Source: Exiguobacterium profundum (lineage in GTDB: Bacteria > Bacillota > Bacilli > Exiguobacteriales > Exiguobacteriaceae). From it: a stretch of 64,000 nucleotides of DNA. The notes beneath the pieces were generated by a model that was given only the letters and a program-made list of their open reading frames with translations, was not told the origin of the DNA and made no database searches. Every line of letters begins with the position of its first letter. Positions within the stretch are counted from its first letter, which is position 1. The stretch lies in NCBI RefSeq assembly GCF_001909285.1, contig NZ_MRSV01000001.1, forward strand, positions 1,135,331 to 1,199,330, given 5' to 3'. Made by a program: the position numbers and the translations under genes. Below, piece by piece: positions 1-64,000 of the stretch.

Positions 1-542
1 ATGATTTGACTATTATGATGCAGCAGCGACTCCCAGAATTTTTACCCGTGACAAATCATCAAGAAATTGCTGATTCACTTAAGGTTCCGCTTGAGGTATT
101 AGATGATCGTTTTCCGATTCTGATCGGTTTCACTGGACTCCGGGATATCCTGATTCCTATCAAATCGCTTACTGAACTATTGTCTATTCAACCGGACTTC
201 GAAAAAGTGAAGGAAATCAGTCGACAATCTCACGTGGTTGGGTACCATCTTTTCACTCTTGAAACGATGGAGGATGGCATCGCCCATACACGAAATTTTG
301 CGCCACTATATGGAATCGATGAAGAATCTGCCACTGGAACGTCGAACGGTGCGCTGGCTTGTTATCTGTTCGAGCAATCTCTTGTTTTGAAGAAGTCGTC
401 TACGCTTGTCATGGAGCAAGGATATGGAATGAAATTTCCGTCAGAAATTTTGGTAGAACTAACTGTAGCAGGAGAAGAAATCTCACACGTCACGGTTGGA
501 GGAAAGGCGACTACTCTGAGCGTACAACATCTTGATTTCTAG
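1..542 (+). CDS. PhzF-family isomerase-like protein, C-terminal part (5' end outside window)
   Basis: The reading frame is open to the left edge, so the gene starts upstream; the TTG at 6 is only an internal codon. About 180 residues remain, against 260-300 for the PhzF (phenazine biosynthesis-like) family. The motif GTSNGALACYL, followed by an EQGYGM stretch, fits the C-terminal half of this diaminopimelate-epimerase fold, where it helps shape the active-site cleft. Bacterial PhzF proteins are mostly isomerases of unknown substrate, and nothing here points to a phenazine pathway. A terminator hairpin lies 7 bases after the stop. The family call is fairly safe; the specific reaction is unknown. 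Confidence 0.72.
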   Translation, partial: DLTIMMQQRLPEFLPVTNHQEIADSLKVPLEVLDDRFPILIGFTGLRDILIPIKSLTELLSIQPDFEKVKEISRQSHVVGYHLFTLETMEDGIAHTRNFAPLYGIDEESATGTSNGALACYLFEQSLVLKKSSTLVMEQGYGMKFPSEILVELTVAGEEISHVTVGGKATTLSVQHLDF

Positions 543-548
543 GAACTC

Positions 549-575
549 AAAAGACGAGCCGCGGCTCGTCTTTTT
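549..575. terminator. Bidirectional intrinsic terminator
   Basis: Perfect stem GACGAGCC/GGCTCGTC flanked by A-run and T-run. It lies between the convergent PhzF-like gene and the membrane-protein gene and can serve both. Confidence 0.85.
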
Positions 576-1519
576 CATGCTGTCTTAGGATTAGGAGATT
601 CTGTTTCTCGTAACGCATCGACTCGTTTGTATTCTTCAGTATCGGTCCACAGCTCGTCTTTCAACGGGTTGAGACGTCGTTTCATAATACGTGATACCTG
701 CATGACGGCGAGCACGACGTTGAGGGCAAGACTGATGAGGGCGAGCGTCCAGTTCGCTGCCGGATTATACGAGACGCTCACATTGAACGTACTGCCGACC
801 GCAAAGAAGTAAGGGAAGGTCATGACCCACATCATCCAAATCGAGAGCGTTTGGGCACGGTTCTGCATCCATGTTCCTTTCGCCCAAAGGAGAGCAGGGA
901 TGGTTGCGGCAATGTTCAACGCAAATCCGGAATAAAATGCGTTACCTGGTGCACACGAATAGACGTAGGAGATGTTCCAGATTCCATATGCGATGATCCA
1001 CAATTTCGTCTGGTCCGGCCAAATCATATCGACTCGCTTACCGGACGTCGCAAAGATACCGAACCAGCCACAAATGGTGAGGATGTTCAAAATTCCGGCG
1101 AAGGCGTTGACGTAGTTCCACCCACCGGAGATGTAATTCATGCCGTCGACGACCCCATCAAATCCCATGAAGCCGACTTGAAACTCCCGTATAACGGCCT
1201 CCATGATATTGATGGCAAGAATGGCCGGGACGAGTACTAAATACCAAGGATGTTTCTTATGGTAGTTCGTGAAGCGGATGACCATGTAGATGAGCGCGCC
1301 GGCGAGTGCCGAATACACCTTCACCCAATGGAACCACGACGTGATTTCCGAATCGACGACAAACAACCAGATTGGAGTCAGTGCGATCGGTAACGCCATG
1401 AACATAAGTTGGCTCGCCCGTTTACCAGAACGGACGAACTCGTTAAACCCCATCAGCAGTCCAAGGACGACGAACCACATGACGACGTTATACCAAGGCA
1501 TTGATTCGAAGAAAAACAT
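575..1519 (-). CDS. Multi-helix membrane protein of unknown function (DUF5692-like)
   Basis: About 314 residues starting MFFFESMPWY. The start at 1519 is chosen because AGGAGT (1528-1533) sits 8 bases upstream; the 19-codon longer form has no such site. The protein has roughly eight hydrophobic segments, a Trp/Tyr-rich character, and a charged C-terminal tail after residue 280. It resembles the uncharacterised DUF5692 membrane family from memory only. It is transcribed away from a TetR-type regulator, and the shared intergenic region carries a long palindrome and a cre-like site (separate entries). Repression by that TetR protein and by CcpA is therefore likely. Its transport or other role cannot be read from the sequence. 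Confidence 0.7.
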   Translation of the reverse strand: MFFFESMPWYNVVMWFVVLGLLMGFNEFVRSGKRASQLMFMALPIALTPIWLFVVDSEITSWFHWVKVYSALAGALIYMVIRFTNYHKKHPWYLVLVPAILAINIMEAVIREFQVGFMGFDGVVDGMNYISGGWNYVNAFAGILNILTICGWFGIFATSGKRVDMIWPDQTKLWIIAYGIWNISYVYSCAPGNAFYSGFALNIAATIPALLWAKGTWMQNRAQTLSIWMMWVMTFPYFFAVGSTFNVSVSYNPAANWTLALISLALNVVLAVMQVSRIMKRRLNPLKDELWTDTEEYKRVDALRETESPNPKTA

Positions 1520-1570
1520 AACATGACACTCCTTTCGAAAATGAGATAAACAGAAATAAATGCAGTGACT

Positions 1571-1596
1571 AAACATACCGAACGTTCGTTATGTTT
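1571..1596. promoter_or_regulatory. Palindromic operator for the divergent TetR-type regulator
   Basis: A 26-base dyad: outer arms AAACATA and TATGTTT around the core CGAACGTTCG, with one mismatched pair. It lies between two divergent genes, one of which encodes a TetR-type repressor, the usual arrangement for an autoregulatory operator. It is downstream of the predicted minus-strand promoter, where binding would block the membrane-protein gene. Confidence 0.75.
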
Positions 1597-1618
1597 ATGT
1601 GAAAAGTGTAACAAACTA

Positions 1619-1633
1619 TTGTAAGCGCTGTCA
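1619..1633. promoter_or_regulatory. cre-like site (CcpA) overlapping a minus-strand -35 box
   Basis: TTGTAAGCGCTGTCA fits the 15-base cre consensus WTGNAANCGNWNNCA at every fixed position. Its right end overlaps a TTGACA on the minus strand (1629-1634), 17 bases ahead of a weak TTACAC -10. Binding of CcpA there would repress the membrane-protein gene at 575-1519. Confidence 0.55.
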
Positions 1634-1683
1634 ATAGGGGGTGGGAGCTCACATGGAAGTGTCGAAAGTTTGCCACATCATTA

Positions 1684-1692
1684 TGGTATAAT
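1684..1692 (+). promoter_or_regulatory. Extended -10 promoter for the TetR-type gene
   Basis: TATAAT at 1687-1692 with an upstream TGG (extended -10). No good -35 is seen 17 bases upstream. It lies about 30 bases ahead of the start codon. Confidence 0.55.
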
Positions 1693-1720
1693 GAGCGTTG
1701 AAAACAGAGGAGGGTGCGAG

Positions 1721-2335
1721 ATGATGATGAACGAAGGAAAGTTGAAAATCTTACAAGCTGCGCGTGAAATCATCGTCGAACAGGGCATCAAAGGCACGAC
1801 GCTCCGAGGGATTGCGGAGCGGGCCGGATTCAGTACGGGTGCGATTTATCATTACTACACGTCCAAAGAGGCGATTCTATATGACGTGATGGACGAGGGG
1901 CTCGGTGAGGTAAAACGCATTGAGACCGTCTCCCATGACGATCGAAAGGAAGCGGCGGTGATTATTCAGGAAATCTATGAAGGTATGCAGGAGCGCCTTC
2001 AAAAAGATGCGGAGAGCCGACTTCAATTTTATCTCGCCCACGAAGCGATGATTGGCAATGAGGACATCGAACAAAAGTTCAGAGAGAAATATCAAGACTG
2101 GATTACACGGATTGAGGCGATCTTTGTACGGGCTTACGGAGTCGAGCAAGGGCCGATGACTCAGGCGGTCGCCACATGGACGATGGCCGGGATTGACGGG
2201 ATGGTGCTCCAGACGCTACTTCGCACGGGAACGATTGAACCGGAATACACGAATCGTGTGCTTCATTACTTATTGACCGAAGGATTCCCGCACTTTTTTC
2301 AACTCATTTTCTCGAAAGAAACGGATCATGAGTAA
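1721..2335 (+). CDS. TetR/AcrR-family transcriptional regulator
   Basis: About 204 residues, the usual length for the family. The N-terminal helix-turn-helix is clear: TTLRGIAERAGFSTGAIYHYY followed by SKEAIL, ending near residue 50. The remaining helical ligand domain is variable and gives no inducer. The start at ATG 1721 follows GAGGAGGG at a spacing of 6; the in-frame 1670 start lies inside the promoter. The gene is divergent from the membrane protein at 575-1519, and the palindrome at 1571-1596 is its probable operator. It most likely represses that membrane protein. Confidence 0.88.
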   Translation: MMMNEGKLKILQAAREIIVEQGIKGTTLRGIAERAGFSTGAIYHYYTSKEAILYDVMDEGLGEVKRIETVSHDDRKEAAVIIQEIYEGMQERLQKDAESRLQFYLAHEAMIGNEDIEQKFREKYQDWITRIEAIFVRAYGVEQGPMTQAVATWTMAGIDGMVLQTLLRTGTIEPEYTNRVLHYLLTEGFPHFFQLIFSKETDHE

Positions 2336-2419
2336 TGTCAGTTGATACAATCCGACGGACATAATAGAATAGATGAGTGATTTTGTTGGACTGTATGGAT
2401 GAAAGGAACTGATTTTACG

Positions 2420-3427
2420 ATGAAAGAAAACTTTTGGCGCGACCTTCCGCGTCCGTTCTTTATACTTGCCCCGATGGAAGATGTGACCGATGTCGTCTTC
2501 CGTCATGTCGTCGCCCACGCGGGACGCCCGGACGTCTTCTTCACAGAATTCGCGAACTCGGACAGCTATTGCCATCCGGAAGGAAAAGGTAGCCTCCGTG
2601 GTCGTTTGACGTTCACTGAGGACGAACAGCCGATGGTCGCCCACATCTGGGGAGACAATCCGGAATATTTCCGTCAAATGAGTATCGGGATGGCCGAGAT
2701 GGGCTATAAAGGACTCGATATCAATATGGGTTGCCCGGTCCCGAACGTGGCGAAACGTGGGAAGGGGAGCGGTCTTATTCTCCGTCCGGAAGTTGCGGCT
2801 GAGCTCATTCAAGCAGCAAAAGCCGGTGGTCTCCCTGTCAGCGTCAAAACGCGACTCGGCTACGCGAAGCTCGATGAGTGGCGTGACTGGTTGACGCATC
2901 TCTTGAAACAAGACATCGCCAACTTGTCGATTCACTTGCGCACGCGCAATGAGATGAGTAAAGTCGACGCGCACTGGGAGATGATCCCGGACATCGTGAA
3001 GTTGCGGGACGAGATCGCCCCGGATACGCTCATCACCATCAACGGGGACATCCTCGACCGTCAAATGGGACTCGAGCTCGTTGAGAAATACGGGGTCGAT
3101 GGTGTCATGATCGGTCGCGGGATTTTCAAGAACCCGTTCGCGTTCGAGAAAGAGCCTCGCGAACACTCGATGGAAGAACACCTTGATCTATTGCGTCTGC
3201 AACTGGACCTTCAGGATAAATTCCAAGAAGACGTGCCGCGTTCGATTTCGAACTTGCACCGTTTCTTCAAGATTTATGTCAAAGGATTCCGTGGGGCGAG
3301 CGAGCTACGCCATAACTTGATGGAAACGAAATCGACGGATGAGGTACGAGCGTTACTCGATGCCTTTGTCGAGAAATATCATGAAGAAGAGGCAGCACTC
3401 GCTGAGGCGGTCTCGACAGTCGAATAG
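2420..3427 (+). CDS. tRNA-dihydrouridine synthase (Dus family)
   Basis: A roughly 335-residue FMN-dependent TIM-barrel enzyme that reduces uridines of the tRNA D-loop. Visible marks are the N-terminal [13 protein letters not shown], the catalytic-cysteine motif NMGCPVPNV followed by [16 protein letters not shown], and the phosphate-binding [12 protein letters not shown]. The C-terminal helical tRNA-binding domain follows from about residue 235. The start at 2420 (MKENFW) has AAAGGA 12 bases upstream; the alternative ATG at 2399 has no ribosome site. It is a stand-alone gene closed by a terminator. Which uridine it modifies cannot be told. Confidence 0.9.
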
Positions 3428-3434
3428 TTTTTTG

Positions 3435-3466
3435 AAGGGGGTTAGTGAATACTGGGTCCCTTTTTT
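3435..3466 (+). terminator. Intrinsic terminator of the dus gene
   Basis: Imperfect stem AAGGG...AGT/ACT...CCCTT followed by six T, directly after the dus stop. Confidence 0.65.
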
Positions 3467-3548
3467 ATATGAATTTTAGTAGATGGCGATGAAACGTTTA
3501 ATCTGGCTGATTCGTATGTAATGAGTGGAAAGAAGAGGAGGGGTGAAG

Positions 3549-3719
3549 ATGAGCGAATGGCGCGAATCAGCAGTCGGGCTAGGACTTGTATTTGGCACGG
3601 TTAGCGGAATCGTCATCTCTTTATTAGTTGATTTTCCGTTTATATACGGTATTGTCATCGGTTCAATCATCGGATATGTGATTGGTCTTTTCATATCCAT
3701 TCGTGCGATCAAACGATAG
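3549..3719 (+). CDS. Small two-helix membrane protein
   Basis: 56 residues starting MSEWRESAVG, with GAGGAGGGG just upstream fixing the start. Two hydrophobic segments (about 9-27 and 31-50) are rich in small residues (GLVFGTVSG, GIVIGSIIGYVIG), a glycine-zipper pattern, and a short basic tail RAIKR follows. A second protein of the same length and plan is encoded at 10508-10678 (SPEWKD..., GSGAMFGYIGG-type second helix), so the two are paralogues. Function unknown; small helix-packing or transporter-accessory proteins look like this. Confidence 0.7.
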   Translation: MSEWRESAVGLGLVFGTVSGIVISLLVDFPFIYGIVIGSIIGYVIGLFISIRAIKR

Positions 3720-3752
3720 CGACCCATTACTAAAACAAGAGGGGGCTTTTAC

Positions 3753-4244
3753 ATGAGTGAATTCCAATTTATTGTGAGCGATCACCCACTAAAAGAAGTC
3801 GAAAATCCATATGGTGAGTTCTTATCTATCAACGAGGCCATCAAAAAAGGCATCGTGTTGCCTGACATTCTGACAGACGTCGAGGACCTCGACCGTGATG
3901 AAAAGATTTTGATGAACGTCGAGTCGGAAGAGCAACTTGACGAGATTGAGATTAAACATAGTCTCTATTATACGATGGAGAACGTCGAGGCGTATTCTTC
4001 AAAACCGCACATAGTAGAGTTGCGTTGGCGTTATTCCGATGTGAGAGCCGAACAGCTCGTCGAATATATAACCGACCATTTGAAGACGGCGGAGGAAATC
4101 GAGATTTGGAAAGTGTGGGTCGATGAACAGACCAAGCCGAAAGTTCAATCCATCAAGCTCGACGAGTTGACGATAGATGCATTACGATTCTTAGGCGAAG
4201 TCGGATTCGTACGACCGGAGTGCCTTCGAGTTACAACATCCTAA
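3753..4244 (+). CDS. Hypothetical acidic protein
   Basis: 163 residues, soluble and strongly acidic, with no signal peptide or membrane segment. An AAGAGGGGG ribosome site sits ahead of ATG 3753. Features are an early NPYGEFLSINEAI stretch and a central LYYTMENVEAY / VELRWRY region, with regular helix-strand character. I do not recognise the family. It lies 33 bases after the small membrane protein and shares the terminator at 4271-4300, so the two may be co-transcribed. Confidence 0.65.
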   Translation: MSEFQFIVSDHPLKEVENPYGEFLSINEAIKKGIVLPDILTDVEDLDRDEKILMNVESEEQLDEIEIKHSLYYTMENVEAYSSKPHIVELRWRYSDVRAEQLVEYITDHLKTAEEIEIWKVWVDEQTKPKVQSIKLDELTIDALRFLGEVGFVRPECLRVTTS

Positions 4245-4270
4245 TCCGCGTGCAAATAACGTATTGTCCT

Positions 4271-4300
4271 CCCTGACGAGATTTCTCGTTAGGGATTTTT
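4271..4300 (+). terminator. Intrinsic terminator
   Basis: Stem CCCTGACGAG/CTCGTTAGGG with a short loop, then five T. Ends the unit at 3549-4244. Confidence 0.85.
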
Positions 4301-4364
4301 GATTTCTCATTTCACTTGAATAAAGACTGCTATATTATGGGGAGAAGAGTCAGGAGGGAATACC

Positions 4365-5045
4365 ATGCATATTCTAATCGTAGAAGACGACCGGACGATC
4401 GCCTCCGGTCTCCAATATTCACTCGAACAAGAACAATTTAGAACAACGTTATGCCAAAACGTGGCTGACGCGACGCTTATGATTGAACAACAGTTACATA
4501 CAATTGATTTATGCCTCTTTGATTTGTCACTGCCAGATGGGAGTGGATATGACTTATGTCGGCTCGTGAAGCAACAACAAGACATCCCTGTCATCTTTCT
4601 GACGGCATTCGATGATGAAGTGAATGTGGTGATGGGACTCGATATGGGAGCGGACGACTACATCACGAAACCGTTCCGTGTCCGAGAACTCGTTTCACGA
4701 ATTCACTCGGTACTTCGTCGATACAATAAAAACGCACGCTCGCCTCTGTTGACGATTGGTCCAGTTGAAATCAATACGCAAGATGCAAAAGTAAAAAAGA
4801 ATGGGGACGAAATTTTGTTGACAGCGCTCGAGTATCGTTTGTTGCTCATCTTTGGGAGGCATACAGGGCAAGTGTTGTCACGGGCCCAACTACTCGATCA
4901 GATTTGGGATGTGGGTGGGGAATTCGTGAACGATAATACGTTGACCGTTTATATTAAGCGACTCCGCGAGAAACTAGAGGATGATCCACAACACCCGATG
5001 CTTATTACGACTGTGCGTGGAATCGGATACAAGGTGGGGCGTTAA
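4365..5045 (+). CDS. OmpR/PhoB-type response regulator
   Basis: 226 residues. The receiver domain (1-115) has the acidic pair EDD at 7-9, the phosphoacceptor Asp in LCLFDLSLPDG, Thr in FLTAFDD and Lys in DDYITKPFR. The winged-helix DNA-binding domain (130-226) ends RGIGYKVG. GGAGGG precedes ATG 4365. The kinase gene follows one base after the stop and an ABC exporter comes next, the standard arrangement for sensing and removing cell-envelope-active compounds (BceRS/VanRS-like). Its probable targets are the GTCAC repeats at 6070-6096 ahead of the ABC genes. Confidence 0.92.
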   Translation: MHILIVEDDRTIASGLQYSLEQEQFRTTLCQNVADATLMIEQQLHTIDLCLFDLSLPDGSGYDLCRLVKQQQDIPVIFLTAFDDEVNVVMGLDMGADDYITKPFRVRELVSRIHSVLRRYNKNARSPLLTIGPVEINTQDAKVKKNGDEILLTALEYRLLLIFGRHTGQVLSRAQLLDQIWDVGGEFVNDNTLTVYIKRLREKLEDDPQHPMLITTVRGIGYKVGR

Positions 5046-5046
5046 T

Positions 5047-6051
5047 ATGTTGCGAAACCAAGAAATAAGAATATACTTGTTCACTTGTCTATTTTTTATT
5101 GGAATAGCTGTAGGTATTGCCGTCTTATTCATGTCCATAGAGGCGGCCGTTCTGGTCGTCCTATTAGCAATCATACTTTTCGGCGTTACGTATCGTTTCA
5201 CGGCATGGCGTTATCGAGAAATCGAGCAGCTCTCGGGATATCTTCAAGAAATCAGTAATGGCAACTATACATTGGATGTCCGTGATAATCGCGAAGGGGA
5301 GCTCAGTTTGTTAAAGAGCCAACTCTACAAAGTGACGAAAATGCTATCTGAACAAGGCGTGTATCTTGAAGAAGATAAACAGAAGTTAACGGATGCGATC
5401 TCCGATATCTCCCATCAATTGAAGACACCGCTCACCTCGATGACCGTCATGGCGGATCTCCTCAGTGACCCTCGTCTATCCGAGGAAAAGCGTCAAGAAT
5501 TCACCCATAACGTACAAGTACAACTTGAACGAATGGAGTGGCTCTTGTCTTCTCTTCTCAAACTATCAAAAATTGATGCCGGGACAATACATTTCAAGCG
5601 CGAATTGGTATCTGTCCCTGCGCTCATTGAAGCCGTAGCGGAACCGATGCTCGTACCGATTGATATTAAAATGCAACGACTCCATGTTCAAGGCGAAAAA
5701 GATGTTACATTCGAGGGTGATTTGAAGTGGACGACGGAGGCACTCATCAACATCTTAAAAAATTGCGTGGAGCATACGCCGGAACAGGGCGATGTATTCA
5801 TCGAGTTTAGTGAAAATACGCTGTATACAGAAATTGTGATTCGTGACACGGGGATTGGCGTCGCAAAACAAGACCTCCCGTACATTTTCCAACGGTTTTA
5901 TAAAGGTGTGAATGCGAGCGAAGAAAGTGTCGGGATTGGGCTTGCCATGGCACACAGTATCATTATGAGCCAGGAAGGTGAGTTGACTGTTCGAAGCGAA
6001 CCTGGGGTCGGAACGGATTTTCATATTCGCTTCTATAAAGCAGTTGTCTGA
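5047..6051 (+). CDS. Sensor histidine kinase, intramembrane-sensing type
   Basis: 334 residues from ATG 5047, one base after the response-regulator stop. Two adjacent membrane helices (about 9-29 and 31-50) with almost no extracellular loop place it among intramembrane-sensing kinases, which usually rely on a partner transporter to detect ligand. A HAMP-like linker follows, then the H-box ISDISHQLKTPLTSM, the N-box ILKNCVEHTP, the G1 box DTGIGV, the F-box and the G2 box GIGLAMA. All catalytic motifs are present. It pairs with the regulator upstream and probably the exporter downstream. Confidence 0.92.
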   Translation: MLRNQEIRIYLFTCLFFIGIAVGIAVLFMSIEAAVLVVLLAIILFGVTYRFTAWRYREIEQLSGYLQEISNGNYTLDVRDNREGELSLLKSQLYKVTKMLSEQGVYLEEDKQKLTDAISDISHQLKTPLTSMTVMADLLSDPRLSEEKRQEFTHNVQVQLERMEWLLSSLLKLSKIDAGTIHFKRELVSVPALIEAVAEPMLVPIDIKMQRLHVQGEKDVTFEGDLKWTTEALINILKNCVEHTPEQGDVFIEFSENTLYTEIVIRDTGIGVAKQDLPYIFQRFYKGVNASEESVGIGLAMAHSIIMSQEGELTVRSEPGVGTDFHIRFYKAVV

Positions 6052-6056
6052 CCGCT

Positions 6057-6096
6057 AAGTGACGAAATCGTCACTTTCGAGTCACAGACGAGTCAC
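6057..6096. promoter_or_regulatory. Response-regulator binding array ahead of the ABC exporter genes
   Basis: A 20-base dyad (AAGTGACGA/TCGTCACTT, 6057-6076) overlaps three direct GTCAC copies at 6070, 6081 and 6092, an exact 11-base (one helical turn) period; the last two are CGAGTCAC. Tandem repeats at one-turn spacing are typical OmpR-class binding sites. A TACACT -10 lies 11 bases downstream (6107-6112) with no good -35, suggesting activator-dependent transcription. Confidence 0.6.
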
Positions 6097-6143
6097 ACTC
6101 ACTCGGTACACTCGAAGTAGATCAAGTACTGGAGGGTGCAAAC

Positions 6144-6827
6144 ATGAACATATTAGAAGTACAAAACTTATCGAAAGTATACGGCAAGGACGAGATGGAG
6201 GTCAGAGCGCTCGATGACGTCTCGTTCACGGTGAAGAAAGGTGAATTTGTCTGTATCGTCGGGCCTTCGGGTTCGGGGAAATCGACATTGTTGCATTTAC
6301 TTGGTGGTGTCGATGTGCCGACGAGTGGACAGGTGTTGATTGATCAAACAGACATTTATGCATTGGACGAGACGCAGCTTGCCATTTTCCGTCGTCGACA
6401 AATCGGTTTGATTTATCAGTTTTATAACTTGATTCCGATTTTAACGGTCGAAGAGAACATCACGTTACCGATGCTATTAGATGAACAAAAAGTGGATATC
6501 GCTCACTTGGAACGCATCATCGGCATCTTGGGCTTGTCAAACCGATTGACCCATTTACCAAATCAATTATCGGGAGGGCAACAGCAGCGCGTTTCCATCG
6601 GTCGGGCACTGATTAGTAATCCAGCTATTATCTTAGCCGACGAGCCGACAGGAAACTTGGATAGTCAAAATAGTGAAGAAATCATGAGCCTGTTAAAACT
6701 ATTCAATAAGAAATTCAATCAAACGCTCATCATCATTACCCATGACGAACGGATTGCCTTACAGGCGGATCGTATCATTTCGATTGAAGATGGCAAGATT
6801 GCGAAGAATGAGGTCGTCCGCGCATGA
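6144..6827 (+). CDS. ABC transporter ATP-binding protein (MacB/LolD/BceA type)
   Basis: 227 residues. Walker A GPSGSGKST near 36-44, the Q-loop region IYQFYNLIP, signature LSGGQQQRV, Walker B ILADEPTGNLD and the switch histidine in IIITHDE are all intact. The FtsX-type permease gene starts inside its last codons (ATGA overlap at 6824-6827), so the two are translationally coupled. This ATPase class powers export or extraction of peptides and lipids rather than uptake. It follows a two-component system with a tandem repeat site between, fitting inducible resistance to envelope-active agents. Confidence 0.93.
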   Translation: MNILEVQNLSKVYGKDEMEVRALDDVSFTVKKGEFVCIVGPSGSGKSTLLHLLGGVDVPTSGQVLIDQTDIYALDETQLAIFRRRQIGLIYQFYNLIPILTVEENITLPMLLDEQKVDIAHLERIIGILGLSNRLTHLPNQLSGGQQQRVSIGRALISNPAIILADEPTGNLDSQNSEEIMSLLKLFNKKFNQTLIIITHDERIALQADRIISIEDGKIAKNEVVRA

Positions 6828-9394
6828 ACATCATCAATAAAATGACACTTCGGCATTTGCGCGAGAACAAACGACGCTCGCTTGTTACAATCATCGGAGT
6901 CATCATCTCTGTATCGATGATTACAGCTGTCACAACGCTCGGATCTTCTTTTTTGGATTTTTTTATTCGTCAAGACATCGCAGATAACGGAGAATGGCAT
7001 GTTCAGTATCTAGATACAAACGAAAAGCAAGTCGAAGCTATTCGGGATGATGCGAACACGAAGGCTGTCATCCTTTCAAATGATGGTTATGCTCAACTAG
7101 AAGAGTCACAAAATGCTTACAAACCATACTTATATGTTCGAAACTATAACACATCCGGATTGAAGAGTTTTCCAATTGACTTGACTGAGGGGCGTCTACC
7201 GGAAAAAGAAGGCGAAGTCGTCATTTCAGAAGGGATTCGCCAAAATGCCCTCGTCACCTATAACATCGGTGATGAATTGACACTTGAGATTGGAGAGCGG
7301 ATTGATCCGTCATCAGGTCACGTGTTGACACAAAATGATGGTTTGATCCGAGAAGATGAGACGATTCTCGAACAATTAAACGTTGAGGATACGGTGACAT
7401 TGACGGTTGTTGGAACGATGGCTCGACCTGACTGGGAACCGACTTGGTCGCCAGGGTATACAGTCGTCGGATTCATCGATGATCAAGAATTGAATGGAGC
7501 AAGAGTCGATACGTTCGTCGCCTTGAACGATGTAGACAACTCGATTTATTCGGAAGCGAAACAGTTGATGACCGAACAGAACATAGAACGTGTCGCCTAC
7601 AATTCCTCGTTGCTTCGTTATTATGGAGTGACAAATGACGATGGATTGCGTAAAACGCTATATGGATTTGGTGGAATCATCATGGCGGTCATTGTGATCG
7701 GTTCGATTTCTCTAATCTATAACGCATTCGCCATCAGTGTGTCGGAGCGTTCTCGTTACCTCGGAATGTTGGCAAGTGTCGGGGCTACGAAGCGACAAAA
7801 GCGGAACTCGGTCTATTTTGAAGGGATGGTCATTGGGGGGATTAGCATTCCACTCGGTATCCTGGCGGGGATTACGGGTATTGCGTTCACATTCCTATTC
7901 ATCAATGCATTTGCCAAAAAAGCGTTAAACGTGACGGAGAAGTTTGAAGTTGTCGTCACACCGATTACTTTACTATTAACTCTCTTCATTTCGAGCGTAA
8001 CCATTTTCATTTCCTGCTATCTTCCGGCGCGTCGAGCCTCAAAGATTTCTGCGATTGACGCCATTCGGCAAACGCAAGATGTACGATTGACGTCAAAACA
8101 AGTGAAGACGTCAAAACTAGTTCGTCGTCTTTTCGGTTTAGAAGCAGAGATTGGGTTGAAGAATACGAAGCGCAACCGTAAACGGTATCTGGTTACCGTC
8201 TTCTCGCTCGTCATCAGTATCGTCCTGTTTTTAGTGGTCAGTTACTTCACTGATCGTCTCGAACAGTCCCTTGACATGTCTCAAGCAGACTATGATTTCG
8301 ATATTCTTGTGAATGGTTCAACGCTTGATCAAAATGATTTACGACGTTATGAATCGTTAGATCATGTGACGAACGGAACATATTTTGAAAATGCAACGGT
8401 CCAAACGATGGTCAGCAAATCTCAATTACCGAGTGCGATTACCAAGAACGAGAATTTGGCATCAACGATCGTTGACGGAAAATTTATGTACTACGTATCC
8501 CTCTATCAATTAGATGATGAAAGTTTCAATGCGTACTTGAAACAAATCGGAGCGCCTGTCAGTCGTTTTGAAGACGGGGACGTACCAGGAGCCGTCTTGA
8601 TTGATGAGATCTCGTATCAAGACATGGATCAGAAAAAATTCATCACTTCAGAGACGGTCGAAGCAGAAATCGGTGATACGTTTGAATTGAGGGACGAGAA
8701 TGCAACGGGCGACGCGGCACCGCTTAGAACGATTCAAATTGGTGCTATGACAGATATCGCCCCGACCGGTGTGATGACAGGTTCTCTTGGATGGCTCGAT
8801 GTGATAGTACGAGAAGGGACGTTTGAAGAAGACGCAATCGGGGATTTGATGAAACAATCGAGTCCGTCAATCGCGTTGAATACAGATGATCCCGAGGACA
8901 CACAACAAGTGATTGAAGCGGAACAGAATTTGGATTTGTATGTCTTTAACGTATCGGAACAACGGGAACAACAAGAACAGATGTTGTTACTTTTATCAAT
9001 ATTTGTGTACGGGTTTATCGTGCTAATTTCGCTAATCTCGATTGCGAACATTTTTAATACGATTTCAACGAGCGTCTCACTTCGTCGTCGTGAGTTTGCG
9101 ATGCTTCGTTCGGTTGGGATGACTCCGAAAGGATTCAATAAGATGGTGTACTATGAAAGCATTTTTTATGGGGTGAAAGCCCTTGCGTATGGGATTCCCA
9201 TCAGTCTTCTCATCATGTACCTCATCTATCGAGCGCAAATCAATACGTTTGATGCTCCGTTTACCTTGCCGTGGAATAGCATTTTGTTTGTCGTCATCAT
9301 GATTTTCATGATTGTGGGTGCCTCGATGCTATATTCCGTTTCAAAAATAAAGAAAGATAACATTATCGACCGATTGAAACAAGAAAATGATTAA
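6824..9394 (+). CDS. FtsX-family ABC transporter permease (large, two-domain)
   Basis: 856 residues. A first helix (about 20-42) is followed by a 230-residue extracellular domain. Then come three helices (about 275-400), another helix (450-472), a second large extracellular domain (475-735) and three C-terminal helices. Both FtsX cores carry the RSRYLGMLASVGAT / RRREFAMLRSVGMT signature. Two four-helix FtsX units make it longer than a BceB (about 640) permease. This favours a MacB-like mechanotransmission exporter over a classical bacitracin-type detoxifier. Substrate unknown. It is coupled to the ATPase and ends before a terminator. Confidence 0.9.
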   Translation: MNIINKMTLRHLRENKRRSLVTIIGVIISVSMITAVTTLGSSFLDFFIRQDIADNGEWHVQYLDTNEKQVEAIRDDANTKAVILSNDGYAQLEESQNAYKPYLYVRNYNTSGLKSFPIDLTEGRLPEKEGEVVISEGIRQNALVTYNIGDELTLEIGERIDPSSGHVLTQNDGLIREDETILEQLNVEDTVTLTVVGTMARPDWEPTWSPGYTVVGFIDDQELNGARVDTFVALNDVDNSIYSEAKQLMTEQNIERVAYNSSLLRYYGVTNDDGLRKTLYGFGGIIMAVIVIGSISLIYNAFAISVSERSRYLGMLASVGATKRQKRNSVYFEGMVIGGISIPLGILAGITGIAFTFLFINAFAKKALNVTEKFEVVVTPITLLLTLFISSVTIFISCYLPARRASKISAIDAIRQTQDVRLTSKQVKTSKLVRRLFGLEAEIGLKNTKRNRKRYLVTVFSLVISIVLFLVVSYFTDRLEQSLDMSQADYDFDILVNGSTLDQNDLRRYESLDHVTNGTYFENATVQTMVSKSQLPSAITKNENLASTIVDGKFMYYVSLYQLDDESFNAYLKQIGAPVSRFEDGDVPGAVLIDEISYQDMDQKKFITSETVEAEIGDTFELRDENATGDAAPLRTIQIGAMTDIAPTGVMTGSLGWLDVIVREGTFEEDAIGDLMKQSSPSIALNTDDPEDTQQVIEAEQNLDLYVFNVSEQREQQEQMLLLLSIFVYGFIVLISLISIANIFNTISTSVSLRRREFAMLRSVGMTPKGFNKMVYYESIFYGVKALAYGIPISLLIMYLIYRAQINTFDAPFTLPWNSILFVVIMIFMIVGASMLYSVSKIKKDNIIDRLKQEND

Positions 9395-9439
9395 GTAGAT
9401 TATTGAAAAATTCATGACAAACCATGAAGTACAAATCAA

Positions 9440-9469
9440 GGGGCTCAGTACATATTGAGTCCCTTTTTT
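9440..9469 (+). terminator. Intrinsic terminator of the two-component/ABC unit
   Basis: Stem GGGGCTCA/TGAGTCCC with an 8-base loop and seven T. Confidence 0.85.
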
Positions 9470-9579
9470 ATGATGTCATGACAAACAAAACAAGATTGCC
9501 AAAACTATACGAAGAACGACCAAAATAAAAATATTATGTCACAGCTCTTGTTAATTAACCAAAAATAGGATATTTTTGA

Positions 9580-9598
9580 TATATCGGATGACGATATA
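9580..9598. promoter_or_regulatory. Inverted repeat, probable PadR operator
   Basis: Arms TATATCG and CGATATA separated by 5 bases, 30 bases ahead of the padR-like start codon. It lies just downstream of a possible promoter (TTGTTA at 9548, 17-base spacer, TATTTT at 9571). PadR repressors commonly bind such a repeat in their own promoter. An 11-base direct repeat, ACGAAGAACGA, also occurs at 9509 and 9599. Confidence 0.5.
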
Positions 9599-9627
9599 AC
9601 GAAGAACGATACAAAGGAGCGGGATAC

Positions 9628-9951
9628 GTGACACAACAGTCAAGTACAGGCGCATTAACCGAGGCGGTTTATTATATATTATTATCTCTGCAAGTCCCGA
9701 GGCATGGGTATGGGATGATGCAATTCGTTCAAGAATTGAGCAATGGGCGGGTTCAACTCGCGCCAGGTACATTATACGGCGCCCTCAGTAGTCTAGTAGA
9801 GAGAGGTTGGATTCAGGCGCTCGAAGGTACGGGGCGGAAGAAAGAGTATGAGATCACGGCAACTGGTCGAGAGGCACTTCGGTCGGAATTAAGGCGACTA
9901 GAAGAACTGGTGCAGCACGGACATGAATGGACGAAGGAGTTGGATACATGA
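9628..9951 (+). CDS. PadR-family transcriptional regulator
   Basis: 107 residues from GTG 9628 after AAAGGAG. The winged helix is typical: LTEAVYYILLSL, RHGYGMM, LAPGTLYGALSSLVERGWI and KKEYEITATGREAL. It is the short PadR-s1 type with one C-terminal helix. Its last codon overlaps (ATGA) the DUF2812 gene, a pairing often found in Firmicutes, where the PadR protein represses both genes until its ligand appears. The upstream inverted repeat is the likely operator. Confidence 0.92.
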   Translation: MTQQSSTGALTEAVYYILLSLQVPRHGYGMMQFVQELSNGRVQLAPGTLYGALSSLVERGWIQALEGTGRKKEYEITATGREALRSELRRLEELVQHGHEWTKELDT

Positions 9952-10484
9952 AGACGAAAACGGTCTATCGCATATTTGTTGATTATGAGAAGGAAGAGAA
10001 GTGGCTCAATGAGATGGCTCAAACCGGTTGGGCGCTCGAATCCTTTCGTTTGATGCGATATGTGTTCAAACAAGTTGAACCTGGGACGTTCACCTACCGA
10101 ATCGAATTGTTGTCCAACTTACCTTCTCACCCCGAGTCGAAGGCGTATATGGAATTCTTAGATGAAGTTGGAGTCGAAGTGGTCGATACGTCGTATCGGT
10201 GGATTTTTTTACGAAAATTAACGAGTGACGGACCGTTCCAATTGTATTCGGATTTTGATTCGATGATTCAGCGGGAGAAACGAATCATCCAACTGTATGG
10301 AGCAGTGGGACTCGCCAATTTTGTTGTGGTGGTAGCGAATCTTTCCAATCCATATGCGCAGTGGACCATCCTATTGAACATAGCTGTCGTCGCGATGTTG
10401 GCTTATGCGGTCCAACATCATACTCGGAAAGTTAGGACACTAAAATGTCTCAAAGCGATTGGAGAGATGAAGTCGTCAGATTGA
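9948..10484 (+). CDS. DUF2812 membrane protein
   Basis: 178 residues from ATG 9948, overlapping the PadR stop by four bases. The N-terminal half carries the DUF2812 pattern YEKEEKWLNEMAQTGWAL and FTYRIELL. Two hydrophobic helices follow (about 122-140 and 145-162), then a short basic tail. DUF2812 proteins are almost always partners of PadR regulators; their role is unknown, with membrane-stress functions suspected. A small membrane protein gene follows after 23 bases and may be in the same transcript. Confidence 0.85.
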   Translation: MKTKTVYRIFVDYEKEEKWLNEMAQTGWALESFRLMRYVFKQVEPGTFTYRIELLSNLPSHPESKAYMEFLDEVGVEVVDTSYRWIFLRKLTSDGPFQLYSDFDSMIQREKRIIQLYGAVGLANFVVVVANLSNPYAQWTILLNIAVVAMLAYAVQHHTRKVRTLKCLKAIGEMKSSD

Positions 10485-10507
10485 GCGCATAGGTTAGGAG
10501 GAGCAAG

Positions 10508-10678
10508 ATGGATTCACCAGAATGGAAAGATTGTATCATTTGTTTTGGGTTGATTGCGGGGACGACACTCGGTGTAATCCTCTCGTTCTTCTTTCATATT
10601 CAATTGACATATGGGATTGCGAGCGGGGCGATGTTTGGCTACATTGGCGGGCTTGTCGTATCGATTTGGAAGCAATGA
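10508..10678 (+). CDS. Small two-helix membrane protein, paralogue of the 3549-3719 product
   Basis: 56 codons from ATG 10508 (MDSPEWKDCIICFGL...) to TGA 10678, with AGGAGGAGC upstream. It shares length and plan with the product of 3549-3719: a xxxEWx(D/E)s start, a first helix with GLIAGTTLGVI, an aromatic FFFHIQLTYGI turn and a second helix GAMFGYIGGLVVSI. The conservation of that plan at two loci supports real coding. It lies at the end of the PadR/DUF2812 unit, before a terminator. Function unknown. Confidence 0.68.
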   Translation: MDSPEWKDCIICFGLIAGTTLGVILSFFFHIQLTYGIASGAMFGYIGGLVVSIWKQ

Positions 10679-10695
10679 TGAATCAGGATAACATT

Positions 10696-10721
10696 CCTCG
10701 TCTCGATGACGAGGTTTTTTT
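10696..10721 (+). terminator. Intrinsic terminator of the PadR/DUF2812 unit
   Basis: Perfect 7-base stem CCTCGTC/GACGAGG, 5-base loop, seven T. Confidence 0.9.
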
Positions 10722-10793
10722 GATTTTTTTTGACGGATGATATGAGATTGGGATCTATAGTTATAGAGGGGTTATTACGAAGGGGGTAACTGG

Positions 10794-11336
10794 ATGGATG
10801 ACCAGGTCATTATCGATTGGTACTGGGAACGATCGGAGTATGCGATTATCGCGACGAAGAAGAAATACGGAAGCTATTGTCATCGTGTTTCTTATAATAT
10901 TCTACAGAATCGCGAAGACACAGAGGAGTGTTTGAACGATTTATATATGAAAGCGTGGGAGTCGATCCCGCCGACACGTCCGCTTCGACTCGGAGCGTAT
11001 TTGACGAAGATCGTGCGAAATCTCGCACTACAGCGTTATAAGAAGAATCATGCAAAAAAACGTGGCGGTGGGGAAGTACCGCTCGTCTATGAAGAACTAG
11101 AACATGTCCTTACGGAATCGATGAAAGACGAAGACCTCGTCGACGTGTTGAATGAATTTCTAGCAGACCTACCTCGACTGACAAGGGTGATGTTCATGCA
11201 ACGTTATTTCTATTTACACTCGATTCAAGAAATTGCAACGACACATCAGCTCGGTGAGAGCCATGTCAAAATGACCTTGAAGCGCACGCGGGATGCGTTA
11301 CAGCGAGCGCTTGAAGCAGAAGGAGTTCGCGTATGA
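10794..11336 (+). CDS. ECF-type RNA polymerase sigma factor
   Basis: 180 residues. Sigma region 2 spans about 15-85 (CHRVSYNILQNREDTEECLNDLYMKAW, given here in two parts only for the reader) and region 4 about 120-175, with ADLPRLTRVMFMQRYF and the helix-turn-helix SIQEIATTHQLGESHVKM. The start ATG 10794 follows AAGGGGGT. The next gene starts within its stop codon (ATGA) and encodes a one-helix membrane protein, the usual sigma/anti-sigma arrangement. No promoter resembling an ECF autoregulated pair is obvious upstream. Confidence 0.87.
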   Translation: MDDQVIIDWYWERSEYAIIATKKKYGSYCHRVSYNILQNREDTEECLNDLYMKAWESIPPTRPLRLGAYLTKIVRNLALQRYKKNHAKKRGGGEVPLVYEELEHVLTESMKDEDLVDVLNEFLADLPRLTRVMFMQRYFYLHSIQEIATTHQLGESHVKMTLKRTRDALQRALEAEGVRV

Positions 11337-12076
11337 AAAGTGAGCAGATCCTTCGACTACTCGGGGAAGTCGATGACCGGTATATAGAGGAATCGATGAT
11401 GATAGAGCGAAAACCTTATCAACGACTGAAATGGGGAGCAGGACTCCTCATCGCTGTCGCTGCGGGATTCATGCTCTTCACATCGAATGTCTGGAACGAA
11501 CGCATCCCATTATCTACGGATTCCACTGCGAATTCCGTTCACATTGTCGACCAATCAAAAGTGACATCAGATATTTCCGAGGAAAATATGATGGACATGA
11601 CCGAGGATGAACTCTTTTCGAAATGGAATCCGGTCGTGGTCAGAGGAACGGTCACGGACATTCGACATATCGAGATTGATTTCAATGGAGAGACCGAATA
11701 TCAGTCACTTATCACGATACACGTATCTAATGTGTATCGTGGGGATGTGCAAATCGGGCGAGATTTGATTGTTCGTGCTGATGCCATCAAGGAAACCGGA
11801 CAGACAACAGATGCGTCCGTTATCTCGCAAGTGAAACAAGGCATGGAAGGGATTTTCATGCCGATTCCATACGATGACGAGTTTGTCTGGGAACAAAATG
11901 AAGCGACACTTCGATTGAAAGACATTGCCGATTACGGTTTTCCGGATGGGGAACGCTATCTGTTTTTAGATACGCCGAACGGATTGTTGTTCGAGCGGGA
12001 TGCTTACCCGTCCTTACAAGGTGTGGACTCACTCGATGAAGTAGAGGACTGGATGATGACGCGATTTTCAGAATAA
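11333..12076 (+). CDS. Single-pass membrane protein, candidate anti-sigma factor
   Basis: 247 residues. A short cytoplasmic N-terminus (1-32, starting MKSEQILRLLGEVDDRYIEE) precedes one helix (about 33-51, GAGLLIAVAAGFMLF). An extracellular domain of about 195 residues then has the strand-rich pattern VVVRGTVTDIRHIEIDFNG. It overlaps the sigma gene by four bases. No zinc-binding HCC motif is seen, so it is not a classic ZAS anti-sigma protein. The assignment rests on position, topology and the short cytoplasmic part. Confidence 0.62.
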   Translation: MKSEQILRLLGEVDDRYIEESMMIERKPYQRLKWGAGLLIAVAAGFMLFTSNVWNERIPLSTDSTANSVHIVDQSKVTSDISEENMMDMTEDELFSKWNPVVVRGTVTDIRHIEIDFNGETEYQSLITIHVSNVYRGDVQIGRDLIVRADAIKETGQTTDASVISQVKQGMEGIFMPIPYDDEFVWEQNEATLRLKDIADYGFPDGERYLFLDTPNGLLFERDAYPSLQGVDSLDEVEDWMMTRFSE

Positions 12077-12109
12077 TGGAGAACTCAAATCGATAAGGGG
12101 GAAATGGAT

Positions 12110-12760
12110 ATGGAACGAAAGATTACCGTAAAAGGGACGGGGAACGTCTCATCTCGACCGGATTTGATTGTGATTCATATGGATCTCGTCTCGAAAGCGC
12201 CACGGTGCGAAGATACGATGACTGAGGCGGCAAGTGCGGTGTCCCATCTTCAAAAAGCCATCACGCGTGCTGGTTTTGACAAGACGGACCTCAAAACGAG
12301 TGACTTTTCCATCGATACGGAATACGAGAGCTATCGTGATCGAGATGAGAATTATCGGTCGCGGTTTGTCGGATATGTCTGTAAACAGAAGACGAAGCTC
12401 GAATTTGCGCTCGACACGTCTAAACTATCGGACGTCATCGAACAAATCAGTCAATCTCGGGCAAATCCTACACTCTCCATTCGCTTCACGATGAAAGACC
12501 CGAATGCGATCGAGGATCAGCTATTGGTGAGTGCTGCGGAGAATGCGAGGAAACGAGCAGAGCTTCTTGCGAAAGGAGCAGGCGCTGAACTCGGAGACTT
12601 GCTTCAAATTGACTACACATGGGGAGAGATTCATCTGTTCTCGCCTACAAACGTCCTCTATAGTCAGGACGTCGTCTATTCGGAATCACGGATGCCCGAA
12701 CTAGAACCAGATGACATTGACGTCAGTGATTCGGCGACATTCGTCTGGAGTCTCAAATGA
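12110..12760 (+). CDS. SIMPL (DUF541) domain protein, cytoplasmic
   Basis: About 216 residues. The start at 12110 (MERKITVKGTG) is preferred over 12104 because AAGGGGG ends 8 bases before it and only 2 before the other. The SIMPL pattern is clear: TVKGTGNVSSRPDLIVI at the N-terminus, SDFSIDTEYESYRDRDE, and the C-terminal ENARKRAELLAKGAGAELG. Relatives form oligomeric cages or assist oxidative-stress and outer-surface functions, but most are secreted. This one has no signal peptide. It lies 33 bases after the candidate anti-sigma gene and overlaps the next gene by four bases, so it is part of the sigma unit. Confidence 0.85.
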   Translation: MERKITVKGTGNVSSRPDLIVIHMDLVSKAPRCEDTMTEAASAVSHLQKAITRAGFDKTDLKTSDFSIDTEYESYRDRDENYRSRFVGYVCKQKTKLEFALDTSKLSDVIEQISQSRANPTLSIRFTMKDPNAIEDQLLVSAAENARKRAELLAKGAGAELGDLLQIDYTWGEIHLFSPTNVLYSQDVVYSESRMPELEPDDIDVSDSATFVWSLK

Positions 12761-13197
12761 GGCGACTGATTTTCTTGATGCTCCTTTCACTCTCGATTGC
12801 GCTGCCCGCATCTGCCCTTTCCTGGGCCTATACGTTTGTCGTGTTCGACCGAAACGCATATGAAGTGCTCGACACAACAATCGAAGAGGATGCACTCGGT
12901 GACGTGATCGGTGAAGTGGAGACAGTGGTCAATGATGAGACGGGACGTTACTACGGGAATGCTTCGAACGGATATCCGATTGGGACGGTGTACCGTGAAG
13001 TCGACGGGGAGTCTGTGGAAGACGTCATTGCGGTCGAGGACGGTTCGGAATGGAAGCGAGCGGAGTATCGATTCGAAGCACCGTATCATTCACGTGATTT
13101 TATCACCTTCTTCGGCTATTTGCTGCTCGGGATGGGCATCATCATGATAAGTTGGTCGTTCTTCAAGCGAAGTTCGCTGTACCAAAAAGAAGCATGA
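12757..13197 (+). CDS. Hypothetical protein with two terminal membrane helices
   Basis: 146 residues, starting inside the SIMPL stop codon (ATGA). A hydrophobic N-terminal segment (about 4-32, LIFLMLLSLSIALPASALSW) could be a signal peptide or a helix. A strand-rich acidic domain of about 75 residues follows, then a C-terminal helix (about 112-133) and a short basic tail. The overall plan recalls DUF3592-type membrane proteins, but I cannot confirm this. Translational coupling places it in the ECF sigma unit. Confidence 0.68.
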   Translation: MRRLIFLMLLSLSIALPASALSWAYTFVVFDRNAYEVLDTTIEEDALGDVIGEVETVVNDETGRYYGNASNGYPIGTVYREVDGESVEDVIAVEDGSEWKRAEYRFEAPYHSRDFITFFGYLLLGMGIIMISWSFFKRSSLYQKEA

Positions 13198-13253
13198 ACG
13201 AACGTGGAAATGGGAACGGGAATAAAGAAAGGTTCGGTAAAGGGGGATTTATC

Positions 13254-13721
13254 ATGAACATCTTGATTATTTTTGACTCACTATATGGTCATACTGAAAA
13301 GATTGCTCATGCGATGCAGCAAGAGCTGTCGAAAGACCATGAGGCACGTATGGAACACGTATTGAATATTGGATTAGGCGACTTGGCACATGTCGACCTG
13401 GTCATCATCGGCTCACCGACACATGGGGGATACGAAACGGAAGACATTAAAGTATTTTTGGACGGAATTTCGGACAATGCGTTACGAGGGAAACGGACGG
13501 CTGCCTTTGACACGAGTGTCGTCAAAGAGAAACAGAATCCGATACTTGGTAAAATCATTGATTGGTTCGGTCATGCCGTCAATCGGGTCGAAGGGGAAAT
13601 AAAAAAAAAAGGGGCGACGGGTGTCCAAAAAGAGTCGTTCCTCGTCGATGGGACGACGGAGATGTTGAAGGAAGGCGAACTCGAACGCGCGAAAGCGTGG
13701 GCGCGTGAGTTGGTCGGATAA
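13254..13721 (+). CDS. Flavodoxin-family protein
   Basis: 155 residues, the usual short-chain flavodoxin length. The FMN phosphate-binding loop is at the very N-terminus (IIFDSLYGHTEKIA), followed by VIIGSPTHGGYE and an AAFDTSV strand. The start at 13254 follows AAAGGGGGA; the in-frame ORF extension upstream overlaps the preceding gene and has no ribosome site. It may act as a low-potential electron carrier or, given the divergent SPTHGG loop, as an NAD(P)H:quinone reductase-like flavoprotein. An A10-G4 run at 13602-13615 lies inside the frame. A terminator follows. Confidence 0.85.
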   Translation: MNILIIFDSLYGHTEKIAHAMQQELSKDHEARMEHVLNIGLGDLAHVDLVIIGSPTHGGYETEDIKVFLDGISDNALRGKRTAAFDTSVVKEKQNPILGKIIDWFGHAVNRVEGEIKKKGATGVQKESFLVDGTTEMLKEGELERAKAWARELVG

Positions 13722-13727
13722 TACACG

Positions 13728-13758
13728 AAACGCATTCTGATAACAGAGTGCGTTTTTT
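13728..13758 (+). terminator. Intrinsic terminator after the flavodoxin gene
   Basis: Stem AAACGCATTCTG/CAGAGTGCGTTT (one mismatch), 4-base loop, T-run. Confidence 0.88.
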
Positions 13759-13834
13759 AGTTGAAGAGGACGAGAAGAAGAGAAAAGCGGGTAAATATAT
13801 AATATTCAACTCTTCAGAGAGGAAGCTGGTTGTG

Positions 13835-14233
13835 ATGAAAAAAATGGAGCGGGATGTATTGGTCGGTTGGATTGTCGTCGTGCTTGTCCTCTTGATGCAT
13901 TTTCTGATCACCATGTCTCTTGGCAACTCGTACTTTGCTGAAAGTTCGTTGAATCGAATGTTGTGGCTTTCGAGTTTTCCGGCATTCTTAATCGCATTCG
14001 TCGCAGCCTTCTTCCAAAAAACGAACACTGTCTTCCTAGCGGTTCGTCGTGGGCTACTGTGGACCATCGAGTTGATGGTCGCCTTCACCATTCTCGCTTG
14101 GGTGTTCCGTTCTTTCGAAGGACTGTATGCGAATGCTGGTCTCTACTGGTTGTTCGGTGCCGTCTTAATTGGACCAATCTTTTATCTGATGGCGTTCCGA
14201 CGTCAACATTCGAAACGAATCCGCACCCCTTGA
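13835..14233 (+). CDS. Four-helix hypothetical membrane protein
   Basis: 132 residues starting MKKMERDVLVGW at ATG 13835, with AGAGAGGA about 10 bases upstream; the longer frame from 13748 begins inside the preceding terminator and is rejected. Four hydrophobic helices lie at about 8-28, 42-62, 75-92 and 103-122, with a basic tail RRQHSKRIR. I do not recognise the family; the size fits small DUF-type membrane proteins. It is a single-gene unit with its own terminator. Confidence 0.68.
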   Translation: MKKMERDVLVGWIVVVLVLLMHFLITMSLGNSYFAESSLNRMLWLSSFPAFLIAFVAAFFQKTNTVFLAVRRGLLWTIELMVAFTILAWVFRSFEGLYANAGLYWLFGAVLIGPIFYLMAFRRQHSKRIRTP

Positions 14234-14236
14234 TTG

Positions 14237-14265
14237 AAACGCTTCCTCTCAAAGGAGGCGTTTTT
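14237..14265 (+). terminator. Intrinsic terminator
   Basis: Stem AAACGC(T)TCCT/AGGAGGCGTTT with a short loop, then T-run. Confidence 0.82.
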
Positions 14266-14319
14266 AGATTGCCTCAGGATGGGAAAGGATAGAGAGAAGA
14301 AAGATTGGAGGAGAGTGCG

Positions 14320-15432
14320 ATGAGCCAGTATTTTTCATCATCTTTCGAAGAGTCGCGTGAGAAGTTCTTGAACTTACTGTCTGAAGTGAAACGATTTTAT
14401 CCGAAAGCGGAGCTGTTGACACACTCGATCGGGGATGAGAGTATCGACGTCATTTTAGGAGAACCGAAACGAGAACGAAAAGCGATGATTCTCATGACGA
14501 TCGGGGAACATGGGATTGAAGGGTATGCGGGCGCCGCGGTGACCCATCAATTTGTACAAACGCAACTCGCGCATGTCCATCATGAGACGACGGGGATTTG
14601 TCTCATACATGCAGTGAATCCATGGGGGATGAAACACTTTCGACGTGTCAATGAACACAATGTCGATTTGAACAGAAATTACGTCATTGATCGTGAGTCG
14701 GTCCCATATAACGTGAACCGTGAATATGAGCTGATGCGCCATCTCTTCGTACCGGACGGAGTAATTGACGACTACCATGAGGCGCGTGAACAGATCTATT
14801 CATTTCTCGGCTCTGGAATTAAGCTTGATGGCTTCAAAGCGATGAGTGGAGCAAAAGGGATGGGGCAATATCAATTCCCGAAAGGTGTGTATTACGGGGG
14901 AGAAGAAGACGAACCGTCTGCCATCTTTTTAAAAGGGATTCAACATGATTTACTTGAGCGCTACGGAAAAGTCGTCCATCTCGATTGGCATACCGCACTC
15001 GGACCGACGAACGAGGTTACGATGGTCATCAGCAAACGGGACGGTCGCACGGAAGATGAGTTAAAACAAGCGTACGGTCTAGTCAACGTCAACGTGTATG
15101 ACCCGGACGAGGTACTCGGAGATTCGACGAATCATTTTTACTACGTGCGCGATACGGAATACCCGGACAAGGGTCTCGTTTCTGCCTTATTTGAATTCGG
15201 TACGTTTGGGACGTCGACAAAAGCATCCATCCGTGAATTTTTAACGATTATTTTAGAGAACCGGCTGTTCTTTGAAGGGACAAAGGACCCTGAGGCACGA
15301 AACGGTATTCAAAACGAATTCATGGCGATGTTCTATCCGGAAAACGCGGATTGGCGAGAAGCTGTTTTACGAGAAGGAGCGAAAGCCGTTGAAGGTTATC
15401 TAAAAGGTGAAGCGCTCTGGCGCGACACATAA
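14320..15432 (+). CDS. DUF2817 zinc metallo-carboxypeptidase (M14-like)
   Basis: 370 residues from ATG 14320 (MSQYFSSSF); the TTG at 14305 lies within the GGAGGAG ribosome site. The zinc-peptidase pattern is complete: GEHGIEGYAG (first His and Glu ligands), the substrate-binding RRVNEHNVDLNRN, the third ligand in LDWHTALG and a catalytic Glu in FEFGTFG near 300. There is no signal peptide, so it acts in the cytoplasm, probably on small peptides or amidated compounds. It is a single gene with no terminator before the next one; 78 bases separate them. Confidence 0.87.
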   Translation: MSQYFSSSFEESREKFLNLLSEVKRFYPKAELLTHSIGDESIDVILGEPKRERKAMILMTIGEHGIEGYAGAAVTHQFVQTQLAHVHHETTGICLIHAVNPWGMKHFRRVNEHNVDLNRNYVIDRESVPYNVNREYELMRHLFVPDGVIDDYHEAREQIYSFLGSGIKLDGFKAMSGAKGMGQYQFPKGVYYGGEEDEPSAIFLKGIQHDLLERYGKVVHLDWHTALGPTNEVTMVISKRDGRTEDELKQAYGLVNVNVYDPDEVLGDSTNHFYYVRDTEYPDKGLVSALFEFGTFGTSTKASIREFLTIILENRLFFEGTKDPEARNGIQNEFMAMFYPENADWREAVLREGAKAVEGYLKGEALWRDT

Positions 15433-15510
15433 GAGGGTTTCTCGAAGTTGGAATAGGGAACAATGAAGTTGTGAGTGTTTTCGCTAAATAATGACTGTGG
15501 AGGTTGGATG

Positions 15511-16311
15511 ATGGGATATATTACAGCACATGACGGTACAAATCTATACGTAGAGGATGTCGGGTCTGGGGAACCGATTGTCTTCTTGCACGGCTGGCCA
15601 GCAAACAACAATATGTTCGAGTATCAGAAGAATGCGCTCGTCGAAGCGGGATATCGCTACATCGGCATTGATTTCAGAGGATACGGGAAATCTGATGCCC
15701 CGGCGACAGGTTATGACTATGAGACAATGGCGTCTGATGTGCATATGGTCGTTTACGGACTTGGCTTAAAAGATTTCACGCTCGTCGGTTTTTCAATGGG
15801 TGGTGCGATTGCAGTTCGCTACGCTGCCGACTATAAAGAGGATGGTCTGAAAAAGTTAGTGTTAGCGGGAGCAGCAGCACCAATCTTCACACAGCGTGCA
15901 GATTATCCATATGGAATGACAACGGACGAAGTCGACGCGTTGATTGACGATACACGGGCCGACCGACCGAAGATGCTCGAAGGGTTCGGAGAAATCTTCT
16001 TCGAGAAAGAACATTCGAAACCGATGCAAAACTGGTTCCACCATCTCGCGCTCGTCGCGTCGAGCCATGGGACGATTGCCTCGGCACAGGCGTTACGTGA
16101 CGAAGATTTACGAGATGCCCTGCCGAAAATTGATGTCGAGACGTTGATCATCCATGGAGTACATGACAAGATCTGTCCTTTCGCATTCGCCGAGCAGATG
16201 GAACAAGGCATCTCGAACGCGCGAATCGAGCGCTTTGAAGAGAGTGGACACGGTACGGTGCTGGATGAACGAGAGAAATTTAACGATACGTTGTTGCAGT
16301 TTGTTCAATAA
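15511..16311 (+). CDS. Alpha/beta hydrolase
   Basis: About 266 residues from ATG 15511, 7 bases after TGGAGG; ATG 15508 is the alternative. The oxyanion-hole region is VFLHGWPANN, the nucleophile elbow GFSMGG, the acid in IHGVHDKICP and the catalytic His in EESGHGTVLD. Overall it resembles the chloroperoxidase/perhydrolase branch (DFRGYGKSDAP). The substrate is not predictable. It is monocistronic with a terminator directly after the stop. Confidence 0.88.
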   Translation: MGYITAHDGTNLYVEDVGSGEPIVFLHGWPANNNMFEYQKNALVEAGYRYIGIDFRGYGKSDAPATGYDYETMASDVHMVVYGLGLKDFTLVGFSMGGAIAVRYAADYKEDGLKKLVLAGAAAPIFTQRADYPYGMTTDEVDALIDDTRADRPKMLEGFGEIFFEKEHSKPMQNWFHHLALVASSHGTIASAQALRDEDLRDALPKIDVETLIIHGVHDKICPFAFAEQMEQGISNARIERFEESGHGTVLDEREKFNDTLLQFVQ

Positions 16312-16316
16312 TCGAT

Positions 16317-16339
16317 GGCCTCCGAATCGGGGGCTTTTT
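16317..16339 (+). terminator. Intrinsic terminator of the hydrolase gene
   Basis: Stem GCCTCCG/CGGGGGC with a 3-base loop and five T. Confidence 0.82.
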
Positions 16340-16374
16340 GTATGTCGATAAGGGTAAGAAAAAAAAAAAACGGG

Positions 16375-16450
16375 TATAATTCAATTGGAGTTCCCTTCCA
16401 TTTTTTGAATCATTTTAACATCGCTGTGACTAGAGTCACGATGTTTTTTT
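16375..16450 (+). ncRNA. Possible short transcript: TATAAT box followed by a strong terminator, no ORF
   Basis: TATAAT at 16375-16380 is followed about 40 bases later by a strong terminator (ACATCG/CGATGT and TGTGACT/AGTCACA-type stem, 16418-16441, then eight T). No open frame lies between, and the upstream gene already has its own terminator. This would give a roughly 65-base RNA or a leader attenuator for the CBS gene. The -35 is poor, so this is tentative. Confidence 0.35.
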
Positions 16451-16500
16451 GTTTTGTTTTGGAGAAAGGGGGATGAAACTAGATTAGAACATGGATTTAG

Positions 16501-16530
16501 TTCAACCTGTCCTACCATTCATGGTACAAT
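16501..16530 (+). promoter_or_regulatory. Promoter of the CBS-domain gene
   Basis: TTCAAC (16501-16506), 18-base spacer, TACAAT (16525-16530), about 36 bases before the start codon. Confidence 0.5.
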
Positions 16531-16565
16531 AGCGGGGTGGATTAACAGATTGAGGAGAGATTTAA

Positions 16566-16994
16566 ATGAATATCGCTTTCTTTTTATATCCGAAAGAAGA
16601 CGTCAAATATTTGGACCCCGAATCAACGGTACGACAAGCACTTGAAAAGATGAAGCATCATCGATTCACGTCTGTCCCACTCGTTTCGGAGAACGGATTT
16701 TACGCCGGGACGATGACAGAGGGGGATTTACTCTGGGCACTCGCAGAACAGCTTCGCGGGGAAGAAGACTATGAAAAAGTGCTCCGGACACGTCTAAAAG
16801 ACATCAAGCAACGCGTTCGCTATAAGCCGGTCTCGATTACGGCACAAATTGAAGAGCTCGTCGATGCGATCACGGACCAAAACTTCGTGCCGGTCGTCGA
16901 TGATGGGAAGTATTTCATCGGCATCATCCGACGCCGTGACATCATCGAGTATTACTCGACAAAGTTGAAACAATTGGAAGATAAAGTGAACTAA
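16566..16994 (+). CDS. Tandem CBS-domain protein
   Basis: 142 residues made almost wholly of two CBS motifs: residues about 14-60 (STVRQALEKMKHHRFTSVPLV, quoted for its first part only) and 88-135 (PVSITAQIEELVDAI..FVPVVDDG..IGIIRRRDIIE). Such stand-alone pairs bind adenine nucleotides, in Firmicutes often AMP, ATP or c-di-AMP, and regulate partner proteins. GAGGAG precedes ATG 16566. It is monocistronic with its own promoter and terminator. The ligand cannot be predicted. Confidence 0.86.
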   Translation: MNIAFFLYPKEDVKYLDPESTVRQALEKMKHHRFTSVPLVSENGFYAGTMTEGDLLWALAEQLRGEEDYEKVLRTRLKDIKQRVRYKPVSITAQIEELVDAITDQNFVPVVDDGKYFIGIIRRRDIIEYYSTKLKQLEDKVN

Positions 16995-17000
16995 GACAGT

Positions 17001-17031
17001 AAACCAATCTAAAAAAATCAGGTTGGTTTTT
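17001..17031 (+). terminator. Intrinsic terminator of the CBS gene
   Basis: Ten-base stem AAACCAATCT/AGGTTGGTTT (one G-U pair), A-rich loop, T-run. Confidence 0.83.
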
Positions 17032-17069
17032 GTATGTATGATTACAAACAGTAGGGAGGAAAGCTATCG

Positions 17070-17912
17070 ATGGAAGCACGAGTCATTGAATCGATTGAGT
17101 TATGGTTTCAAGAAGCAGGGTCTGAGGAAGCAGTGAACTTTATTGATTTCATGCTGTTTTTAAACGAGTCCGCCTACTCTTTACTCCATCGCGACACGCT
17201 ACATGGAATCTTGACGTATCATGTCCGATATGAAGACGGTACCTCTCAGTCTGTTTCATACGACAAAGATGAGTGGATTGACTATAAACGGAATGAATGG
17301 CAAACAGGTATGAATGGCGGTGAGTGGATATGGTGGCTTGTCGAACGGTGGCGTTTTGTTGTGGAGTGGCGCAACGGTCGGGACTTCCGGACGGGTAACA
17401 TACTCGAGGAAAACGACTATGGAATAGTTCCTTACGGTAAAATTCAAGACTTCGACATCCTACTATATTCAATTATTGAAAATGATACGCTTAACACAAA
17501 AGAATTAAACAAAAAGGGATATTACCATGACCCGCTGTTAAATGAGTGGATTGCAATTCCAAATTCAACGGATTGCCTACGACCACTCGTATTGGCCTTC
17601 TGTTATGACGAAGGAATCATCAAAGCACCCCGAACCATCAAACAGATTGATGTGACTTTTATCGATTTGATGACAGGAAAGGTCCAATCGCTTGCGAATG
17701 CACTTGAAACATATGAGAAGCCGGCAAATCTCGATTTAGATGATATGGAGTATCGCGATGACATGTTTTATCGTGATACGTCAATTCAAGGGACGATTCG
17801 TTATGAAGTAACGTATAAGGACGGAAGAGTCCAATATGTCGAACATGACAAATCAGAAATATTTATGGACTGGGATATGGCAATCATCGATTGGTTTTTT
17901 CATCACTGTTAA
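17070..17912 (+). CDS. Unrecognised acidic protein with an internal repeat
   Basis: 280 residues, soluble, rich in Trp, Tyr, Asp and Glu. Two copies of a similar unit are visible. Residues about 46-95 carry LHGILTYHVRYEDGT, SYDKDEW and WIWWLVE. Residues about 236-278 carry IQGTIRYEVTYKDGR, EHDKSE and IIDWFF. A GGAGGAAAG ribosome site precedes ATG 17070. The second half is more AT-rich than its surroundings. I do not recognise it; size and composition recall immunity-type or DUF proteins of variable loci. The frame continues open after its TAA stop (next entry). Confidence 0.6.
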   Translation: MEARVIESIELWFQEAGSEEAVNFIDFMLFLNESAYSLLHRDTLHGILTYHVRYEDGTSQSVSYDKDEWIDYKRNEWQTGMNGGEWIWWLVERWRFVVEWRNGRDFRTGNILEENDYGIVPYGKIQDFDILLYSIIENDTLNTKELNKKGYYHDPLLNEWIAIPNSTDCLRPLVLAFCYDEGIIKAPRTIKQIDVTFIDLMTGKVQSLANALETYEKPANLDLDDMEYRDDMFYRDTSIQGTIRYEVTYKDGRVQYVEHDKSEIFMDWDMAIIDWFFHHC

Positions 17913-17999
17913 AATCTGTACGAAGCTTATGCCGAAAAATCTTTTCCATCAGGTCGGCCGTTACAACGTTTTGAATCAAAATTTGATTACTGGAAAGCC

Positions 18000-18323
18000 A
18001 TGCTATCTCCTGAAGAATGGGAAGAGTTTATTCATTCAACAGATCCCTTCGACCAGCGACTTTTAACGGATTGGGAACCACATGATGAGATTCAAGATGC
18101 AAAAGAGCAGTTTGAGATGATGTTTCATCAAGCAGCGGATCTCTACCTTGAGGATTTGCGTCACGGATTCTATGAAGATCAACTGTTAGAAGAGCGGATT
18201 GACGTCAAAAGCTCGTTCGATGCTGTGATTGCGCTTTACAAAGAAATATCCGAGGCAGAGCAGAAAAGGCGAACGAGGGAGCAACTGCTTTATGGGGAAA
18301 AGGATGAAAGCAACGCTAATTGA
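18000..18323 (+). CDS. Hypothetical ORF, probably a gene remnant without a proper start
   Basis: 107 residues from ATG 18000. The same frame is open and protein-like from 17913, directly after the TAA of the previous gene (YEAYAEKSF, RPLQRFESKFDYWKAM), but contains no usable start codon or ribosome site before GGAAAG/ATG at 17992-18000. The product is acidic and helical (LSPEEWEEF, DAKEQFEMMFHQAADLYLEDL). Either the coding sequence is the 3' part of a gene whose 5' part was lost, or it was once fused to the gene upstream through the present stop. Function unknown. Confidence 0.45.
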   Translation: MLSPEEWEEFIHSTDPFDQRLLTDWEPHDEIQDAKEQFEMMFHQAADLYLEDLRHGFYEDQLLEERIDVKSSFDAVIALYKEISEAEQKRRTREQLLYGEKDESNAN

Positions 18324-18407
18324 TTGAATAAAGACTATGGAAAAATAGGGACATTCCTTATACTTATACGTATAGAGTCAAGACATACAAGGAAGGAGTG
18401 ACAATGA

Positions 18408-19253
18408 ATGGCGATGCCCGATCTGCATATGCTGCGTGAATCGCTCAAACCGGATTGTGCGAATTGTTTCGGTCTCTGTTGTGTGGCGTTCCACTACTTG
18501 AAGTCTGAGGATTTCCCGATTGATAAACCCGCAGGACAGCCGTGTGTCCATTTGGCAGATTCGTATGCCTGCAACATCCATTCCGAACTGCGTGAGCGAG
18601 GCTTCAAAGGATGTACGGTGTACGACTGTCTCGGGGCCGGGCAGTTCGTGTCACAAGTGACGTTTCACGGACGAAGCTGGCGGGAGGACGATGTAGACGG
18701 CACGCGTATGTTCGCGACGGTACCAATCATGAACCAAGTCCATGAGCTGTTGCTCTACATCACTGACATCCTGACCTGGGAGATTCCTGGGCACGATGCT
18801 CGGTTACTCGAGACGTTATTGGGAGAGCTACTGGCTTTCCGTGAGTTGCCGCCTGAACAGTTGACCGGGACGGCGCTGATGGCATTCCGACAACAAGCCC
18901 GCCCATTGTTCGTCCGACTCAGTCAGCATATACGTGTGGAAGGATTGAAACAGGACGACCTGAAGTTGACGTCACGACACGAACAAGACCGGGCCGATTT
19001 GATTGGTCGAAACTTGAGTCGACACGATGTCAGAGGCACGTGTTACCGGGGTGCCCTGTTGATTGGCGCTAACTTACGTGGGCAAGACCTGTCCTATGTC
19101 GACTTCATGGGCGCCGACGTACGAGATCTCGATGTGCGAGGAGCTGTATTAACCGACGGTCTGTTTTTGACACAGATGCAAGTGAACGCGATGAAAGGGG
19201 ACCGGCAGACAAGACTGGCACCCGTTTACACGCGACCGAGCCATTGGCTGTAA
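18408..19253 (+). CDS. Cys-cluster plus pentapeptide-repeat protein
   Basis: 281 residues. The N-terminal third has a metal-binding cysteine pattern: CANCFGLCCVAF (19-30), PCVHL, ACNIH, KGCTVYDCLGAGQ. This resembles YkgJ-type CxxCxxCC zinc/iron-chelating proteins. The C-terminal part (about 190-255) is built of pentapeptide repeats with A/C-D/N-L-x-x rhythm (ADLIGRNLSRHDVRG, ANLRGQDLSYVDFMGADV). Start ATG 18408 lies 7 bases after AAGGAGTG. Proteins of this composite type are widespread in Firmicutes and Actinobacteria, with no known role. A bidirectional terminator follows. Confidence 0.82.
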   Translation: MAMPDLHMLRESLKPDCANCFGLCCVAFHYLKSEDFPIDKPAGQPCVHLADSYACNIHSELRERGFKGCTVYDCLGAGQFVSQVTFHGRSWREDDVDGTRMFATVPIMNQVHELLLYITDILTWEIPGHDARLLETLLGELLAFRELPPEQLTGTALMAFRQQARPLFVRLSQHIRVEGLKQDDLKLTSRHEQDRADLIGRNLSRHDVRGTCYRGALLIGANLRGQDLSYVDFMGADVRDLDVRGAVLTDGLFLTQMQVNAMKGDRQTRLAPVYTRPSHWL

Positions 19254-19256
19254 CGC

Positions 19257-19290
19257 AAAAGACGACTTTCACGGGGGAGGTCGTCTTTTT
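19257..19290. terminator. Bidirectional intrinsic terminator
   Basis: AAAAGACGAC/GTCGTCTTTTT stem between the converging pentapeptide-protein and LLM-oxidoreductase genes. Confidence 0.83.
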
Positions 19291-19303
19291 GAATACCTGG
19301 AGT

Positions 19304-20251
19304 TTACGAAAACGGTGGGAAATGGGGGAGCACATATTCCCCAAGCTCCTCGATGACCTCGTCGGCCGGACGTTGCCCGTCGAACAAAGCGAAGAACAAA
19401 TGATTGACGCCGATGGCCCGATACGCCTCGAGCAGTTTGATTAACTGATTGCGACCGACACGGAAGCCGAGCCGGATTGGAGTCGGCAGTTCGTCCGGGT
19501 CATGTGCCAAATCGAGATGCATCGGCATCGAGAACGGACGGAACCCTTTTCCATGCGTCTGACCTGATTCGCGCCAATCGTTCAGCACTTGTTGCTGGGC
19601 GAAAGGTGCCTGCGGGTAGTACATCCACCCGTCTCCGTTCGCCCCAAGCCAGTCCATGTCTTGTTGTGCGAACCCGGTGATCATCGTCGGGATCCGCTTC
19701 TTCGGACGTGGCACGAGCGTTGCCTGTTCGACCTCCCCATAAGGTGATTCAATAGTTGGGTAGTTGTTATAGAGCGCCTGCTCCATGACACGAAGTGATT
19801 CTTTGAACTGGTCGCCACGTGTCGGGTGATCGATTCCGAGCCCTTTGAAATCGGCACGACGGTCACCTGAAGAGATCCCGAGAATCAATCGTTCTGGGAA
19901 CAATGCTTCAATCGTTGCGACTTCCTTCGCCGAACGAAGGGGGTGACGGAGTGGCAAGACGAGCGCGGACGTACCGAGCGCAATGTTTTTCGTTTGACCA
20001 AGTAAATGTGTTCCGTAGATTAGCATATCGTAAATTTGACCGACAGCCGGGTCTAAGAAGTTTGGGTCTTTAAGTAAGACATCACGTAACCATAGCGCTG
20101 TGAAGCCATAGTCGTCTGCCTTTTGGGCAAGCTCGACTTGACGCTCGAGGGTCGGGGTACGCATTTTAAAATTTTCTAAAGGAATGTGGAGGCCGAGCGT
20201 GAGCTCGCCCTCCCGGTACATCCGGTTGTAGCTTCTATGATTGTTGAACAT
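19304..20251 (-). CDS. LLM-class (luciferase-like) flavin-dependent oxidoreductase
   Basis: 315 residues with the bacterial-luciferase-like TIM barrel: ELTLGLHIP near the start, YGFTALWLRDVLL, LGTSALVLPLRHPLR, LILGISSGDRR and a MITGFAQQDMDWLGANGDGWMYYP region. Such enzymes use F420 or FMN; Firmicutes members usually take FMNH2. AAGGAGG precedes the start. It lies 10 bases downstream of the MFS exporter gene on the same strand, so the two form an operon under the divergent HxlR regulator. It may chemically modify the compound that the exporter removes. Confidence 0.87.
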   Translation of the reverse strand: MFNNHRSYNRMYREGELTLGLHIPLENFKMRTPTLERQVELAQKADDYGFTALWLRDVLLKDPNFLDPAVGQIYDMLIYGTHLLGQTKNIALGTSALVLPLRHPLRSAKEVATIEALFPERLILGISSGDRRADFKGLGIDHPTRGDQFKESLRVMEQALYNNYPTIESPYGEVEQATLVPRPKKRIPTMITGFAQQDMDWLGANGDGWMYYPQAPFAQQQVLNDWRESGQTHGKGFRPFSMPMHLDLAHDPDELPTPIRLGFRVGRNQLIKLLEAYRAIGVNHLFFALFDGQRPADEVIEELGEYVLPHFPPFS

Positions 20252-20261
20252 AAGCGCCTCC

Positions 20262-21464
20262 TTAGTTGGCTTCCAAACGACGTGAAATGGCTGTCAAGAT
20301 GACGGCGATGATGACCATGATGCCACCGACCCAAGGGGTATGCACAAGTCCGATTGAATCGGTGACGAGTCCACCGATTGTTGCGCCGAGGGCAATCCCG
20401 ATGTTGAAGGCCGCGATGTTGAGTGCGGACGCGACATCGACAGCGGCAGGTACATATTTTTCAGCCAATTGTACGATATACAGTTGAAGTCCAGGCACGT
20501 TCATGAAGGCGAGGAGTCCCATCAAGACGATGGCAATCAAACCTGCCACTTTGAACGGAATCATGAACGACATGATGATCATGACCGCTGCGTGAACGAT
20601 AAACATATAGAACAATGCTTTCGCTGGATTTTCGTTGGCGAGCTTTCCACCGACCGCGTTCCCGATGGCGACCGCGATTCCGTAAACGAGTAAGACGACA
20701 CTGATCAAGTTCGGGCTGATCTTTGTCACGTCTTGCATGATGGGTGTCAAGTACGTGAAGGCGACGAACGTTCCGCCGTAACCGAGTGCTGTGATCAAGA
20801 ATCCGAGCATGAGACGACCGTTCGTGAGTAATTTCTTCATATCAGAGAACTTCGCTGGTGGTGATTGTTTCAAATCTTTCGGGATCAAGAAGAAACTTGC
20901 GATGATTGAAACGACACCGAGTGCTGCGACGGCGAAAAATGTGGCGCGCCATCCGAACGCTTGTCCGATGAAGGTACCGAGTGGGACCCCTGTGACGGTC
21001 GCGACAGTTAAACCTGTGAACATGAGTGCGATGGCACTCGCTTTTTTATGCGGGGGTACAAGTTGTACGGCAATCGTTGCGCCGATTGAGAAGAAGACGC
21101 CATGCGAGAACGCGGTGATAAATCGGGCGACGATCAACAGTTCAAAGCTGGTCGACATGGCCGACACCAAGTTTCCGCCGATGAAGACGACCATGAGTGC
21201 CATGAGTAACGTCTTGCGGTTCATCCGGTTCGTCAGTGCCGTCAAAATCGGTGCACCGACAGCTACGCCGATCGCGTAACCCGAGATAATGAGACCCGCG
21301 AGTGTGATGCCGATGTTTAAATCACTAGCGATCGATGCGAGGAGACCGACCGGGACGAACTCGGTCGTTCCGATACCGAAAGCGCTGATCGCGAGGGCGA
21401 GTAATGCCAACCCTCCATTTTTAGGTGCCTGTTCTTCGACAGGTTGTGTGTACGGTTGATTCAT
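20262..21464 (-). CDS. MFS drug/sugar efflux transporter (AraJ/YdhP type)
   Basis: 400 residues with 12 predicted helices. The family marks FGIGTTEFVPVGLL in helix 1, the helix 2-3 loop LTNRMNRKTLLM and the helix-5 ATVTGVPLGTFIGQ place it among DHA1 drug:H+ antiporters related to AraJ/YdhP. A TTAGGAGGAAC ribosome site lies ahead of its ATG. Divergent from an HxlR regulator and followed by an LLM oxidoreductase, it is probably induced by the electrophile or antibiotic that the regulator detects. Substrate unknown. Confidence 0.9.
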   Translation of the reverse strand: MNQPYTQPVEEQAPKNGGLALLALAISAFGIGTTEFVPVGLLASIASDLNIGITLAGLIISGYAIGVAVGAPILTALTNRMNRKTLLMALMVVFIGGNLVSAMSTSFELLIVARFITAFSHGVFFSIGATIAVQLVPPHKKASAIALMFTGLTVATVTGVPLGTFIGQAFGWRATFFAVAALGVVSIIASFFLIPKDLKQSPPAKFSDMKKLLTNGRLMLGFLITALGYGGTFVAFTYLTPIMQDVTKISPNLISVVLLVYGIAVAIGNAVGGKLANENPAKALFYMFIVHAAVMIIMSFMIPFKVAGLIAIVLMGLLAFMNVPGLQLYIVQLAEKYVPAAVDVASALNIAAFNIGIALGATIGGLVTDSIGLVHTPWVGGIMVIIAVILTAISRRLEAN

Positions 21465-21556
21465 GAGTAGTTCCTCCTAAAATAAATGAATAGTGTGGAA
21501 GACGAGGGCCCTTCGTCTCCGGATAGCAAAGACATCTCACTTTCCTCTATTGTTCA

Positions 21557-21704
21557 GTACGGTCAAAAAAGTACCTTACCGTCTCAAGGGGATGTTACAA
21601 GCGAAATGAACTTGTATAGATTTGCTACAGTTGCTATCATAAGTGCATGAAAACAGTTTGAGAAGTACGTACTTTTTAGTGCGGTAGGCAAAAAAAAGTG
21701 CCTA
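21557..21704. promoter_or_regulatory. HxlR-controlled divergent promoter region with related motifs
   Basis: GTACTTTTTTGACCGTAC (minus strand, 21557-21574) and GTACTTTTTAGTGCGGTA (plus strand, 21669-21686) share their first nine bases and similar ends, one motif facing each divergent gene. The plus copy sits on a 12-base palindrome AAGTACGTACTT (21663-21674) and next to TAGGCA/TGCCTA (21685-21704). A plus promoter TTGTAT-17-TATCAT lies at 21612-21640, so the plus motif is just downstream of it: classic autorepression geometry. Confidence 0.5.
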
Positions 21705-21726
21705 TGTAAGGAATGGAGGAAACGAA

Positions 21727-22053
21727 ATGCCATATAATATTCCGGTCGAAGCGACACTTGACGTCATCGGCGGTAAGTGGAAAGTCGTCATCATGTGTCA
21801 CTTGATTAAAGGGGAGCGACGGACGAGTGAACTGCGTAAACTCATGCCGAACAAAACGCAAAAAATGCTCACCCAACAATTGCGTGAGCTCGAAGCGGAT
21901 GGTGTCGTCGTTCGTACGGTGTTCGAGCAAGTTCCGCCGAAAGTCATTTACTCACTCTCTGAGTACGGATGGTCACTCAAGCCAATCTTGGACGCCATGT
22001 GCGCCTGGGGCGAGTGCCATATCGATCAGTCCGGTGAAGAGGTCATTTCATAA
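21727..22053 (+). CDS. HxlR-family transcriptional regulator
   Basis: 108 residues. The MarR-like winged helix shows VEATLDVIGGKWKVVIMCHL, RRTSELRKLMPNKTQKMLTQQLREL and VPPKVIYSLSEYGWSL. There is one Cys in the C-terminal CAWGECHI region plus one at the DNA-binding helix (MCHL), compatible with YodB-like thiol sensing. YodB-type HxlR proteins react to quinones and diamide through cysteines; that analogy is inference. GGAGGAAACGA precedes the start. It is divergent from the exporter/oxidoreductase pair it probably represses. Confidence 0.9.
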   Translation: MPYNIPVEATLDVIGGKWKVVIMCHLIKGERRTSELRKLMPNKTQKMLTQQLRELEADGVVVRTVFEQVPPKVIYSLSEYGWSLKPILDAMCAWGECHIDQSGEEVIS

Positions 22054-22059
22054 CCATCA

Positions 22060-22087
22060 CGGTCGTCCAATACGGGCGACCGTTTTT
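22060..22087 (+). terminator. Intrinsic terminator of the HxlR gene
   Basis: CGGTCG/CGACCG stem followed by five T. Confidence 0.75.
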
Positions 22088-22134
22088 CGTAGTGACAAGT
22101 CGGGTACAGGGACAGAGACAAGGAGGGAATTAGG

Positions 22135-22638
22135 ATGGACGTGAAAACTTTTTTGTTTACAGATGACGGCTCCATTCCCAACCATCCGGATTATCCGGCG
22201 CTCCTCTATCGTGGCGTCTTTGATGACCCGAGCGGGATGCGAGAGACGTTTGCCCATAATGAATGGACGAACAGTTGGGTGAACGGGGTGTTCGACTATC
22301 ATCACTATCACAGCAACACGCATGAGGTATTGGGCATATTACAAGGTGAAGCGACGCTTCAACTCGGAGGGACGAACGGTGACCTCGTCCGCGTCCGCCT
22401 AGGTGATGTCCTCGTCTTACCGGCGGGAACGGGACATCGTCGCATCGAGGCGAGCGAAGATTTTCAAGTGGTCGGGGCATACCCGGACGGTCGTGACTAT
22501 GACACGTTGACAGGAAAGACGGAAGAACGACCGGACAACGTAAAGCGAATCGAACAAGTCGAAAAACCGAAGTTTGACCCCGTCTTCGGGACGACGGGTC
22601 CACTACATGAAGCATGGACAAAGGAGGAAACGTTATGA
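22135..22638 (+). CDS. Cupin-domain protein (YjlB-like)
   Basis: 167 residues. The first cupin motif HYHSNTHEVLGILQGEATL carries the metal-binding His pair and Glu; the second is LPAGTGHRR. Length and sequence character match the Bacillus YjlB cupins, whose substrate is unknown. AAGGAGG precedes the start. Its stop overlaps the start of the aldo/keto reductase gene (ATGA), so the two are co-translated. The pair probably handles a small carbonyl or sugar-derived compound. Confidence 0.85.
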   Translation: MDVKTFLFTDDGSIPNHPDYPALLYRGVFDDPSGMRETFAHNEWTNSWVNGVFDYHHYHSNTHEVLGILQGEATLQLGGTNGDLVRVRLGDVLVLPAGTGHRRIEASEDFQVVGAYPDGRDYDTLTGKTEERPDNVKRIEQVEKPKFDPVFGTTGPLHEAWTKEETL

Positions 22639-23528
22639 ATCAACGACTACCACATTCTTTATTACTTGCAGCTTTGAAGCAAAACGTCGTCAAATTGAAA
22701 GACGGGCGCGAGATGCGCGCACTCGGACAAGGTACATGGCGCATGGGGGAAGACAAATCGAAGCATGATGCCGAGGTTGAGGCACTTCGGACAGGAATCG
22801 ACTGCGGACTCCATGTCATCGACACGGCGGAAATGTATGGGGAAGGGGAGTCTGAGAAGTTGGTAGGGGAAGCAATCCAAGACCGACGCGAAGATGTCTT
22901 TCTCGTCTCGAAAGTGTATCCATACAATGCGTATGGCGACAAACTCGTCAGCGCATGTGATGCGTCGCTAGAACGACTCGGGACGGACTACCTGGATCTT
23001 TACTTACTCCATTGGCGAGGCGATGCCCCGCTCGAGGAGACGATTCAAGGGATGGAACAGCTCAAAGCGGACGGAAAGATTCGGGCATGGGGAGTCTCGA
23101 ACTTCGACGTGGACGATATGAAGGAATTGCTGTCGCTACCGGATGGAGACAACTGTGCGGTCAACCAAGTGCTCTATCATCTTGGCAGTCGCGGGATAGA
23201 GTATGACCTCCTTCCTTATCTAAAAGAACAAGGGATTCCTGTCATGGCATACGCTCCGCTCGCTGAAGGAAGTGACGTGAAAGAAGAGGTCTTCAATAAC
23301 GAAACGATCAATCGGATCGCGGAGGCGTATAGTGCCTCAGTCGCGCAAATCTTACTTGCTTGGACGATTCGGAGCGGACACGTCATCGCCATCCCGAAAG
23401 CCGGGCAGGCCGAGCATGTCGAGGAGAATGCGGCAGCGCTCTTGCTCGACATGAGTGAGGAAGATTTTGCTTCGCTCGATGAGGCATTCCCACCACCGAC
23501 GACGAAACAACCGCTAGACGTCATTTAA
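22635..23528 (+). CDS. Aldo/keto reductase
   Basis: 297 residues from ATG 22635, which overlaps the cupin stop and follows AAGGAGG. The NADPH-dependent TIM-barrel signature is intact: GQGTWRMGED, the catalytic Asp/Tyr in DTAEMYGEGESE, the Lys in VSKVYPYN, the His in LYLLHWRG, then GVSNFDVDDM and a C-terminal IPKAGQAEHVEENA cofactor loop. It resembles YeaE/MJ-type general carbonyl reductases. Cupin coupling suggests a shared substrate. A strong terminator follows. Confidence 0.9.
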   Translation: MNQRLPHSLLLAALKQNVVKLKDGREMRALGQGTWRMGEDKSKHDAEVEALRTGIDCGLHVIDTAEMYGEGESEKLVGEAIQDRREDVFLVSKVYPYNAYGDKLVSACDASLERLGTDYLDLYLLHWRGDAPLEETIQGMEQLKADGKIRAWGVSNFDVDDMKELLSLPDGDNCAVNQVLYHLGSRGIEYDLLPYLKEQGIPVMAYAPLAEGSDVKEEVFNNETINRIAEAYSASVAQILLAWTIRSGHVIAIPKAGQAEHVEENAAALLLDMSEEDFASLDEAFPPPTTKQPLDVI

Positions 23529-23534
23529 AACGAT

Positions 23535-23563
23535 AAAGGACTGGCAATTTTGCCAGTCCTTTT
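23535..23563. terminator. Intrinsic terminator, bidirectional
   Basis: Perfect 12-base stem AAAGGACTGGCA/TGCCAGTCCTTT with a 4-base loop, between converging genes. Confidence 0.9.
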
Positions 23564-23578
23564 GCATGTTCACGTTGA

Positions 23579-24001
23579 TTAAATATCGATTTCTGAAAAG
23601 ATGAATTGTGTTTTTGTTTGTTTTTTTGGAATCACTTCATCGATAAAAGATTCAGCTGCAGAAAAAGACGAGAATTGCATTTTGATGAGATAACAGGCGT
23701 CACCCGATATGCGATAACAAAATGAAACATTCGGTTGTTGTTTTAAATAATGAATGAACGCTTCATATTGGCCATTCTTCACTGTTGCCTCGATGATACA
23801 TTGAATTGGAAGACCTAGCTTTTCGTGATCAAGTACAAGCGAGTATTGTTTGATGACTCCAAATGATTCTAGTCGTCGAACCCGCTCGCTAACAGAAGGA
23901 GCGGAAAGATTGATACGTCGTCCAAGTTCGCTCATGGAAAGACGACTGTCGTGCTCTAATTCATGGATGAGTTTGTAATCAATTTCATCGATTTTTAGCA
24001 T
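23579..24001 (-). CDS. Lrp/AsnC-family transcriptional regulator
   Basis: 140 residues. The N-terminal helix-turn-helix (IDEIDYKLIHELEHDSRLSMSELGRRI shown in part: DYKLIHELEHD; then LSAPSVSERVRRLE) precedes an alpha/beta RAM ligand domain from about residue 65. The ribosome site is weak (GAGGC). It is divergent from an AhpD-like gene with a 118-base gap between starts, the usual setting for local Lrp-type control of one neighbour. The ligand is probably an amino acid. Confidence 0.9.
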   Translation of the reverse strand: MLKIDEIDYKLIHELEHDSRLSMSELGRRINLSAPSVSERVRRLESFGVIKQYSLVLDHEKLGLPIQCIIEATVKNGQYEAFIHYLKQQPNVSFCYRISGDACYLIKMQFSSFSAAESFIDEVIPKKQTKTQFIFSEIDI

Positions 24002-24119
24002 GACACGTATTTTGCCTCATTTCGTTATTTATTGAATGTTCATAGGTACATATTGATTGTGGATGAAATGGAGTTGAATAGATAGACCTTTTATCATATA
24101 AGTACAGGAGGTGAAGGAA

Positions 24120-24533
24120 ATGCCAAGAATTAAGTTAGCGGAGCATGGAAGAACAAAGTTTGAACGTTTACTTGGTCATAATATCGAAATTCAAGGAAAT
24201 TGGTCAAAATTAGAGGAATCATTGAATAATGCTGGTCAACTTTCTCCCACATTGAAAGAACAAGTCCGTCGAACACTTGCGCAACGAAATGGATGTGAAT
24301 ATTGTCGAGCAAAAGGAAAGCCAAATCAAATTCAATTCGATGAACAAACAGCGGTTGCCGTAGGTTTTGCGGAAGTTTTCTTAAAAATGAAAGGAGAAAT
24401 TCCATCTTCTATCATTGAGGTGTTAAAAGAAACATTCACGGAGGCGGAAATTAGTGAATTGTGTGCCTTTATTACGTTTATGACAGCATCCCAATATGTA
24501 GGGGCGATGTTAGGGTTAGAAGCGGAAATTTGA
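24120..24533 (+). CDS. Carboxymuconolactone-decarboxylase/AhpD-like protein
   Basis: About 137 residues from ATG 24120, 5 bases after AGGAGGTGA. All-helical CMD fold with the redox pair CEYC in RNGCEYCRAKGK near residue 60, corresponding to the AhpD-type CxxC. The typical following His is not seen, and the C-terminal half is helical (LCAFITFMTASQYVGAMLG). It may be a peroxidase-like or thiol-dependent enzyme. The gene is more AT-rich than most of the window, and the Lrp regulator is divergent from it; possible recent acquisition as a pair. Confidence 0.75.
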   Translation: MPRIKLAEHGRTKFERLLGHNIEIQGNWSKLEESLNNAGQLSPTLKEQVRRTLAQRNGCEYCRAKGKPNQIQFDEQTAVAVGFAEVFLKMKGEIPSSIIEVLKETFTEAEISELCAFITFMTASQYVGAMLGLEAEI

Positions 24534-24620
24534 CATATACATATCAAATTCTCCTCTCTTTTTTAGGGAATAAAAAGATTGATTTGCCTTTCACACTTCA
24601 GTACGAAGTGAACCCAAATG

Positions 24621-24650
24621 AAAAGACCACCGGAAGCTTCCGATGGTCTT
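24621..24650 (-). terminator. Intrinsic terminator of the M3 peptidase gene
   Basis: Long stem AAGACCAcCGGAAG/CTTCCGaTGGTCTT; on the minus strand it is followed by a T-run. Confidence 0.85.
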
Positions 24651-24655
24651 ACTGA

Positions 24656-26350
24656 TCAGTTCGCTAGCGGATGTTTCAAGAGATAGTCTTCGATTTGATC
24701 AATCGTTTCTTTCAACAGGCCGTCTGCGAATGGTGATTTGAGACCTGCCAGTTCGACGAGTTCGAGGAACGAACGGCTTCCGCCTGCCTGACAGAGCGTG
24801 AGGTAATCGCTCCATGCCGCTTCGCGGTCTTCATGCATGCGCACCCAGAACTGGAATGCACATACTTGTGCGAGCGTATAGTCGATATAGTAGAACGGGC
24901 TTTGGAAGATGTGACCTTGTTGGTGCCACCATGCGCCCGATTCGAGATAGTCATTCGTCTCATAATCACGGTGCGGGAGATAGACCTTCTCCAAATCGCG
25001 CCACGCCTGACGACGCTCTGCAGCTGTCATCTCTGGGTTGCGGTAGACGACGTGTTGGAACTCATCGACGAGCACGCCATACGGAAGGAACGTCATGCTA
25101 CCTGCCAAGTGATTGAACTTATACTTGTCGACTTGGTCGCCGAAGAAGAGCTCCATCCATGGCCAACAGAAGAATTCCATCGACATCGAGTGGATCTCAC
25201 ACGCCTCATAAGTCGGGAAGGCGTATTCCGGTGTCGTCAAATGACGGCTTTCATACACTTGGAAGGCATGACCGACTTCGTGCGTGAGAACATCGATGTC
25301 GCCTGCCGTCCCGTTGAAGTTCGAGAAGATGAACGGAAGTCCTTCAGACGGTAAGTACGTGCAGTATCCGCCGCCAGATTTCCCTGGTTTCGCCGTCAAG
25401 TCGAGGGCGCCGCGTTCCTGCATGTACTTGAAGAACTCGTCCGTCTCATTTGAGAGTTCACGATACATTTTGTTTCCGCCTTCGATGATGAACGACTCAT
25501 CGCCTTGCGGTGTCGCGTTTCCGTCTGGGAAGACGAACGACTCGTCATAGTAATAGAGGTGGTCGACATCGATTCGTTTCGCCTGCTTTTCTTTCAAAGC
25601 AGAAGCGAGCGGGACGATGACGTCACGGACTTGTTTCCGGAAGTTGTCGACCATCGACTCGTCATAACCGACACGCTGCATCCGTGCATAACCGAGTTCG
25701 ACGAATGACGGGAAGCCAAGGGCGTGAGCGATTTCCGTACGGACGCGTACGAGTTCCCCATAAATGCGGTCGAGCTCATCGCCGTTATCAGAAAGGTATG
25801 TATAGCGGGCGACAGATGCGGCTTTTCGGACATCACGGTCTGGTGATTGAAGATATGGGCCGAACTGTGACAAGTTGAGTGTCTTGCCGTCAAACTCGAT
25901 TTGCGCAGCGGACATGACCTTCTGATAAGCTGTCGCGAGGCGGTTTTCTTCCTGCAGTTTCGGGATGAGTGACTCCTCGAACGTTTCAAGTGCGCGCTCG
26001 GCGAGAGAGAACAGTTGGCTGCCCCATTCCGCTTCGAGTTCAGTGCGAAGCTCGTGGTTCGTCAAGACGCGATAGTACGCTTGAATCTCCTTTTCATAGA
26101 CCGGAAGTGCGTCGTCAAAGAAGGCTTGTTCTTCTTCGTAAAACGAATCGCGTGTGTCGACCGAATGTCGGATCGCGACGAGTTGACTTTGTGTCTCAAA
26201 GTCGTTCCGTTCTTTGTTGATTTGGCGAATGAGTTCGTTCGCTTCCTCGAGTGTGCTGGCTTGCTGTAATTCGGCAGAATAGTCCGACAATCTGCTGTTT
26301 AAAGCGTCCAAGTCGGGCCGTTCATATGACAATTTTGTGAAAGTCGTCAT
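24656..26350 (-). CDS. M3-family oligoendopeptidase (PepF-like)
   Basis: About 564 residues; start MTTFTKLSYERPD at 26350, 8 bases after GGAGG. The zinc site is HEVGH within DVLTHEVGHAFQV, with the third ligand Glu in FPTYEACEIHSMSMEFF. The overall M3B oligoendopeptidase build (long helical clamshell with a C-terminal catalytic half, YYIDYTLAQVCAFQFW) is clear. Cytoplasmic; it cleaves peptides of about 5-20 residues. It is divergent from the crr-like gene; a palindrome covers its probable promoter. Confidence 0.92.
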   Translation of the reverse strand: MTTFTKLSYERPDLDALNSRLSDYSAELQQASTLEEANELIRQINKERNDFETQSQLVAIRHSVDTRDSFYEEEQAFFDDALPVYEKEIQAYYRVLTNHELRTELEAEWGSQLFSLAERALETFEESLIPKLQEENRLATAYQKVMSAAQIEFDGKTLNLSQFGPYLQSPDRDVRKAASVARYTYLSDNGDELDRIYGELVRVRTEIAHALGFPSFVELGYARMQRVGYDESMVDNFRKQVRDVIVPLASALKEKQAKRIDVDHLYYYDESFVFPDGNATPQGDESFIIEGGNKMYRELSNETDEFFKYMQERGALDLTAKPGKSGGGYCTYLPSEGLPFIFSNFNGTAGDIDVLTHEVGHAFQVYESRHLTTPEYAFPTYEACEIHSMSMEFFCWPWMELFFGDQVDKYKFNHLAGSMTFLPYGVLVDEFQHVVYRNPEMTAAERRQAWRDLEKVYLPHRDYETNDYLESGAWWHQQGHIFQSPFYYIDYTLAQVCAFQFWVRMHEDREAAWSDYLTLCQAGGSRSFLELVELAGLKSPFADGLLKETIDQIEDYLLKHPLAN

Positions 26351-26374
26351 TGTAAGCGCCTCCATCGTGTGAAA

Positions 26375-26393
26375 TTTTTACAAAGTGTAAAAA
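26375..26393. promoter_or_regulatory. Palindrome over the M3 peptidase promoter
   Basis: TTTTTACA-AAG-TGTAAAAA, perfect 8-base arms. It covers the likely minus -10; a TTGCAA -35 lies at 26398-26403. A second inverted repeat TGCAA-N6-TTGCA (26399-26414) covers that -35. Regulator unknown. Confidence 0.5.
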
Positions 26394-26558
26394 GGGCTTG
26401 CAAAAGCGATTGCACACTCGTATTCTTACGATGTGTAAAACGATTTCGCACTACCTTATTACAACTATACCGTTAATGGGGTAGGGATTGAAGTATTAGC
26501 TTTTCGGGTATAAAAGTGGAGACTTCGATTCAATAGAACATGTTGGAGGGATTAAGCT

Positions 26559-27059
26559 ATGGGATTCTTTAAAAAACTTTTTGGTGGTAAAGAAGAACAA
26601 CTCAACGCGGTTTCACCGCTTACAGGAAAGGTCGTCGACATCACGAACGTACCGGACCAAGTATTCTCACAAAAAATGATGGGTGACGGGATCGCAATCG
26701 AGCCGACTGAAGGAAAAGTCGTCTCACCGGTTAGCGGAACAATCGCGACAGTATTCCCAACAAAACACGCGATCGGTATCAACGCGGACAACGGTGCGGA
26801 ATACTTGATTCACATCGGTTTGGATACGGTAAACCTTAAAGGTGAAGGCTTCGAGACACACGTTACAGAAGGTCAATCTGTCAAAGCAGGCGACCCACTC
26901 GTCACGTTCGACCTCGATTTCATCAAAGCGAACGCGCCATCGACGATCACTCCGATCATCATCACGAACCACGACAGCTTCGGCGTGAACAAACTTGTCG
27001 CAGAAGGCGACACGGTGACAGCTGGATCTTCGGAAGTCGTCGAGTTGACAAAGAAATAA
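26559..27059 (+). CDS. crr: PTS glucose-type EIIA component
   Basis: 166 residues, the full length of a single-domain EIIA-Glc. The first conserved histidine is in TKHAIGI and the phospho-accepting one in [24 protein letters not shown] is the family core. The start follows GGAGGG. It stands alone, as in Bacillus ypqE/crr-like genes, so it can serve EIIBC proteins that lack an A domain. The trehalose EIIBC encoded at 42643-44091 is such a protein. A terminator follows. Confidence 0.93.
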
Positions 27060-27073
27060 GAAGACGATCCATG

Positions 27074-27105
27074 ACTCGGGAGCTTAGGCTTCCGAGTATT
27101 TTTTT
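27074..27105 (+). terminator. Intrinsic terminator of crr
   Basis: ACTCGG-AGC/GCT-CCGAGT stem, then eight T after one A. Confidence 0.88.
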
Positions 27106-27149
27106 GCGAATTTTTGAATTATAATGAAGAGAGGGAAGGGGGAATTGAG

Positions 27150-27749
27150 ATGGATGGAAAAAATGCACCATACCGGGGATACGGGGATCGGATTCGAATA
27201 TTACGGGAACGGGCCGGATTGTCGATTGAAACGCTTGCAGAACAGATTGGTGTCGCACCGTACTTTATCCGACGTACCGAACTGAGTGAGGTCTATCCGA
27301 CCATGCCTTACATAGAGGCGCTCGCAGACGCTTTGCAAATCGACCCGAACTATTTGGCACGCCATATTTGGACGGGCGAGTCGCTCAAAGTCCTCATGCG
27401 AGGAAAAGTGCCGGAACTCGAACAGATGAAGCTCGCCTATGAAGAAGCGATGCATGGGAAGTCCGTCGAAGAAATGCAACGGCAACTCGAAGAGCGGATG
27501 CGCATCTTTGACTTGATGCACGAAGAAGAGTTACAACGAATCTTTGACCAAGATGAAGAGCCGACGACGCATCATGCACTCGAAGCGCTCGTCGATGCGG
27601 TGCTTGATCTCGGACGGTCACATGACACGACGCGTCACATCGTCCCGTTCGCACGCTATGTGGAACGGCTTGTCCCAGACCAATTCGCAGACAACTCATT
27701 CCAGTACGCGGAGTATGGTGTCGTGGATAAATCGTATAAATTGCAATGA
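27150..27749 (+). CDS. XRE-family helix-turn-helix regulator
   Basis: 199 residues; start ATG 27150 (MDGKNAPYRG) after AAGGGGGAA. The N-terminal HTH (IRILRERAGLSIETLAEQIG, then PYFIRRTELSEVYPTMPYIEALADAL) fits an XRE/Cro fold. A long acidic helical C-terminal part with MQRQLEERMRIFDLMHEEEL suggests dimerisation. No signal or membrane segment. It is a single-gene unit, downstream of the crr terminator. Target unknown. Confidence 0.85.
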   Translation: MDGKNAPYRGYGDRIRILRERAGLSIETLAEQIGVAPYFIRRTELSEVYPTMPYIEALADALQIDPNYLARHIWTGESLKVLMRGKVPELEQMKLAYEEAMHGKSVEEMQRQLEERMRIFDLMHEEELQRIFDQDEEPTTHHALEALVDAVLDLGRSHDTTRHIVPFARYVERLVPDQFADNSFQYAEYGVVDKSYKLQ

Positions 27750-27773
27750 CCGTAGAGCATTCTACGGTTTTTT
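27749..27773 (+). terminator. Intrinsic terminator of the XRE gene
   Basis: CCGTAGA/TCTACGG stem, four-base loop, six T. Confidence 0.85.
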
Positions 27774-27783
27774 GTGCACAAAA

Positions 27784-27812
27784 AAGTGACCAGGAGAATC
27801 CCCTGGTCACTT
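27784..27812 (-). terminator. Intrinsic terminator of the minus-strand membrane protein gene
   Basis: AGTGACCAGG/CCTGGTCACT stem with T-run when read on the minus strand. Confidence 0.85.
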
Positions 27813-27815
27813 CAA

Positions 27816-28241
27816 TCAGCGCATCGGACGCGCTTCGTAGCGTACTTTTGGACGTGTGCCGGCGAGTAAGAAGCCGAGCACGATATTCAAGATTGTGAGC
27901 ACCCATCCGACATAACCGAATGTGTAGGCAAGACTCGCCAGCATCGTTTGCCAGTCGAGCAATGCTGCTGCGTCCCCGCGGAATGTGAAGCGGATGACGG
28001 TGAAGCCAATGAGTGTCGTTGCAGTAATCATGATGCCGATCCATGCGCCACCGAAGCGGGACGTTTGAGAGCGTCTGCTGACCGGATACCAAAACGCGAG
28101 CGTTCCGATGAACGTACTGCCTGCATAGGCAAGCAGGATTTGCCATAACGCATCCGCGTCTAAGAAGACGGTATAACAGATGAACGTCGTGAGCGTCGTC
28201 ATAAACGTAAAGATTAAGGCTGCGAGTAATCGTGATCGCAT
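27816..28241 (-). CDS. Four-helix hypothetical membrane protein
   Basis: 141 residues with helices at about 4-26, 33-52, 65-88 and 100-128. Arg-rich cytoplasmic loops (PVSRRSQTSRFGG) and tail give a positive-inside topology. GAGGAGGAAAAC precedes its ATG. No family recognised. It lies 64 bases downstream of the ABC-2 permease gene on the same strand with no obvious terminator between, so it may be the third gene of that unit. Confidence 0.68.
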   Translation of the reverse strand: MRSRLLAALIFTFMTTLTTFICYTVFLDADALWQILLAYAGSTFIGTLAFWYPVSRRSQTSRFGGAWIGIMITATTLIGFTVIRFTFRGDAAALLDWQTMLASLAYTFGYVGWVLTILNIVLGFLLAGTRPKVRYEARPMR

Positions 28242-28305
28242 AGTTCGTTTTCCTCCTCATTTTGCACATTCTTTAGAGTAAACGAAAACGAATTTGCTGT
28301 AAACG

Positions 28306-29499
28306 TTATTGACGGTTTTGTAATATTTGTCGCCATTGTTTAATAGCGTTCGTTCCATAGAACAAGACGCCGCCACGATAGAATTTCGAGCCGATCCACA
28401 GTGTAATACCGATCGTTCCGATGAGTAACCCGATCGAGAGCGCCACTTCCCATACGGCCACATCGACGAGCATGACGCGAAGGAACATGAGCATCGGAGC
28501 GAAGAACGGGACGAACGAGAGGATGGTCACGATGGTCGCATCCGGGTTGTTCAATCCAAACATCGCGACTAAGAACGCAGCGACGAGGAGCATGATGACC
28601 GGCATGACCATCTGTTGTGACTCTTCGACACGGCTGACAAGTGAACCGAGGACAGCGAAGAGTGAGGCGTACAACAAGTACCCGAGCAAGAAGAAGACGA
28701 GTAGATAGATGACAGCCCGTGCGTTGCCGGCGTTCTCGATGACCGTCGTCGCCAGTTCGCTACCACTCGCACTTACATAACCAAACCCAAGGAAGATTCC
28801 GATTTGGATGAGGGCGAGTGTCCCGATAGCGGTCACTTTCGCAAGCATATGGGTCACTGGATGAGTCGTTGAGATGATGAGCTCCATGACACGCGATGAC
28901 TTCTCCGTCGTCACTTCTGTTGAAATCATCGATCCGTACGTGATGATTGAAATGTACAGGAGCATCAACATGACGTAAACGAGCGCCGAAGACGAGAGGA
29001 GCTCATCCGAGTTCTCTCCACCGCGTCCGAGATAGGACTCGTCGAGTTGGATCGGTTCGCTGAGAGCAGCGATGACGGCCGGGTCGACATCGGACGATTC
29101 AATCAATTCCGCATTGCGCAACTGTTGTAAAGATGTTTGCAAGATGGTCGTGAACTCCTGTTCCGGTCGTTCGGAGATGACGCGGGCATCATAGCCGTCG
29201 ACAAAAGCGACGACCCCATACTCTCCGTCGTTGATGCCGGTCCGTGCCTCTTCTTCCGTGATTTCGCTAGATGCGACGTCTTCATAGCCGAGTGACTTCA
29301 TCGTGTCGACGATTTCTTTGTTCTCAGACACGACGAGTGCGCTCGCTTGCTCGGAATCCTCAAACGTAGACATGATGCGGTCGATGTTCGTGAACCCGAA
29401 GATGAACAGGATGGTTAGCGCCGTCGAGATGAGGAATGCTTTTGAACGAATTCTCGATTTGAGTGTGAACGCATAGAGCGGTCCAAAGTTATGAAACAT
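28306..29499 (-). CDS. ABC-2 type exporter permease (NatB/YhaP-like)
   Basis: About 397 residues from ATG at 29499 (MFHNFGPLYAF), 8 bases after AAGGAGG. One N-terminal helix (about 20-40) is followed by a 140-residue extracellular domain. Five or six C-terminal helices come next, with the ABC-2 signature VTTEKSSRVMELIISTTHPVTHMLAKVTAIG. The start overlaps the end of the ATPase gene. By family it forms an exporter such as the sodium-efflux NatAB/YhaQP type; the true substrate is not predictable. Confidence 0.88.
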   Translation of the reverse strand: MFHNFGPLYAFTLKSRIRSKAFLISTALTILFIFGFTNIDRIMSTFEDSEQASALVVSENKEIVDTMKSLGYEDVASSEITEEEARTGINDGEYGVVAFVDGYDARVISERPEQEFTTILQTSLQQLRNAELIESSDVDPAVIAALSEPIQLDESYLGRGGENSDELLSSSALVYVMLMLLYISIITYGSMISTEVTTEKSSRVMELIISTTHPVTHMLAKVTAIGTLALIQIGIFLGFGYVSASGSELATTVIENAGNARAVIYLLVFFLLGYLLYASLFAVLGSLVSRVEESQQMVMPVIMLLVAAFLVAMFGLNNPDATIVTILSFVPFFAPMLMFLRVMLVDVAVWEVALSIGLLIGTIGITLWIGSKFYRGGVLFYGTNAIKQWRQILQNRQ

Positions 29500-30379
29500 G
29501 CTGTCCGACCTCCTTGATGAAGATGTCATTGAGCGATACCGGTTGGCGCATGAACGTCTTCACGTTCGCCTGATGACGGACGAGTGCCGACAGGACGGCG
29601 TCACTGTCTTCGAAAGAATGTAAGCGAACTAGATGACCGGATTTGTAAGGCTCGATTGTCTCCACGACTGGGAGCGACTCGAGAATGTGAATCTGGTCCG
29701 TTTCAATAAAGAGGGCAGGCTCTTCGTATCTCGACTTGATTGTCGGAACGTCACCGCTTACGACGGCACGGCCACCTTTCAAGATACCGACGTGTTGGCA
29801 CAATTCTTCGACATGTTCCATTCGATGACTAGAGAAGACGATGGTCGTCCCGGCGTCACGCAACGCGAGAACTTCACGCTTCAGGATTTCGACGTTGACC
29901 GGGTCGAGGCCGCTGAACGGTTCGTCTAAGATGACGAGTTCCGGGTTATGGAGCAGGGCGGCGACGAGCTGAATCTTCTGTTGATTCCCTTTTGATAGCT
30001 GTTCGACGCGCATCGTTTCGTATTGAGGAATTTCAAGGCGTTCGAGCCATGACTTGATCGCGCGTTTGGCATCGCTCCCGCGCATGCCCTTTAGGCTTGC
30101 GAGAAAGACGAGCTGTTCACGCACTTGGGATTTAGGATACAGGCCACGTTCCTCGGGCAAATAGCCGACGATGCGATGGTCGACTGCTTTATCGTTCCAC
30201 GTGATACTCCCATCGGTCGGCTTCAAGATGTCGAGGATCATGCGGAATGTCGTTGTCTTTCCGGCACCGTTTGCACCGAGCAGACCAAACATTTCCCCTT
30301 GTGGGACGCGGAACGTGAGGTCATCGACAGCTTTAAAGTCACCGAATTCCTTGGTGACGCGTTCGATATGTAATGCCAT
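29489..30379 (-). CDS. ABC transporter ATPase (NatA/YhaQ-like)
   Basis: 296 residues. Walker A GANGAGKTT, signature LSKGNQQKI, Walker B LVILDEPFSGLDP and switch His in VFSSHRMEHVE are intact. The C-terminal extension after about 215 (ALFIETDQIHILESLP) is typical of DUF4162-containing drug/sodium exporter ATPases. AAGGAGG is 9 bases ahead of ATG. It overlaps the permease gene by 11 bases. It is divergent from the mhqO-like gene, with 117 bases between starts. Confidence 0.92.
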   Translation of the reverse strand: MALHIERVTKEFGDFKAVDDLTFRVPQGEMFGLLGANGAGKTTTFRMILDILKPTDGSITWNDKAVDHRIVGYLPEERGLYPKSQVREQLVFLASLKGMRGSDAKRAIKSWLERLEIPQYETMRVEQLSKGNQQKIQLVAALLHNPELVILDEPFSGLDPVNVEILKREVLALRDAGTTIVFSSHRMEHVEELCQHVGILKGGRAVVSGDVPTIKSRYEEPALFIETDQIHILESLPVVETIEPYKSGHLVRLHSFEDSDAVLSALVRHQANVKTFMRQPVSLNDIFIKEVGQHVS

Positions 30380-30460
30380 ATTCTATTACCTCCTTAGAAT
30401 GTCTCTTCTTCTATCGTACGCCACCTTGAGCAAAAAGTTTCACTTTTTCTGGTAAATGAT

Positions 30461-30480
30461 TTATCTTGAAATCAAGATAA
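30461..30480. promoter_or_regulatory. MhqR-type operator ahead of the mhqO/mhqD-like pair
   Basis: TTATCTTGA-AA-TCAAGATAA, perfect 9-base arms, 17 bases before the start codon. It matches the ATCT...AGAT palindrome known for the B. subtilis MhqR repressor of quinone-responsive dioxygenase genes. No mhqR gene is in the window. Confidence 0.7.
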
Positions 30481-30496
30481 TAAAAGGAGGATGACA

Positions 30497-31441
30497 ATGA
30501 AAACGCAGTCTACGGGAATCCATCACATTTCGTCGATGGTACAAGACCCGCAACGTACGCTAGATTTTTATGGACAGGTGCTCGGTCTCCGCTTCGTGAA
30601 ACAGACCGTTAACTTTGATGACCCTGGTACGTATCATCTCTATTTTGGGGACGAAGTCGGGACACCAGGGACGGTGATCACGTTCTTTCCAATCCCGGGC
30701 TTAGGGAAAGGGCAGGTCGGGAGCGGACAGGTTGGCGTGACGACTTATCTCGTACCGGCAGGAAGTTTACCGTTCTGGGAAGAAAGACTACAACAGCACG
30801 GCATCGCGACCGTCGCCACTGAACGGTTCAGCGAGGCATCACTTTTATTTGAAGACCCGGACGGACTCGTCGTCGAACTCGTCGCCCGACCGAGCTCTAA
30901 ACAGACACGCTGGGTCATCCCCGGTATCACAGAACGTGAAGCGATTGTCGGATTCGCAGGAGCGACTTTGTTGTCGAAAGCACCGGACGAAACCGTGCGC
31001 TTGTTGACGAAACTGTTCGGCTTTAAACGGGTCGCAGAGGATGAAGAGTGGATCCGTTTGAAAGGGTCAGCCGATTACGGGAACGTCATCGATGTGAAGA
31101 AAACGATTTTACCAAACGGGGTCCCTGGAACGGGAACGGTTCATCACATCGCGTGGCGCGTTACCGACGGAGACCATTATCCGACCTGGCAAGACGCCAT
31201 CTTTGATCTTGGGTTAAGACCGACCGAAGTGAAAGAACGAAATTATTTCCGCTCTGTCTATTTCCATGATGCCGGACGTATCCTGCACGAACTTGCGACG
31301 GACGTACCTGGATTCACTGTGGACGAATCCGTTGACACGCTCGGTGAGACGTTGCGCTTGCCAACATGGCTCGAAGCGGACCGAGATAAAATCGTCCGCA
31401 CACTACCAGCAATCACGATACCGAGAGGAGAACACATATGA
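30497..31441 (+). CDS. Ring-cleaving dioxygenase (MhqO/MhqA family)
   Basis: 314 residues from ATG 30497, 7 bases after AAAGGAGG. Two glyoxalase/VOC halves: the first metal His in GIHHISSMVQD, the second in GTVHHIAWRV, and a metal Glu in RILHELATDVPG. VNFDDPGTYHLYFGDEVG and FPIPGLGKG are typical of the hydroquinone-dioxygenase family of Firmicutes. The next gene begins within its last codons and encodes an MhqD-like hydrolase. Together they detoxify quinones and catechols. The MhqR-type palindrome sits directly upstream. Confidence 0.9.
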   Translation: MKTQSTGIHHISSMVQDPQRTLDFYGQVLGLRFVKQTVNFDDPGTYHLYFGDEVGTPGTVITFFPIPGLGKGQVGSGQVGVTTYLVPAGSLPFWEERLQQHGIATVATERFSEASLLFEDPDGLVVELVARPSSKQTRWVIPGITEREAIVGFAGATLLSKAPDETVRLLTKLFGFKRVAEDEEWIRLKGSADYGNVIDVKKTILPNGVPGTGTVHHIAWRVTDGDHYPTWQDAIFDLGLRPTEVKERNYFRSVYFHDAGRILHELATDVPGFTVDESVDTLGETLRLPTWLEADRDKIVRTLPAITIPRGEHI

Positions 31442-32037
31442 TTCATCAATTCATTCAAGGTACAAAAGATACGACACTCGTTTTATTACACGGAACTGGA
31501 GGGACCGAGCAGGATTTGATTCCGCTCGCGAAAGAACTATCGACCGAGGCGAACATCTTGACGCTTCGAGGGGATGTCATTGAAAACGGGATGTCCCGTT
31601 TCTTCCGTCGCCACGCGGAAGGGGTGCTCGACCTTGAAGATTTAAAGAAACAGACAGAGCGCTTCCTTCATTTTTTAGATGAAGCGGCGACAACGTATGG
31701 CATCGACCGGGATAAGATGATTCCGCTCGGCTACTCGAACGGGGCGAATTTGATCGGGTCGGCACTTTACCGTCATCCGGCGTTCACTGCTTCACTCCTA
31801 TTCCACCCGATGGTACCGGACCGTTCATTGACGCTACCTGACTTGTCAGGAACGAACGTGTTCATCTCGGCTGGCGAACGCGACCCGATTTGCCCGAAAA
31901 CAGAAACAGAAGAGCTGACGTCGACACTCCGAAACGCGGGAGCGGACGTCGAGCTCTTCTATCACTCGGGGGGACATGAACTTCGCATGGAAGAAGTCGA
32001 GGCAGCACGGACATGGATTGCTGCATACCTCGACTGA
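31438..32037 (+). CDS. MhqD-like alpha/beta hydrolase (carboxylesterase)
   Basis: 199 residues. Nucleophile elbow GYSNGAN, acid in ISAGERDPICP, catalytic His in YHSGGHELRM; LVLLHGTGGTEQDLIPLAKEL is the phospholipase/carboxylesterase N-terminal pattern. It starts four bases before the dioxygenase stop, so the two are translationally coupled as in the mhqED/mhqNOP units of Bacillus. It probably hydrolyses ring-cleavage products or thiol adducts of quinones. Confidence 0.88.
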   Translation: MIHQFIQGTKDTTLVLLHGTGGTEQDLIPLAKELSTEANILTLRGDVIENGMSRFFRRHAEGVLDLEDLKKQTERFLHFLDEAATTYGIDRDKMIPLGYSNGANLIGSALYRHPAFTASLLFHPMVPDRSLTLPDLSGTNVFISAGERDPICPKTETEELTSTLRNAGADVELFYHSGGHELRMEEVEAARTWIAAYLD

Positions 32038-32042
32038 TTCAT

Positions 32043-32531
32043 TCAAGCCATTTTTTTCGGTTTGTTCGGACGAGTATAGACGACGAGGACCCCTCGGTCA
32101 ATCAAATAGGCGGCGAATAAACGTTTCGCTTCCTCAGCACGCACAGTTCGGTCGATTTGGATATACAATCGGCCGAGCTTTTTTTGTGAGGTTTTCGTGA
32201 GCAACCAAATCGAGTCGAGCGTATACTGCCAACTTTGGAGCGTGTCGCCACCGATATATAAGTAGCGGTTTTGGGTGCGCTCGAGCAAGTAGTTGAGCCA
32301 CCAGACGTCACGAGCCAGTTTAGCGCAGACACCGAGCACGAACGTGAGACCGAGGAAAGCCATGCTAGATAAGACAGGATGAATGGCAGAGAACCCGTTG
32401 CGGACGGACTCGAAGGCGACAAGGAGCAATCCGACGGAAAAGACGCTGACGAACCACCAGAATCCGAAGTTAGAGAATGAACGTTTTGGGTCATGCACCA
32501 TATGATGTCGATTCCGGATGATCGATGCCAT
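32043..32531 (-). CDS. Hypothetical two-helix membrane protein
   Basis: About 162 residues starting MASIIRNRHHMVHDP at 32531, with AAAGGAGGTGGAG upstream; the longer frame to 32627 lacks a ribosome site. Two helices at about 22-43 and 52-74 precede a cytoplasmic domain that looks like a PH-like strand-rich fold (GRLYIQIDRTVRAEEAKRLF). It is convergent with the mhqD-like gene, only 5 bases away and with no clear terminator between. Family not recognised. Confidence 0.65.
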   Translation of the reverse strand: MASIIRNRHHMVHDPKRSFSNFGFWWFVSVFSVGLLLVAFESVRNGFSAIHPVLSSMAFLGLTFVLGVCAKLARDVWWLNYLLERTQNRYLYIGGDTLQSWQYTLDSIWLLTKTSQKKLGRLYIQIDRTVRAEEAKRLFAAYLIDRGVLVVYTRPNKPKKMA

Positions 32532-32857
32532 TCTCTCCACCTCCTTTATTAGAATATTCTGAATATTTGGTAACACCACTATACTATACTGTACCCAATC
32601 CCGTCTATTTGAATACGCACACAACATGCTGAATCGTGAGGATTTTTTGACGTTTCTTCTTGTATTCCTCGAATTATGGGAATGATGACAGTGAAGACAT
32701 GAAAATTTTGTTGAAACGTAATTTCACTTGGCACAGGAATCGCTTATGATAGGTGAGGGATTTTTCCATGTTTTTCATGGATTCTGTCTGTAAAGAGAAC
32801 GTGAAAACATGAAGGTCAGCTTCATTGCAGTCATCATAGAGAACTAGAGGGAATGTT
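32532..32857. other. 326-base intergenic region between divergent genes
   Basis: It holds a TATAGT/TATACT-rich minus promoter area near 32575-32590 and a possible plus promoter TTTCAC-17-TATGAT ending near 32751. A small CCATG/CATGG hairpin lies near 32770. No ORF with a ribosome site and no RNA family was recognised. Confidence 0.4.
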
Positions 32858-33913
32858 ATGAGAAATTATTGGTATGACAATATTAAAGGAGTGCTCGTCC
32901 TACTCGTCGTCTTCGGACACTTGTTGACCGATGTCCGCGGCGCTTATGACGATATTTTACCAAAGTGGGTGTATCTGTTCCTGTATACCTTCCACATGCC
33001 GTTGTTCATCATGTTGAGCGGTTACTTTTATCGGGAGAACCGCTATTTGCGCGTGATCCAGCTATTCGTGGTCTATGTCATTTGGCAGGTCATTCTTGGG
33101 TCATGGTTCGCATTTACAGAAGGGATTCCGATTTTCTCACTTGAAAATCCGGGTCTGAATTTGTTGAAGCCGTATTGGGCGCTTTGGTATCTGATGGCCA
33201 TCATTTTCTGGTACATCATCACCCCGTACGTGACACAACTGAAGGGGTACGTGTTGTATGCACTATTATTTGCGCTTCTGTTCGGATTCCAAGCCGAGGC
33301 GACGGGGTATTTCGCGTTACGGAAAGTCATCATGTTCTATCCGTTCTTCTTGATCGGGAACTGGATGTCCGAGCGCAATACGCTCAACTTCTTTGAGTTA
33401 CCGAAACGTGCCGAACACCGGAATCGATATCGCATCGGCGGGGCGATTGTCTTCACCACGCTCACACTGGGACTCTTGGTCTCCATGCGCGTCCAACAAG
33501 ACGATACGTTCTATCATATCGGGAACTTGTTCAAGTTCCGTTTCGCCTATGACACGGCCGTCCCTGAGGCGATGTGGAGCGGACCGTTCGCCTTTTTGTT
33601 CTTCTATACGGTGTCGCTCCTCATGTCAATCAGCTTCGCGCTCATCATACCGGGACGACAGCTCCCGATTTTCTCGCGTGCCGGACAGTATAGTCTGTAC
33701 GTCTATCTTGTCCACGTCTTCTTTGTCGTCGCCTGGAAGGCGTTTATACCGGCAGGGTTCATGCCAACATCTTGGATGCAACTACTCGTCTTGTTCGGTG
33801 TCGCCTTTGTGATGGTCCTCGTGATTATCAGTCCACCGATGGTCCGTCTCTTGCGCCCGCTCGTCGAGATTGACGTGAAGCGTGTCCAAAATACAAAGGG
33901 TGTAAAAGGGTAA
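32858..33913 (+). CDS. Membrane acyltransferase (acyltransferase-3 family)
   Basis: 351 residues with about ten membrane helices. The family His is in VVFGHLLTDVRG near residue 21, followed by TFHMPLFIMLSGYF, the marks of O-acetylases of cell-surface sugars and fucose 4-O-acetylase-like proteins (also NIKGVLVLL at the N-terminus). It lacks the extracellular SGNH domain of OatA. It probably acetylates a wall or exopolysaccharide sugar. AGGGAATGTT precedes the start; the ribosome site is weak. A single gene ahead of the Asp23 gene. Confidence 0.85.
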   Translation: MRNYWYDNIKGVLVLLVVFGHLLTDVRGAYDDILPKWVYLFLYTFHMPLFIMLSGYFYRENRYLRVIQLFVVYVIWQVILGSWFAFTEGIPIFSLENPGLNLLKPYWALWYLMAIIFWYIITPYVTQLKGYVLYALLFALLFGFQAEATGYFALRKVIMFYPFFLIGNWMSERNTLNFFELPKRAEHRNRYRIGGAIVFTTLTLGLLVSMRVQQDDTFYHIGNLFKFRFAYDTAVPEAMWSGPFAFLFFYTVSLLMSISFALIIPGRQLPIFSRAGQYSLYVYLVHVFFVVAWKAFIPAGFMPTSWMQLLVLFGVAFVMVLVIISPPMVRLLRPLVEIDVKRVQNTKGVKG

Positions 33914-33987
33914 AGTCTTTTCTAAACGCTTCATTTCCGCTACACTTTATTAAGAAGAAACGAAACTAGAGTTAAGGAAGTGACCCT

Positions 33988-34323
33988 ATGCCATACGAAA
34001 ATGGAATGCACAGCACAGAAGGCGACGTGAACGTATCACGTCACGTCGTTGAAATGATTGCCGCGGTCGCGGTCAAAGAAACGAAACACGTCTCGTTCAC
34101 GCAAGAAGATACGAAATTGTCAGAGCGTGCTCTCATGAAACATGTGAAAGTCGATGAGTCGGACGAAGGCATCACCATCAACCTATCGCTTTATATCGCG
34201 TACGGACAGTCGATCATCAAAACGGTGACGGCCGTCCAAGAGCGCATCACGCAAGATATGGACACGATGCTTGCGATGACACCACGTTCTGTGAACGTCA
34301 AAGTGGTCGGTATTCAGCTGTAA
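33988..34323 (+). CDS. Asp23/Gls24 family envelope-stress protein
   Basis: 111 residues. DVNVSRHVVEMIAAVAVKETKHVSF at the start (family N-terminal pattern), KHVKVDESDEGITINLSLYIAYG in the middle and VNVKVVGI at the end match the small Asp23/YloU/AmaP-partner family. These are abundant cytoplasmic proteins attached to the membrane through partners and linked to envelope homeostasis and alkaline stress. AAGGAAGTGACC precedes ATG. Own terminator. Confidence 0.88.
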   Translation: MPYENGMHSTEGDVNVSRHVVEMIAAVAVKETKHVSFTQEDTKLSERALMKHVKVDESDEGITINLSLYIAYGQSIIKTVTAVQERITQDMDTMLAMTPRSVNVKVVGIQL

Positions 34324-34331
34324 TAAGGAAG

Positions 34332-34359
34332 GGGAGAGCGCATGCTCTTCTCTTTTTTT
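34332..34359 (+). terminator. Intrinsic terminator of the Asp23 gene
   Basis: GAGAGC/GCTCTTCTC stem with short loop and seven T. Confidence 0.83.
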
Positions 34360-34366
34360 GATTTTT

Positions 34367-34434
34367 GTGAAAACGGTTGCATCAAGAGAACGTTTTCATT
34401 TATAATAGAAATCGAACAAGTGCAACCGTTTGCA
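34367..34434. promoter_or_regulatory. pgmB promoter flanked by two LacI/CcpA-type operators
   Basis: Operator 1 TGAAAACGGTTGCA (34368-34381) and operator 2 TGCAACCGTTTGCA (34421-34434) both fit the cre pattern TGNAANCGNWNNCA. Between them is TTGCAT-18-TATAAT (34377-34406). A further half-site, GAACGTTTTC, lies at 34388-34397. The near-perfect dyad of operator 2 also fits MalR-type repressors. Confidence 0.68.
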
Positions 34435-34523
34435 TCATTGACCAAACGTGCGACGGGTACTTGTCAAGTTCCCTAAATGTAGTCTGACGACACAAGCATT
34501 TGAAGGAAAGGCGGAAAGCATGT

Positions 34524-35189
34524 ATGTCAACGATTGAAGCAGTGATTTTCGATTTGGACGGTGTCATCACTGACACGGCAGAGTACCATTATCTCGCTTG
34601 GAAGCAGCTCGGTGAAGAGCTCGGAATTCCATTTGACCGCGAATTCAACGAAACGCTCAAAGGCGTGAGTCGGACTGAGTCGCTTGAGCGGATCCTTACG
34701 CTCGGCGGTAAACAAAACGATTTCACACCGGAAGAGAAAGCAGAACTCGCACAAAAGAAAAACGAGCACTACGTTGAACTTATTCAACATATCTCATCCG
34801 ACGATCTTCTTCCTGGTATCGTTTCATTCCTCGATGAAATCAAAGAGGCGGGACTCAAAATCGGAATGGCTTCTGCTTCAAAGAACGCATTTGCGGTCGT
34901 TGACGCACTTGGGGTCCGACATTACTTCGACCATATTGTCGACGCAGCAACTGTCGCCCAATCAAAACCACACCCCGAAGTGTTTTTGAAGGCCGCTTCT
35001 GCCCTTGGCGTGAAACCCGAACTCGCCATCGGCGTTGAAGACGCGGCTGCCGGTGTAACTGCAATCAAAGCGGCAAATATGTTTGCTGTCGCCGTCGGAG
35101 AAGAATCGATGCTTGGTCATGCAGACCTCATCGTCGCTTCTACTGACGAACTGTCACTTGAACGCATCCTCGAACGCGTTCACGTGTAA
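34524..35189 (+). CDS. pgmB: Beta-phosphoglucomutase
   Basis: 221 residues from ATG 34524 (MSTIEAVIFDLDG). HAD-superfamily motifs: the catalytic Asp pair in FDLDGVITDTAEYHYLAWK, the family cap signature LKGVSRTESLERIL, motif II KIGMASASKNA, motif III Lys in AQSKPHPEVFL and the acidic GVEDAAAGVTAI. It converts beta-glucose 1-phosphate to glucose 6-phosphate, a product of maltose or trehalose phosphorylases. No phosphorylase gene is nearby. Upstream operators suggest sugar-specific and CcpA control. Confidence 0.92.
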   Translation: MSTIEAVIFDLDGVITDTAEYHYLAWKQLGEELGIPFDREFNETLKGVSRTESLERILTLGGKQNDFTPEEKAELAQKKNEHYVELIQHISSDDLLPGIVSFLDEIKEAGLKIGMASASKNAFAVVDALGVRHYFDHIVDAATVAQSKPHPEVFLKAASALGVKPELAIGVEDAAAGVTAIKAANMFAVAVGEESMLGHADLIVASTDELSLERILERVHV

Positions 35190-35211
35190 ATGACTACAAT
35201 CATCTTCCGTG

Positions 35212-35247
35212 AGACGACGACTGCCCCGAACAGTCGTCGTCTTTTTT
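35212..35247 (+). terminator. Intrinsic terminator of pgmB
   Basis: Perfect 12-base stem AGACGACGACTG/CAGTCGTCGTCT, 7-base loop, T-run. Confidence 0.93.
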
Positions 35248-35406
35248 GAGTCAAAAGTCCTAAATAGACAGAATTGCCCAAAAAGAGATGACAAACACAT
35301 TACAAATCCGTTACACTTTTATAGAAGATATAGAGGGATTATTAGGAATTACTGATTTAAATTAGGGAATTCCAAATTATAATTGGATGTAGAAGGGGAT
35401 TTGTGT

Positions 35407-35814
35407 ATGGAATCTACGAATGTCAATGACCACATTTATCGAGAATTGATGGAAATTGAGGAGTCGTATCGCCAATTGCAACGACGTGCCGAGTATTTGA
35501 TTGCGGAATTGAGTCGAGATAGAGAAGATAAGGACTCCATGACTGATGCGTCAAAACGCCTACGTCCGCGCCGTGTGAACCAGCGTTATCCGCTCGAGGT
35601 GTACGTTCATCAAGTGACGGATTTACTGAAAGAGCGTCAGACGATGAGCGTGCGTGATATTCAAATGGAACTTGAACTTCGTTACCGTCATCACATCAGC
35701 AACATTTACCAATTGATGGTGAAAATTGAAGGGGTCAACCCGGAAATCAAAAAAATTGGTCGCGGCTTGTATACATACGAACCGACAGAAGAAGTGGCAG
35801 CGACACTTTCATGA
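35407..35814 (+). CDS. Hypothetical protein with a winged-helix-like C-terminus
   Basis: 135 residues; start ATG 35407 after AAGGGGA. A coiled-coil-like N-terminus (HIYRELMEIEESYRQLQRRAEYLIAELSRD in outline, residues 8-38) leads through a basic linker (KRLRPRRVNQ). A domain starting YPLEVYVHQVTDLLKE follows, with SVRDIQMELELRYRHHISNIYQLM and a wing GRGLYTYEP. This plan resembles small DNA-binding proteins. It sits upstream of tagO with its own terminator. Role unknown. Confidence 0.7.
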   Translation: MESTNVNDHIYRELMEIEESYRQLQRRAEYLIAELSRDREDKDSMTDASKRLRPRRVNQRYPLEVYVHQVTDLLKERQTMSVRDIQMELELRYRHHISNIYQLMVKIEGVNPEIKKIGRGLYTYEPTEEVAATLS

Positions 35815-35818
35815 TCCA

Positions 35819-35849
35819 GAGCTGATGGGGAACGCCTCATCGGCTTTTA
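35819..35849 (+). terminator. Intrinsic terminator
   Basis: AGCTGATG/CATCGGCT stem (with G-U pairs) plus GG/CC, then TTTT. Confidence 0.7.
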
Positions 35850-35887
35850 TTGTAAACGGACTGATATCCACTCCTCGATTCAAAATG

Positions 35888-35896
35888 TGATATAAT
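35888..35896 (+). promoter_or_regulatory. Extended -10 promoter of tagO
   Basis: TGA directly before TATAAT (35891-35896), about 40 bases before the start codon; no good -35 seen. Confidence 0.5.
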
Positions 35897-35936
35897 TCGC
35901 CAGAGTCTATTTTTTTGAGAGAGTTACTGTCGGCCC

Positions 35937-36989
35937 ATGCTATGGATTGCCATGTTGGTCAGTTTTGTGATGGCCATCTTGATTACACCGCTCGTTCGTC
36001 GATTCGCATTTTTCATCGGTGCAGTCGATCATCCGAACGCACGAAAAGTACATTTACGGACGATGCCACGAATCGGGGGTCTCGCGATTTTTATCGCATT
36101 TTTCATCGGCTACTCCTTGCTGCTTCCGACGAGTCGATATAACGACGCTATCTTGATTGGCGCTGTCGTCATTCTCCTTACCGGACTGATCGATGACCGG
36201 TTCCAGTTATCAGCCCGTGTCAAGTTGATGGGACAGATGATTGCGACGGTCGTTGTCTTGAACTCGGGGATGCGAATTGAACTCATCAATCTTCCGTTCG
36301 ACCAGCAACTCTACCTCGGGTCATGGAGCATCCCGATCACCGTCCTTTGGCTGATCGGGATCACGAATGCCATCAACTTGATTGACGGTCTCGATGGTCT
36401 CGCCGCCGGTGTGTCGAGCATCGCTCTCGGGACGATTGCCGTGTTAGCCATCATTCAAGGGAACGTCTATTTGACGATGATGGCGCTCTTGCTTCTTGCG
36501 AGTACGCTCGGGTTTCTCGTTCATAATTTTTATCCGGCGAAAATCTTTATGGGCGATACGGGAGCACTGTTCCTCGGGTACATGCTCGCCGTCTTCTCGC
36601 TCATCGGGTTTAAGAACGTGACATTGTTCTCGCTCGTCGTCCCGGTCCTCTTGCTCGGGTTGCCGATCTCGGATACAATTTTCGCCATCGTGCGCCGGCT
36701 CGTCCAAGGGCGACCGCCGATGTCGCCGGATAAATCGCATATGCATCATCAGTTGATCGATATGGGCTTCACGACACGGCAAGCCGTCTTGCTCATGTAC
36801 GGGATGACCTTGTTCTTTGGCATCTCATCCATCTTGTTCGCCAAGACGACGATGCTCGGTGCGGTCATCACGTTCATCGTCGTGTTGATTGTCATCGAAT
36901 TGATCGTGGAATCAACCGAACTGATTCATCCAAATTATAAACCGATCATTCGCACGTCCCGACGACTGCTCGGTCGACCGCGAACCTAA
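35937..36989 (+). CDS. tagO: Undecaprenyl-phosphate N-acetylglucosaminyl-1-phosphate transferase (TagO/WecA type)
   Basis: 350 residues with about eleven helices. The polyprenyl-P HexNAc-1-P transferase motifs are in place: the Asp pair in GLIDDRFQLSARVKLMG, NAINLIDGLDGLAAG, the MGDTGALFLGY loop and the C-terminal HMHHQL carbohydrate-recognition His. It starts wall teichoic acid synthesis on the inner membrane face. In B. subtilis tagO is beside lytR/tagU and yvyE, exactly as here, which supports the assignment. The ribosome site is weak. A bidirectional terminator separates it from the LCP gene. Confidence 0.92.
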   Translation: MLWIAMLVSFVMAILITPLVRRFAFFIGAVDHPNARKVHLRTMPRIGGLAIFIAFFIGYSLLLPTSRYNDAILIGAVVILLTGLIDDRFQLSARVKLMGQMIATVVVLNSGMRIELINLPFDQQLYLGSWSIPITVLWLIGITNAINLIDGLDGLAAGVSSIALGTIAVLAIIQGNVYLTMMALLLLASTLGFLVHNFYPAKIFMGDTGALFLGYMLAVFSLIGFKNVTLFSLVVPVLLLGLPISDTIFAIVRRLVQGRPPMSPDKSHMHHQLIDMGFTTRQAVLLMYGMTLFFGISSILFAKTTMLGAVITFIVVLIVIELIVESTELIHPNYKPIIRTSRRLLGRPRT

Positions 36990-37026
36990 AAAATAGCCAG
37001 TATCGCCGCGCGATACTGGCTATTTT
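36988..37026. terminator. Bidirectional intrinsic terminator
   Basis: Perfect 15-base stem from AAATAGCCAGTATCG to CGATACTGGCTATTT, 5-base loop, A-run and T-run, between converging tagO and LCP genes. Confidence 0.95.
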
Positions 37027-37030
37027 TGTT

Positions 37031-38038
37031 TTAGTACGTGATTGTCTCAGTCATCGTATCGTCTGTTTCGTCAGTTGATGGTTCATCCGCTGTAACGGGC
37101 ATGCCGAGCTCCGTCTGGAGAAGGGCCTGGGCGTCACGAAGGTCAGCCGAGTCGATTTCATAATAGTAGACCCCGTTCAGCGTCAGGTCCGTCCCTTCAA
37201 GTGTTTCGCGGTTGAACGACTTCAGCGATTTTGCGTAAGGCTGAAGTTGTGAGGCCTCTGACAACGTCATGTTCGTCCGGATGTTCTCGCCGACAGCATT
37301 CATGATCCGGTTCAGCTTCGTAAACGAGTTGATGGTCGTCGCCTCATTGATGATGGCCTCGATAACTTGCTGTTGTCGACCGGCTCGACCGATGTCGCCG
37401 GCAGGGTCTTGCTTCCGCATCCGGGCATAGGCGAGTGCTTCTTTTCCGTTCAAGACTTGAACGCCAGGCTCTAGCTCGACATTTCCGGTCGCTTTTCCGG
37501 AGATGGGGATGAGGACATCGATCTCGACGCCACCGACCGCATCGACCAAATCTTCGATTCCATCAAAGTTGATGGTCGCATAGTAATCGATCGGGATGTC
37601 GAGCAGGTTCTCGACGGTCGCGATGGTCGTGTCAATGCCTCCATAAGCGTAAGCATGGTTGATCTTGTCTTTGAACGGATCCTCATCGTCGATGATGATG
37701 TCGACATACGAGTCGCGTGGGATGCTGACGAGCGTCACTTGCCGCGATTCCTTGTTGAACGTGGCGACCATGAGCGAATCAGTCCGTCCTTCCTCGAGCG
37801 AGGCGCCGCCATCGACTCCTGCTAACAGGACGGAAAAGTGATCTTTCGTCAAGTCGATGGTCTCGTCGCGACGTTCTGACTTGTCGCCACGTTCCAACGC
37901 CTTGTTCGCGTTTTCGGCGGTTTCATTCGCTTTGAAGACAAAATAGCCGAAAGCGGAACCACCGATGAGCAATACGACACCCAACACGATGAGGACAATT
38001 TTCAAAGGTGATCTTTTCTTGCGTGGGGGTGTTTTCAT
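37031..38038 (-). CDS. LytR-CpsA-Psr (LCP) family wall-polymer ligase
   Basis: 335 residues. Basic N-terminus and one signal-anchor helix (about 12-34), then the extracellular LCP domain: TDSLMVATFN, SIPRDSYVDI, KINHAYAYGG and the Arg/Asp-rich YARMRKQDPAGDIGRAGRQQ site that binds the polyprenyl pyrophosphate. An acidic Ser/Thr-rich tail closes it. LCP enzymes attach teichoic acids to peptidoglycan, so it works downstream of TagO. It corresponds by position to B. subtilis tagU (lytR). Confidence 0.9.
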   Translation of the reverse strand: MKTPPRKKRSPLKIVLIVLGVVLLIGGSAFGYFVFKANETAENANKALERGDKSERRDETIDLTKDHFSVLLAGVDGGASLEEGRTDSLMVATFNKESRQVTLVSIPRDSYVDIIIDDEDPFKDKINHAYAYGGIDTTIATVENLLDIPIDYYATINFDGIEDLVDAVGGVEIDVLIPISGKATGNVELEPGVQVLNGKEALAYARMRKQDPAGDIGRAGRQQQVIEAIINEATTINSFTKLNRIMNAVGENIRTNMTLSEASQLQPYAKSLKSFNRETLEGTDLTLNGVYYYEIDSADLRDAQALLQTELGMPVTADEPSTDETDDTMTETITY

Positions 38039-38079
38039 GTTGTTTCCTCATTTCAGTCGTTTCTTTTAGTATAGGCGTT

Positions 38080-38721
38080 TCAGCGTTTGAAATCACGTTC
38101 GATGATGCGGATCCCATGAGTTTGAAGCTGACCTTGACCGTTCGTCATGTCTGTCAGCCAAGCGAGCGCCTCCTCTGTCTCTTCCACGGGTACCGAGACA
38201 TGAAACGTGACGAGGTCGGCGTAGATGATGTCATCGAGCAGATAGCTAGACTGTCTCAACTCGTTTTCGACTTTTCCAATCCATGTATAGTCGACGGTGA
38301 GTGTCAATTGTTGCATCGGTAGGCGTTCGACGATGCCGACCGCATCAAGTCCTTCGCTTACGGTTCCACCGTAGGCACGAATGAGTCCGCCGCCACCGAG
38401 CTTGATTCCACCGAAATAACGTGTCACGACGACGACCGTATCTTTTAAGTGGCGTTTGCGTAACACCTCGAGCATCGGCATGCCGGCCGTACCGCTTGGC
38501 TCACCGTCGTCGTTCGCTTTTTGGTGCTCGTTTCGTTCCCCGATGATGTACGCTGAACAGTTGTGGTTCGCGTTCCAATGCTCTTTCTTGATAGCTTGGA
38601 TGAACGCCTGCGCCTCTTCCTCTGTTTCGACACGTTTGAAATGAGCAATAAATTTTGACTTTTGGATAACGACTTCGTATGTTCCACTTTGTTTTATAGT
38701 ATAATTTGACTCAATAGACAT
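38080..38721 (-). CDS. yvyE: YigZ/IMPACT-family protein (YvyE)
   Basis: 213 residues: the N-terminal IMPACT domain carries CSAYIIGERNEHQ, DDGEPSGTAGMPML and VVVTRYFGGIKLGGGGLIRA, and the smaller C-terminal DUF1949 domain follows from about 140. AAAGGAG precedes ATG. In Bacillus it stands between lytR and degS, as here. Related proteins interact with ribosomes or GCN2 in other kingdoms; the bacterial role is not settled. Confidence 0.93.
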   Translation of the reverse strand: MSIESNYTIKQSGTYEVVIQKSKFIAHFKRVETEEEAQAFIQAIKKEHWNANHNCSAYIIGERNEHQKANDDGEPSGTAGMPMLEVLRKRHLKDTVVVVTRYFGGIKLGGGGLIRAYGGTVSEGLDAVGIVERLPMQQLTLTVDYTWIGKVENELRQSSYLLDDIIYADLVTFHVSVPVEETEEALAWLTDMTNGQGQLQTHGIRIIERDFKR

Positions 38722-38825
38722 TTCTGAAAATTCTCCTTTCTATTTTTAAATATTTTTTTTATAATTTAAGTAGGCACATACGCTTCTTATAGCGAATGGA
38801 TTTATAGAAAATCTCTCATGTCCGC

Positions 38826-38853
38826 TACAAACCTGTTTAGAGTGGGACGATAT
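38826..38853 (+). promoter_or_regulatory. Possible sigma-D-like promoter of degS
   Basis: TACA, 16-base spacer, GACGATAT, compared with TAAA-N15-GCCGATAT. It shares the GACGATAT box with the chemoreceptor promoter at 59944. A sigma-A -10 in the same stretch (GATATA) is equally possible. Confidence 0.3.
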
Positions 38854-38900
38854 ATAAGAATAGATGAGGATTAACTACCGAACTATTAGGGGATGGCATC

Positions 38901-40025
38901 GTGAATCATATTACCGATCGGACAGCTTTAGAACATATCATAACAAATATGATTGAAACGGTGACGGAAAGTAAAGAGGAGATTGTCCGTATAACCGAAA
39001 GTTCTGCAACTGAATATTCAGCAATTCAAAACGAGTTAAAAGAATTGACGGATAAAATCGAGTTCTACATCGAGGAGTCCGATCGACTCGACCGACTCGT
39101 GAAAGCTGCAAAGGCCAAGCTCGTTCAAGTCAGTAAAAAGTTTCATATACATAGTGAACAAGAAATTCGCGAAGCCTACGAACGGGCGAATCAAATGCAA
39201 CTCGAACGTTTTCTTGTCCAAAAAGAAGAGATGGCGGCACAGCAACGCCGGAACGACTTAGAACGTCGTCTGCTCATCTTAGAGGACACGATCGAACGTG
39301 CCGAAAAGTTGATTGGTCGCGTGAGTGTCGTCTTGAACTTCTTAAGGGATGACTTACAGCAAGAGTATTCGGACATGATGAAAAAACAAGAAATGGCCAT
39401 CGGCGTATTCGAAGCTGCTGAGCGCGAACGGCGCCATCTCGCCCGCGAGATGCACGATGGACCAGCGCAATCGCTTGCTCATATTCTGATACGGGCCGAC
39501 CTGATTGAAAAGACGTTTGATAAACGAGGGAAAGATGAGGCGTTTGCCGAATTACATGAATTGAAAAAGCTAATTCGTGGGGCACTCGTCGACGTCCGTC
39601 GTTTGATTTATGATTTACGTCCGATGTCGCTTGATGATTTAGGCTTTTTGCCGACGCTCTAGCGCTATCTCCATCAAACGGAGGAGTATACGGCAATCAA
39701 GACACGTCTCAACTATCGAGGGTCGCGTGCGCGATTACCGGAGAAGCTGGAGATTAACGTGTTCCGTCTCGTTCAAGAATCGGTACAAAATGCGATCAAA
39801 CATGCAAAAACAGCCGAAATCATCGTCAATGTCGAGCAAGCGAGCGACGTGATTCACATCCACGTCCGCGACTATGGCATCGGGTTTGAACCGAGCGCAA
39901 TTGGCGAAGAGTCGTTTGGGATTGTCGGAATGCGCGAACGAATTGAATTGGTGAACGGAAGCATCACCATCGACTCGGAAGTCGGCAAAGGGACAGTCGT
40001 CCGGATGTCGATTCCGATTCCGTGA
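38901..40025 (+). pseudogene. degS: Sensor histidine kinase DegS, interrupted by an in-frame TAG
   Basis: Frame of 375 codons from GTG 38901 with TAG at 39660-39662. The part before it (253 residues) contains the coiled-coil sensor segment and the H-box REMHDGPAQSLAHIL with RRLIYDLRPMSLDDLGF. After the stop the same frame continues with RYLHQTEEYTAIKTRL, VFRLVQESVQNAIKHA, DYGIGF and [15 protein letters not shown], the complete HATPase domain. The product aligns with B. subtilis DegS across the break (about 385 residues), so a single base change explains it. A GTG at 39759 with GGAG 6 bases upstream could start a separate ATPase fragment. degU follows after 22 bases. Without readthrough or reassembly the kinase would be inactive. 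Confidence 0.85.
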
Positions 40026-40047
40026 GAGAACAAGGGGGAAGACATAC

Positions 40048-40740
40048 ATGGAAATGACACAGACACGCATTGCGATCGTGGATGATCACGAACTGTTCCG
40101 CGAGGGATTGAAGCGGATTTTTGATTTGGAGTATGAATTTAAAGTTGTCGCCGAAGGGCGTACGGGACGCGAAGCAATCCGCATCGCTGGCGAGCAAAAA
40201 CCGGAAATTCTAATTATGGATATCAACATGCCGGACATGAACGGAATCGAGGCGACGAAGCAACTGTCACTTCTTTCACCAGAGACACGTGTCCTCATTC
40301 TGTCAATCCATGATGATGAGTCGTATATCACACATGCGCTTGAAGCGGGGGCATCAGGATTCTTATTAAAAGAAGTCGCATCGACAGAATTGATCTCGGC
40401 AGTCCGTGCCGTCGCAAAGGATGGGGCGTATCTTCATCCGAAAGTGACAACGAACGTACTGAAGGATTACCGCCGTCTCTTACAATTCAAAGGGGAACAG
40501 GCGGGACGTGGCGTCGAGAGCCGTACAGATGACCCGGTCTATCAATTATTGTCGCGCCGTGAGGTCGAGGTGTTGCACCTTCTCGCCGACGGTCGCTCGA
40601 ACCGAGACATCAGTGACATGCTGTTTATCAGTGAGAAGACGGTCAAAAACCACGTCTCCTCCGTACTTCGTAAAATGGACGTGAACGACCGGACGCAAGC
40701 CGTCGTGGATGCGATTCGCCGGGGTTGGGTCGAGATTTGA
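40048..40740 (+). CDS. degU: Response regulator DegU
   Basis: 230 residues. Receiver domain: acidic pair in IVDDHE, phospho-Asp in [13 protein letters not shown], Lys in LLKEV. LuxR/NarL-type [23 protein letters not shown], then [31 protein letters not shown] precedes ATG. It governs the switch between motility, competence and exoenzyme production in Bacillus. It is intact although its kinase gene carries a stop, so unphosphorylated functions, or phosphorylation by other donors, may remain. Confidence 0.95.
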
Positions 40741-40835
40741 GCGTCACCGATGCTTTACCTCGTTTTTGTGTTACAATATGGAATGGAATCCTAACATAAT
40801 TGAAAAAATGAAACGACGTAAAGTGAGGATATAGT

Positions 40836-41684
40836 ATGGGAAACATTGCGATTTTAACCGACAGTACCGCCTATCTGTCGGATGATTTTTTGGCGCGACA
40901 TGACGTCCATGTCGCACCACTCAGTGTCATCTTCGATGGCGCGTCGTACCGCGAGTCGATTGATATGTCGACCGAGGCGTTTTATGAGCGTATCGAGGCG
41001 GGTAACCTGCCGACGACGTCGCAACCGGTCATCGGTGAGACGGTGGAATTGATTGAGAGCTTGCCGGACGATGTGACGGACGTGATTGCGATCACGCTCT
41101 CCAGTGGAATCAGCGGAACGTACCAATCGATGGTCGCGCTAAATGACATGGTCGATGTGACGGTTCATGCGTTTGACTCAGAGATTTCGTGTATGCCGCA
41201 AGCGTTCATGGTCGAAGAGGCCCTTCACCTCCGTGACAACGGGGCGACACCAGAAGAAATCATCGCCCGACTTGAAACGGTCCGTGATTCGATTCGCGCG
41301 TACTTCGTCGTCGATGACCTCGACCACTTACAACGCGGTGGACGGTTGAGCGCGGCGCAAGCGCTCGTCGGATCGTTCTTGCAAATCAAACCGGTCCTTC
41401 ATTTCCAAGATAAATTGATTGTCCCGTTCGAGAAGATTCGGACATACAAGAAGGCCGTACGCCGAATCGAAGAGATGATGGACGAATCGATTGTCGGAGA
41501 TGGGGAAGGGTACTGCATTGGTATCATTCACGCCAACTGCCCGGAGCGTCAGGCGGAAGAGATCGCTTCGATGAAGCAGAAGTTCCCGAAAGCACATATC
41601 TCGGGAAGCCATTTCGGTCCCGTCATCGGAACGCATCTCGGACCTGGTGCAATCGGCATCACATGGTATCGTCGCGAATGGTAA
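40836..41684 (+). CDS. DegV-family fatty-acid-binding protein
   Basis: 282 residues: ILTDSTAYLSDDF at the start, ITLSSGISGTYQSM (fatty-acid carboxylate loop), DDLDHLQRGGRLSAAQA and a C-terminal GPVIGTHLGPGAIGI. These proteins (FakB type) present fatty acids to the kinase FakA. It corresponds to the yviA position next to degU in Bacillus. AAAGTGAGGATAT precedes ATG. Confidence 0.92.
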   Translation: MGNIAILTDSTAYLSDDFLARHDVHVAPLSVIFDGASYRESIDMSTEAFYERIEAGNLPTTSQPVIGETVELIESLPDDVTDVIAITLSSGISGTYQSMVALNDMVDVTVHAFDSEISCMPQAFMVEEALHLRDNGATPEEIIARLETVRDSIRAYFVVDDLDHLQRGGRLSAAQALVGSFLQIKPVLHFQDKLIVPFEKIRTYKKAVRRIEEMMDESIVGDGEGYCIGIIHANCPERQAEEIASMKQKFPKAHISGSHFGPVIGTHLGPGAIGITWYRREW

Positions 41685-41687
41685 GAG

Positions 41688-41713
41688 AGACGACCGTCTA
41701 AGGTCGTCTTTTT
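41688..41713 (+). terminator. Intrinsic terminator of the degV-like gene
   Basis: AGACGACC/GGTCGTCT stem, six-base loop, T-run. Confidence 0.88.
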
Positions 41714-41732
41714 CAATGGAGGAGGGAATGAA

Positions 41733-42440
41733 ATGGCGAAATATCGCCAAATCTTTGAGCGTCTGGCAGAAGAGATGCGAAATGGCACGAGACCCGCTGA
41801 CTCAAAGCTTCCGTCTGAAACCGAGTTGATGCATCAGTTCGAGGCCAGCCGGGGGACGGTCCGGAAAGCGCTCGATCTTTTACAGGAGAACGGGTATGTC
41901 CGGAAGCATCATGGAAAAGGCGTGTTCGTGTTGAAACGTGACCAGATCGAGTTTCAATTCAATGGCATCGTCAGTTTTTCAGAGGTCTACGCGAGCATGC
42001 TCGGTCGTTCCATTCAGACCCACGTCGCTTCGTTCGAAGAGATAGAAGCCCCGACATGGCTCGCCGAACGGATGAACTTAACGCCAGGGACGCATGTGTT
42101 TCGCATCGAACGGGTTCGAAACTTTGACGGGGAGAACGTTATCTTAGATATCAACTATTTCGTCAAAGATCTCGTCCCCGGTCTGACAGAAGAGATTGCG
42201 GCTCGATCGATTTATGGATATATCGAAGATGAGCTTGGGCTACAAATCAGCTATGCGAAACGGAAGATTGCAGCTGAAGACGTGACGGAACTTGACCGGA
42301 AACGGCTCGACTTGCATGACTATGAATACGTCATCGTCATCACGAACGATACGTTCTTATATGAAGGACAACAATTTGAATATACGGAGTCGCGTCACCG
42401 ATTGGACAAGTTCCAGTTTAGCGACGTCGCCCGTAGGTAA
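41733..42440 (+). CDS. treR: GntR-family trehalose operon repressor
   Basis: 235 residues. The GntR winged helix (LPSETELMHQFEASRGTVRK, ENGYVRKHHGKGVFVL) is followed by a UTRA ligand domain from about 80 (FSEVYASMLGRSIQTHV, RNFDGENVILDINYFV). It precedes treP and treA, so it is the TreR repressor that responds to trehalose 6-phosphate. GGAGGGAATG precedes ATG. A terminator follows, so it is transcribed apart from treP-treA. Operators at 42532-42575. Confidence 0.92.
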   Translation: MAKYRQIFERLAEEMRNGTRPADSKLPSETELMHQFEASRGTVRKALDLLQENGYVRKHHGKGVFVLKRDQIEFQFNGIVSFSEVYASMLGRSIQTHVASFEEIEAPTWLAERMNLTPGTHVFRIERVRNFDGENVILDINYFVKDLVPGLTEEIAARSIYGYIEDELGLQISYAKRKIAAEDVTELDRKRLDLHDYEYVIVITNDTFLYEGQQFEYTESRHRLDKFQFSDVARR

Positions 42441-42441
42441 G

Positions 42442-42468
42442 CCTCTTTCGTACAGGAAGGGGTTTTTT
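42442..42468 (+). terminator. Intrinsic terminator of treR
   Basis: CCTCTTTC/GGAAGGGG stem (two mismatches or G-U), five-base loop, six T. Confidence 0.7.
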
Positions 42469-42531
42469 GTTTGTTCTAAGTCAAAATAGGGGAATTTTAA
42501 CAGTAAATCACGACGCAAAACTTTCATGTTT

Positions 42532-42580
42532 AACTTGTATATATAAGTTGTTGACTTAACTTATATAGATAAGTTATACT
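42532..42580. promoter_or_regulatory. treP promoter with two TreR-type operators
   Basis: Two copies of AACTT-N8-AAGTT (42532-42549 and 42558-42575). The promoter is TTGACT (42551-42556), 18-base spacer, TATACT (42575-42580). The second operator fills the spacer and the first abuts the -35, so the repressor would exclude RNA polymerase. Confidence 0.75.
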
Positions 42581-42596
42581 TTGTTTGTACTCATAA

Positions 42597-42611
42597 GTAA
42601 CCGTTTTCATT
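42597..42611. promoter_or_regulatory. cre-like site downstream of the treP start point
   Basis: GTAACCGTTTTCATT region fits the reverse cre consensus with one mismatch in the outer half. Lying after the predicted transcription start it would act as a CcpA roadblock. Confidence 0.45.
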
Positions 42612-42642
42612 TACAATTTTCAAACAAAGGAGGACATTCAAC

Positions 42643-44091
42643 ATGAAGGCAGATTATCGTCAAATTGCCGCTGAGATCTTAGAAGCGATTGGGGGCAAAG
42701 ACAACGTGGACAAGGCCGCGCACTGTGTGACGCGTCTACGTCTCTCCCTCAAGGATCAATCAAAAGTCGATGAGGCACGCGTGAAAGAAATCGACCTCGT
42801 CAAAGGGGCGTTCGAGAACTCCGGCGTGTATCAAATCGTCATCGGAGCCGGCGATGTCGATCGCGTCTATGCCGAGTTCATCAAGCTCGCTGGACTTGAG
42901 GCGGCGACGGTCGCCGAGGTCAAATCCGCGGGCGGCAAAAAAATGAATCCGCTTCAAAAACTCGTCAAAGTCTTCTCTGACGTCTTTATGCCAATCATTC
43001 CAGCCATCATCGTAGCCGGTCTCCTTATGGGGATCAACAACTTACTTGCATCGGAAGGTCTCTTCATCGAAGGACAAACGCTCATCGAGGCGTATCCGAA
43101 CCTACAAGGACTTTGGGATCTCATCAACATGATGGCGAATACGTCATTCGTGTTCTTACCTGCACTCGTCGGTTGGTCGGCGACGAAACGATTCGGTGGG
43201 AGCGAAGTACTCGGGATCGTCATGGGTCTCTTGCTCGTTCACCCGGACCTCTTGAATGCATGGGGCTACGGAACGGCAGCACTTGAAGGAGATGTCCCGA
43301 CGTTTGATATCCTCGGACTCTTCGAAATCGAGAAAGTCGGCTACCAAGGTCAAATCTTGCCGGTACTCGCCGCTGCCTATATCTTGAGCCAAATCGAGAT
43401 GTTCTTGAAAAAACGTGTACCGAACGCCATCCAACTCTTGGTCGTTCCAATCACAACAATCGTTGTCACAGGATTCCTCGCACTCGCAATCGTTGGACCG
43501 GTCACTCGTGGAATCGGGAACGTGATCGCGACAGGACTCGTCAACACGTTCGAAGCCGTACCGGTCGTCGGGGCACTCCTCTTCGGATTGTTCTACGCAC
43601 CGCTCGTCGTCACCGGGATGCACCACTTGTTCATCGCCATCGACCTTCAGTTGATCGCAGATACAGGCGGTACGTTCATCTGGCCGATGATCGCACTCTC
43701 AAACATTGCTCAAGGTTCGGCCGCACTCGCGATGTTCTTCGTCTACAAGCACAACGCGAAACAAAAGAGCATGGCATCGACTTCAGCCATCTCGGCTTAT
43801 TTCGGAATCACAGAGCCGGCCATGTTCGGGGTCAACTTACCAAATAAATTCCCGTTCTACTCAGCTATGATCGGGTCGGCAATCGCTGCTATCTTTATCA
43901 CATTGAACGATGTGCAAGCAATCGCCATCGGTGTCGGAGGACTCCCTGGATTCCTCTCAATCTTCACAGATAAGATCCTTCTCTTCATCGTGGGCATGGT
44001 CATCGCGATCATCGTTCCGTTCGCGCTCACTTTCATCTTGTCGAAGCGTTACATGAAGAAAGGTGAACTTGAAGAAAACAAAGTCGCATAA
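42643..44091 (+). CDS. treP: PTS trehalose-specific EIIBC
   Basis: 482 residues. EIIB domain (1-85) has the phospho-cysteine in KAAHCVTRLRLSLKD; EIIC (105-470) has about ten helices with GMHHLFIAIDLQL, PMIALSNIAQGSAALAM and the substrate motif SAYFGITEPAMFGVNLP. There is no EIIA domain, so it depends on a separate EIIA such as the crr-like protein at 26559. It takes up trehalose as trehalose 6-phosphate. AAAGGAGG precedes ATG. Confidence 0.95.
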   Translation: MKADYRQIAAEILEAIGGKDNVDKAAHCVTRLRLSLKDQSKVDEARVKEIDLVKGAFENSGVYQIVIGAGDVDRVYAEFIKLAGLEAATVAEVKSAGGKKMNPLQKLVKVFSDVFMPIIPAIIVAGLLMGINNLLASEGLFIEGQTLIEAYPNLQGLWDLINMMANTSFVFLPALVGWSATKRFGGSEVLGIVMGLLLVHPDLLNAWGYGTAALEGDVPTFDILGLFEIEKVGYQGQILPVLAAAYILSQIEMFLKKRVPNAIQLLVVPITTIVVTGFLALAIVGPVTRGIGNVIATGLVNTFEAVPVVGALLFGLFYAPLVVTGMHHLFIAIDLQLIADTGGTFIWPMIALSNIAQGSAALAMFFVYKHNAKQKSMASTSAISAYFGITEPAMFGVNLPNKFPFYSAMIGSAIAAIFITLNDVQAIAIGVGGLPGFLSIFTDKILLFIVGMVIAIIVPFALTFILSKRYMKKGELEENKVA

Positions 44092-44173
44092 GTAATGACT
44101 CGGGAGGGAGGGACGGCAGTTCTTCCCTCTTTCCTATTGAAATGAAAACTCTTAAAAAAAGGAGATGTCGTTG

Positions 44174-45808
44174 ATGACACAGAAAAATTGGCGCAAATCA
44201 GTCGTCTATCAAATTTACCCGAAAAGTTTTTACAGTCCGGAAGGGAACGCGACCGGATCGATTAAAGGGGTGACGGCGAAGCTGGATTACTTGGCAGAAC
44301 TCGGCATCGAATACATTTGGATGACGCCTGTCTATCAGTCACCTCAACACGATAATGGCTATGACGTGAGTGATTATTATGCCATCGACCCGTCTTACGG
44401 AACGATGGAGGACCTCGACGAATTGATTCGTGAAGCAGAGGCGCGGGGCATCGGCCTCATGATGGACATCGTCGTCAACCACTCTTCGACCGAGCACGAA
44501 TGGTTCCAAAAATCATTGGCGGGAGACGAGCGGTACCGTGACTACTACATCTGGCGCGACGAACCGACGAACTGGGAATCGAAGTTCGGTGGGAATGCGT
44601 GGGAATATGATGAGAAGAGCGGACAATATTATCTCCACTTGTTCGACGTGACACAAGCTGACCTGAACTGGGAGAATGAACAGATGCGCGAGGACGTCTA
44701 CGAGATGATGCGGTTCTGGCGTAAAAAAGGAATCAAAGGATTCCGTCTCGACGTCATCAACCTCATTTCAAAAGAACAGAACTTCCCAGAAGACGCATCG
44801 GACGGTCGCAAGTTCTATACGGACGGTCCACGCATCCACGAATATTTAAAAGAAATGAACCGAGAAGTATTTGATGGGCATGACGTCATCACGGTCGGGG
44901 AGATGTCTTCGACGACGCTCGATCACTGCGTACGCTATTCAAACCCGGACGAGAACGAGCTCAGCATGACGTTCAGCTTCCACCACTTGAAAGTCGACTA
45001 TCCGAACGGCGAGAAATTCGTCGCGGCGCCGTTCGATTTCATTCAATTAAAAGACATTATGTCGACGTGGCAACGTGGGATGCACGGAAAAGGATGGAAC
45101 GCCATCTTCTGGTGCAACCATGACCAACCACGTGTCGTCAGCCGTTTTGGGAACGACACGAACCACCGCGTAGAGAGCGCGAAGATGCTTGCGACAGTGC
45201 TCCACGGCCTTCAAGGGACGCCGTACATCTATCAAGGGGAAGAAATCGGGATGACGAACCCCGGCTTCGACTCGCTCGATGAATATCGGGATATCGAAAC
45301 GCTCAACATCTACAAGTTGAAGCGGGAAGAGGGTGTGTCGCATGATGACATGATGGCCGCCATCAAACAGAAGTCACGCGACAACTCGCGAACGCCGATG
45401 CAGTGGGATGCAACGACACATGCCGGCTTCACGAGCGGCACACCGTGGATCAACGTGGCGCCGAACTATGAGGACGTGAACGTTGAAACGGCGCTTCGTG
45501 ATCCGAACTCAGTGTTCTACCACTACAAACACTTGATTGCATTACGAAAAGAACTTGACGTTTTGACGGACGGAGACTACACGCTTCTTACTCCTGATTC
45601 GCTAGACGTTTGGGCATATACACGGAAGACGGACCGAGAGGAGCTACTCGTCGTCGCCAACTTCTATGGAATTGAAACGACGTACACGATTCCAGAAGGA
45701 TTCGAGCGGGTGAACGTCGTCAGTCACAACTACGACGTGCCTGAGCTCGACGGAATGTCGTTGTCTCTTCGTCCATATGAGGCGATCATGTTCTATAAAC
45801 AGATTTAA
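44174..45808 (+). CDS. treA: Alpha,alpha-phosphotrehalase (GH13)
   Basis: 544 residues; start ATG 44174 chosen because GGAG ends 9 bases before it, while ATG 44165 abuts it. GH13 motifs: VVNHSSTEHEWF (region I), nucleophile Asp in GFRLDVINLIS, acid Glu in TVGEMSS, FWCNHDQPR (region IV). DRGTPYIYQGEEIGMTN-type loop and a C-terminal beta domain follow. It splits trehalose 6-phosphate into glucose and glucose 6-phosphate. Co-transcribed with treP, 73 bases apart. Confidence 0.95.
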   Translation: MTQKNWRKSVVYQIYPKSFYSPEGNATGSIKGVTAKLDYLAELGIEYIWMTPVYQSPQHDNGYDVSDYYAIDPSYGTMEDLDELIREAEARGIGLMMDIVVNHSSTEHEWFQKSLAGDERYRDYYIWRDEPTNWESKFGGNAWEYDEKSGQYYLHLFDVTQADLNWENEQMREDVYEMMRFWRKKGIKGFRLDVINLISKEQNFPEDASDGRKFYTDGPRIHEYLKEMNREVFDGHDVITVGEMSSTTLDHCVRYSNPDENELSMTFSFHHLKVDYPNGEKFVAAPFDFIQLKDIMSTWQRGMHGKGWNAIFWCNHDQPRVVSRFGNDTNHRVESAKMLATVLHGLQGTPYIYQGEEIGMTNPGFDSLDEYRDIETLNIYKLKREEGVSHDDMMAAIKQKSRDNSRTPMQWDATTHAGFTSGTPWINVAPNYEDVNVETALRDPNSVFYHYKHLIALRKELDVLTDGDYTLLTPDSLDVWAYTRKTDREELLVVANFYGIETTYTIPEGFERVNVVSHNYDVPELDGMSLSLRPYEAIMFYKQI

Positions 45809-45813
45809 CAGAT

Positions 45814-45845
45814 GGGACCCGACTTTTTCGTCGGGTCCTATTTGT
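45814..45845 (+). terminator. Intrinsic terminator of the tre operon
   Basis: Perfect stem GGACCCGAC/GTCGGGTCC, six-base loop, short T-run with one A. Confidence 0.82.
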
Positions 45846-45852
45846 GTAGTAG

Positions 45853-45894
45853 ACCTATGTTGTTTTTGATAAGTTGAATCGTATTTACATAGGT
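45853..45894. repeat. Inverted repeat upstream of comFA
   Basis: ACCTATGT and ACATAGGT, perfect 8-base arms, 26 bases apart, 35 bases before the comFA start. It may bind a regulator or form a leader hairpin. No ComK box (AAAA-N5-TTTT pairs) is clear here. Confidence 0.5.
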
Positions 45895-45929
45895 ATTTTG
45901 GTAGCGTGATGACAAAAAGGAGTCAGGTT

Positions 45930-47087
45930 ATGGGAGAACTTATTGTCGCACCGAAAGGAAAACGAGCCATCCGCTTCGGCATCTGCCAACGCTGTCTCAG
46001 CACGCACGTCCGGACGTTCACTTGTCATCATGGACGCTGTGCCTATTGCCGAAATTGTTTGTACCTCGGGCGTGTCTGCCGATGTGATTTTCTACAGGAA
46101 CGGGACATCACAACTCCAACCGAGACGACCGAATTGACGATGCCATTCGAGCTCGTCCCAGACCAAAAGCGGGTCGCGAACCAACTGCTCACGTGGTGGG
46201 ACGAACGGAGGACGGGACTTGTGCATGCGGTGTGTGGCGCTGGGAAGACCGAGATGACGTTTCCCGTGATTGAGCGTGTTGTCAATGAAGGGAAGCGAGT
46301 GTTGGTTGTCTCTCCGAGGAAAGATGTCGCCATCGAATGGGTCGAACGATTAGAACAGGCGTTCACAGTCCCTGTCACTAAACGATATGGAGGGGGAGAA
46401 AAAGACTCCATTGGGATGATCACGGTGGCGACCGCACCGTTACTCATGAATTTACGTGACGTGTTCGATTATGTGCTCGTCGATGAGTCCGATGCCTTCC
46501 CGTTTGCCTTTGATGTGGCACTTTGGAATACAATCCGTCGGGCCGGGAGAAATGTCTTCTTATTTATCACGGCGACCCCGACCGTTTGGCAACAATTGCT
46601 TCCGAAGGTTCATCTGTCGCGGCGCTATCACGGATTCGATTTGCCGGTCCCGACACTTGTCAAACAGTCCGATGAACGACTCCTAGACTTCTGTCGACGT
46701 CACGCCTTGAAACCCCGTCTCTTGTTTGTGCCGACGAAGCCTGATTTGGAGCGATATGAAAGTCGGTTACAAGAGGCAGGTATCACGTGTCAAACCGTTT
46801 CTGCTGACACGGAAGAACGGTTGGATACACTCCATTGGCTTCAAGAAACGAAAGGGATCGTCTTTGCGACCTCAATCTGGGAGCGAGGGATGACGGTTCG
46901 CGACGTGCAGGTCGCCGTGGTTGAAAGTGAACATCGTCTCTTCTCGACGCGGGGTCTCATTCAGATGGCGGGTCGGGCGGGGCGAAAACCGGACACACCG
47001 ACAGGAGAGGTCTGTTTCTTTTACAAGGAGCGGACATTCCGACAAGATGTTGCCATCCAGAAGATCAGGGAGGCGAATCGGCGATGA
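45930..47087 (+). CDS. comFA: ComFA, DNA uptake translocase helicase
   Basis: 385 residues from ATG 45930 (MGELIVAPKG) after AAAAAGGAGT. The N-terminal zinc finger has four CxxC-type cysteines (ICQRCLSTH, CAYCRNC, VCRCDF). DEAD/DEAH-type motor: Walker A VCGAGKTEM, Walker B LVDESDAF, SAT-like FITATPT, motif VI QMAGRAGRK. It pulls single-stranded DNA through the ComEC channel. comFC starts inside its stop codon (ATGA). The usual neighbour degSU is separated by the tre genes. Confidence 0.94.
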   Translation: MGELIVAPKGKRAIRFGICQRCLSTHVRTFTCHHGRCAYCRNCLYLGRVCRCDFLQERDITTPTETTELTMPFELVPDQKRVANQLLTWWDERRTGLVHAVCGAGKTEMTFPVIERVVNEGKRVLVVSPRKDVAIEWVERLEQAFTVPVTKRYGGGEKDSIGMITVATAPLLMNLRDVFDYVLVDESDAFPFAFDVALWNTIRRAGRNVFLFITATPTVWQQLLPKVHLSRRYHGFDLPVPTLVKQSDERLLDFCRRHALKPRLLFVPTKPDLERYESRLQEAGITCQTVSADTEERLDTLHWLQETKGIVFATSIWERGMTVRDVQVAVVESEHRLFSTRGLIQMAGRAGRKPDTPTGEVCFFYKERTFRQDVAIQKIREANRR

Positions 47088-47752
47088 AATGTCTTCTTTG
47101 TCATGAGTCGATGACCGTCCCGTGGACACCTGACACGTTATGGCGACGGGACTGGGTGTGTCCCTCTTGCGAGTCGAAACTGACGCCGCTCGGGACAGGT
47201 TGCCCACGCTGCGGTCAACCAAATGAGACCGGTAAGACGTGTCCGGACTGCATCCGCTGGCTCGCACTCGGTCTCGACTTGACCGTCCGCTGCCTGTACG
47301 CGTACGATGATGCAGGAATTGACTGGCTACATCGATATAAATTCAGCGGGGATGTCGTCATTGCCTCATCGGTTGCCCCAGCGCTTCGGGCATTGCGTTC
47401 ATCTGGCGTGACCTATGTTCCGATTCCGTTGAGTAAGGAGCGACTTCAGACACGTCGTTTCAATCAGGCCGAGGAGCTCGCGCGATACATCGGTCCGACG
47501 CGGCAAATTCTCGAAAAAACGGAGGTTTCAAGTCAACGTGAACTCGGGAAAGAAGGAAGACGACACCGAACGAACCCTTTCACTGTACCAACTTCAGTGA
47601 AATATGGGAAAATCATTCTTGTAGACGACGTCTATACGACAGGAACGACCCTTCATCAGGCGGCATTTTCGTTGCGACAGGCAGGTGCATCAGAAGTTTC
47701 TGCGATTTGCTTGTTTCGGGCGCTAAACAAATCAAAATCGCGTCCGATATAA
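47084..47752 (+). CDS. comFC: ComFC, phosphoribosyltransferase-like competence protein
   Basis: 222 residues. N-terminal zinc finger CLLC...CPSCESK...CPRCG...CPDC, then a PRTase fold with the PRPP loop IILVDDVYTTGTTL. It overlaps comFA by four bases. Together with ComFA and DprA it forms the internal DNA-processing complex. In B. subtilis comFB lies between comFA and comFC; here it is missing. Confidence 0.93.
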   Translation: MKCLLCHESMTVPWTPDTLWRRDWVCPSCESKLTPLGTGCPRCGQPNETGKTCPDCIRWLALGLDLTVRCLYAYDDAGIDWLHRYKFSGDVVIASSVAPALRALRSSGVTYVPIPLSKERLQTRRFNQAEELARYIGPTRQILEKTEVSSQRELGKEGRRHRTNPFTVPTSVKYGKIILVDDVYTTGTTLHQAAFSLRQAGASEVSAICLFRALNKSKSRPI

Positions 47753-47770
47753 AGGGCAGAGGTGAAACCA

Positions 47771-48166
47771 ATGGATGCAGCAACTTGCCAAATGTGTGGG
47801 CGCTTGTTTATGAAACAGGGACGTTCACCGTACTGTCCATCATGTAATGAAGTCGATTATAAAAACTTCTTGAAAGTCCGCGATTTCATTCGTGAACCAG
47901 CCAACAAACAGACGACCATCGGAGCCCTCGTCGAAGCGACAGGTGTCTCTGAACTTGATATCACGCGATATATCCACGAAGGACGCTTGATCATCAAAGA
48001 CAATCCGGCGCTTGCCATCAGCTGCGTCCGTTGTGGTCGGCCTACGAATGAAGGAAAAATCTGTTCGAACTGCCAGAGAGAAATGCAGAAGGAACTGTCC
48101 AGTCTACAGGAGATGCAGGAGGGCTTGGCGAAAAAGTCGAGTATCCGCGCTTATCGTTTGGATTAA
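47771..48166 (+). CDS. yvyF: Flagellar operon protein YvyF
   Basis: About 131 residues from ATG 47771, after AGAGGTG. N-terminal zinc-knuckle CQMCGRLFMKQGRSPYCPSC in part, second pair CVRCG...CSNCQ, and a central helix-turn-helix-like segment TTIGALVEATGVSELDITRY. It matches the TIGR03826 flagellar-operon family of Bacillus, located directly ahead of flgM, as here. It probably regulates flgM expression. Confidence 0.88.
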   Translation: MDAATCQMCGRLFMKQGRSPYCPSCNEVDYKNFLKVRDFIREPANKQTTIGALVEATGVSELDITRYIHEGRLIIKDNPALAISCVRCGRPTNEGKICSNCQREMQKELSSLQEMQEGLAKKSSIRAYRLD

Positions 48167-48189
48167 CATCATGAAGAGGGGGAAGACGC

Positions 48190-48441
48190 ATGCGCATCGA
48201 TTCAGCCAAGTGGGTACACTTACCAAACACTTATGAAAAGAAAACGCAAGTCGAGCCGAAGCCCGCGCAATCAAGCCAAACGGACCAATTGTCAATTTCG
48301 GCGGAAGCTCGCGCCCGGTTTGAAGAACCGGTGAAACATCCGGACCGTCTCGCTAAAATCGACGCTTTAAAAGCGGAGATTGATGCAGGCACATATTCAC
48401 GGGACGCGCGCGAAATCGCTAAACGCTTTCTACAAGGATGA
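48190..48441 (+). CDS. flgM: Anti-sigma-D factor FlgM
   Basis: 83 residues, with the family C-terminal pattern RLAKIDALKAEIDAGTYSRDAREIAKRFL and a disordered Gln/Ser-rich N-terminal half. It holds sigma-D inactive until hook completion. AGAGGGGGAAG precedes ATG. A strong terminator lies 50 bases downstream, before flgN. Confidence 0.93.
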   Translation: MRIDSAKWVHLPNTYEKKTQVEPKPAQSSQTDQLSISAEARARFEEPVKHPDRLAKIDALKAEIDAGTYSRDAREIAKRFLQG

Positions 48442-48491
48442 ATGGAAGCGAGGTCCGTTTGAGGCCTTCGCACTGAATAACACGGCACGGA

Positions 48492-48538
48492 AGCTGACTA
48501 AATAAGGGGTACCCCTTTCTTTAGTCGGCTCTTTTTTT
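48492..48538 (+). terminator. Strong intrinsic terminator between flgM and flgN
   Basis: Stem AGCTGACTAAA/TTTAGTCGGCT with nested AAGGGG/CCCCTT, then seven T (48532-48538). It would separate flgM from flgN-flgK-flgL unless read through. Confidence 0.9.
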
Positions 48539-48554
48539 GAAAAAGGATAGACTC

Positions 48555-48911
48555 ATGCTCACATTACATAAACGGTTACTCGAATTGGCTTACGCAAAAG
48601 AACAGCAACTCATTCAAAATGACATGGTGGCATTTAGCACGCTCGTCAAAGAAGAAGCGAAACTCGTCCGACAAATTTCACAAAAAGAAGCGGAACGACT
48701 TCAAGGGACGTATGAATTGGACGATGAAGAGATAGAGGAATTGAGACCGGTCTTGTTCGAGTTAAAGCGACAGAACGAATTGAACGCGACGTTGCTCGAA
48801 CAATCCCTTCGTTATATTACTTGGCATCTGGATATGCTCATGCCGGAAGCAGATGATTTTACATACGGACAACAAGCGTTCGAAACACGCTCGTTCAGCC
48901 GTGACGTTTAA
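48555..48911 (+). CDS. flgN: Flagellar chaperone FlgN
   Basis: 118 residues starting MLTLHKRLLELAYAKEQQL; the ATG at 48555 lies 8 bases after AAAAGGA, while the TTG at 48537 is inside the terminator T-run. It is all helical, charged, and directly precedes flgK, as in Bacillus (yvyG). It keeps FlgK and FlgL export-ready. Confidence 0.88.
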   Translation: MLTLHKRLLELAYAKEQQLIQNDMVAFSTLVKEEAKLVRQISQKEAERLQGTYELDDEEIEELRPVLFELKRQNELNATLLEQSLRYITWHLDMLMPEADDFTYGQQAFETRSFSRDV

Positions 48912-48923
48912 GGAGGAAGTGGA

Positions 48924-50414
48924 ATGGGTTCAACATTTATGGGATTAGAGACGGCACGCCGCAGTCTCTCGACACACCAATGGGCGCTTCAAGCGACCGG
49001 GAATAACGTGGCGAACGCCTCAAACCCTGGCTATTCGCGCCAACGACTCACACTCGGGATGACCGAACAGCTCTCGGTCAATTTTGGCGGGACGAAAGCC
49101 GGACAATTCGGGACAGGTGTACGCGGGGAGACGCTCGCCCGAATTCGCGATCTTATGATCGATCAACAGTATCGTGACGAGTCGGTGAAGAACGCCTTCT
49201 ATGCGACGAAAGAAGCCGCGTTCGGTCGGATGGAAGACATCATCAATGAACCGTCTGAAAACGGACTCGCTAAATCGCTCGACTTGTTCTGGGCATCACT
49301 TCAAGACTTGTCGGTCAACCCGGACGATACGGGTGCGCGAAGCGTAGTTCGGCAACGAGCATTGACGTTGGCACAGACATTTAACTATATGTCTTCATCA
49401 TTGACTAAAGTACAGGATGACTTAAAGACCGAAGCAGGGGTCGTCACGAAAAAAATCAATGATTTGTTGACGAAAATCAGTGACGTCAACCGTCAAATCG
49501 GTGATGCAGAGCCTCTTGGTGTTCTGCCAAATGAATTGTATGATGAGCGCGATCGCTACATGGATGAGTTGTCGCAATACATTGAGTTCGAACGTGTGCC
49601 GGTGGATTACACGAACGGCGAAACACGTGGGAACTCGCAACGTGTCGCAGAAGGACGAATCGATATTCGTGTAGTCGTCGGTGGTACAGAAGTAAAACTC
49701 GTAGACGGTCTTACGGGCGGAGTCGGGAAATTTGATGGGATGACTATGACCGATGCTGCAGGTACGAATACATCGATGACGCATGCCGACATGCCTAACG
49801 GAAAATGGAAGGCTCTTGTTGAAATGTACGGAAGTGCAACTGGTCCAGAGGCGATTGACGGGGCATTCACCAACATGCTCAAGGACTTAGATGAGATGGC
49901 GAACGTCTTCGCATCAGCATTTAATACTGCGCATGGAACAAACATGGACGCGGACGGGAATGCCGGTCGAACTGACTTTTTCGTTGGTATTTCTAGCGCC
50001 GCTACCATTACTGTGAACCCTGATTTCATGAAGAACTTAGATTTAATTGCAGCATCTAAGGACGGGAACATCGGGGATGGAAGTGGTGCTCTCGAACTTG
50101 CGCAATTGAAAGAAAGTGCGCTTAACTTTGCGGGTTCGGTTACGACCTCAACCTCGATCGGCAAGTACTATCAAAATGTTATCGGAAACATGGCAGTCGA
50201 GGCTAGCCAAAACGCGAACTTGGCAAAGAGTACATTTGCTCTCTTAAGTAGTTCGGACCAACGTCGGTTATCGGTCAGCGCAGTCTCGCTCGATGAAGAA
50301 ATGACGATGATGATTCAATATCAACACGCTTATAATGCGGCGGCTCGAAATATCACAGCTGTCGATGAAATGTTAGACAAAATCATTAACGGCATGGGTG
50401 TCGTAGGGAGGTAA
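48924..50414 (+). CDS. flgK: Flagellar hook-filament junction protein FlgK
   Basis: 496 residues. N-terminal ETARRSLSTHQWALQATGNNVANASNPGYSRQRL in outline (residues 8-42) and the C-terminal helix SLDEEMTMMIQYQHAYNAAARNI are the axial-protein D0 signatures. The middle (about 200-380) is the variable exposed domain. AAGGAGGAAG precedes ATG. flgL follows 6 bases later. Confidence 0.95.
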   Translation: MGSTFMGLETARRSLSTHQWALQATGNNVANASNPGYSRQRLTLGMTEQLSVNFGGTKAGQFGTGVRGETLARIRDLMIDQQYRDESVKNAFYATKEAAFGRMEDIINEPSENGLAKSLDLFWASLQDLSVNPDDTGARSVVRQRALTLAQTFNYMSSSLTKVQDDLKTEAGVVTKKINDLLTKISDVNRQIGDAEPLGVLPNELYDERDRYMDELSQYIEFERVPVDYTNGETRGNSQRVAEGRIDIRVVVGGTEVKLVDGLTGGVGKFDGMTMTDAAGTNTSMTHADMPNGKWKALVEMYGSATGPEAIDGAFTNMLKDLDEMANVFASAFNTAHGTNMDADGNAGRTDFFVGISSAATITVNPDFMKNLDLIAASKDGNIGDGSGALELAQLKESALNFAGSVTTSTSIGKYYQNVIGNMAVEASQNANLAKSTFALLSSSDQRRLSVSAVSLDEEMTMMIQYQHAYNAAARNITAVDEMLDKIINGMGVVGR

Positions 50415-50420
50415 TGACTG

Positions 50421-51353
50421 ATGCGTGTCACACAGACAATGCTCACACAGACGAACTTGAAGCATTTATCAAGTAGTTACAACACACTCGCTCGTGTCCA
50501 GGAACAACTCATCAGCGGGAAACGGATTCAAAAAGCATCGGAGGATCCAGTCGTTGCGATGCAGGGAATCCGTTACCGGACCGAGGTGCGTGAAGTCGAC
50601 CAATTCCGACGGAACGTCAGCGAAGCGACAAGTTGGATGGATTTGACGGACTCGACATTGAACGAAGTCACGGAAGCTGTCAAGCGGATTCGTGAGTTGA
50701 CGACACAAGCGGCGAACGATACGTATGAATCGTCGCAACGTGCCATCATCAAGAGCGAGGTCGATCAATTGATCGAACACATCGGTTCACTTGCGAACTC
50801 AAAAGCAGGTGAAAAGTATATTTATAACGGTACGAAGACAGATCAACCTCTCATCAATGTCGACCAGTTAAAAGCGTATTTAGCGAATCCGGCTGGTTCT
50901 GTCGATTCAATTTATGAGAGTGGAACGGCACCTGCAACAAGTGGGGAGATCAAATTTGAAGTGTCAAAAGGAATTACTGTACAAGTGAACATGCAACCGG
51001 AAACGGTTTTTGGTAAGGAGTTATTTGAAGGGCTTCATAAATTAACTACACTTCTTAATGATCCAACGACTGCCGGGGCAGATTTGTCTGCAGAACTTGA
51101 TACGCTCGACACACTCGGTCAAAACTTGATCACGGAACGGGCGGAGCTCGGTGCCCGAGCAAACCGTTTGGAGCTCGTCGACAATCGTCTTCAAGATCAT
51201 GAGATTATCGCCAAGACCATCATGTCTGATAATGAAGACATCGATGTAGAAAAAGTCATTATGGAGCTGAAGTCACATGAAACTGTACACCGTGCAGCGT
51301 TATCTGCAGGTGCCCGCATCATTCAGCCGACGCTCCTCGACTTCTTACGGTAA
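50421..51353 (+). CDS. flgL: Flagellar hook-associated protein FlgL
   Basis: 310 residues. MRVTQTMLTQTNLKHLSSSY start, SGKRIQKASEDPV, and a flagellin-like C-terminal helix (ARANRLELVDNRLQDHEIIAKT) show the FlgL family. The start lies just after a GGGAGGTAATG site. It forms the second junction between hook and filament. Confidence 0.94.
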   Translation: MRVTQTMLTQTNLKHLSSSYNTLARVQEQLISGKRIQKASEDPVVAMQGIRYRTEVREVDQFRRNVSEATSWMDLTDSTLNEVTEAVKRIRELTTQAANDTYESSQRAIIKSEVDQLIEHIGSLANSKAGEKYIYNGTKTDQPLINVDQLKAYLANPAGSVDSIYESGTAPATSGEIKFEVSKGITVQVNMQPETVFGKELFEGLHKLTTLLNDPTTAGADLSAELDTLDTLGQNLITERAELGARANRLELVDNRLQDHEIIAKTIMSDNEDIDVEKVIMELKSHETVHRAALSAGARIIQPTLLDFLR

Positions 51354-51356
51354 TTG

Positions 51357-51935
51357 ATGATGAATCTCGCGAGACTTGAGATGCGGCAGACACAGGCCGC
51401 AATCCAGATGACATCCAATCGACCGGTACTCGAGATGCGTCAGGGACGGGCCGACCTGTCCATCCAACAAGGGAGAGCCGAGATGACGCAACAGACGACA
51501 CAAGGGAAGCTTGAGGTTGATTCATCAGTAGCGAGAAGTGAGAGCAATCTGAAGGGTGTGCTCGAACTCGGTAAACATTTCGGGCGGATTGGGGAACAAG
51601 GTGCCCGAGAAGCGATGGCGAATATCGCTCGAGACGGCGACCGCATGATGCGAATCGAGAACGGGAATCCAATCCCTTCGATAGCGGCTGAGAAAGTGAA
51701 TGACCCATATCCGATTGTTGACATGGGCTACATGCCAAAATCAATCGATCGTGTCAAGTTGACGTATACGCCGGCGGATGTGAAAATCGAGTGGAATATC
51801 ACACCACCCCAAATTGATGTATCGCTCACTCCGACCGACATCTCGTTCACGCCGTGGACGACGGACATTTCGCTCCGTCAACAGGCTTCACTCGAGATGT
51901 GGCCGGTCGGTGGGATGTATGATGAAACGCGTTGA
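51357..51935 (+). CDS. yviE: YviE-like flagellar-locus protein (DUF6470)
   Basis: 192 residues, Gln/Arg-rich, with short repeating R-x-E-M-R-Q-units (LEMRQTQAAIQM, LEMRQGRADLSIQQGRAEMTQQ shown in parts) and a C-terminal strand-rich IDVSLTPTDISFTPWTTDISL. It lies between flgL and fliW, the position of B. subtilis yviE. Start ATG 51357 or 51360; no good ribosome site, so translation probably depends on coupling to flgL. Function unknown. Confidence 0.8.
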   Translation: MMNLARLEMRQTQAAIQMTSNRPVLEMRQGRADLSIQQGRAEMTQQTTQGKLEVDSSVARSESNLKGVLELGKHFGRIGEQGAREAMANIARDGDRMMRIENGNPIPSIAAEKVNDPYPIVDMGYMPKSIDRVKLTYTPADVKIEWNITPPQIDVSLTPTDISFTPWTTDISLRQQASLEMWPVGGMYDETR

Positions 51936-51950
51936 AAGTGAGGACAATCC

Positions 51951-52388
51951 ATGTTCATTGAAACAGACTACTTTGGCAAGATTGAAATAAACGAAGCGGA
52001 GACGATCACCTTCGTCAGTGAGATTCCGGGATTCCCGGAATCAAAGACGTTCGTGTTGATTCCGTATGGGGAAGATTTGCCGTTCTGGTCGCTTCAGTCG
52101 ATTGAGGAACAGGCATGCGCGTTCGTCGTGACGAATCCGTTTTGGCATAAGTCGGACTATGCGTTTGAATTGTCGGATGGCGCGAAAGACCAACTTGGAA
52201 TCGAGGAGGCGGAACACGTATCGGTCTATTCTATTGTGACGCTTCGTGAACCTTTTGATTCATCGACGCTCAACTTGAAAGCACCGATCGTCATCGAGAC
52301 GAAGGAACGTCGCGGGAAACAAGTCATCCTAGACGATGCGTATCCAGCTCGTTATCCACTCGGTGGCACGAAAGCGGAGGTGCGCTGA
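51951..52388 (+). CDS. fliW: Flagellar assembly factor FliW
   Basis: 145 residues: [13 protein letters not shown] start, [21 protein letters not shown] and [18 protein letters not shown] are family hallmarks. FliW binds flagellin and CsrA, linking flagellin level to CsrA release. Its stop shares one base with the csrA start (TGATG), so the partners are made in step. Confidence 0.94.
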
Positions 52389-52615
52389 TGCTCGTATTGA
52401 AACGAAAACAAGGTGAGGCCATCCATATCGGCGACGATGTGACGCTCACGGTACTCGCCATCGAAGGCGACCAAGTGAAGCTCGGGATTGATGCCCCGCG
52501 TCATATCGATATTCATCGTCATGAGGTGTACATTCAGATGCAGGAAGAGAACGAGTCGGCACGAAACAGTGCTAACTTGATGAAGCAGATGATTCAAAAG
52601 CAGTCGGAAGCGTGA
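52388..52615 (+). CDS. csrA: Carbon storage regulator CsrA
   Basis: 75 residues: [36 protein letters not shown] and RHEVY hold the RNA-binding faces, with the key Arg. It represses translation of mRNAs with GGA-containing leaders, chiefly hag. The hag leader in this window contains several GGA motifs. A terminator loop overlaps its stop codon. Confidence 0.95.
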
Positions 52616-52630
52616 GCTTTCGACTTTTTT
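52605..52630 (+). terminator. Intrinsic terminator overlapping the csrA stop codon
   Basis: Stem CGGAAGC/GCTTTCG (one G-U pair); the loop contains the TGA; then six T. Confidence 0.7.
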
Positions 52631-52709
52631 CATGAATCCGGTAATTGATGGATGACAGCGCTCGATGGGTTGGAATAGGATGGAAACGTGAAAGGAAGGA
52701 GGGGAATCG

Positions 52710-53765
52710 GTGGAAACAGGTATTAATAGTTTTTTTATCAACATCAGTCTGATCTTTTTATTCATGTCGCTCACACTCTATGTGATGCGGACAGTTTTAC
52801 CGATTCAGCCGACTTCCCCGTTGTTCGTACGCTTTTGGTTTGGAGTCTCTAACGGATTGACGGCAATTCTCTTAACCATCAACTCCATCGAATTAGGGGA
52901 TGCACGAATCGACCTTCGTCTCATCCCGATTGCCTTATCCGCAACGTTCGCTGGACCGTTCGGAGCTATCGTCACGCTCGGTCTGATCTTCATCGGACGC
53001 ACGACGCTGCACGGAATGAGTGCTCCGTTCGTAGACTCGTTACTACTGTTATTTGTCTTCTTTTTATTTTTTTTTGTCATGACACGCTTACCGATTCGTC
53101 GAGGGAGAGGGTATGCCATCTACATCGGGTTAGGTGCGCTCCTCGTCTTGATTCAAGTGAGCGGCAGTGTGAATGAGACGGTCTTTATAAATGTATTTGT
53201 TCCTTATTTTCTCATGTTATCTTTTGGGGCCTGGCTCTGTTATTGGGCCGCAAAGAAGCTCGAGACGCATCTATGGATGTTTCTCCTACATACGCACCGG
53301 GCGACCATTGATGAGTTGACGGGACTTCCAAACCGTTATCGGACGCTCGAACAGATGAACGATTTGGAAATGTCCGGGAAACCGTGGACGTTACTCGTTA
53401 TCGACGTCGATCATTTTAAACAGTTGAACGATACATATGGGCACTTAGCAGGAGACGCAGCACTTCGTCATATCGGACAAACGTTGGAGCGGAGCTGTCC
53501 GCCGTCTGGATTTGTCGGACGATACGGTGGCGAAGAATTTTTGCTCGTCATTGAAGGTAGTGAAGGTATGGTGAAGGTGGCAGAAAACATCGTGCAAATG
53601 GTACAGCGAACACCATTCGAATTTCAGGGTGAAACTATTCCGATGACTATTTCAATCGGTGCAGCGATTGCAGGGCATGAACCGAGCATGGTCGTGTTCG
53701 AAAGAGCAGATGAAGCATTATATGAAGCAAAGCGAAATGGTCGGAATCAGGTCAAATTTGCGTAA
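52710..53765 (+). CDS. Membrane diguanylate cyclase (5TM-type sensor plus GGDEF)
   Basis: 351 residues from GTG 52710 after AAGGAGGGG. Six hydrophobic segments up to about residue 185, arranged like a 5TMR-LYT sensor, precede a GGDEF domain (about 190-350). The domain has DELTGLPNRYRTLEQ, IDVDHFKQLNDTYGH and the intact active site YGGEEF. It should make c-di-GMP. Placed after fliW-csrA, it may link surface or envelope cues to motility. Confidence 0.92.
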   Translation: METGINSFFINISLIFLFMSLTLYVMRTVLPIQPTSPLFVRFWFGVSNGLTAILLTINSIELGDARIDLRLIPIALSATFAGPFGAIVTLGLIFIGRTTLHGMSAPFVDSLLLLFVFFLFFFVMTRLPIRRGRGYAIYIGLGALLVLIQVSGSVNETVFINVFVPYFLMLSFGAWLCYWAAKKLETHLWMFLLHTHRATIDELTGLPNRYRTLEQMNDLEMSGKPWTLLVIDVDHFKQLNDTYGHLAGDAALRHIGQTLERSCPPSGFVGRYGGEEFLLVIEGSEGMVKVAENIVQMVQRTPFEFQGETIPMTISIGAAIAGHEPSMVVFERADEALYEAKRNGRNQVKFA

Positions 53766-53815
53766 AAATCCCCTATAACCGTTGGCGATGATGGTCCAGC
53801 GGTTATAGGGGATTT
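53765..53815. terminator. Bidirectional intrinsic terminator
   Basis: Perfect 16-base stem from AAATCCCCTATAACCG to CGGTTATAGGGGATTT between converging genes. Confidence 0.92.
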
Positions 53816-53820
53816 CACGT

Positions 53821-54735
53821 TTAGTGAATGTTTTTCTTCTTTAATTGTCCGCCGCGGACGTCGTGAATGTTGCCAATGGCGAGGAACGCTTTTTCATCAT
53901 AGTCATCGAGAATATCTTTTAATTTCGTTTCTTCTAATCGACTGATGACTGTGAAGACGACTTTCTTCCCGTCACCTGTGTAGGCGCCTTCTCCATGAAG
54001 ATACGTCACACCTCGACCGAGCCGGTCCATGATGGCTTGCCCGATATCGTCTGGTGCGGACGTGATGATCCAGGCCGCTTTCGACTGGTCAATTCCTTCT
54101 AGGACAACATCGATCGTCTTGAATGCGATGAAATAGGTGAGGAGCGAATACATGGCCCGGTCCCAACTGAAGACGAATCCGGCCGTCCCGAGGATAAAGA
54201 TATTGAAAAACATGACAATCTCTCCGACGGAGAATGGTAATCGGTTCGTGAAGGAAACGGCAAGAATTTCTGTTCCATCGAGTGATCCTCCCGCCCGGAT
54301 GACGAGCCCGATTCCGGCACCGAGTAAGAAACCGCCGAAGACGGTCGACAAGAGGAGGTCGTCTGTGAACGGCTTGATGTCGTGAAGGACGATGGTGAAG
54401 GCTGACATGAGCAGGATGGCTGTCAACGTGACGACGGCGAACGTCTTTCCGATTTGCCGATACCCGAAGTAGATGAACGGTAAGTTGAAGAGGACGAGCC
54501 AAATCGCGAGCTTCGTTTCCGTCAAGTACGACACGATAATCGAGACGCCGACGATACCACCGTCGATGATTTGATTCGGTACGAGGAACGCCTCCAAGCC
54601 GACGGCAAAGACGAGGGAGCCGAGCAGCAAAAGGACGACTTTTACAAACAGTTCGGACGCCTTGATCGGATTATGTTCGCGCCTTAAGCGCTGCACTTCC
54701 TCCGGTGTCGGGGAAGGCATGGGTGTACGCTGCAT
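53821..54735 (-). CDS. YitT-family membrane protein (DUF161/DUF2179)
   Basis: 304 residues. A polar N-terminus (about 30 residues), five to six helices with LVFAVGLEAFLVPNQIIDGGIVGVS and AGGSLDGTEILAV, then the cytoplasmic DUF2179 domain with VTYLHGEGAYTGDGKKVVF. The YitT family is found across Firmicutes (YpjC, YvjA, YqfU), with no settled function. A divergent paralogue starts at 54913. Confidence 0.9.
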   Translation of the reverse strand: MQRTPMPSPTPEEVQRLRREHNPIKASELFVKVVLLLLGSLVFAVGLEAFLVPNQIIDGGIVGVSIIVSYLTETKLAIWLVLFNLPFIYFGYRQIGKTFAVVTLTAILLMSAFTIVLHDIKPFTDDLLLSTVFGGFLLGAGIGLVIRAGGSLDGTEILAVSFTNRLPFSVGEIVMFFNIFILGTAGFVFSWDRAMYSLLTYFIAFKTIDVVLEGIDQSKAAWIITSAPDDIGQAIMDRLGRGVTYLHGEGAYTGDGKKVVFTVISRLEETKLKDILDDYDEKAFLAIGNIHDVRGGQLKKKNIH

Positions 54736-54912
54736 ACATGGTGCCCCCTTTCCATTTTCTTAAGTATAACAAATGATACGAACCGACAATCATTTACGAC
54801 AGAGAATCTGACATGAATATTCAGAATTGATGGAGGATTCTTGATAAATTATTTTGGTATTGTTTTATGTTAGGCTAAAAAGGTTGTTGAACAATGGATG
54901 GAGGTCTATAGG

Positions 54913-55773
54913 ATGAAACGAGAAAACAAAACGTGGTTGATGGCATTTCAAATGATGATGAACATCATCGGGGGACTCATCGCGGCGTATGGATTGGAAT
55001 CGGTCCTCATTCCGAATAACGTTTCGGACGGGGGCGTCACTGGGATCAGTATTGTCGGGTCACAACTGACGGGACTGCCGCTCGGTATTTTCATCGGTGT
55101 GTTAAATATTCCGTTTGTCTATCTGGGTTATAAACAAATCGGGAAGAGCTTCGCCATCCTTTCAGTCACCGGGATTGCGTCTTTGTCTGTCGGTACGATC
55201 ATTATGCACCATGTTCCGACTATCATCGAAGGGGACGCGCTCCTCATTACGGTGGTCGGTGGGATCATCCTCGGGTTCGGGATGGGGATTTCGCTTCGCA
55301 ACGGGGGAGCGCTTGACGGCATCGACATGTTGGCGGTCCTGTTATCACGTAAATTGCCGTTCGGTACGAGTGATTTGATTTTATTTTTAAATACGTTCGT
55401 CTTTATCGTCGTCTCGACGGTGTTTGGTCTTCAAGGAGCGGTCTTGTCCGCCATCGCCTACTTCATCGCCTCGAAAGTGATTCATATCGTCGAAGAGGGA
55501 CTGAGCGGGGCGAAGACGTTCAAAATCATCACGAGTGAACCGCAGGAGATGGTCGAGACGATTCGGGACCGTCTCGGACGGAGCGCCACGTTGAATCAAA
55601 TCCAAGGAGCATATTCCAAAGAAAGTTATTACGAAATCACGTGTGTCATCAACCGGCTCGAAGAACGAAAAATCAAAGACATCATCGATGATGTCGACTC
55701 GAAAGCGTTCGTCGTCGTGTATGAGGTGACAGAGGTCAAAGGCGGGAACTTCCAAAAACGCGATATTCATTAA
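54913..55773 (+). CDS. YitT-family membrane protein (DUF161/DUF2179)
   Basis: 286 residues from ATG 54913 (MKRENKTWLMAFQ), 8 bases after GGAGG that lies within the longer reading frame. Same architecture as the divergent neighbour: IAAYGLESVLIPNNVSDGGVTGIS, NGGALDGIDMLAV, and DUF2179 with ATLNQIQGAYSKESYYE. The two differ enough to be old paralogues. Their promoters share a 177-base intergenic region. A terminator that recurs at 56194 ends this gene. Confidence 0.9.
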   Translation: MKRENKTWLMAFQMMMNIIGGLIAAYGLESVLIPNNVSDGGVTGISIVGSQLTGLPLGIFIGVLNIPFVYLGYKQIGKSFAILSVTGIASLSVGTIIMHHVPTIIEGDALLITVVGGIILGFGMGISLRNGGALDGIDMLAVLLSRKLPFGTSDLILFLNTFVFIVVSTVFGLQGAVLSAIAYFIASKVIHIVEEGLSGAKTFKIITSEPQEMVETIRDRLGRSATLNQIQGAYSKESYYEITCVINRLEERKIKDIIDDVDSKAFVVVYEVTEVKGGNFQKRDIH

Positions 55774-55800
55774 CGGATGGCCAAGGGTCGTCCGTTTTTT
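55773..55800 (+). terminator. Intrinsic terminator, copy 1 of an exact repeat
   Basis: ACGGATGGCC...GGTCGTCCGT stem then T-run; all 28 bases recur at 56194-56221. Confidence 0.88.
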
Positions 55801-55887
55801 TAACCTCTACACGTGTGAACCGACCAAGCAGGAAATCGCATATGGTAAGTGGAAGAAGTCGATGCAAGAGAAAGGGGAGGATTGGAA

Positions 55888-56175
55888 ATGTACGCACTGA
55901 TTGGAAAGCTTGTCACGAAAGCGGGGCAACGCGATAGACTCGTAGCAATTTTGTCGGAAGCGGCGCGGGAGATGGAGGCGACATCGGATTGTGAATCGTA
56001 TCGGGTCCACGTGTCGCTCGATGAGGCGGATACCGTATTCGTCTATGAAGTATGGCGAAATGAGGAGGCGCATGCGGCGTCGTTGTCGCTTGTTGAAGTG
56101 AGGGCGTATATCGATCAGGCGAAACCAATCCTCGAGCGGATGGAGCGGATTGCCGCACTCGAACTCCGGACATGA
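55888..56175 (+). CDS. Antibiotic-biosynthesis-monooxygenase (ABM) domain protein
   Basis: 95 residues from ATG 55888 after AAAGGGGAGG. Dimeric ferredoxin-like ABM fold: YALIGKLVTKAGQRDRLVAIL, CESYRVHVSLDEADTVFVYEVWRNEEAH, then the C-terminal AYIDQAKPIL helix. Such proteins include quinol monooxygenases (YgiN) and heme oxygenase-like enzymes. The His/Asn heme-ligating residues of IsdG are not evident. It is flanked by identical terminators. Confidence 0.85.
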   Translation: MYALIGKLVTKAGQRDRLVAILSEAAREMEATSDCESYRVHVSLDEADTVFVYEVWRNEEAHAASLSLVEVRAYIDQAKPILERMERIAALELRT

Positions 56176-56193
56176 CCAAGAAGGAATAAAGAG

Positions 56194-56221
56194 ACGGATG
56201 GCCAAGGGTCGTCCGTTTTTT
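56194..56221 (+). terminator. Intrinsic terminator, copy 2 of an exact repeat
   Basis: Identical over 28 bases to 55773-55800, ending the ABM gene. Confidence 0.88.
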
Positions 56222-56277
56222 GCAGGAGATTTGGCGAGATGTCGAGAACATGACAGGATTCGGAAAGGAGGGAACGT

Positions 56278-57213
56278 ATGCGTCCACTCATACTCGGTGT
56301 CTTCGCCGCCTTGTTTTTTGCGAGCACGTTCGTGTTGAACGAAGTGATGCAAGTCGGAGGTGGCAGCTTTGCCTATAGTGCCTCGCTCCGCTTTTTGTGG
56401 ATGATTCCGTTACTGCTAGTTGTGGTCGCGTTTCGTGGTGGACTCAAGCGAGTCCTCTCAGCATTGAAAGCGAATCCTCGTCCATGGATTCTTTGGGGGA
56501 CGGTCGGGTTCGGACTATTTTACGTCCCGATTTGTCTCGCAGCCGAGGTCGCACCCCCGTGGCTGATTGCGGGCACGTGGCAAGTGACGATTGTCGCCGG
56601 GGCACTGTTGTCCCCGCTCTTCAAGAAGGCAGACGGAACACGGGAGCGAATCCCATGGCGCGGACTTCGCTTCTCGGTCTTGATTCTCATTGGGGTCGTA
56701 ATGATGCAAGTGGAGTTTTTCGAGTCGTTCGAACCACGCTTCCTTTGGCTCGGGGTCGTGCCGGTCATCATCGCCGCGTTCGCCTACCCGCTCGGGAACC
56801 GGAAGATGATGCAACATACGGACCTCGACGTGTTCGAGCGAATCCTCGGGATGTGTCTCGGGTCACTCCCGGTCTGGCTATTGTTATTCGGGTACGGGTT
56901 GACGACGGGACGCCCCTCATCAAGTCAGCTCGGGCAGACGTTCCTCGTCGCCCTGTTGTCCGGGGTTGTCGCGACCGTGCTCTTCTTCATGGCGACCGAT
57001 CTCGTCAAACAGGACATGGGAAGACTGGCATCCGTCGAAGCGACGCAAGCGCTCGAAGTCCTGTTCGCGCTCATCGGGGAACTCGTCTTCCTGCATGCCG
57101 TCATGCCCTCGCCGATCGCCTTGTCCGGAATCGCGCTCGTCATGATTGGAGTCGTCTTCCACAGTCGGAGTCAGTTTATGGAGCTCCCGACCGTCGTGCG
57201 ACAAGAGGCATAA
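56278..57213 (+). CDS. Multidrug-resistance-type DMT exporter (EamA-like)
   Basis: 311 residues with ten helices: LGVFAALFFASTFVLNEVMQ, VAPPWLIAGTWQVTIVAGALLSPLF (shown in two parts of the same region) and a second half with ASVEATQALEVLFALIGELVFL. This matches the putative multidrug-resistance efflux branch of the DMT superfamily. AAGGAGGGAACGT precedes ATG. Substrate unknown. Confidence 0.85.
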   Translation: MRPLILGVFAALFFASTFVLNEVMQVGGGSFAYSASLRFLWMIPLLLVVVAFRGGLKRVLSALKANPRPWILWGTVGFGLFYVPICLAAEVAPPWLIAGTWQVTIVAGALLSPLFKKADGTRERIPWRGLRFSVLILIGVVMMQVEFFESFEPRFLWLGVVPVIIAAFAYPLGNRKMMQHTDLDVFERILGMCLGSLPVWLLLFGYGLTTGRPSSSQLGQTFLVALLSGVVATVLFFMATDLVKQDMGRLASVEATQALEVLFALIGELVFLHAVMPSPIALSGIALVMIGVVFHSRSQFMELPTVVRQEA

Positions 57214-57245
57214 AAAATCCCCTCGCTCTTATGGACGAGGGGATT
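57211..57245 (-). terminator. Intrinsic terminator of the minus-strand gene
   Basis: AATCCCCTCG/CGAGGGGATT stem; T-run is on the minus-strand side, after the gene at 57250. Confidence 0.82.
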
Positions 57246-57249
57246 GTCA

Positions 57250-57747
57250 TCAACTTGTTGTCAAACTGCCTTTGACTTTGTCATAGAAATCATCCATCAT
57301 ACCGGTACGGCTACCGAGTTGGCAGATGAGTTCGAGCGTCTCTTTATAGAACTTCTTGACGAGTCCTTTGTTTTTGACGCCGTCCATCGATGCGAGCGTC
57401 TGGTCGAGATTCTCTAAGATTTCTTTGATTTGCGCGTCCGAGTCCGGCTTGACGACCGTCATGTTCTCGGGGATGCTGACGACCTTCTCTTGACCTTGGT
57501 GACGGAACGATGCGCCGAAACCGAGGTTCTCGATGAAGAGGTGAGGCATCACTTTTTGACCGAAGATTTGCTTATGCCAGTCCGTCGCTTTCATCGTGTC
57601 CATGTCCTGTTTGAACGTAGATGCCGTCGAGACATATTGTTTAAACAAATCCGTCATGAATTTCTCGATGACCGGGATTTGAAGGGCGAAGACGTTTTTC
57701 AAGAGCGCGTCCAGCTGAGCGCGCGTCAAAGTAGTTTCGTTAGACAT
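57250..57747 (-). CDS. Hypothetical helical cytoplasmic protein
   Basis: 165 residues, predicted all-helical, no signal or membrane segment. Start MSNETTLTRAQLDALL with AGAGGAACTGAC upstream. Recognisable stretches are FALQIPVIEKFMTDLFKQY, VSIPENMTVVKPDSD and ETLELICQLGSRTGM. I do not recognise the family. It is convergent with the exporter gene across a shared terminator. Confidence 0.7.
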   Translation of the reverse strand: MSNETTLTRAQLDALLKNVFALQIPVIEKFMTDLFKQYVSTASTFKQDMDTMKATDWHKQIFGQKVMPHLFIENLGFGASFRHQGQEKVVSIPENMTVVKPDSDAQIKEILENLDQTLASMDGVKNKGLVKKFYKETLELICQLGSRTGMMDDFYDKVKGSLTTS

Positions 57748-57903
57748 GTCAGTTCCTCTTTTCTATAGTACGTTACTACCATCGTATGGGATTGACGGAC
57801 ACTCGTCAATGTAAGGGGAAACATTTTTTCAGAATATTTAATGAAAAGTCGTTAACTTGTGGGATAATCAAGTGAAGACATTAACAAGTGAGGAGTGGTT
57901 CTT

Positions 57904-58389
57904 GTGAACAAATCGATGAAATGGGCGCTCGCGCTCGGTGTGACAGGTGCATTGGTGGCGACAGTCGGTGTCGTCTCGTCCCGGGGACGGACAGAGGATA
58001 CGACGCAGACGATTCGTGACCGTGAGCTCGGCTATGAGATCATCTTGCCGTCGAAGATTGTCGAGGCGATCGAGCGAGGTGATGTCTATATCGAAAAGGC
58101 GCAGGACGTCGTCGACATCGGGGACACGAAGAGCTACGGTACGTTCGATTTATACTATAACGTTGAGCACGGGGACGACCAACTCTTGTTCCACCTAGAC
58201 TTGATCGACCGCGAATTGACTCAAGAGGCGTTCGCGACAGAAATTGGCTACGGCAACTACCTCGGGACGAACGACAAGACGTTCTTCTGGGTCGAACCGA
58301 CAGAGGCCGTCCCAGGTGCGGAGGCGCATACGGACGAGATTGCCGAGTTGATCGAGACACTTCCTGAGTTAGAGTTCCGAACGTTATAA
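57904..58389 (+). CDS. Hypothetical lipid-free exported or anchored protein
   Basis: 161 residues from GTG 57904, 8 bases after AGGAG. N-terminal hydrophobic segment (about 5-24, MKWALALGVTGALVATVGVV) is a signal peptide or anchor; no lipobox Cys is present. The exported part is acidic and contains GYEIILPSKIVEAIERGD and TFDLYYNVEHGDDQLLFHL. Function unknown. A GATAAT -10-like box lies near 57863. Confidence 0.68.
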   Translation: MNKSMKWALALGVTGALVATVGVVSSRGRTEDTTQTIRDRELGYEIILPSKIVEAIERGDVYIEKAQDVVDIGDTKSYGTFDLYYNVEHGDDQLLFHLDLIDRELTQEAFATEIGYGNYLGTNDKTFFWVEPTEAVPGAEAHTDEIAELIETLPELEFRTL

Positions 58390-58396
58390 CATGGAG

Positions 58397-58431
58397 AGAC
58401 TGCAGACGGCTGAATCGTTTGTAGTCTTTTT
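58397..58431 (+). terminator. Intrinsic terminator
   Basis: AGACTGCAGACG/CGTTTGTAGTCT stem (with G-U), seven-base loop, T-run. Confidence 0.82.
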
Positions 58432-58449
58432 CAGAGAGGTGGGGGACGT

Positions 58450-58641
58450 GTGCGAAAGACATTACCAAGCCGAAGACGAGATTATTCGGAGGGATTGATT
58501 GTAATCCTTCTGTTTATCGTCGCGATGTATATATTTGATTTACCGAAACAAGAAAGCTTTTTCACCTTGGCTTTCGTCATCGTCATCTCAGTCATGATGC
58601 GAGAATTGACTCATTTTTTTCAGAATGATATAAATCATTGA
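58450..58641 (+). CDS. Small hypothetical membrane protein
   Basis: 63 residues from GTG 58450 after GAGGTGGGGG. A basic N-terminus RKTLPSRRRDYSE precedes two short helices (about 15-29 and 36-52). No family recognised. The good ribosome site and the following terminator support expression. Confidence 0.6.
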   Translation: MRKTLPSRRRDYSEGLIVILLFIVAMYIFDLPKQESFFTLAFVIVISVMMRELTHFFQNDINH

Positions 58642-58647
58642 ATGTCT

Positions 58648-58667
58648 GCTCGCTACGGCGGGCTTTT
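58648..58667 (+). terminator. Short intrinsic terminator
   Basis: GCTCGC/GCGGGC stem with a four-base loop, then five T. Confidence 0.65.
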
Positions 58668-58701
58668 TCCTATGTGCTACAATACAAATGAGGTGATATG
58701 A

Positions 58702-59529
58702 ATGAATTGGACAGTAGAAGAAGTAAGACAGGCAGATGACGTCAAGGCGTTAGAACAAGCGGTCAACGCAAACGACAAAATCGATGTAAAGGTTGGGCAT
58801 GAGTCGGTCGGGCAGAACGACTATGCGGTATATGACGGGGAGACGCTCGTTGGTTATCTCATGCTTTTCCCGTATCTTCCGAACGAGTATGAAGTGAATG
58901 CGCTTGTCCATCCTGAATACCGGAAACAAAGTGTCTTCACGGCACTACTCGAAACGGCAAAACAAGACGCGAAGTTGAACGGTTGCGAAGCATTCACGTT
59001 CGTCATCGACCGAAACTCGGCATCCGGGAAAGCGGTGCTCGAGCATCTTCAGGCGGCGTATCAGTTCTCGGAATACAATCTCGTCTTGAAAAAAGCGGAA
59101 CTCTTCTTGAAGCCGGACGAGGTATCGCTACGTGAGGCGACAGCAGACGACCGTCCGCTCATCATCGCGACGCTCAGCGAGGCGTTCGGAGATCCGGTCG
59201 ATGTGACGGAAAACATCTATCAACAAATCGATACGCCAGACCGCGTGACGTATATCGGTGAAGTGGACGGCAAACCGATCGGTGTGATTCGCGCCCTTCT
59301 CACTGGGGATGATGCGGCAAGCATCCATGCGTTCGGGGTCAAAGCAGGCGAACAAGGCAAAGGCTACGGTACGAAAATGTTGAAACAGATGGTCCAACAA
59401 CTGTTCCGCATGGGCCGGACGAAAGTCGAGCTCGATGTCGAGACGGAAAACAAGGCGGCGCTCGAGATTTATAAACGTGCCGGTTTTGCGGAGAATGGTG
59501 GCTATGAGTTTTATATGATTGAAGTGTGA
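58702..59529 (+). CDS. GNAT-family N-acetyltransferase with two GNAT halves
   Basis: 275 residues. The N-terminal half (1-130) has a degenerate GNAT fold (VGYLMLFPYLP, VNALVHPEYRKQ, CoA loop weak). The C-terminal half (140-275) is canonical: SLREATADDRP start and acetyl-CoA loop EQGKGYGTKML. ATG 58702 follows GAGGTGAT. Substrate unknown; tandem-GNAT enzymes often act on small amines or proteins. Confidence 0.88.
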   Translation: MNWTVEEVRQADDVKALEQAVNANDKIDVKVGHESVGQNDYAVYDGETLVGYLMLFPYLPNEYEVNALVHPEYRKQSVFTALLETAKQDAKLNGCEAFTFVIDRNSASGKAVLEHLQAAYQFSEYNLVLKKAELFLKPDEVSLREATADDRPLIIATLSEAFGDPVDVTENIYQQIDTPDRVTYIGEVDGKPIGVIRALLTGDDAASIHAFGVKAGEQGKGYGTKMLKQMVQQLFRMGRTKVELDVETENKAALEIYKRAGFAENGGYEFYMIEV

Positions 59530-59539
59530 GGTGAACCAC

Positions 59540-59863
59540 ATGGTGAAAAATCTGAAATGGCTCGGCGCGGCGTTTGAAGCCTTCCTCGGGATTCCGCTTC
59601 TTGGCGGTCTCTTCATCATCGGAATGGGCTATTCGCCCCTCGGTTTCATGTTCGTCTACCACGTGATCGTGTTGATTCTTTCGTTCAGTCGATTGAGTCG
59701 CTTCTCTTACGGTGCGGCGGTCGGAATTGCGGCCTCGGTGCTCGGCTTCATTCCATTTGTCGGGATGATGCTACACTGGGCGGCTGCCATCGCGCTCGCA
59801 ATTGATGCGGCGACGACACCACGCCGTGTGATCCATGTTGAACGTGACGATGAAGCATTTTGA
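59540..59863 (+). CDS. Hypothetical three-helix membrane protein
   Basis: 107 residues from ATG 59540 after GAGGTGA. Helices at about 7-30, 32-50 and 56-88 contain many Gly/Ala (GIPLLGGLFIIGMG, AAVGIAASVLGFIPFVGMMLHW in parts). A charged C-terminus follows. It starts 10 bases after the GNAT stop, so they are co-transcribed. Unknown function. Confidence 0.72.
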   Translation: MVKNLKWLGAAFEAFLGIPLLGGLFIIGMGYSPLGFMFVYHVIVLILSFSRLSRFSYGAAVGIAASVLGFIPFVGMMLHWAAAIALAIDAATTPRRVIHVERDDEAF

Positions 59864-59866
59864 TGA

Positions 59867-59895
59867 AACGTACTCCTTGACGGAGTACGTTTTTT
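59867..59895 (+). terminator. Intrinsic terminator
   Basis: AACGTACTCC/GGAGTACGTT perfect stem, four-base loop, six T. Confidence 0.92.
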
Positions 59896-59923
59896 CATTG
59901 ACCAAACGTTCAACTGAAAACGC

Positions 59924-59951
59924 TATACATTCATTGGAAATTGGACGATAT
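59924..59951 (+). promoter_or_regulatory. Candidate sigma-D promoter of the chemoreceptor gene
   Basis: TATA, 16-base spacer, GACGATAT (one mismatch to GCCGATAT). The predicted start is about 28 bases before the GTG start codon. Chemoreceptor genes are usually sigma-D dependent. Confidence 0.45.
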
Positions 59952-59985
59952 AGTAAGTGATGAACACAATGAGGAGGAACAAACA

Positions 59986-61278
59986 GTGAAAGTATTTAAA
60001 AACTTTACGACGCAATTGCTCGCGTGGATTTTGGTCACGTCCTTTATCACGGGCGGAGCGGTCGGTTACATCACCCTATTACTCTTGACGGAACTCGAGA
60101 TGGAACAAGGTCAAGTCATGCTCGTCGGTACGGTCGTGGCATTACTCATCTCATCACTCGGCGGAATCGTCATTTACTTGATTGCCCGTCGTCCACTGAA
60201 AGCGGTCGAGATGGCTTCTGAAAAAGCTGTCGAAGTCGGGAATGGTGATTTGACGGTGCACTTCGCCGACGAGAAGACGACAGATCGTTCAGAGATGGGA
60301 CGTTTGCTCTTGTCGATGGACAACATGGTCGAACACCTTCGGGAACAAGGCACGAACATGCGTTACACGGCTGACCAATTGACGGGTTCGGCACAGGAAA
60401 TTGCAGCTTCAGTTCAAGAAGGGAACGTTGCAGGAGAAAGTATCCGTTCTGCGATGGATTCTCTCAACAAGATGTTAGAAGATAACGTCAGTGCGACATA
60501 TAACTCGATGGACTTGCTCGGAGCGGTCGCGCGTACGATGGAGAGCATCCGCCAAGAGATGTCATCGGCGCTTGATTCGGCGAGCGAGATGCAACAGGAA
60601 GCAGAGAGCGGGAAAGGTCTTGCCTCGTCTTCAGTTCATGCGATGCATGCGATTGCCGGGAAAGTCGAACAGTCATCGACGCTCAACAGCCAGTTGACGG
60701 AAATGACAGGCGAGATCTCACGTATCACGGATGTTATTAGTGACATCTCAGCACAGACAAACTTGCTTGCCTTGAACGCATCGATTGAAGCGGCACGTGC
60801 CGGAGAGCATGGGCGTGGATTCGCTGTCGTTGCGGCAGAAGTGAAAAAACTCGCGGAACAAACAGCGAACTCGACTCAAGAAATCACGGATCTCATCGTA
60901 GACGTGAAGCGTCTCGTTGGCGATACATCGTCTTCAATGGCGAACGTCAAAGCAGAAGTGGAGACAGGTGTCGGTTTAGTTAAAAAAGCAGGTGGTGCGT
61001 TCGCATCGATTCACAATTCCGCAAATGAAGTATACAGTCATGTCCATTCGGTCGATTCACTCCTTGATGAGTCACGTGGTCAGATCGATTCGGTTGTGAC
61101 AAACTCGGCGGGCATCGTTGGCATGGTCGAAGAAGCATCGCGTTATGCGAATGAAGTGACATCAGCGGCGAGCCAGCAAGCGGCAAGTCTTGGTGAAGTG
61201 AACGGGGCGATGTCAGAGCTCGTTCGCGTCGCAGAGAGTTTGCAGAATGAGACGGAACAGATGAAAGTAGAAGTGTAA
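59986..61278 (+). CDS. Methyl-accepting chemotaxis protein
   Basis: About 430 residues; start GTG 59986 ([16 protein letters not shown]), 8 bases after GAGGAGG. Two helices (about 9-31 and 43-66) enclose only a dozen outside residues, so it lacks a periplasmic-type ligand domain. A HAMP domain (67-120) leads into a coiled-coil signalling part with the tip [35 protein letters not shown]. It probably senses membrane or cytoplasmic conditions. Directly upstream of hag; its own terminator follows. Confidence 0.92.
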
Positions 61279-61286
61279 GAAGGTTG

Positions 61287-61313
61287 AAAACGTCCCAATG
61301 ATGGGGCGTTTTT
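61287..61313 (+). terminator. Intrinsic terminator of the chemoreceptor gene
   Basis: AAACGTCCC/GGGGCGTTT stem with a six-base loop, then T-run. Confidence 0.82.
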
Positions 61314-61365
61314 CATTACATAAATATAAAATTTGAAGAAAAAATAAAAAAAGTTGTAAAAAGAC

Positions 61366-61392
61366 TAAACTGCCGAGCCTTCACTCCGATAT
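61366..61392 (+). promoter_or_regulatory. Sigma-D promoter of hag
   Basis: TAAA (61366-61369), 15-base spacer, TCCGATAT (61385-61392): a single mismatch to the B. subtilis consensus TAAA-N15-GCCGATAT. Confidence 0.85.
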
Positions 61393-61424
61393 AGAGTATG
61401 GAAACGATAAAACGTTCCAACAAA

Positions 61425-61510
61425 TGTAAGGTGAGGGGCCGGCCTAAACCTTACATGCTCGGACAAACGGATTTGGAAGAGCGGAAAAACTCAAACCTAT
61501 GGAGGGAAAT
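61425..61510 (+). promoter_or_regulatory. Structured hag mRNA leader with CsrA-type GGA motifs
   Basis: A hairpin with TGTAAGGT/ACCTTACA arms (61425-61455) and GGCCGGCC inside. GGA motifs then lie at 61461, 61469, 61475, 61483 and 61501, the last within the ribosome site GGAGGG. In B. subtilis CsrA binds two GGA-containing sites in the hag leader, one over the ribosome site, and FliW relieves this. Both regulators are encoded at 51.9-52.6 kb. Confidence 0.6.
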
Positions 61511-61514
61511 TACA

Positions 61515-62339
61515 ATGATTATCAACCACAACCTTAACGCAATGAACGCACACCGCAACATGGCGTTCAACACAACTAACTCTGGGAAGGCAATGGAGAA
61601 ACTTTCTTCAGGTCTTCGCATCAACCGTGCTGGCGATGACGCTGCTGGTCTTGCAATCTCTAAAAAAATGCGTGGACAAATTCGCGGTCTTGATCAAGCG
61701 TCACGTAACGCACAAGACGGAATCTCACTCATCCAAACAGCTGAAGGTGCATTGAACGAAACACACTCTATCCTTCAACGTATGCGTGAACTCGCTGTTC
61801 AATCGTCAAACGACACGAACACACAAACAGACCGTGAAGAGCTTCAAAAAGAAGTAACAGAGTTGACAAGTGAAATTTCGCGTATCGCGAACAACACTGA
61901 GTTCAACACGAAGACTTTGATGAATGGTGATTTCTCAGGTGCTGCAAACGGTCTTAAGTTCCATATCGGTGCGAACTCAGGACAAAACATTACACTTGAA
62001 CTTTCAGATATGACAGCTACTGGTCTTTCTGTTGATACAGTTGACATCGAAACACAAACAGGTGCTAACAGCGCAATCACTGTTATCAACAACGCAATTG
62101 AAACTGTATCTTCTGAGCGTGCGAAACTCGGGGCAACACAAAACCGTCTTGAGCACACAATCAACAACTTGAACGTTGGAGCTGAAAACCTTCAAGCTGC
62201 TGAATCACGTGTACGTGACGTAGATATGGCGAAAGAAATGATGAACTTCACGAAAAACAACATCTTGAACCAAGCTGCACAAGCAATGCTTGCTCAAGCG
62301 AACCAACAGCCACAAGCTGTACTTCAGTTGTTACGTTAA
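61515..62339 (+). CDS. hag: Flagellin
   Basis: 274 residues from ATG 61515 after GGAGGG; the longer frame to 61398 is the untranslated leader. N-terminal D0/D1 ([38 protein letters not shown] in parts) and C-terminal helix ([36 protein letters not shown] in outline) are standard. The central domain (about 170-205) is very short, so the filament surface is small. Ser/Thr-rich parts ([21 protein letters not shown]) could be glycosylated by the Maf-like protein encoded next. Codon use is optimised, as expected for an abundant protein. Strong terminator. Confidence 0.97.
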
Positions 62340-62358
62340 GATTCATTTAAAACCATAT

Positions 62359-62397
62359 AAAAAGGGAAACGGACATAAAGTCTGTTTCCCTTTTTTT
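62359..62397 (+). terminator. Intrinsic terminator of hag
   Basis: AAAGGGAAAC-GAC/GTC-GTTTCCCTTT stem, T-run of seven. Confidence 0.92.
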
Positions 62398-62483
62398 AAA
62401 TAAATTTGTCAGTCTATCGATATTCATATATTGAAATTGTATACTATATACAGATGAACTTTTAAAACATAAAGGAGTACCTT

Positions 62484-64000
62484 ATGTCACAACTGCGAAA
62501 CATCGTAAAAGAGCTTCGGGACATCTCAAATCAAGTTGTCCTCTTAGTTGAAAACGAAAAGTGGGATGTCCTCGACGAGATTGTGGGAATCATTCGACTA
62601 TTTGGCGAAAATATTCATTCTAATGGAATTCGTACAGTAGAACATGTATCGGATCTCCAAGCCATCAAGAAAGAGAATTTACAACTGTATGTCAATGTTG
62701 TCTATGATAATTTGCAATTATTAATTACAGAATATGAAGCATTAATAGAAGTAGAACATCAGAATCAAATCGTCTTCCCGTTCCGCTATCATGAGAACGA
62801 GATGGCTCTTATAAAGCAGAACGATAGTAGCCACTATTTTGTGAGTGAAACGCTTTTAGAGTTTGAGCGGTTGCGAGCCGAGATTGCTGATGACACGGAA
62901 GCTATTATCCTTTTAGGGTATGGAAGTGGGCTGTTTCATGCTGAATTGATAAAACAATATCATGTCTTGACGATTGATCCCCTCAACTTACCGTCAAATA
63001 TTAAAAGTGATTCAGTCTTGTCTTTTCTTGATTCGCAAGACGATTATAAAACGTTATTGCAATCAAAGTTTCAATCGTTTATTGGTTTGAAAACGGAAGT
63101 TATTAAACATCCACTTTATGAGGATACAAAAACGTTACTTGAATTATTAAAATTGGTTCGAAATTATTTGAGCGAAAGTCGAATTGATTTAACGACACGT
63201 AAAGTGTACACGGAGAGCTGGTATCAAGAATCGTTTCAAAATGCGAGCTACCTAAACCGGCATTCAGATCGTCTTTTTAACATCGATTGTCTCAAACATA
63301 AATATAAAGGAAGCCATGCGCTAATGATTGCAGGGGGGCCTTCACTAGAAGATGCAATCCCTTATCTTAAACAGGCTCAGCACGCTTACTATATCATTGC
63401 GATTGGTCAGACAGTTAAAGTTTTACTGGAGAATGAAATCCGACCGGACTTTGTCATATCGATTGACGCTGGTGAAGCTAACGCTCATTTCTTCAACGAT
63501 ATTGAAATTGATGTCCCACTTGTCTATTCGTTACAAGTGAATCATCAGATTCCACAACGAGCAAAGGGGTTACTTGTCCCTTATGCTGATGCCAAGATTA
63601 CACAAGATTTGCTACCTTATACAAAAATAGTTTTCAGTACGTACCCTACGGTGGCGTTAGCAGCGGTTGCATTTGCGAACTATTTGGACTTTGATTCAAT
63701 TGGATTGATCGGACAAGATTTAGCATTGCGAGAAGGTGAATATTATAGTGCTTCGGTCAAACAAGCTTCTTCAAACGATGGTCAGTTCACTAAAACGTTA
63801 TATGACGTACCATTGAATAATGGTGAGATGGGGAAAACCACACCAATCTTATTTGGTTTTTTAACTAGTTACCAAGCATTAATCAAGTCACAGCTCGGAT
63901 TAAAAGAAAAACTAGTCAACTACGCGGAGAAAGGTGCTCGAATTGAGGGAGTTTCGTATCAATCCCTTGAAAGGCTCCACACCACACCGATTCAAAAACA
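62484..64000 (+). CDS. Maf-like (DUF115) motility-associated protein, probable flagellin glycosyltransferase, truncated by the window end
   Basis: Open from ATG 62484 (MSQLRNIVKELRDISNQ) after AAAGGAGT for 505 codons without a stop to the right edge. The core DUF115 motif is at residues about 278-292, ALMIAGGPSLEDAIPYL, followed by IIAIGQTVKVLLENEIRPDF and FVISIDAGE. Upstream, ILLGYGSGLFHAEL marks a nucleotide-sugar or nucleoside-binding half. The Maf family glycosylates flagellin with nonulosonic acids or similar sugars in several flagellates including Geobacillus-type Firmicutes. It lies 144 bases after hag. Base composition is clearly more AT-rich than the flagellar genes, suggesting separate acquisition. 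Confidence 0.85.
   Translation, partial: MSQLRNIVKELRDISNQVVLLVENEKWDVLDEIVGIIRLFGENIHSNGIRTVEHVSDLQAIKKENLQLYVNVVYDNLQLLITEYEALIEVEHQNQIVFPFRYHENEMALIKQNDSSHYFVSETLLEFERLRAEIADDTEAIILLGYGSGLFHAELIKQYHVLTIDPLNLPSNIKSDSVLSFLDSQDDYKTLLQSKFQSFIGLKTEVIKHPLYEDTKTLLELLKLVRNYLSESRIDLTTRKVYTESWYQESFQNASYLNRHSDRLFNIDCLKHKYKGSHALMIAGGPSLEDAIPYLKQAQHAYYIIAIGQTVKVLLENEIRPDFVISIDAGEANAHFFNDIEIDVPLVYSLQVNHQIPQRAKGLLVPYADAKITQDLLPYTKIVFSTYPTVALAAVAFANYLDFDSIGLIGQDLALREGEYYSASVKQASSNDGQFTKTLYDVPLNNGEMGKTTPILFGFLTSYQALIKSQLGLKEKLVNYAEKGARIEGVSYQSLERLHTTPIQK

Follow-up and report, generated by a model that had tools for sequence, protein, structure and literature searches.

An in-frame TAG codon in degS of Exiguobacterium profundum, most likely a homopolymer-directed base error of the assembled consensus

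In the assembled genome of Exiguobacterium profundum (GCF_001909285.1), codon 254 of an otherwise full-length degS is a TAG (39660-39662; open reading frame 38901-39662), after which the frame stays open until a TGA ending at 40025. Coordinates refer to the window, that is, the whole 64,000-nucleotide stretch analysed, which corresponds to bases 1135331-1199330 of contig C1 (NZ_MRSV01000001.1; 2,832,066 bases) in a genome of 2,917,168 bases distributed over 21 contigs. We consider it very probable that this TAG is a base error of the assembled consensus, and for this reason DegS is probably whole in the organism. The conclusion is drawn from a directional signature found in the 384 kb surrounding degS and absent from four relatives: bases lying 0-11 nt 3' of a T-run of at least 5 appear as T (or as A on the opposite strand). 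The degS site fits this signature. The features concerned are as follows.

38901 to 39659, plus strand: degS before the stop, with the DegS sensor domain and HisKA_3 (253 codons; open reading frame list, Pfam)
39645 to 39649, plus strand: TTTTT run, 10 nt 5' of the stop (sequence reading; gap 10)
39660 to 39662, plus strand: in-frame TAG, in all likelihood a base error of the consensus (sequence, relatives, homopolymer context)
39663 to 40025, plus strand: degS frame behind the stop, with HATPase_c and the terminal TGA (Pfam, dN/dS)
39759 to 40025, plus strand: GTG-started open reading frame of 88 residues, proposed earlier as a separate ATPase polypeptide, whose start signal is not conserved (open reading frame list, relatives, Pfam)
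40048 to 40740, plus strand: degU, an open frame with Response_reg and GerE (LuxR-type) domains (open reading frame list, Pfam)
40132, plus strand: T private to this degU, giving a Tyr codon 9 nt 3' of TTTTT 40118-40122 (this genome's own sequence)

The open reading frame list places the degS start codon, a GTG, at 38901, and the next gene, degU, at 40048. When the pieces on either side of the stop were scanned separately, PF05384 (DegS, residues 11-165, E 6.4e-42) and PF07730 (HisKA_3, residues 176-243, E 6.6e-16) were found upstream and PF02518 (HATPase_c, E 2.2e-14) downstream, so that the TAG falls between the HisKA_3 and HATPase_c domains. An earlier note had described an in-frame amber codon splitting degS between these domains, and the codon and the domains on both sides of it were found as described. 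The gene has the order expected of the DegS of a DegS-DegU system, from sensor through HisKA_3 to HATPase_c; it adjoins degU and is under selection like that of its relatives. It differs in the TAG alone, owing to which the given sequence, probably erroneously, lacks the single uninterrupted frame of a DegS.

In order to compare degS in related genomes, as the earlier note had recommended, the 88-residue ATPase piece was used as query. Matches were obtained in 60 of 61 genomes, its own included. Among 30 loci, one was from the genome itself; the other 29, from all 18 same-genus genomes and 11 of the 18 same-family genomes, were aligned to the window frame. Each of these has an intact frame with a sense codon at the TAG column, where one identical charged residue recurs throughout; in the 18 same-genus copies it is invariant. 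In a second collection of 78 DegS-like loci, some of them distant or partial, the column is mixed, with Arg, the residue that the earlier note gives for B. subtilis, in 13 and a stop in none. The stop is the one residue in which this degS stands apart from all 18 same-genus copies, and dN/dS lies between 0 and 0.038 upstream of the stop and between 0.017 and 0.044 downstream. Behind the stop, the frame aligns with all 29 relatives, as the earlier note's statement that it stays conserved would lead one to expect. Since dN/dS remains low there and no other residue is private, degS is not decaying, and a decaying pseudogene was rejected. Among the publications listed, no title or abstract opening reported a degS stop in Exiguobacterium.

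Stops elsewhere in the assembly were then considered, by comparing 384 kb around degS (C1 975331-1359330) with 400 kb per genome in four relatives (G010, G008, G004 and G016). Of 369 open reading frames of G004 that served as reference, 223 had a counterpart in every one of the five genomes; requiring that at least three of the genomes be free of a mid-gene stop left 219. Mid-gene stops were found in 8 of these genes here, versus 2 in G010, 3 in G008, 0 in G004 and 3 in G016. Six of the 8 were judged, by reading, to be clean interruptions of conserved sequence; one of the remaining two lies near the gene start and the other is common to G010. The relatives' stops, sorted by eye, are either shared, located within the initial 36 residues, or confined to short or weakly conserved frames. 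After two genomes had been added, the columns in which all six other genomes agree were examined in 179 genes: this genome has 4 stops there, five of the relatives have none and G013, the most divergent, has 2.

A gene for glyceraldehyde-3-phosphate dehydrogenase (GAPDH; C1 near 1256192, outside the window) is likewise interrupted: a TAA stands beside an A-run missing in relatives. The open frame is reduced to 233 residues, versus 345-358 at the corresponding gene in all 11 same-genus genomes searched. A second GAPDH gene is intact (353 residues); loss of the first could therefore be survived, and its stop is by itself no proof of an error. Two further genes outside the window each carry one stop in a well conserved frame, in homopolymer context both times: at C1 near 1077398, a TAG in what by eye looks like an ABC transporter ATPase gene, and near 1313437, a TAA in what looks like a sodium/amino-acid symporter gene.

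Over all conserved columns, the private residues of this genome number 206, versus 209 in the sister genome G010, and the radical ones 18, versus 12 in G010, 7 in G008, 25 in G004 and 12 in G016. As there is no overall excess of private residues, the defect is local, and sequencing noise spread evenly over the genome is unsupported.

The earlier note had raised the possibility of a two-piece kinase, the second piece starting at GTG 39759; DegS might also be made by readthrough or suppression of the TAG. The GTG and a GGAG six bases upstream (39749-39752) are indeed present, and the 88-residue frame that they would open still matches HATPase_c on its own. However, GGAG and GTG occur jointly in only 4 of 18 same-genus copies and the corresponding Val codon is not a start codon in 3 of 18, so an internal start was rejected. 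None of the 29 aligned relatives has a stop to be bypassed in either way. A suppressor tRNA or recoding likewise seems improbable, as no CUA tRNA was found in the incomplete tRNA set seen and TAA, rather than TAG, makes up four of the six clean stops. ARAGORN reported no CUA anticodon in 26 of the 27 loci matched by an Rfam tRNA search of the genome, nor subsequently in all 27 together with 17 loci matching a pattern and 16 further stretches. That CUA-arm pattern, which covers standard T arms only, gave 17 matches genome-wide versus 12 for a control. With only 27 Rfam matches, the tRNA set seen is incomplete, so the absence of a CUA tRNA is not final. Taken together, we regard both production in two pieces and readthrough or suppression as hardly credible.

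The signature itself was characterized on the same 384 kb. At the sites read, mixed sequence is replaced by A or T runs of equal length and the alignment contains no gaps. This was seen in the GAPDH gene, whose TAA arises in this way, and in others. Conserved residues are altered, with poly-A in place of the original sequence, in three genes whose products were taken, on inspection, to be triosephosphate isomerase, enolase and a ribosome-hibernation factor. When homopolymers were counted (A and T runs only), 53 runs of at least 9 were found in 384 kb here, versus, per 400 kb, 0 in G010, 2 in G008, 0 in G004, 1 in G016, 4 in G001 and 1 in G013. The direction is constant: 3' of T-runs the base becomes T, and the equivalent event on the other strand shows on the coding strand as an A placed 5' of A-runs.

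When a run of 5 was required within 16 nt in the sequence of the genome concerned, 21 of the 69 private transversions of a single base to A or T were in context here, versus 7 of 221 in the four relatives (Fisher p 1.8e-9); taking the run from a relative's sequence instead left 15 of 69 here, versus 7 of 221 (p 5e-6). An initial, cruder test, which asked for a run of 4 within 12 nt and ignored direction, found 18 of 206 versus 20 of 819 (p 1e-4) and, with one relative compared at a time, fell short of significance for G008 (p 0.07) and G016 (p 0.13). A simple transversion mutator, which had been the first impression, was dropped, because the changes depend on T or A runs and on direction.

When protein-changing private bases in the directional context were counted in 211 genes, the run being taken from a relative's sequence, the result was 63 here, versus 6 in G010, 4 in G008, 8 in G004 and 4 in G016. 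These 63 bases fall in 52 codons in 34 of the 211 genes, the relatives having 5, 4, 8 and 4 codons. In the mirror-image context there is no excess, with 4 bases here and 8, 4, 5 and 4 in the same relatives. By gap, the counts are 25, 17 and 22 in successive 4-nt bins over 0-11 nt, versus means of 2.0, 2.25 and 1.5 in the relatives, and beyond 11 nt they drop to the relatives' level. The excess is found with runs of 5 and 6; it is unclear with runs of 3 or 4, and the two cases with runs of at least 7 are too few to judge. Both genomic orientations are equally affected (30 and 33 bases). Some of the changes in this context are real, as the relatives show 4-8 such bases each; their rates put 4-8 of the 52 codons as real, so that about nine in ten are not.

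Silent bases in the context number 22 here and 11-24 in the relatives, whereas the protein-changing ones number 63 versus 4-8, so the excess looks unselected. Together with the involvement of conserved enzymes and the equal orientations, this has the look of unselected errors. We infer that the signature is technical and that the degS site is an instance of it.

The T of the TAG (39660) lies at gap 10 from TTTTT 39645-39649, both in this genome and with the sequence of G010. The codon is one of the 52 in context and one of the 4 stop codons seen by the directional count, all 4 of which have a base in context. The six clean stops are in context in 6 of 6 cases by own sequence and in 5 of 6 with the sequence of G010. 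The degS change consists of one isolated base, with no obvious smear. The earlier note had taken degU to be intact; its frame is open, but it carries the private substitution at 40132, and this Tyr codon fits the artefact class by own sequence only, as the TTTTT run is absent in G010.

The earlier note had also left the choice between a recent change, a sequencing error and a tolerated stop. A sequencing error is favoured by the membership of the base in a class in excess here, and tolerance by suppression found no support. As regards a recent change, a genuine nonsense mutation, perhaps arisen in laboratory passage, would have inactivated DegS very recently and left DegU without its kinase. 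The lack of decay behind the stop fits such an event, and a degS knockout of Paenibacillus is viable and non-motile, as cited in the part of PMC9195935 at hand. Nevertheless, the site belongs to a context with 63 changed bases here against 4-8 in relatives, and in invariant columns there are 4 stops here, where G013 has 2 and the five other relatives none. A real mutation is therefore unlikely.

Still less probable is a mutational process of the strain itself, in which a strain-specific replication or repair defect would place T up to about 11 nt 3' of tracts of at least five T (tract-templated mutagenesis). Its sharp bounds (run of at least 5, gap of at most 11), with a reach beyond the read error described in the published text at hand, would suit such a process, as would the likeness of the two orientations. 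The damage to highly conserved enzymes and the unselected look of the excess speak against it. If it were true, tract-templated mutagenesis would recently have broken degS and a glycolytic gene. Neither biological reading of the earlier note, the loss of DegS or a two-piece kinase, receives positive support from the sequence comparisons.

Returning to the consensus error, a similar type of read error has been described. According to the portion of PMC8002175 available, substitution toward the base of the preceding homopolymer is a common Illumina error, is explained by phasing and concerns the base directly after the run. The class described here shares with it the substitution toward the run base, its directionality and its restriction to one side of the run, as the counts in the directional and mirror-image contexts show. 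It differs in distance: the published mode, in that portion of the text, affects the adjacent base, whereas the degS site is 10 nt off and the excess reaches 11 nt and is present in a consensus. In another Illumina study, G or C stood before wrong calls more frequently than A or T did, at least in the section of PMC3334598 consulted. The excess sets in at a run length of 5 and extends to a gap of 11 nt, which is further than expected from simple read phasing.

In the mechanism that we favour, the reads or their assembly would put a wrong T at positions up to about 11 nt 3' of T-runs of at least 5 (a wrong A on the complementary strand), leaving the length unchanged in the sites read. A single miswritten base, 10 nt after TTTTT, would then convert a sense codon of degS to TAG, and the degS of the organism would most likely be intact, giving an ordinary full-length DegS acting on DegU. 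A regulator that seems broken or split would thus be explained by a measurable defect of the assembly. At degS and elsewhere, this genome could mislead work on pseudogenes, on lost regulators or on the evolution of proteins. The comparison with relatives of directional excess beside homopolymers is applicable to other draft genomes.

Within the window, further private protein-changing bases of the homopolymer-directed class were seen at 13599-13610, 32195, 47507, 53061-53075, 57567 and 60982; these sites include poly-A at 13601-13610 and poly-T at 53067-53075. In addition, positions 16359-16370 form a run of 12 A, a suspect tract given that six relatives have only 0-4 A or T runs of at least 9 in 400 kb.
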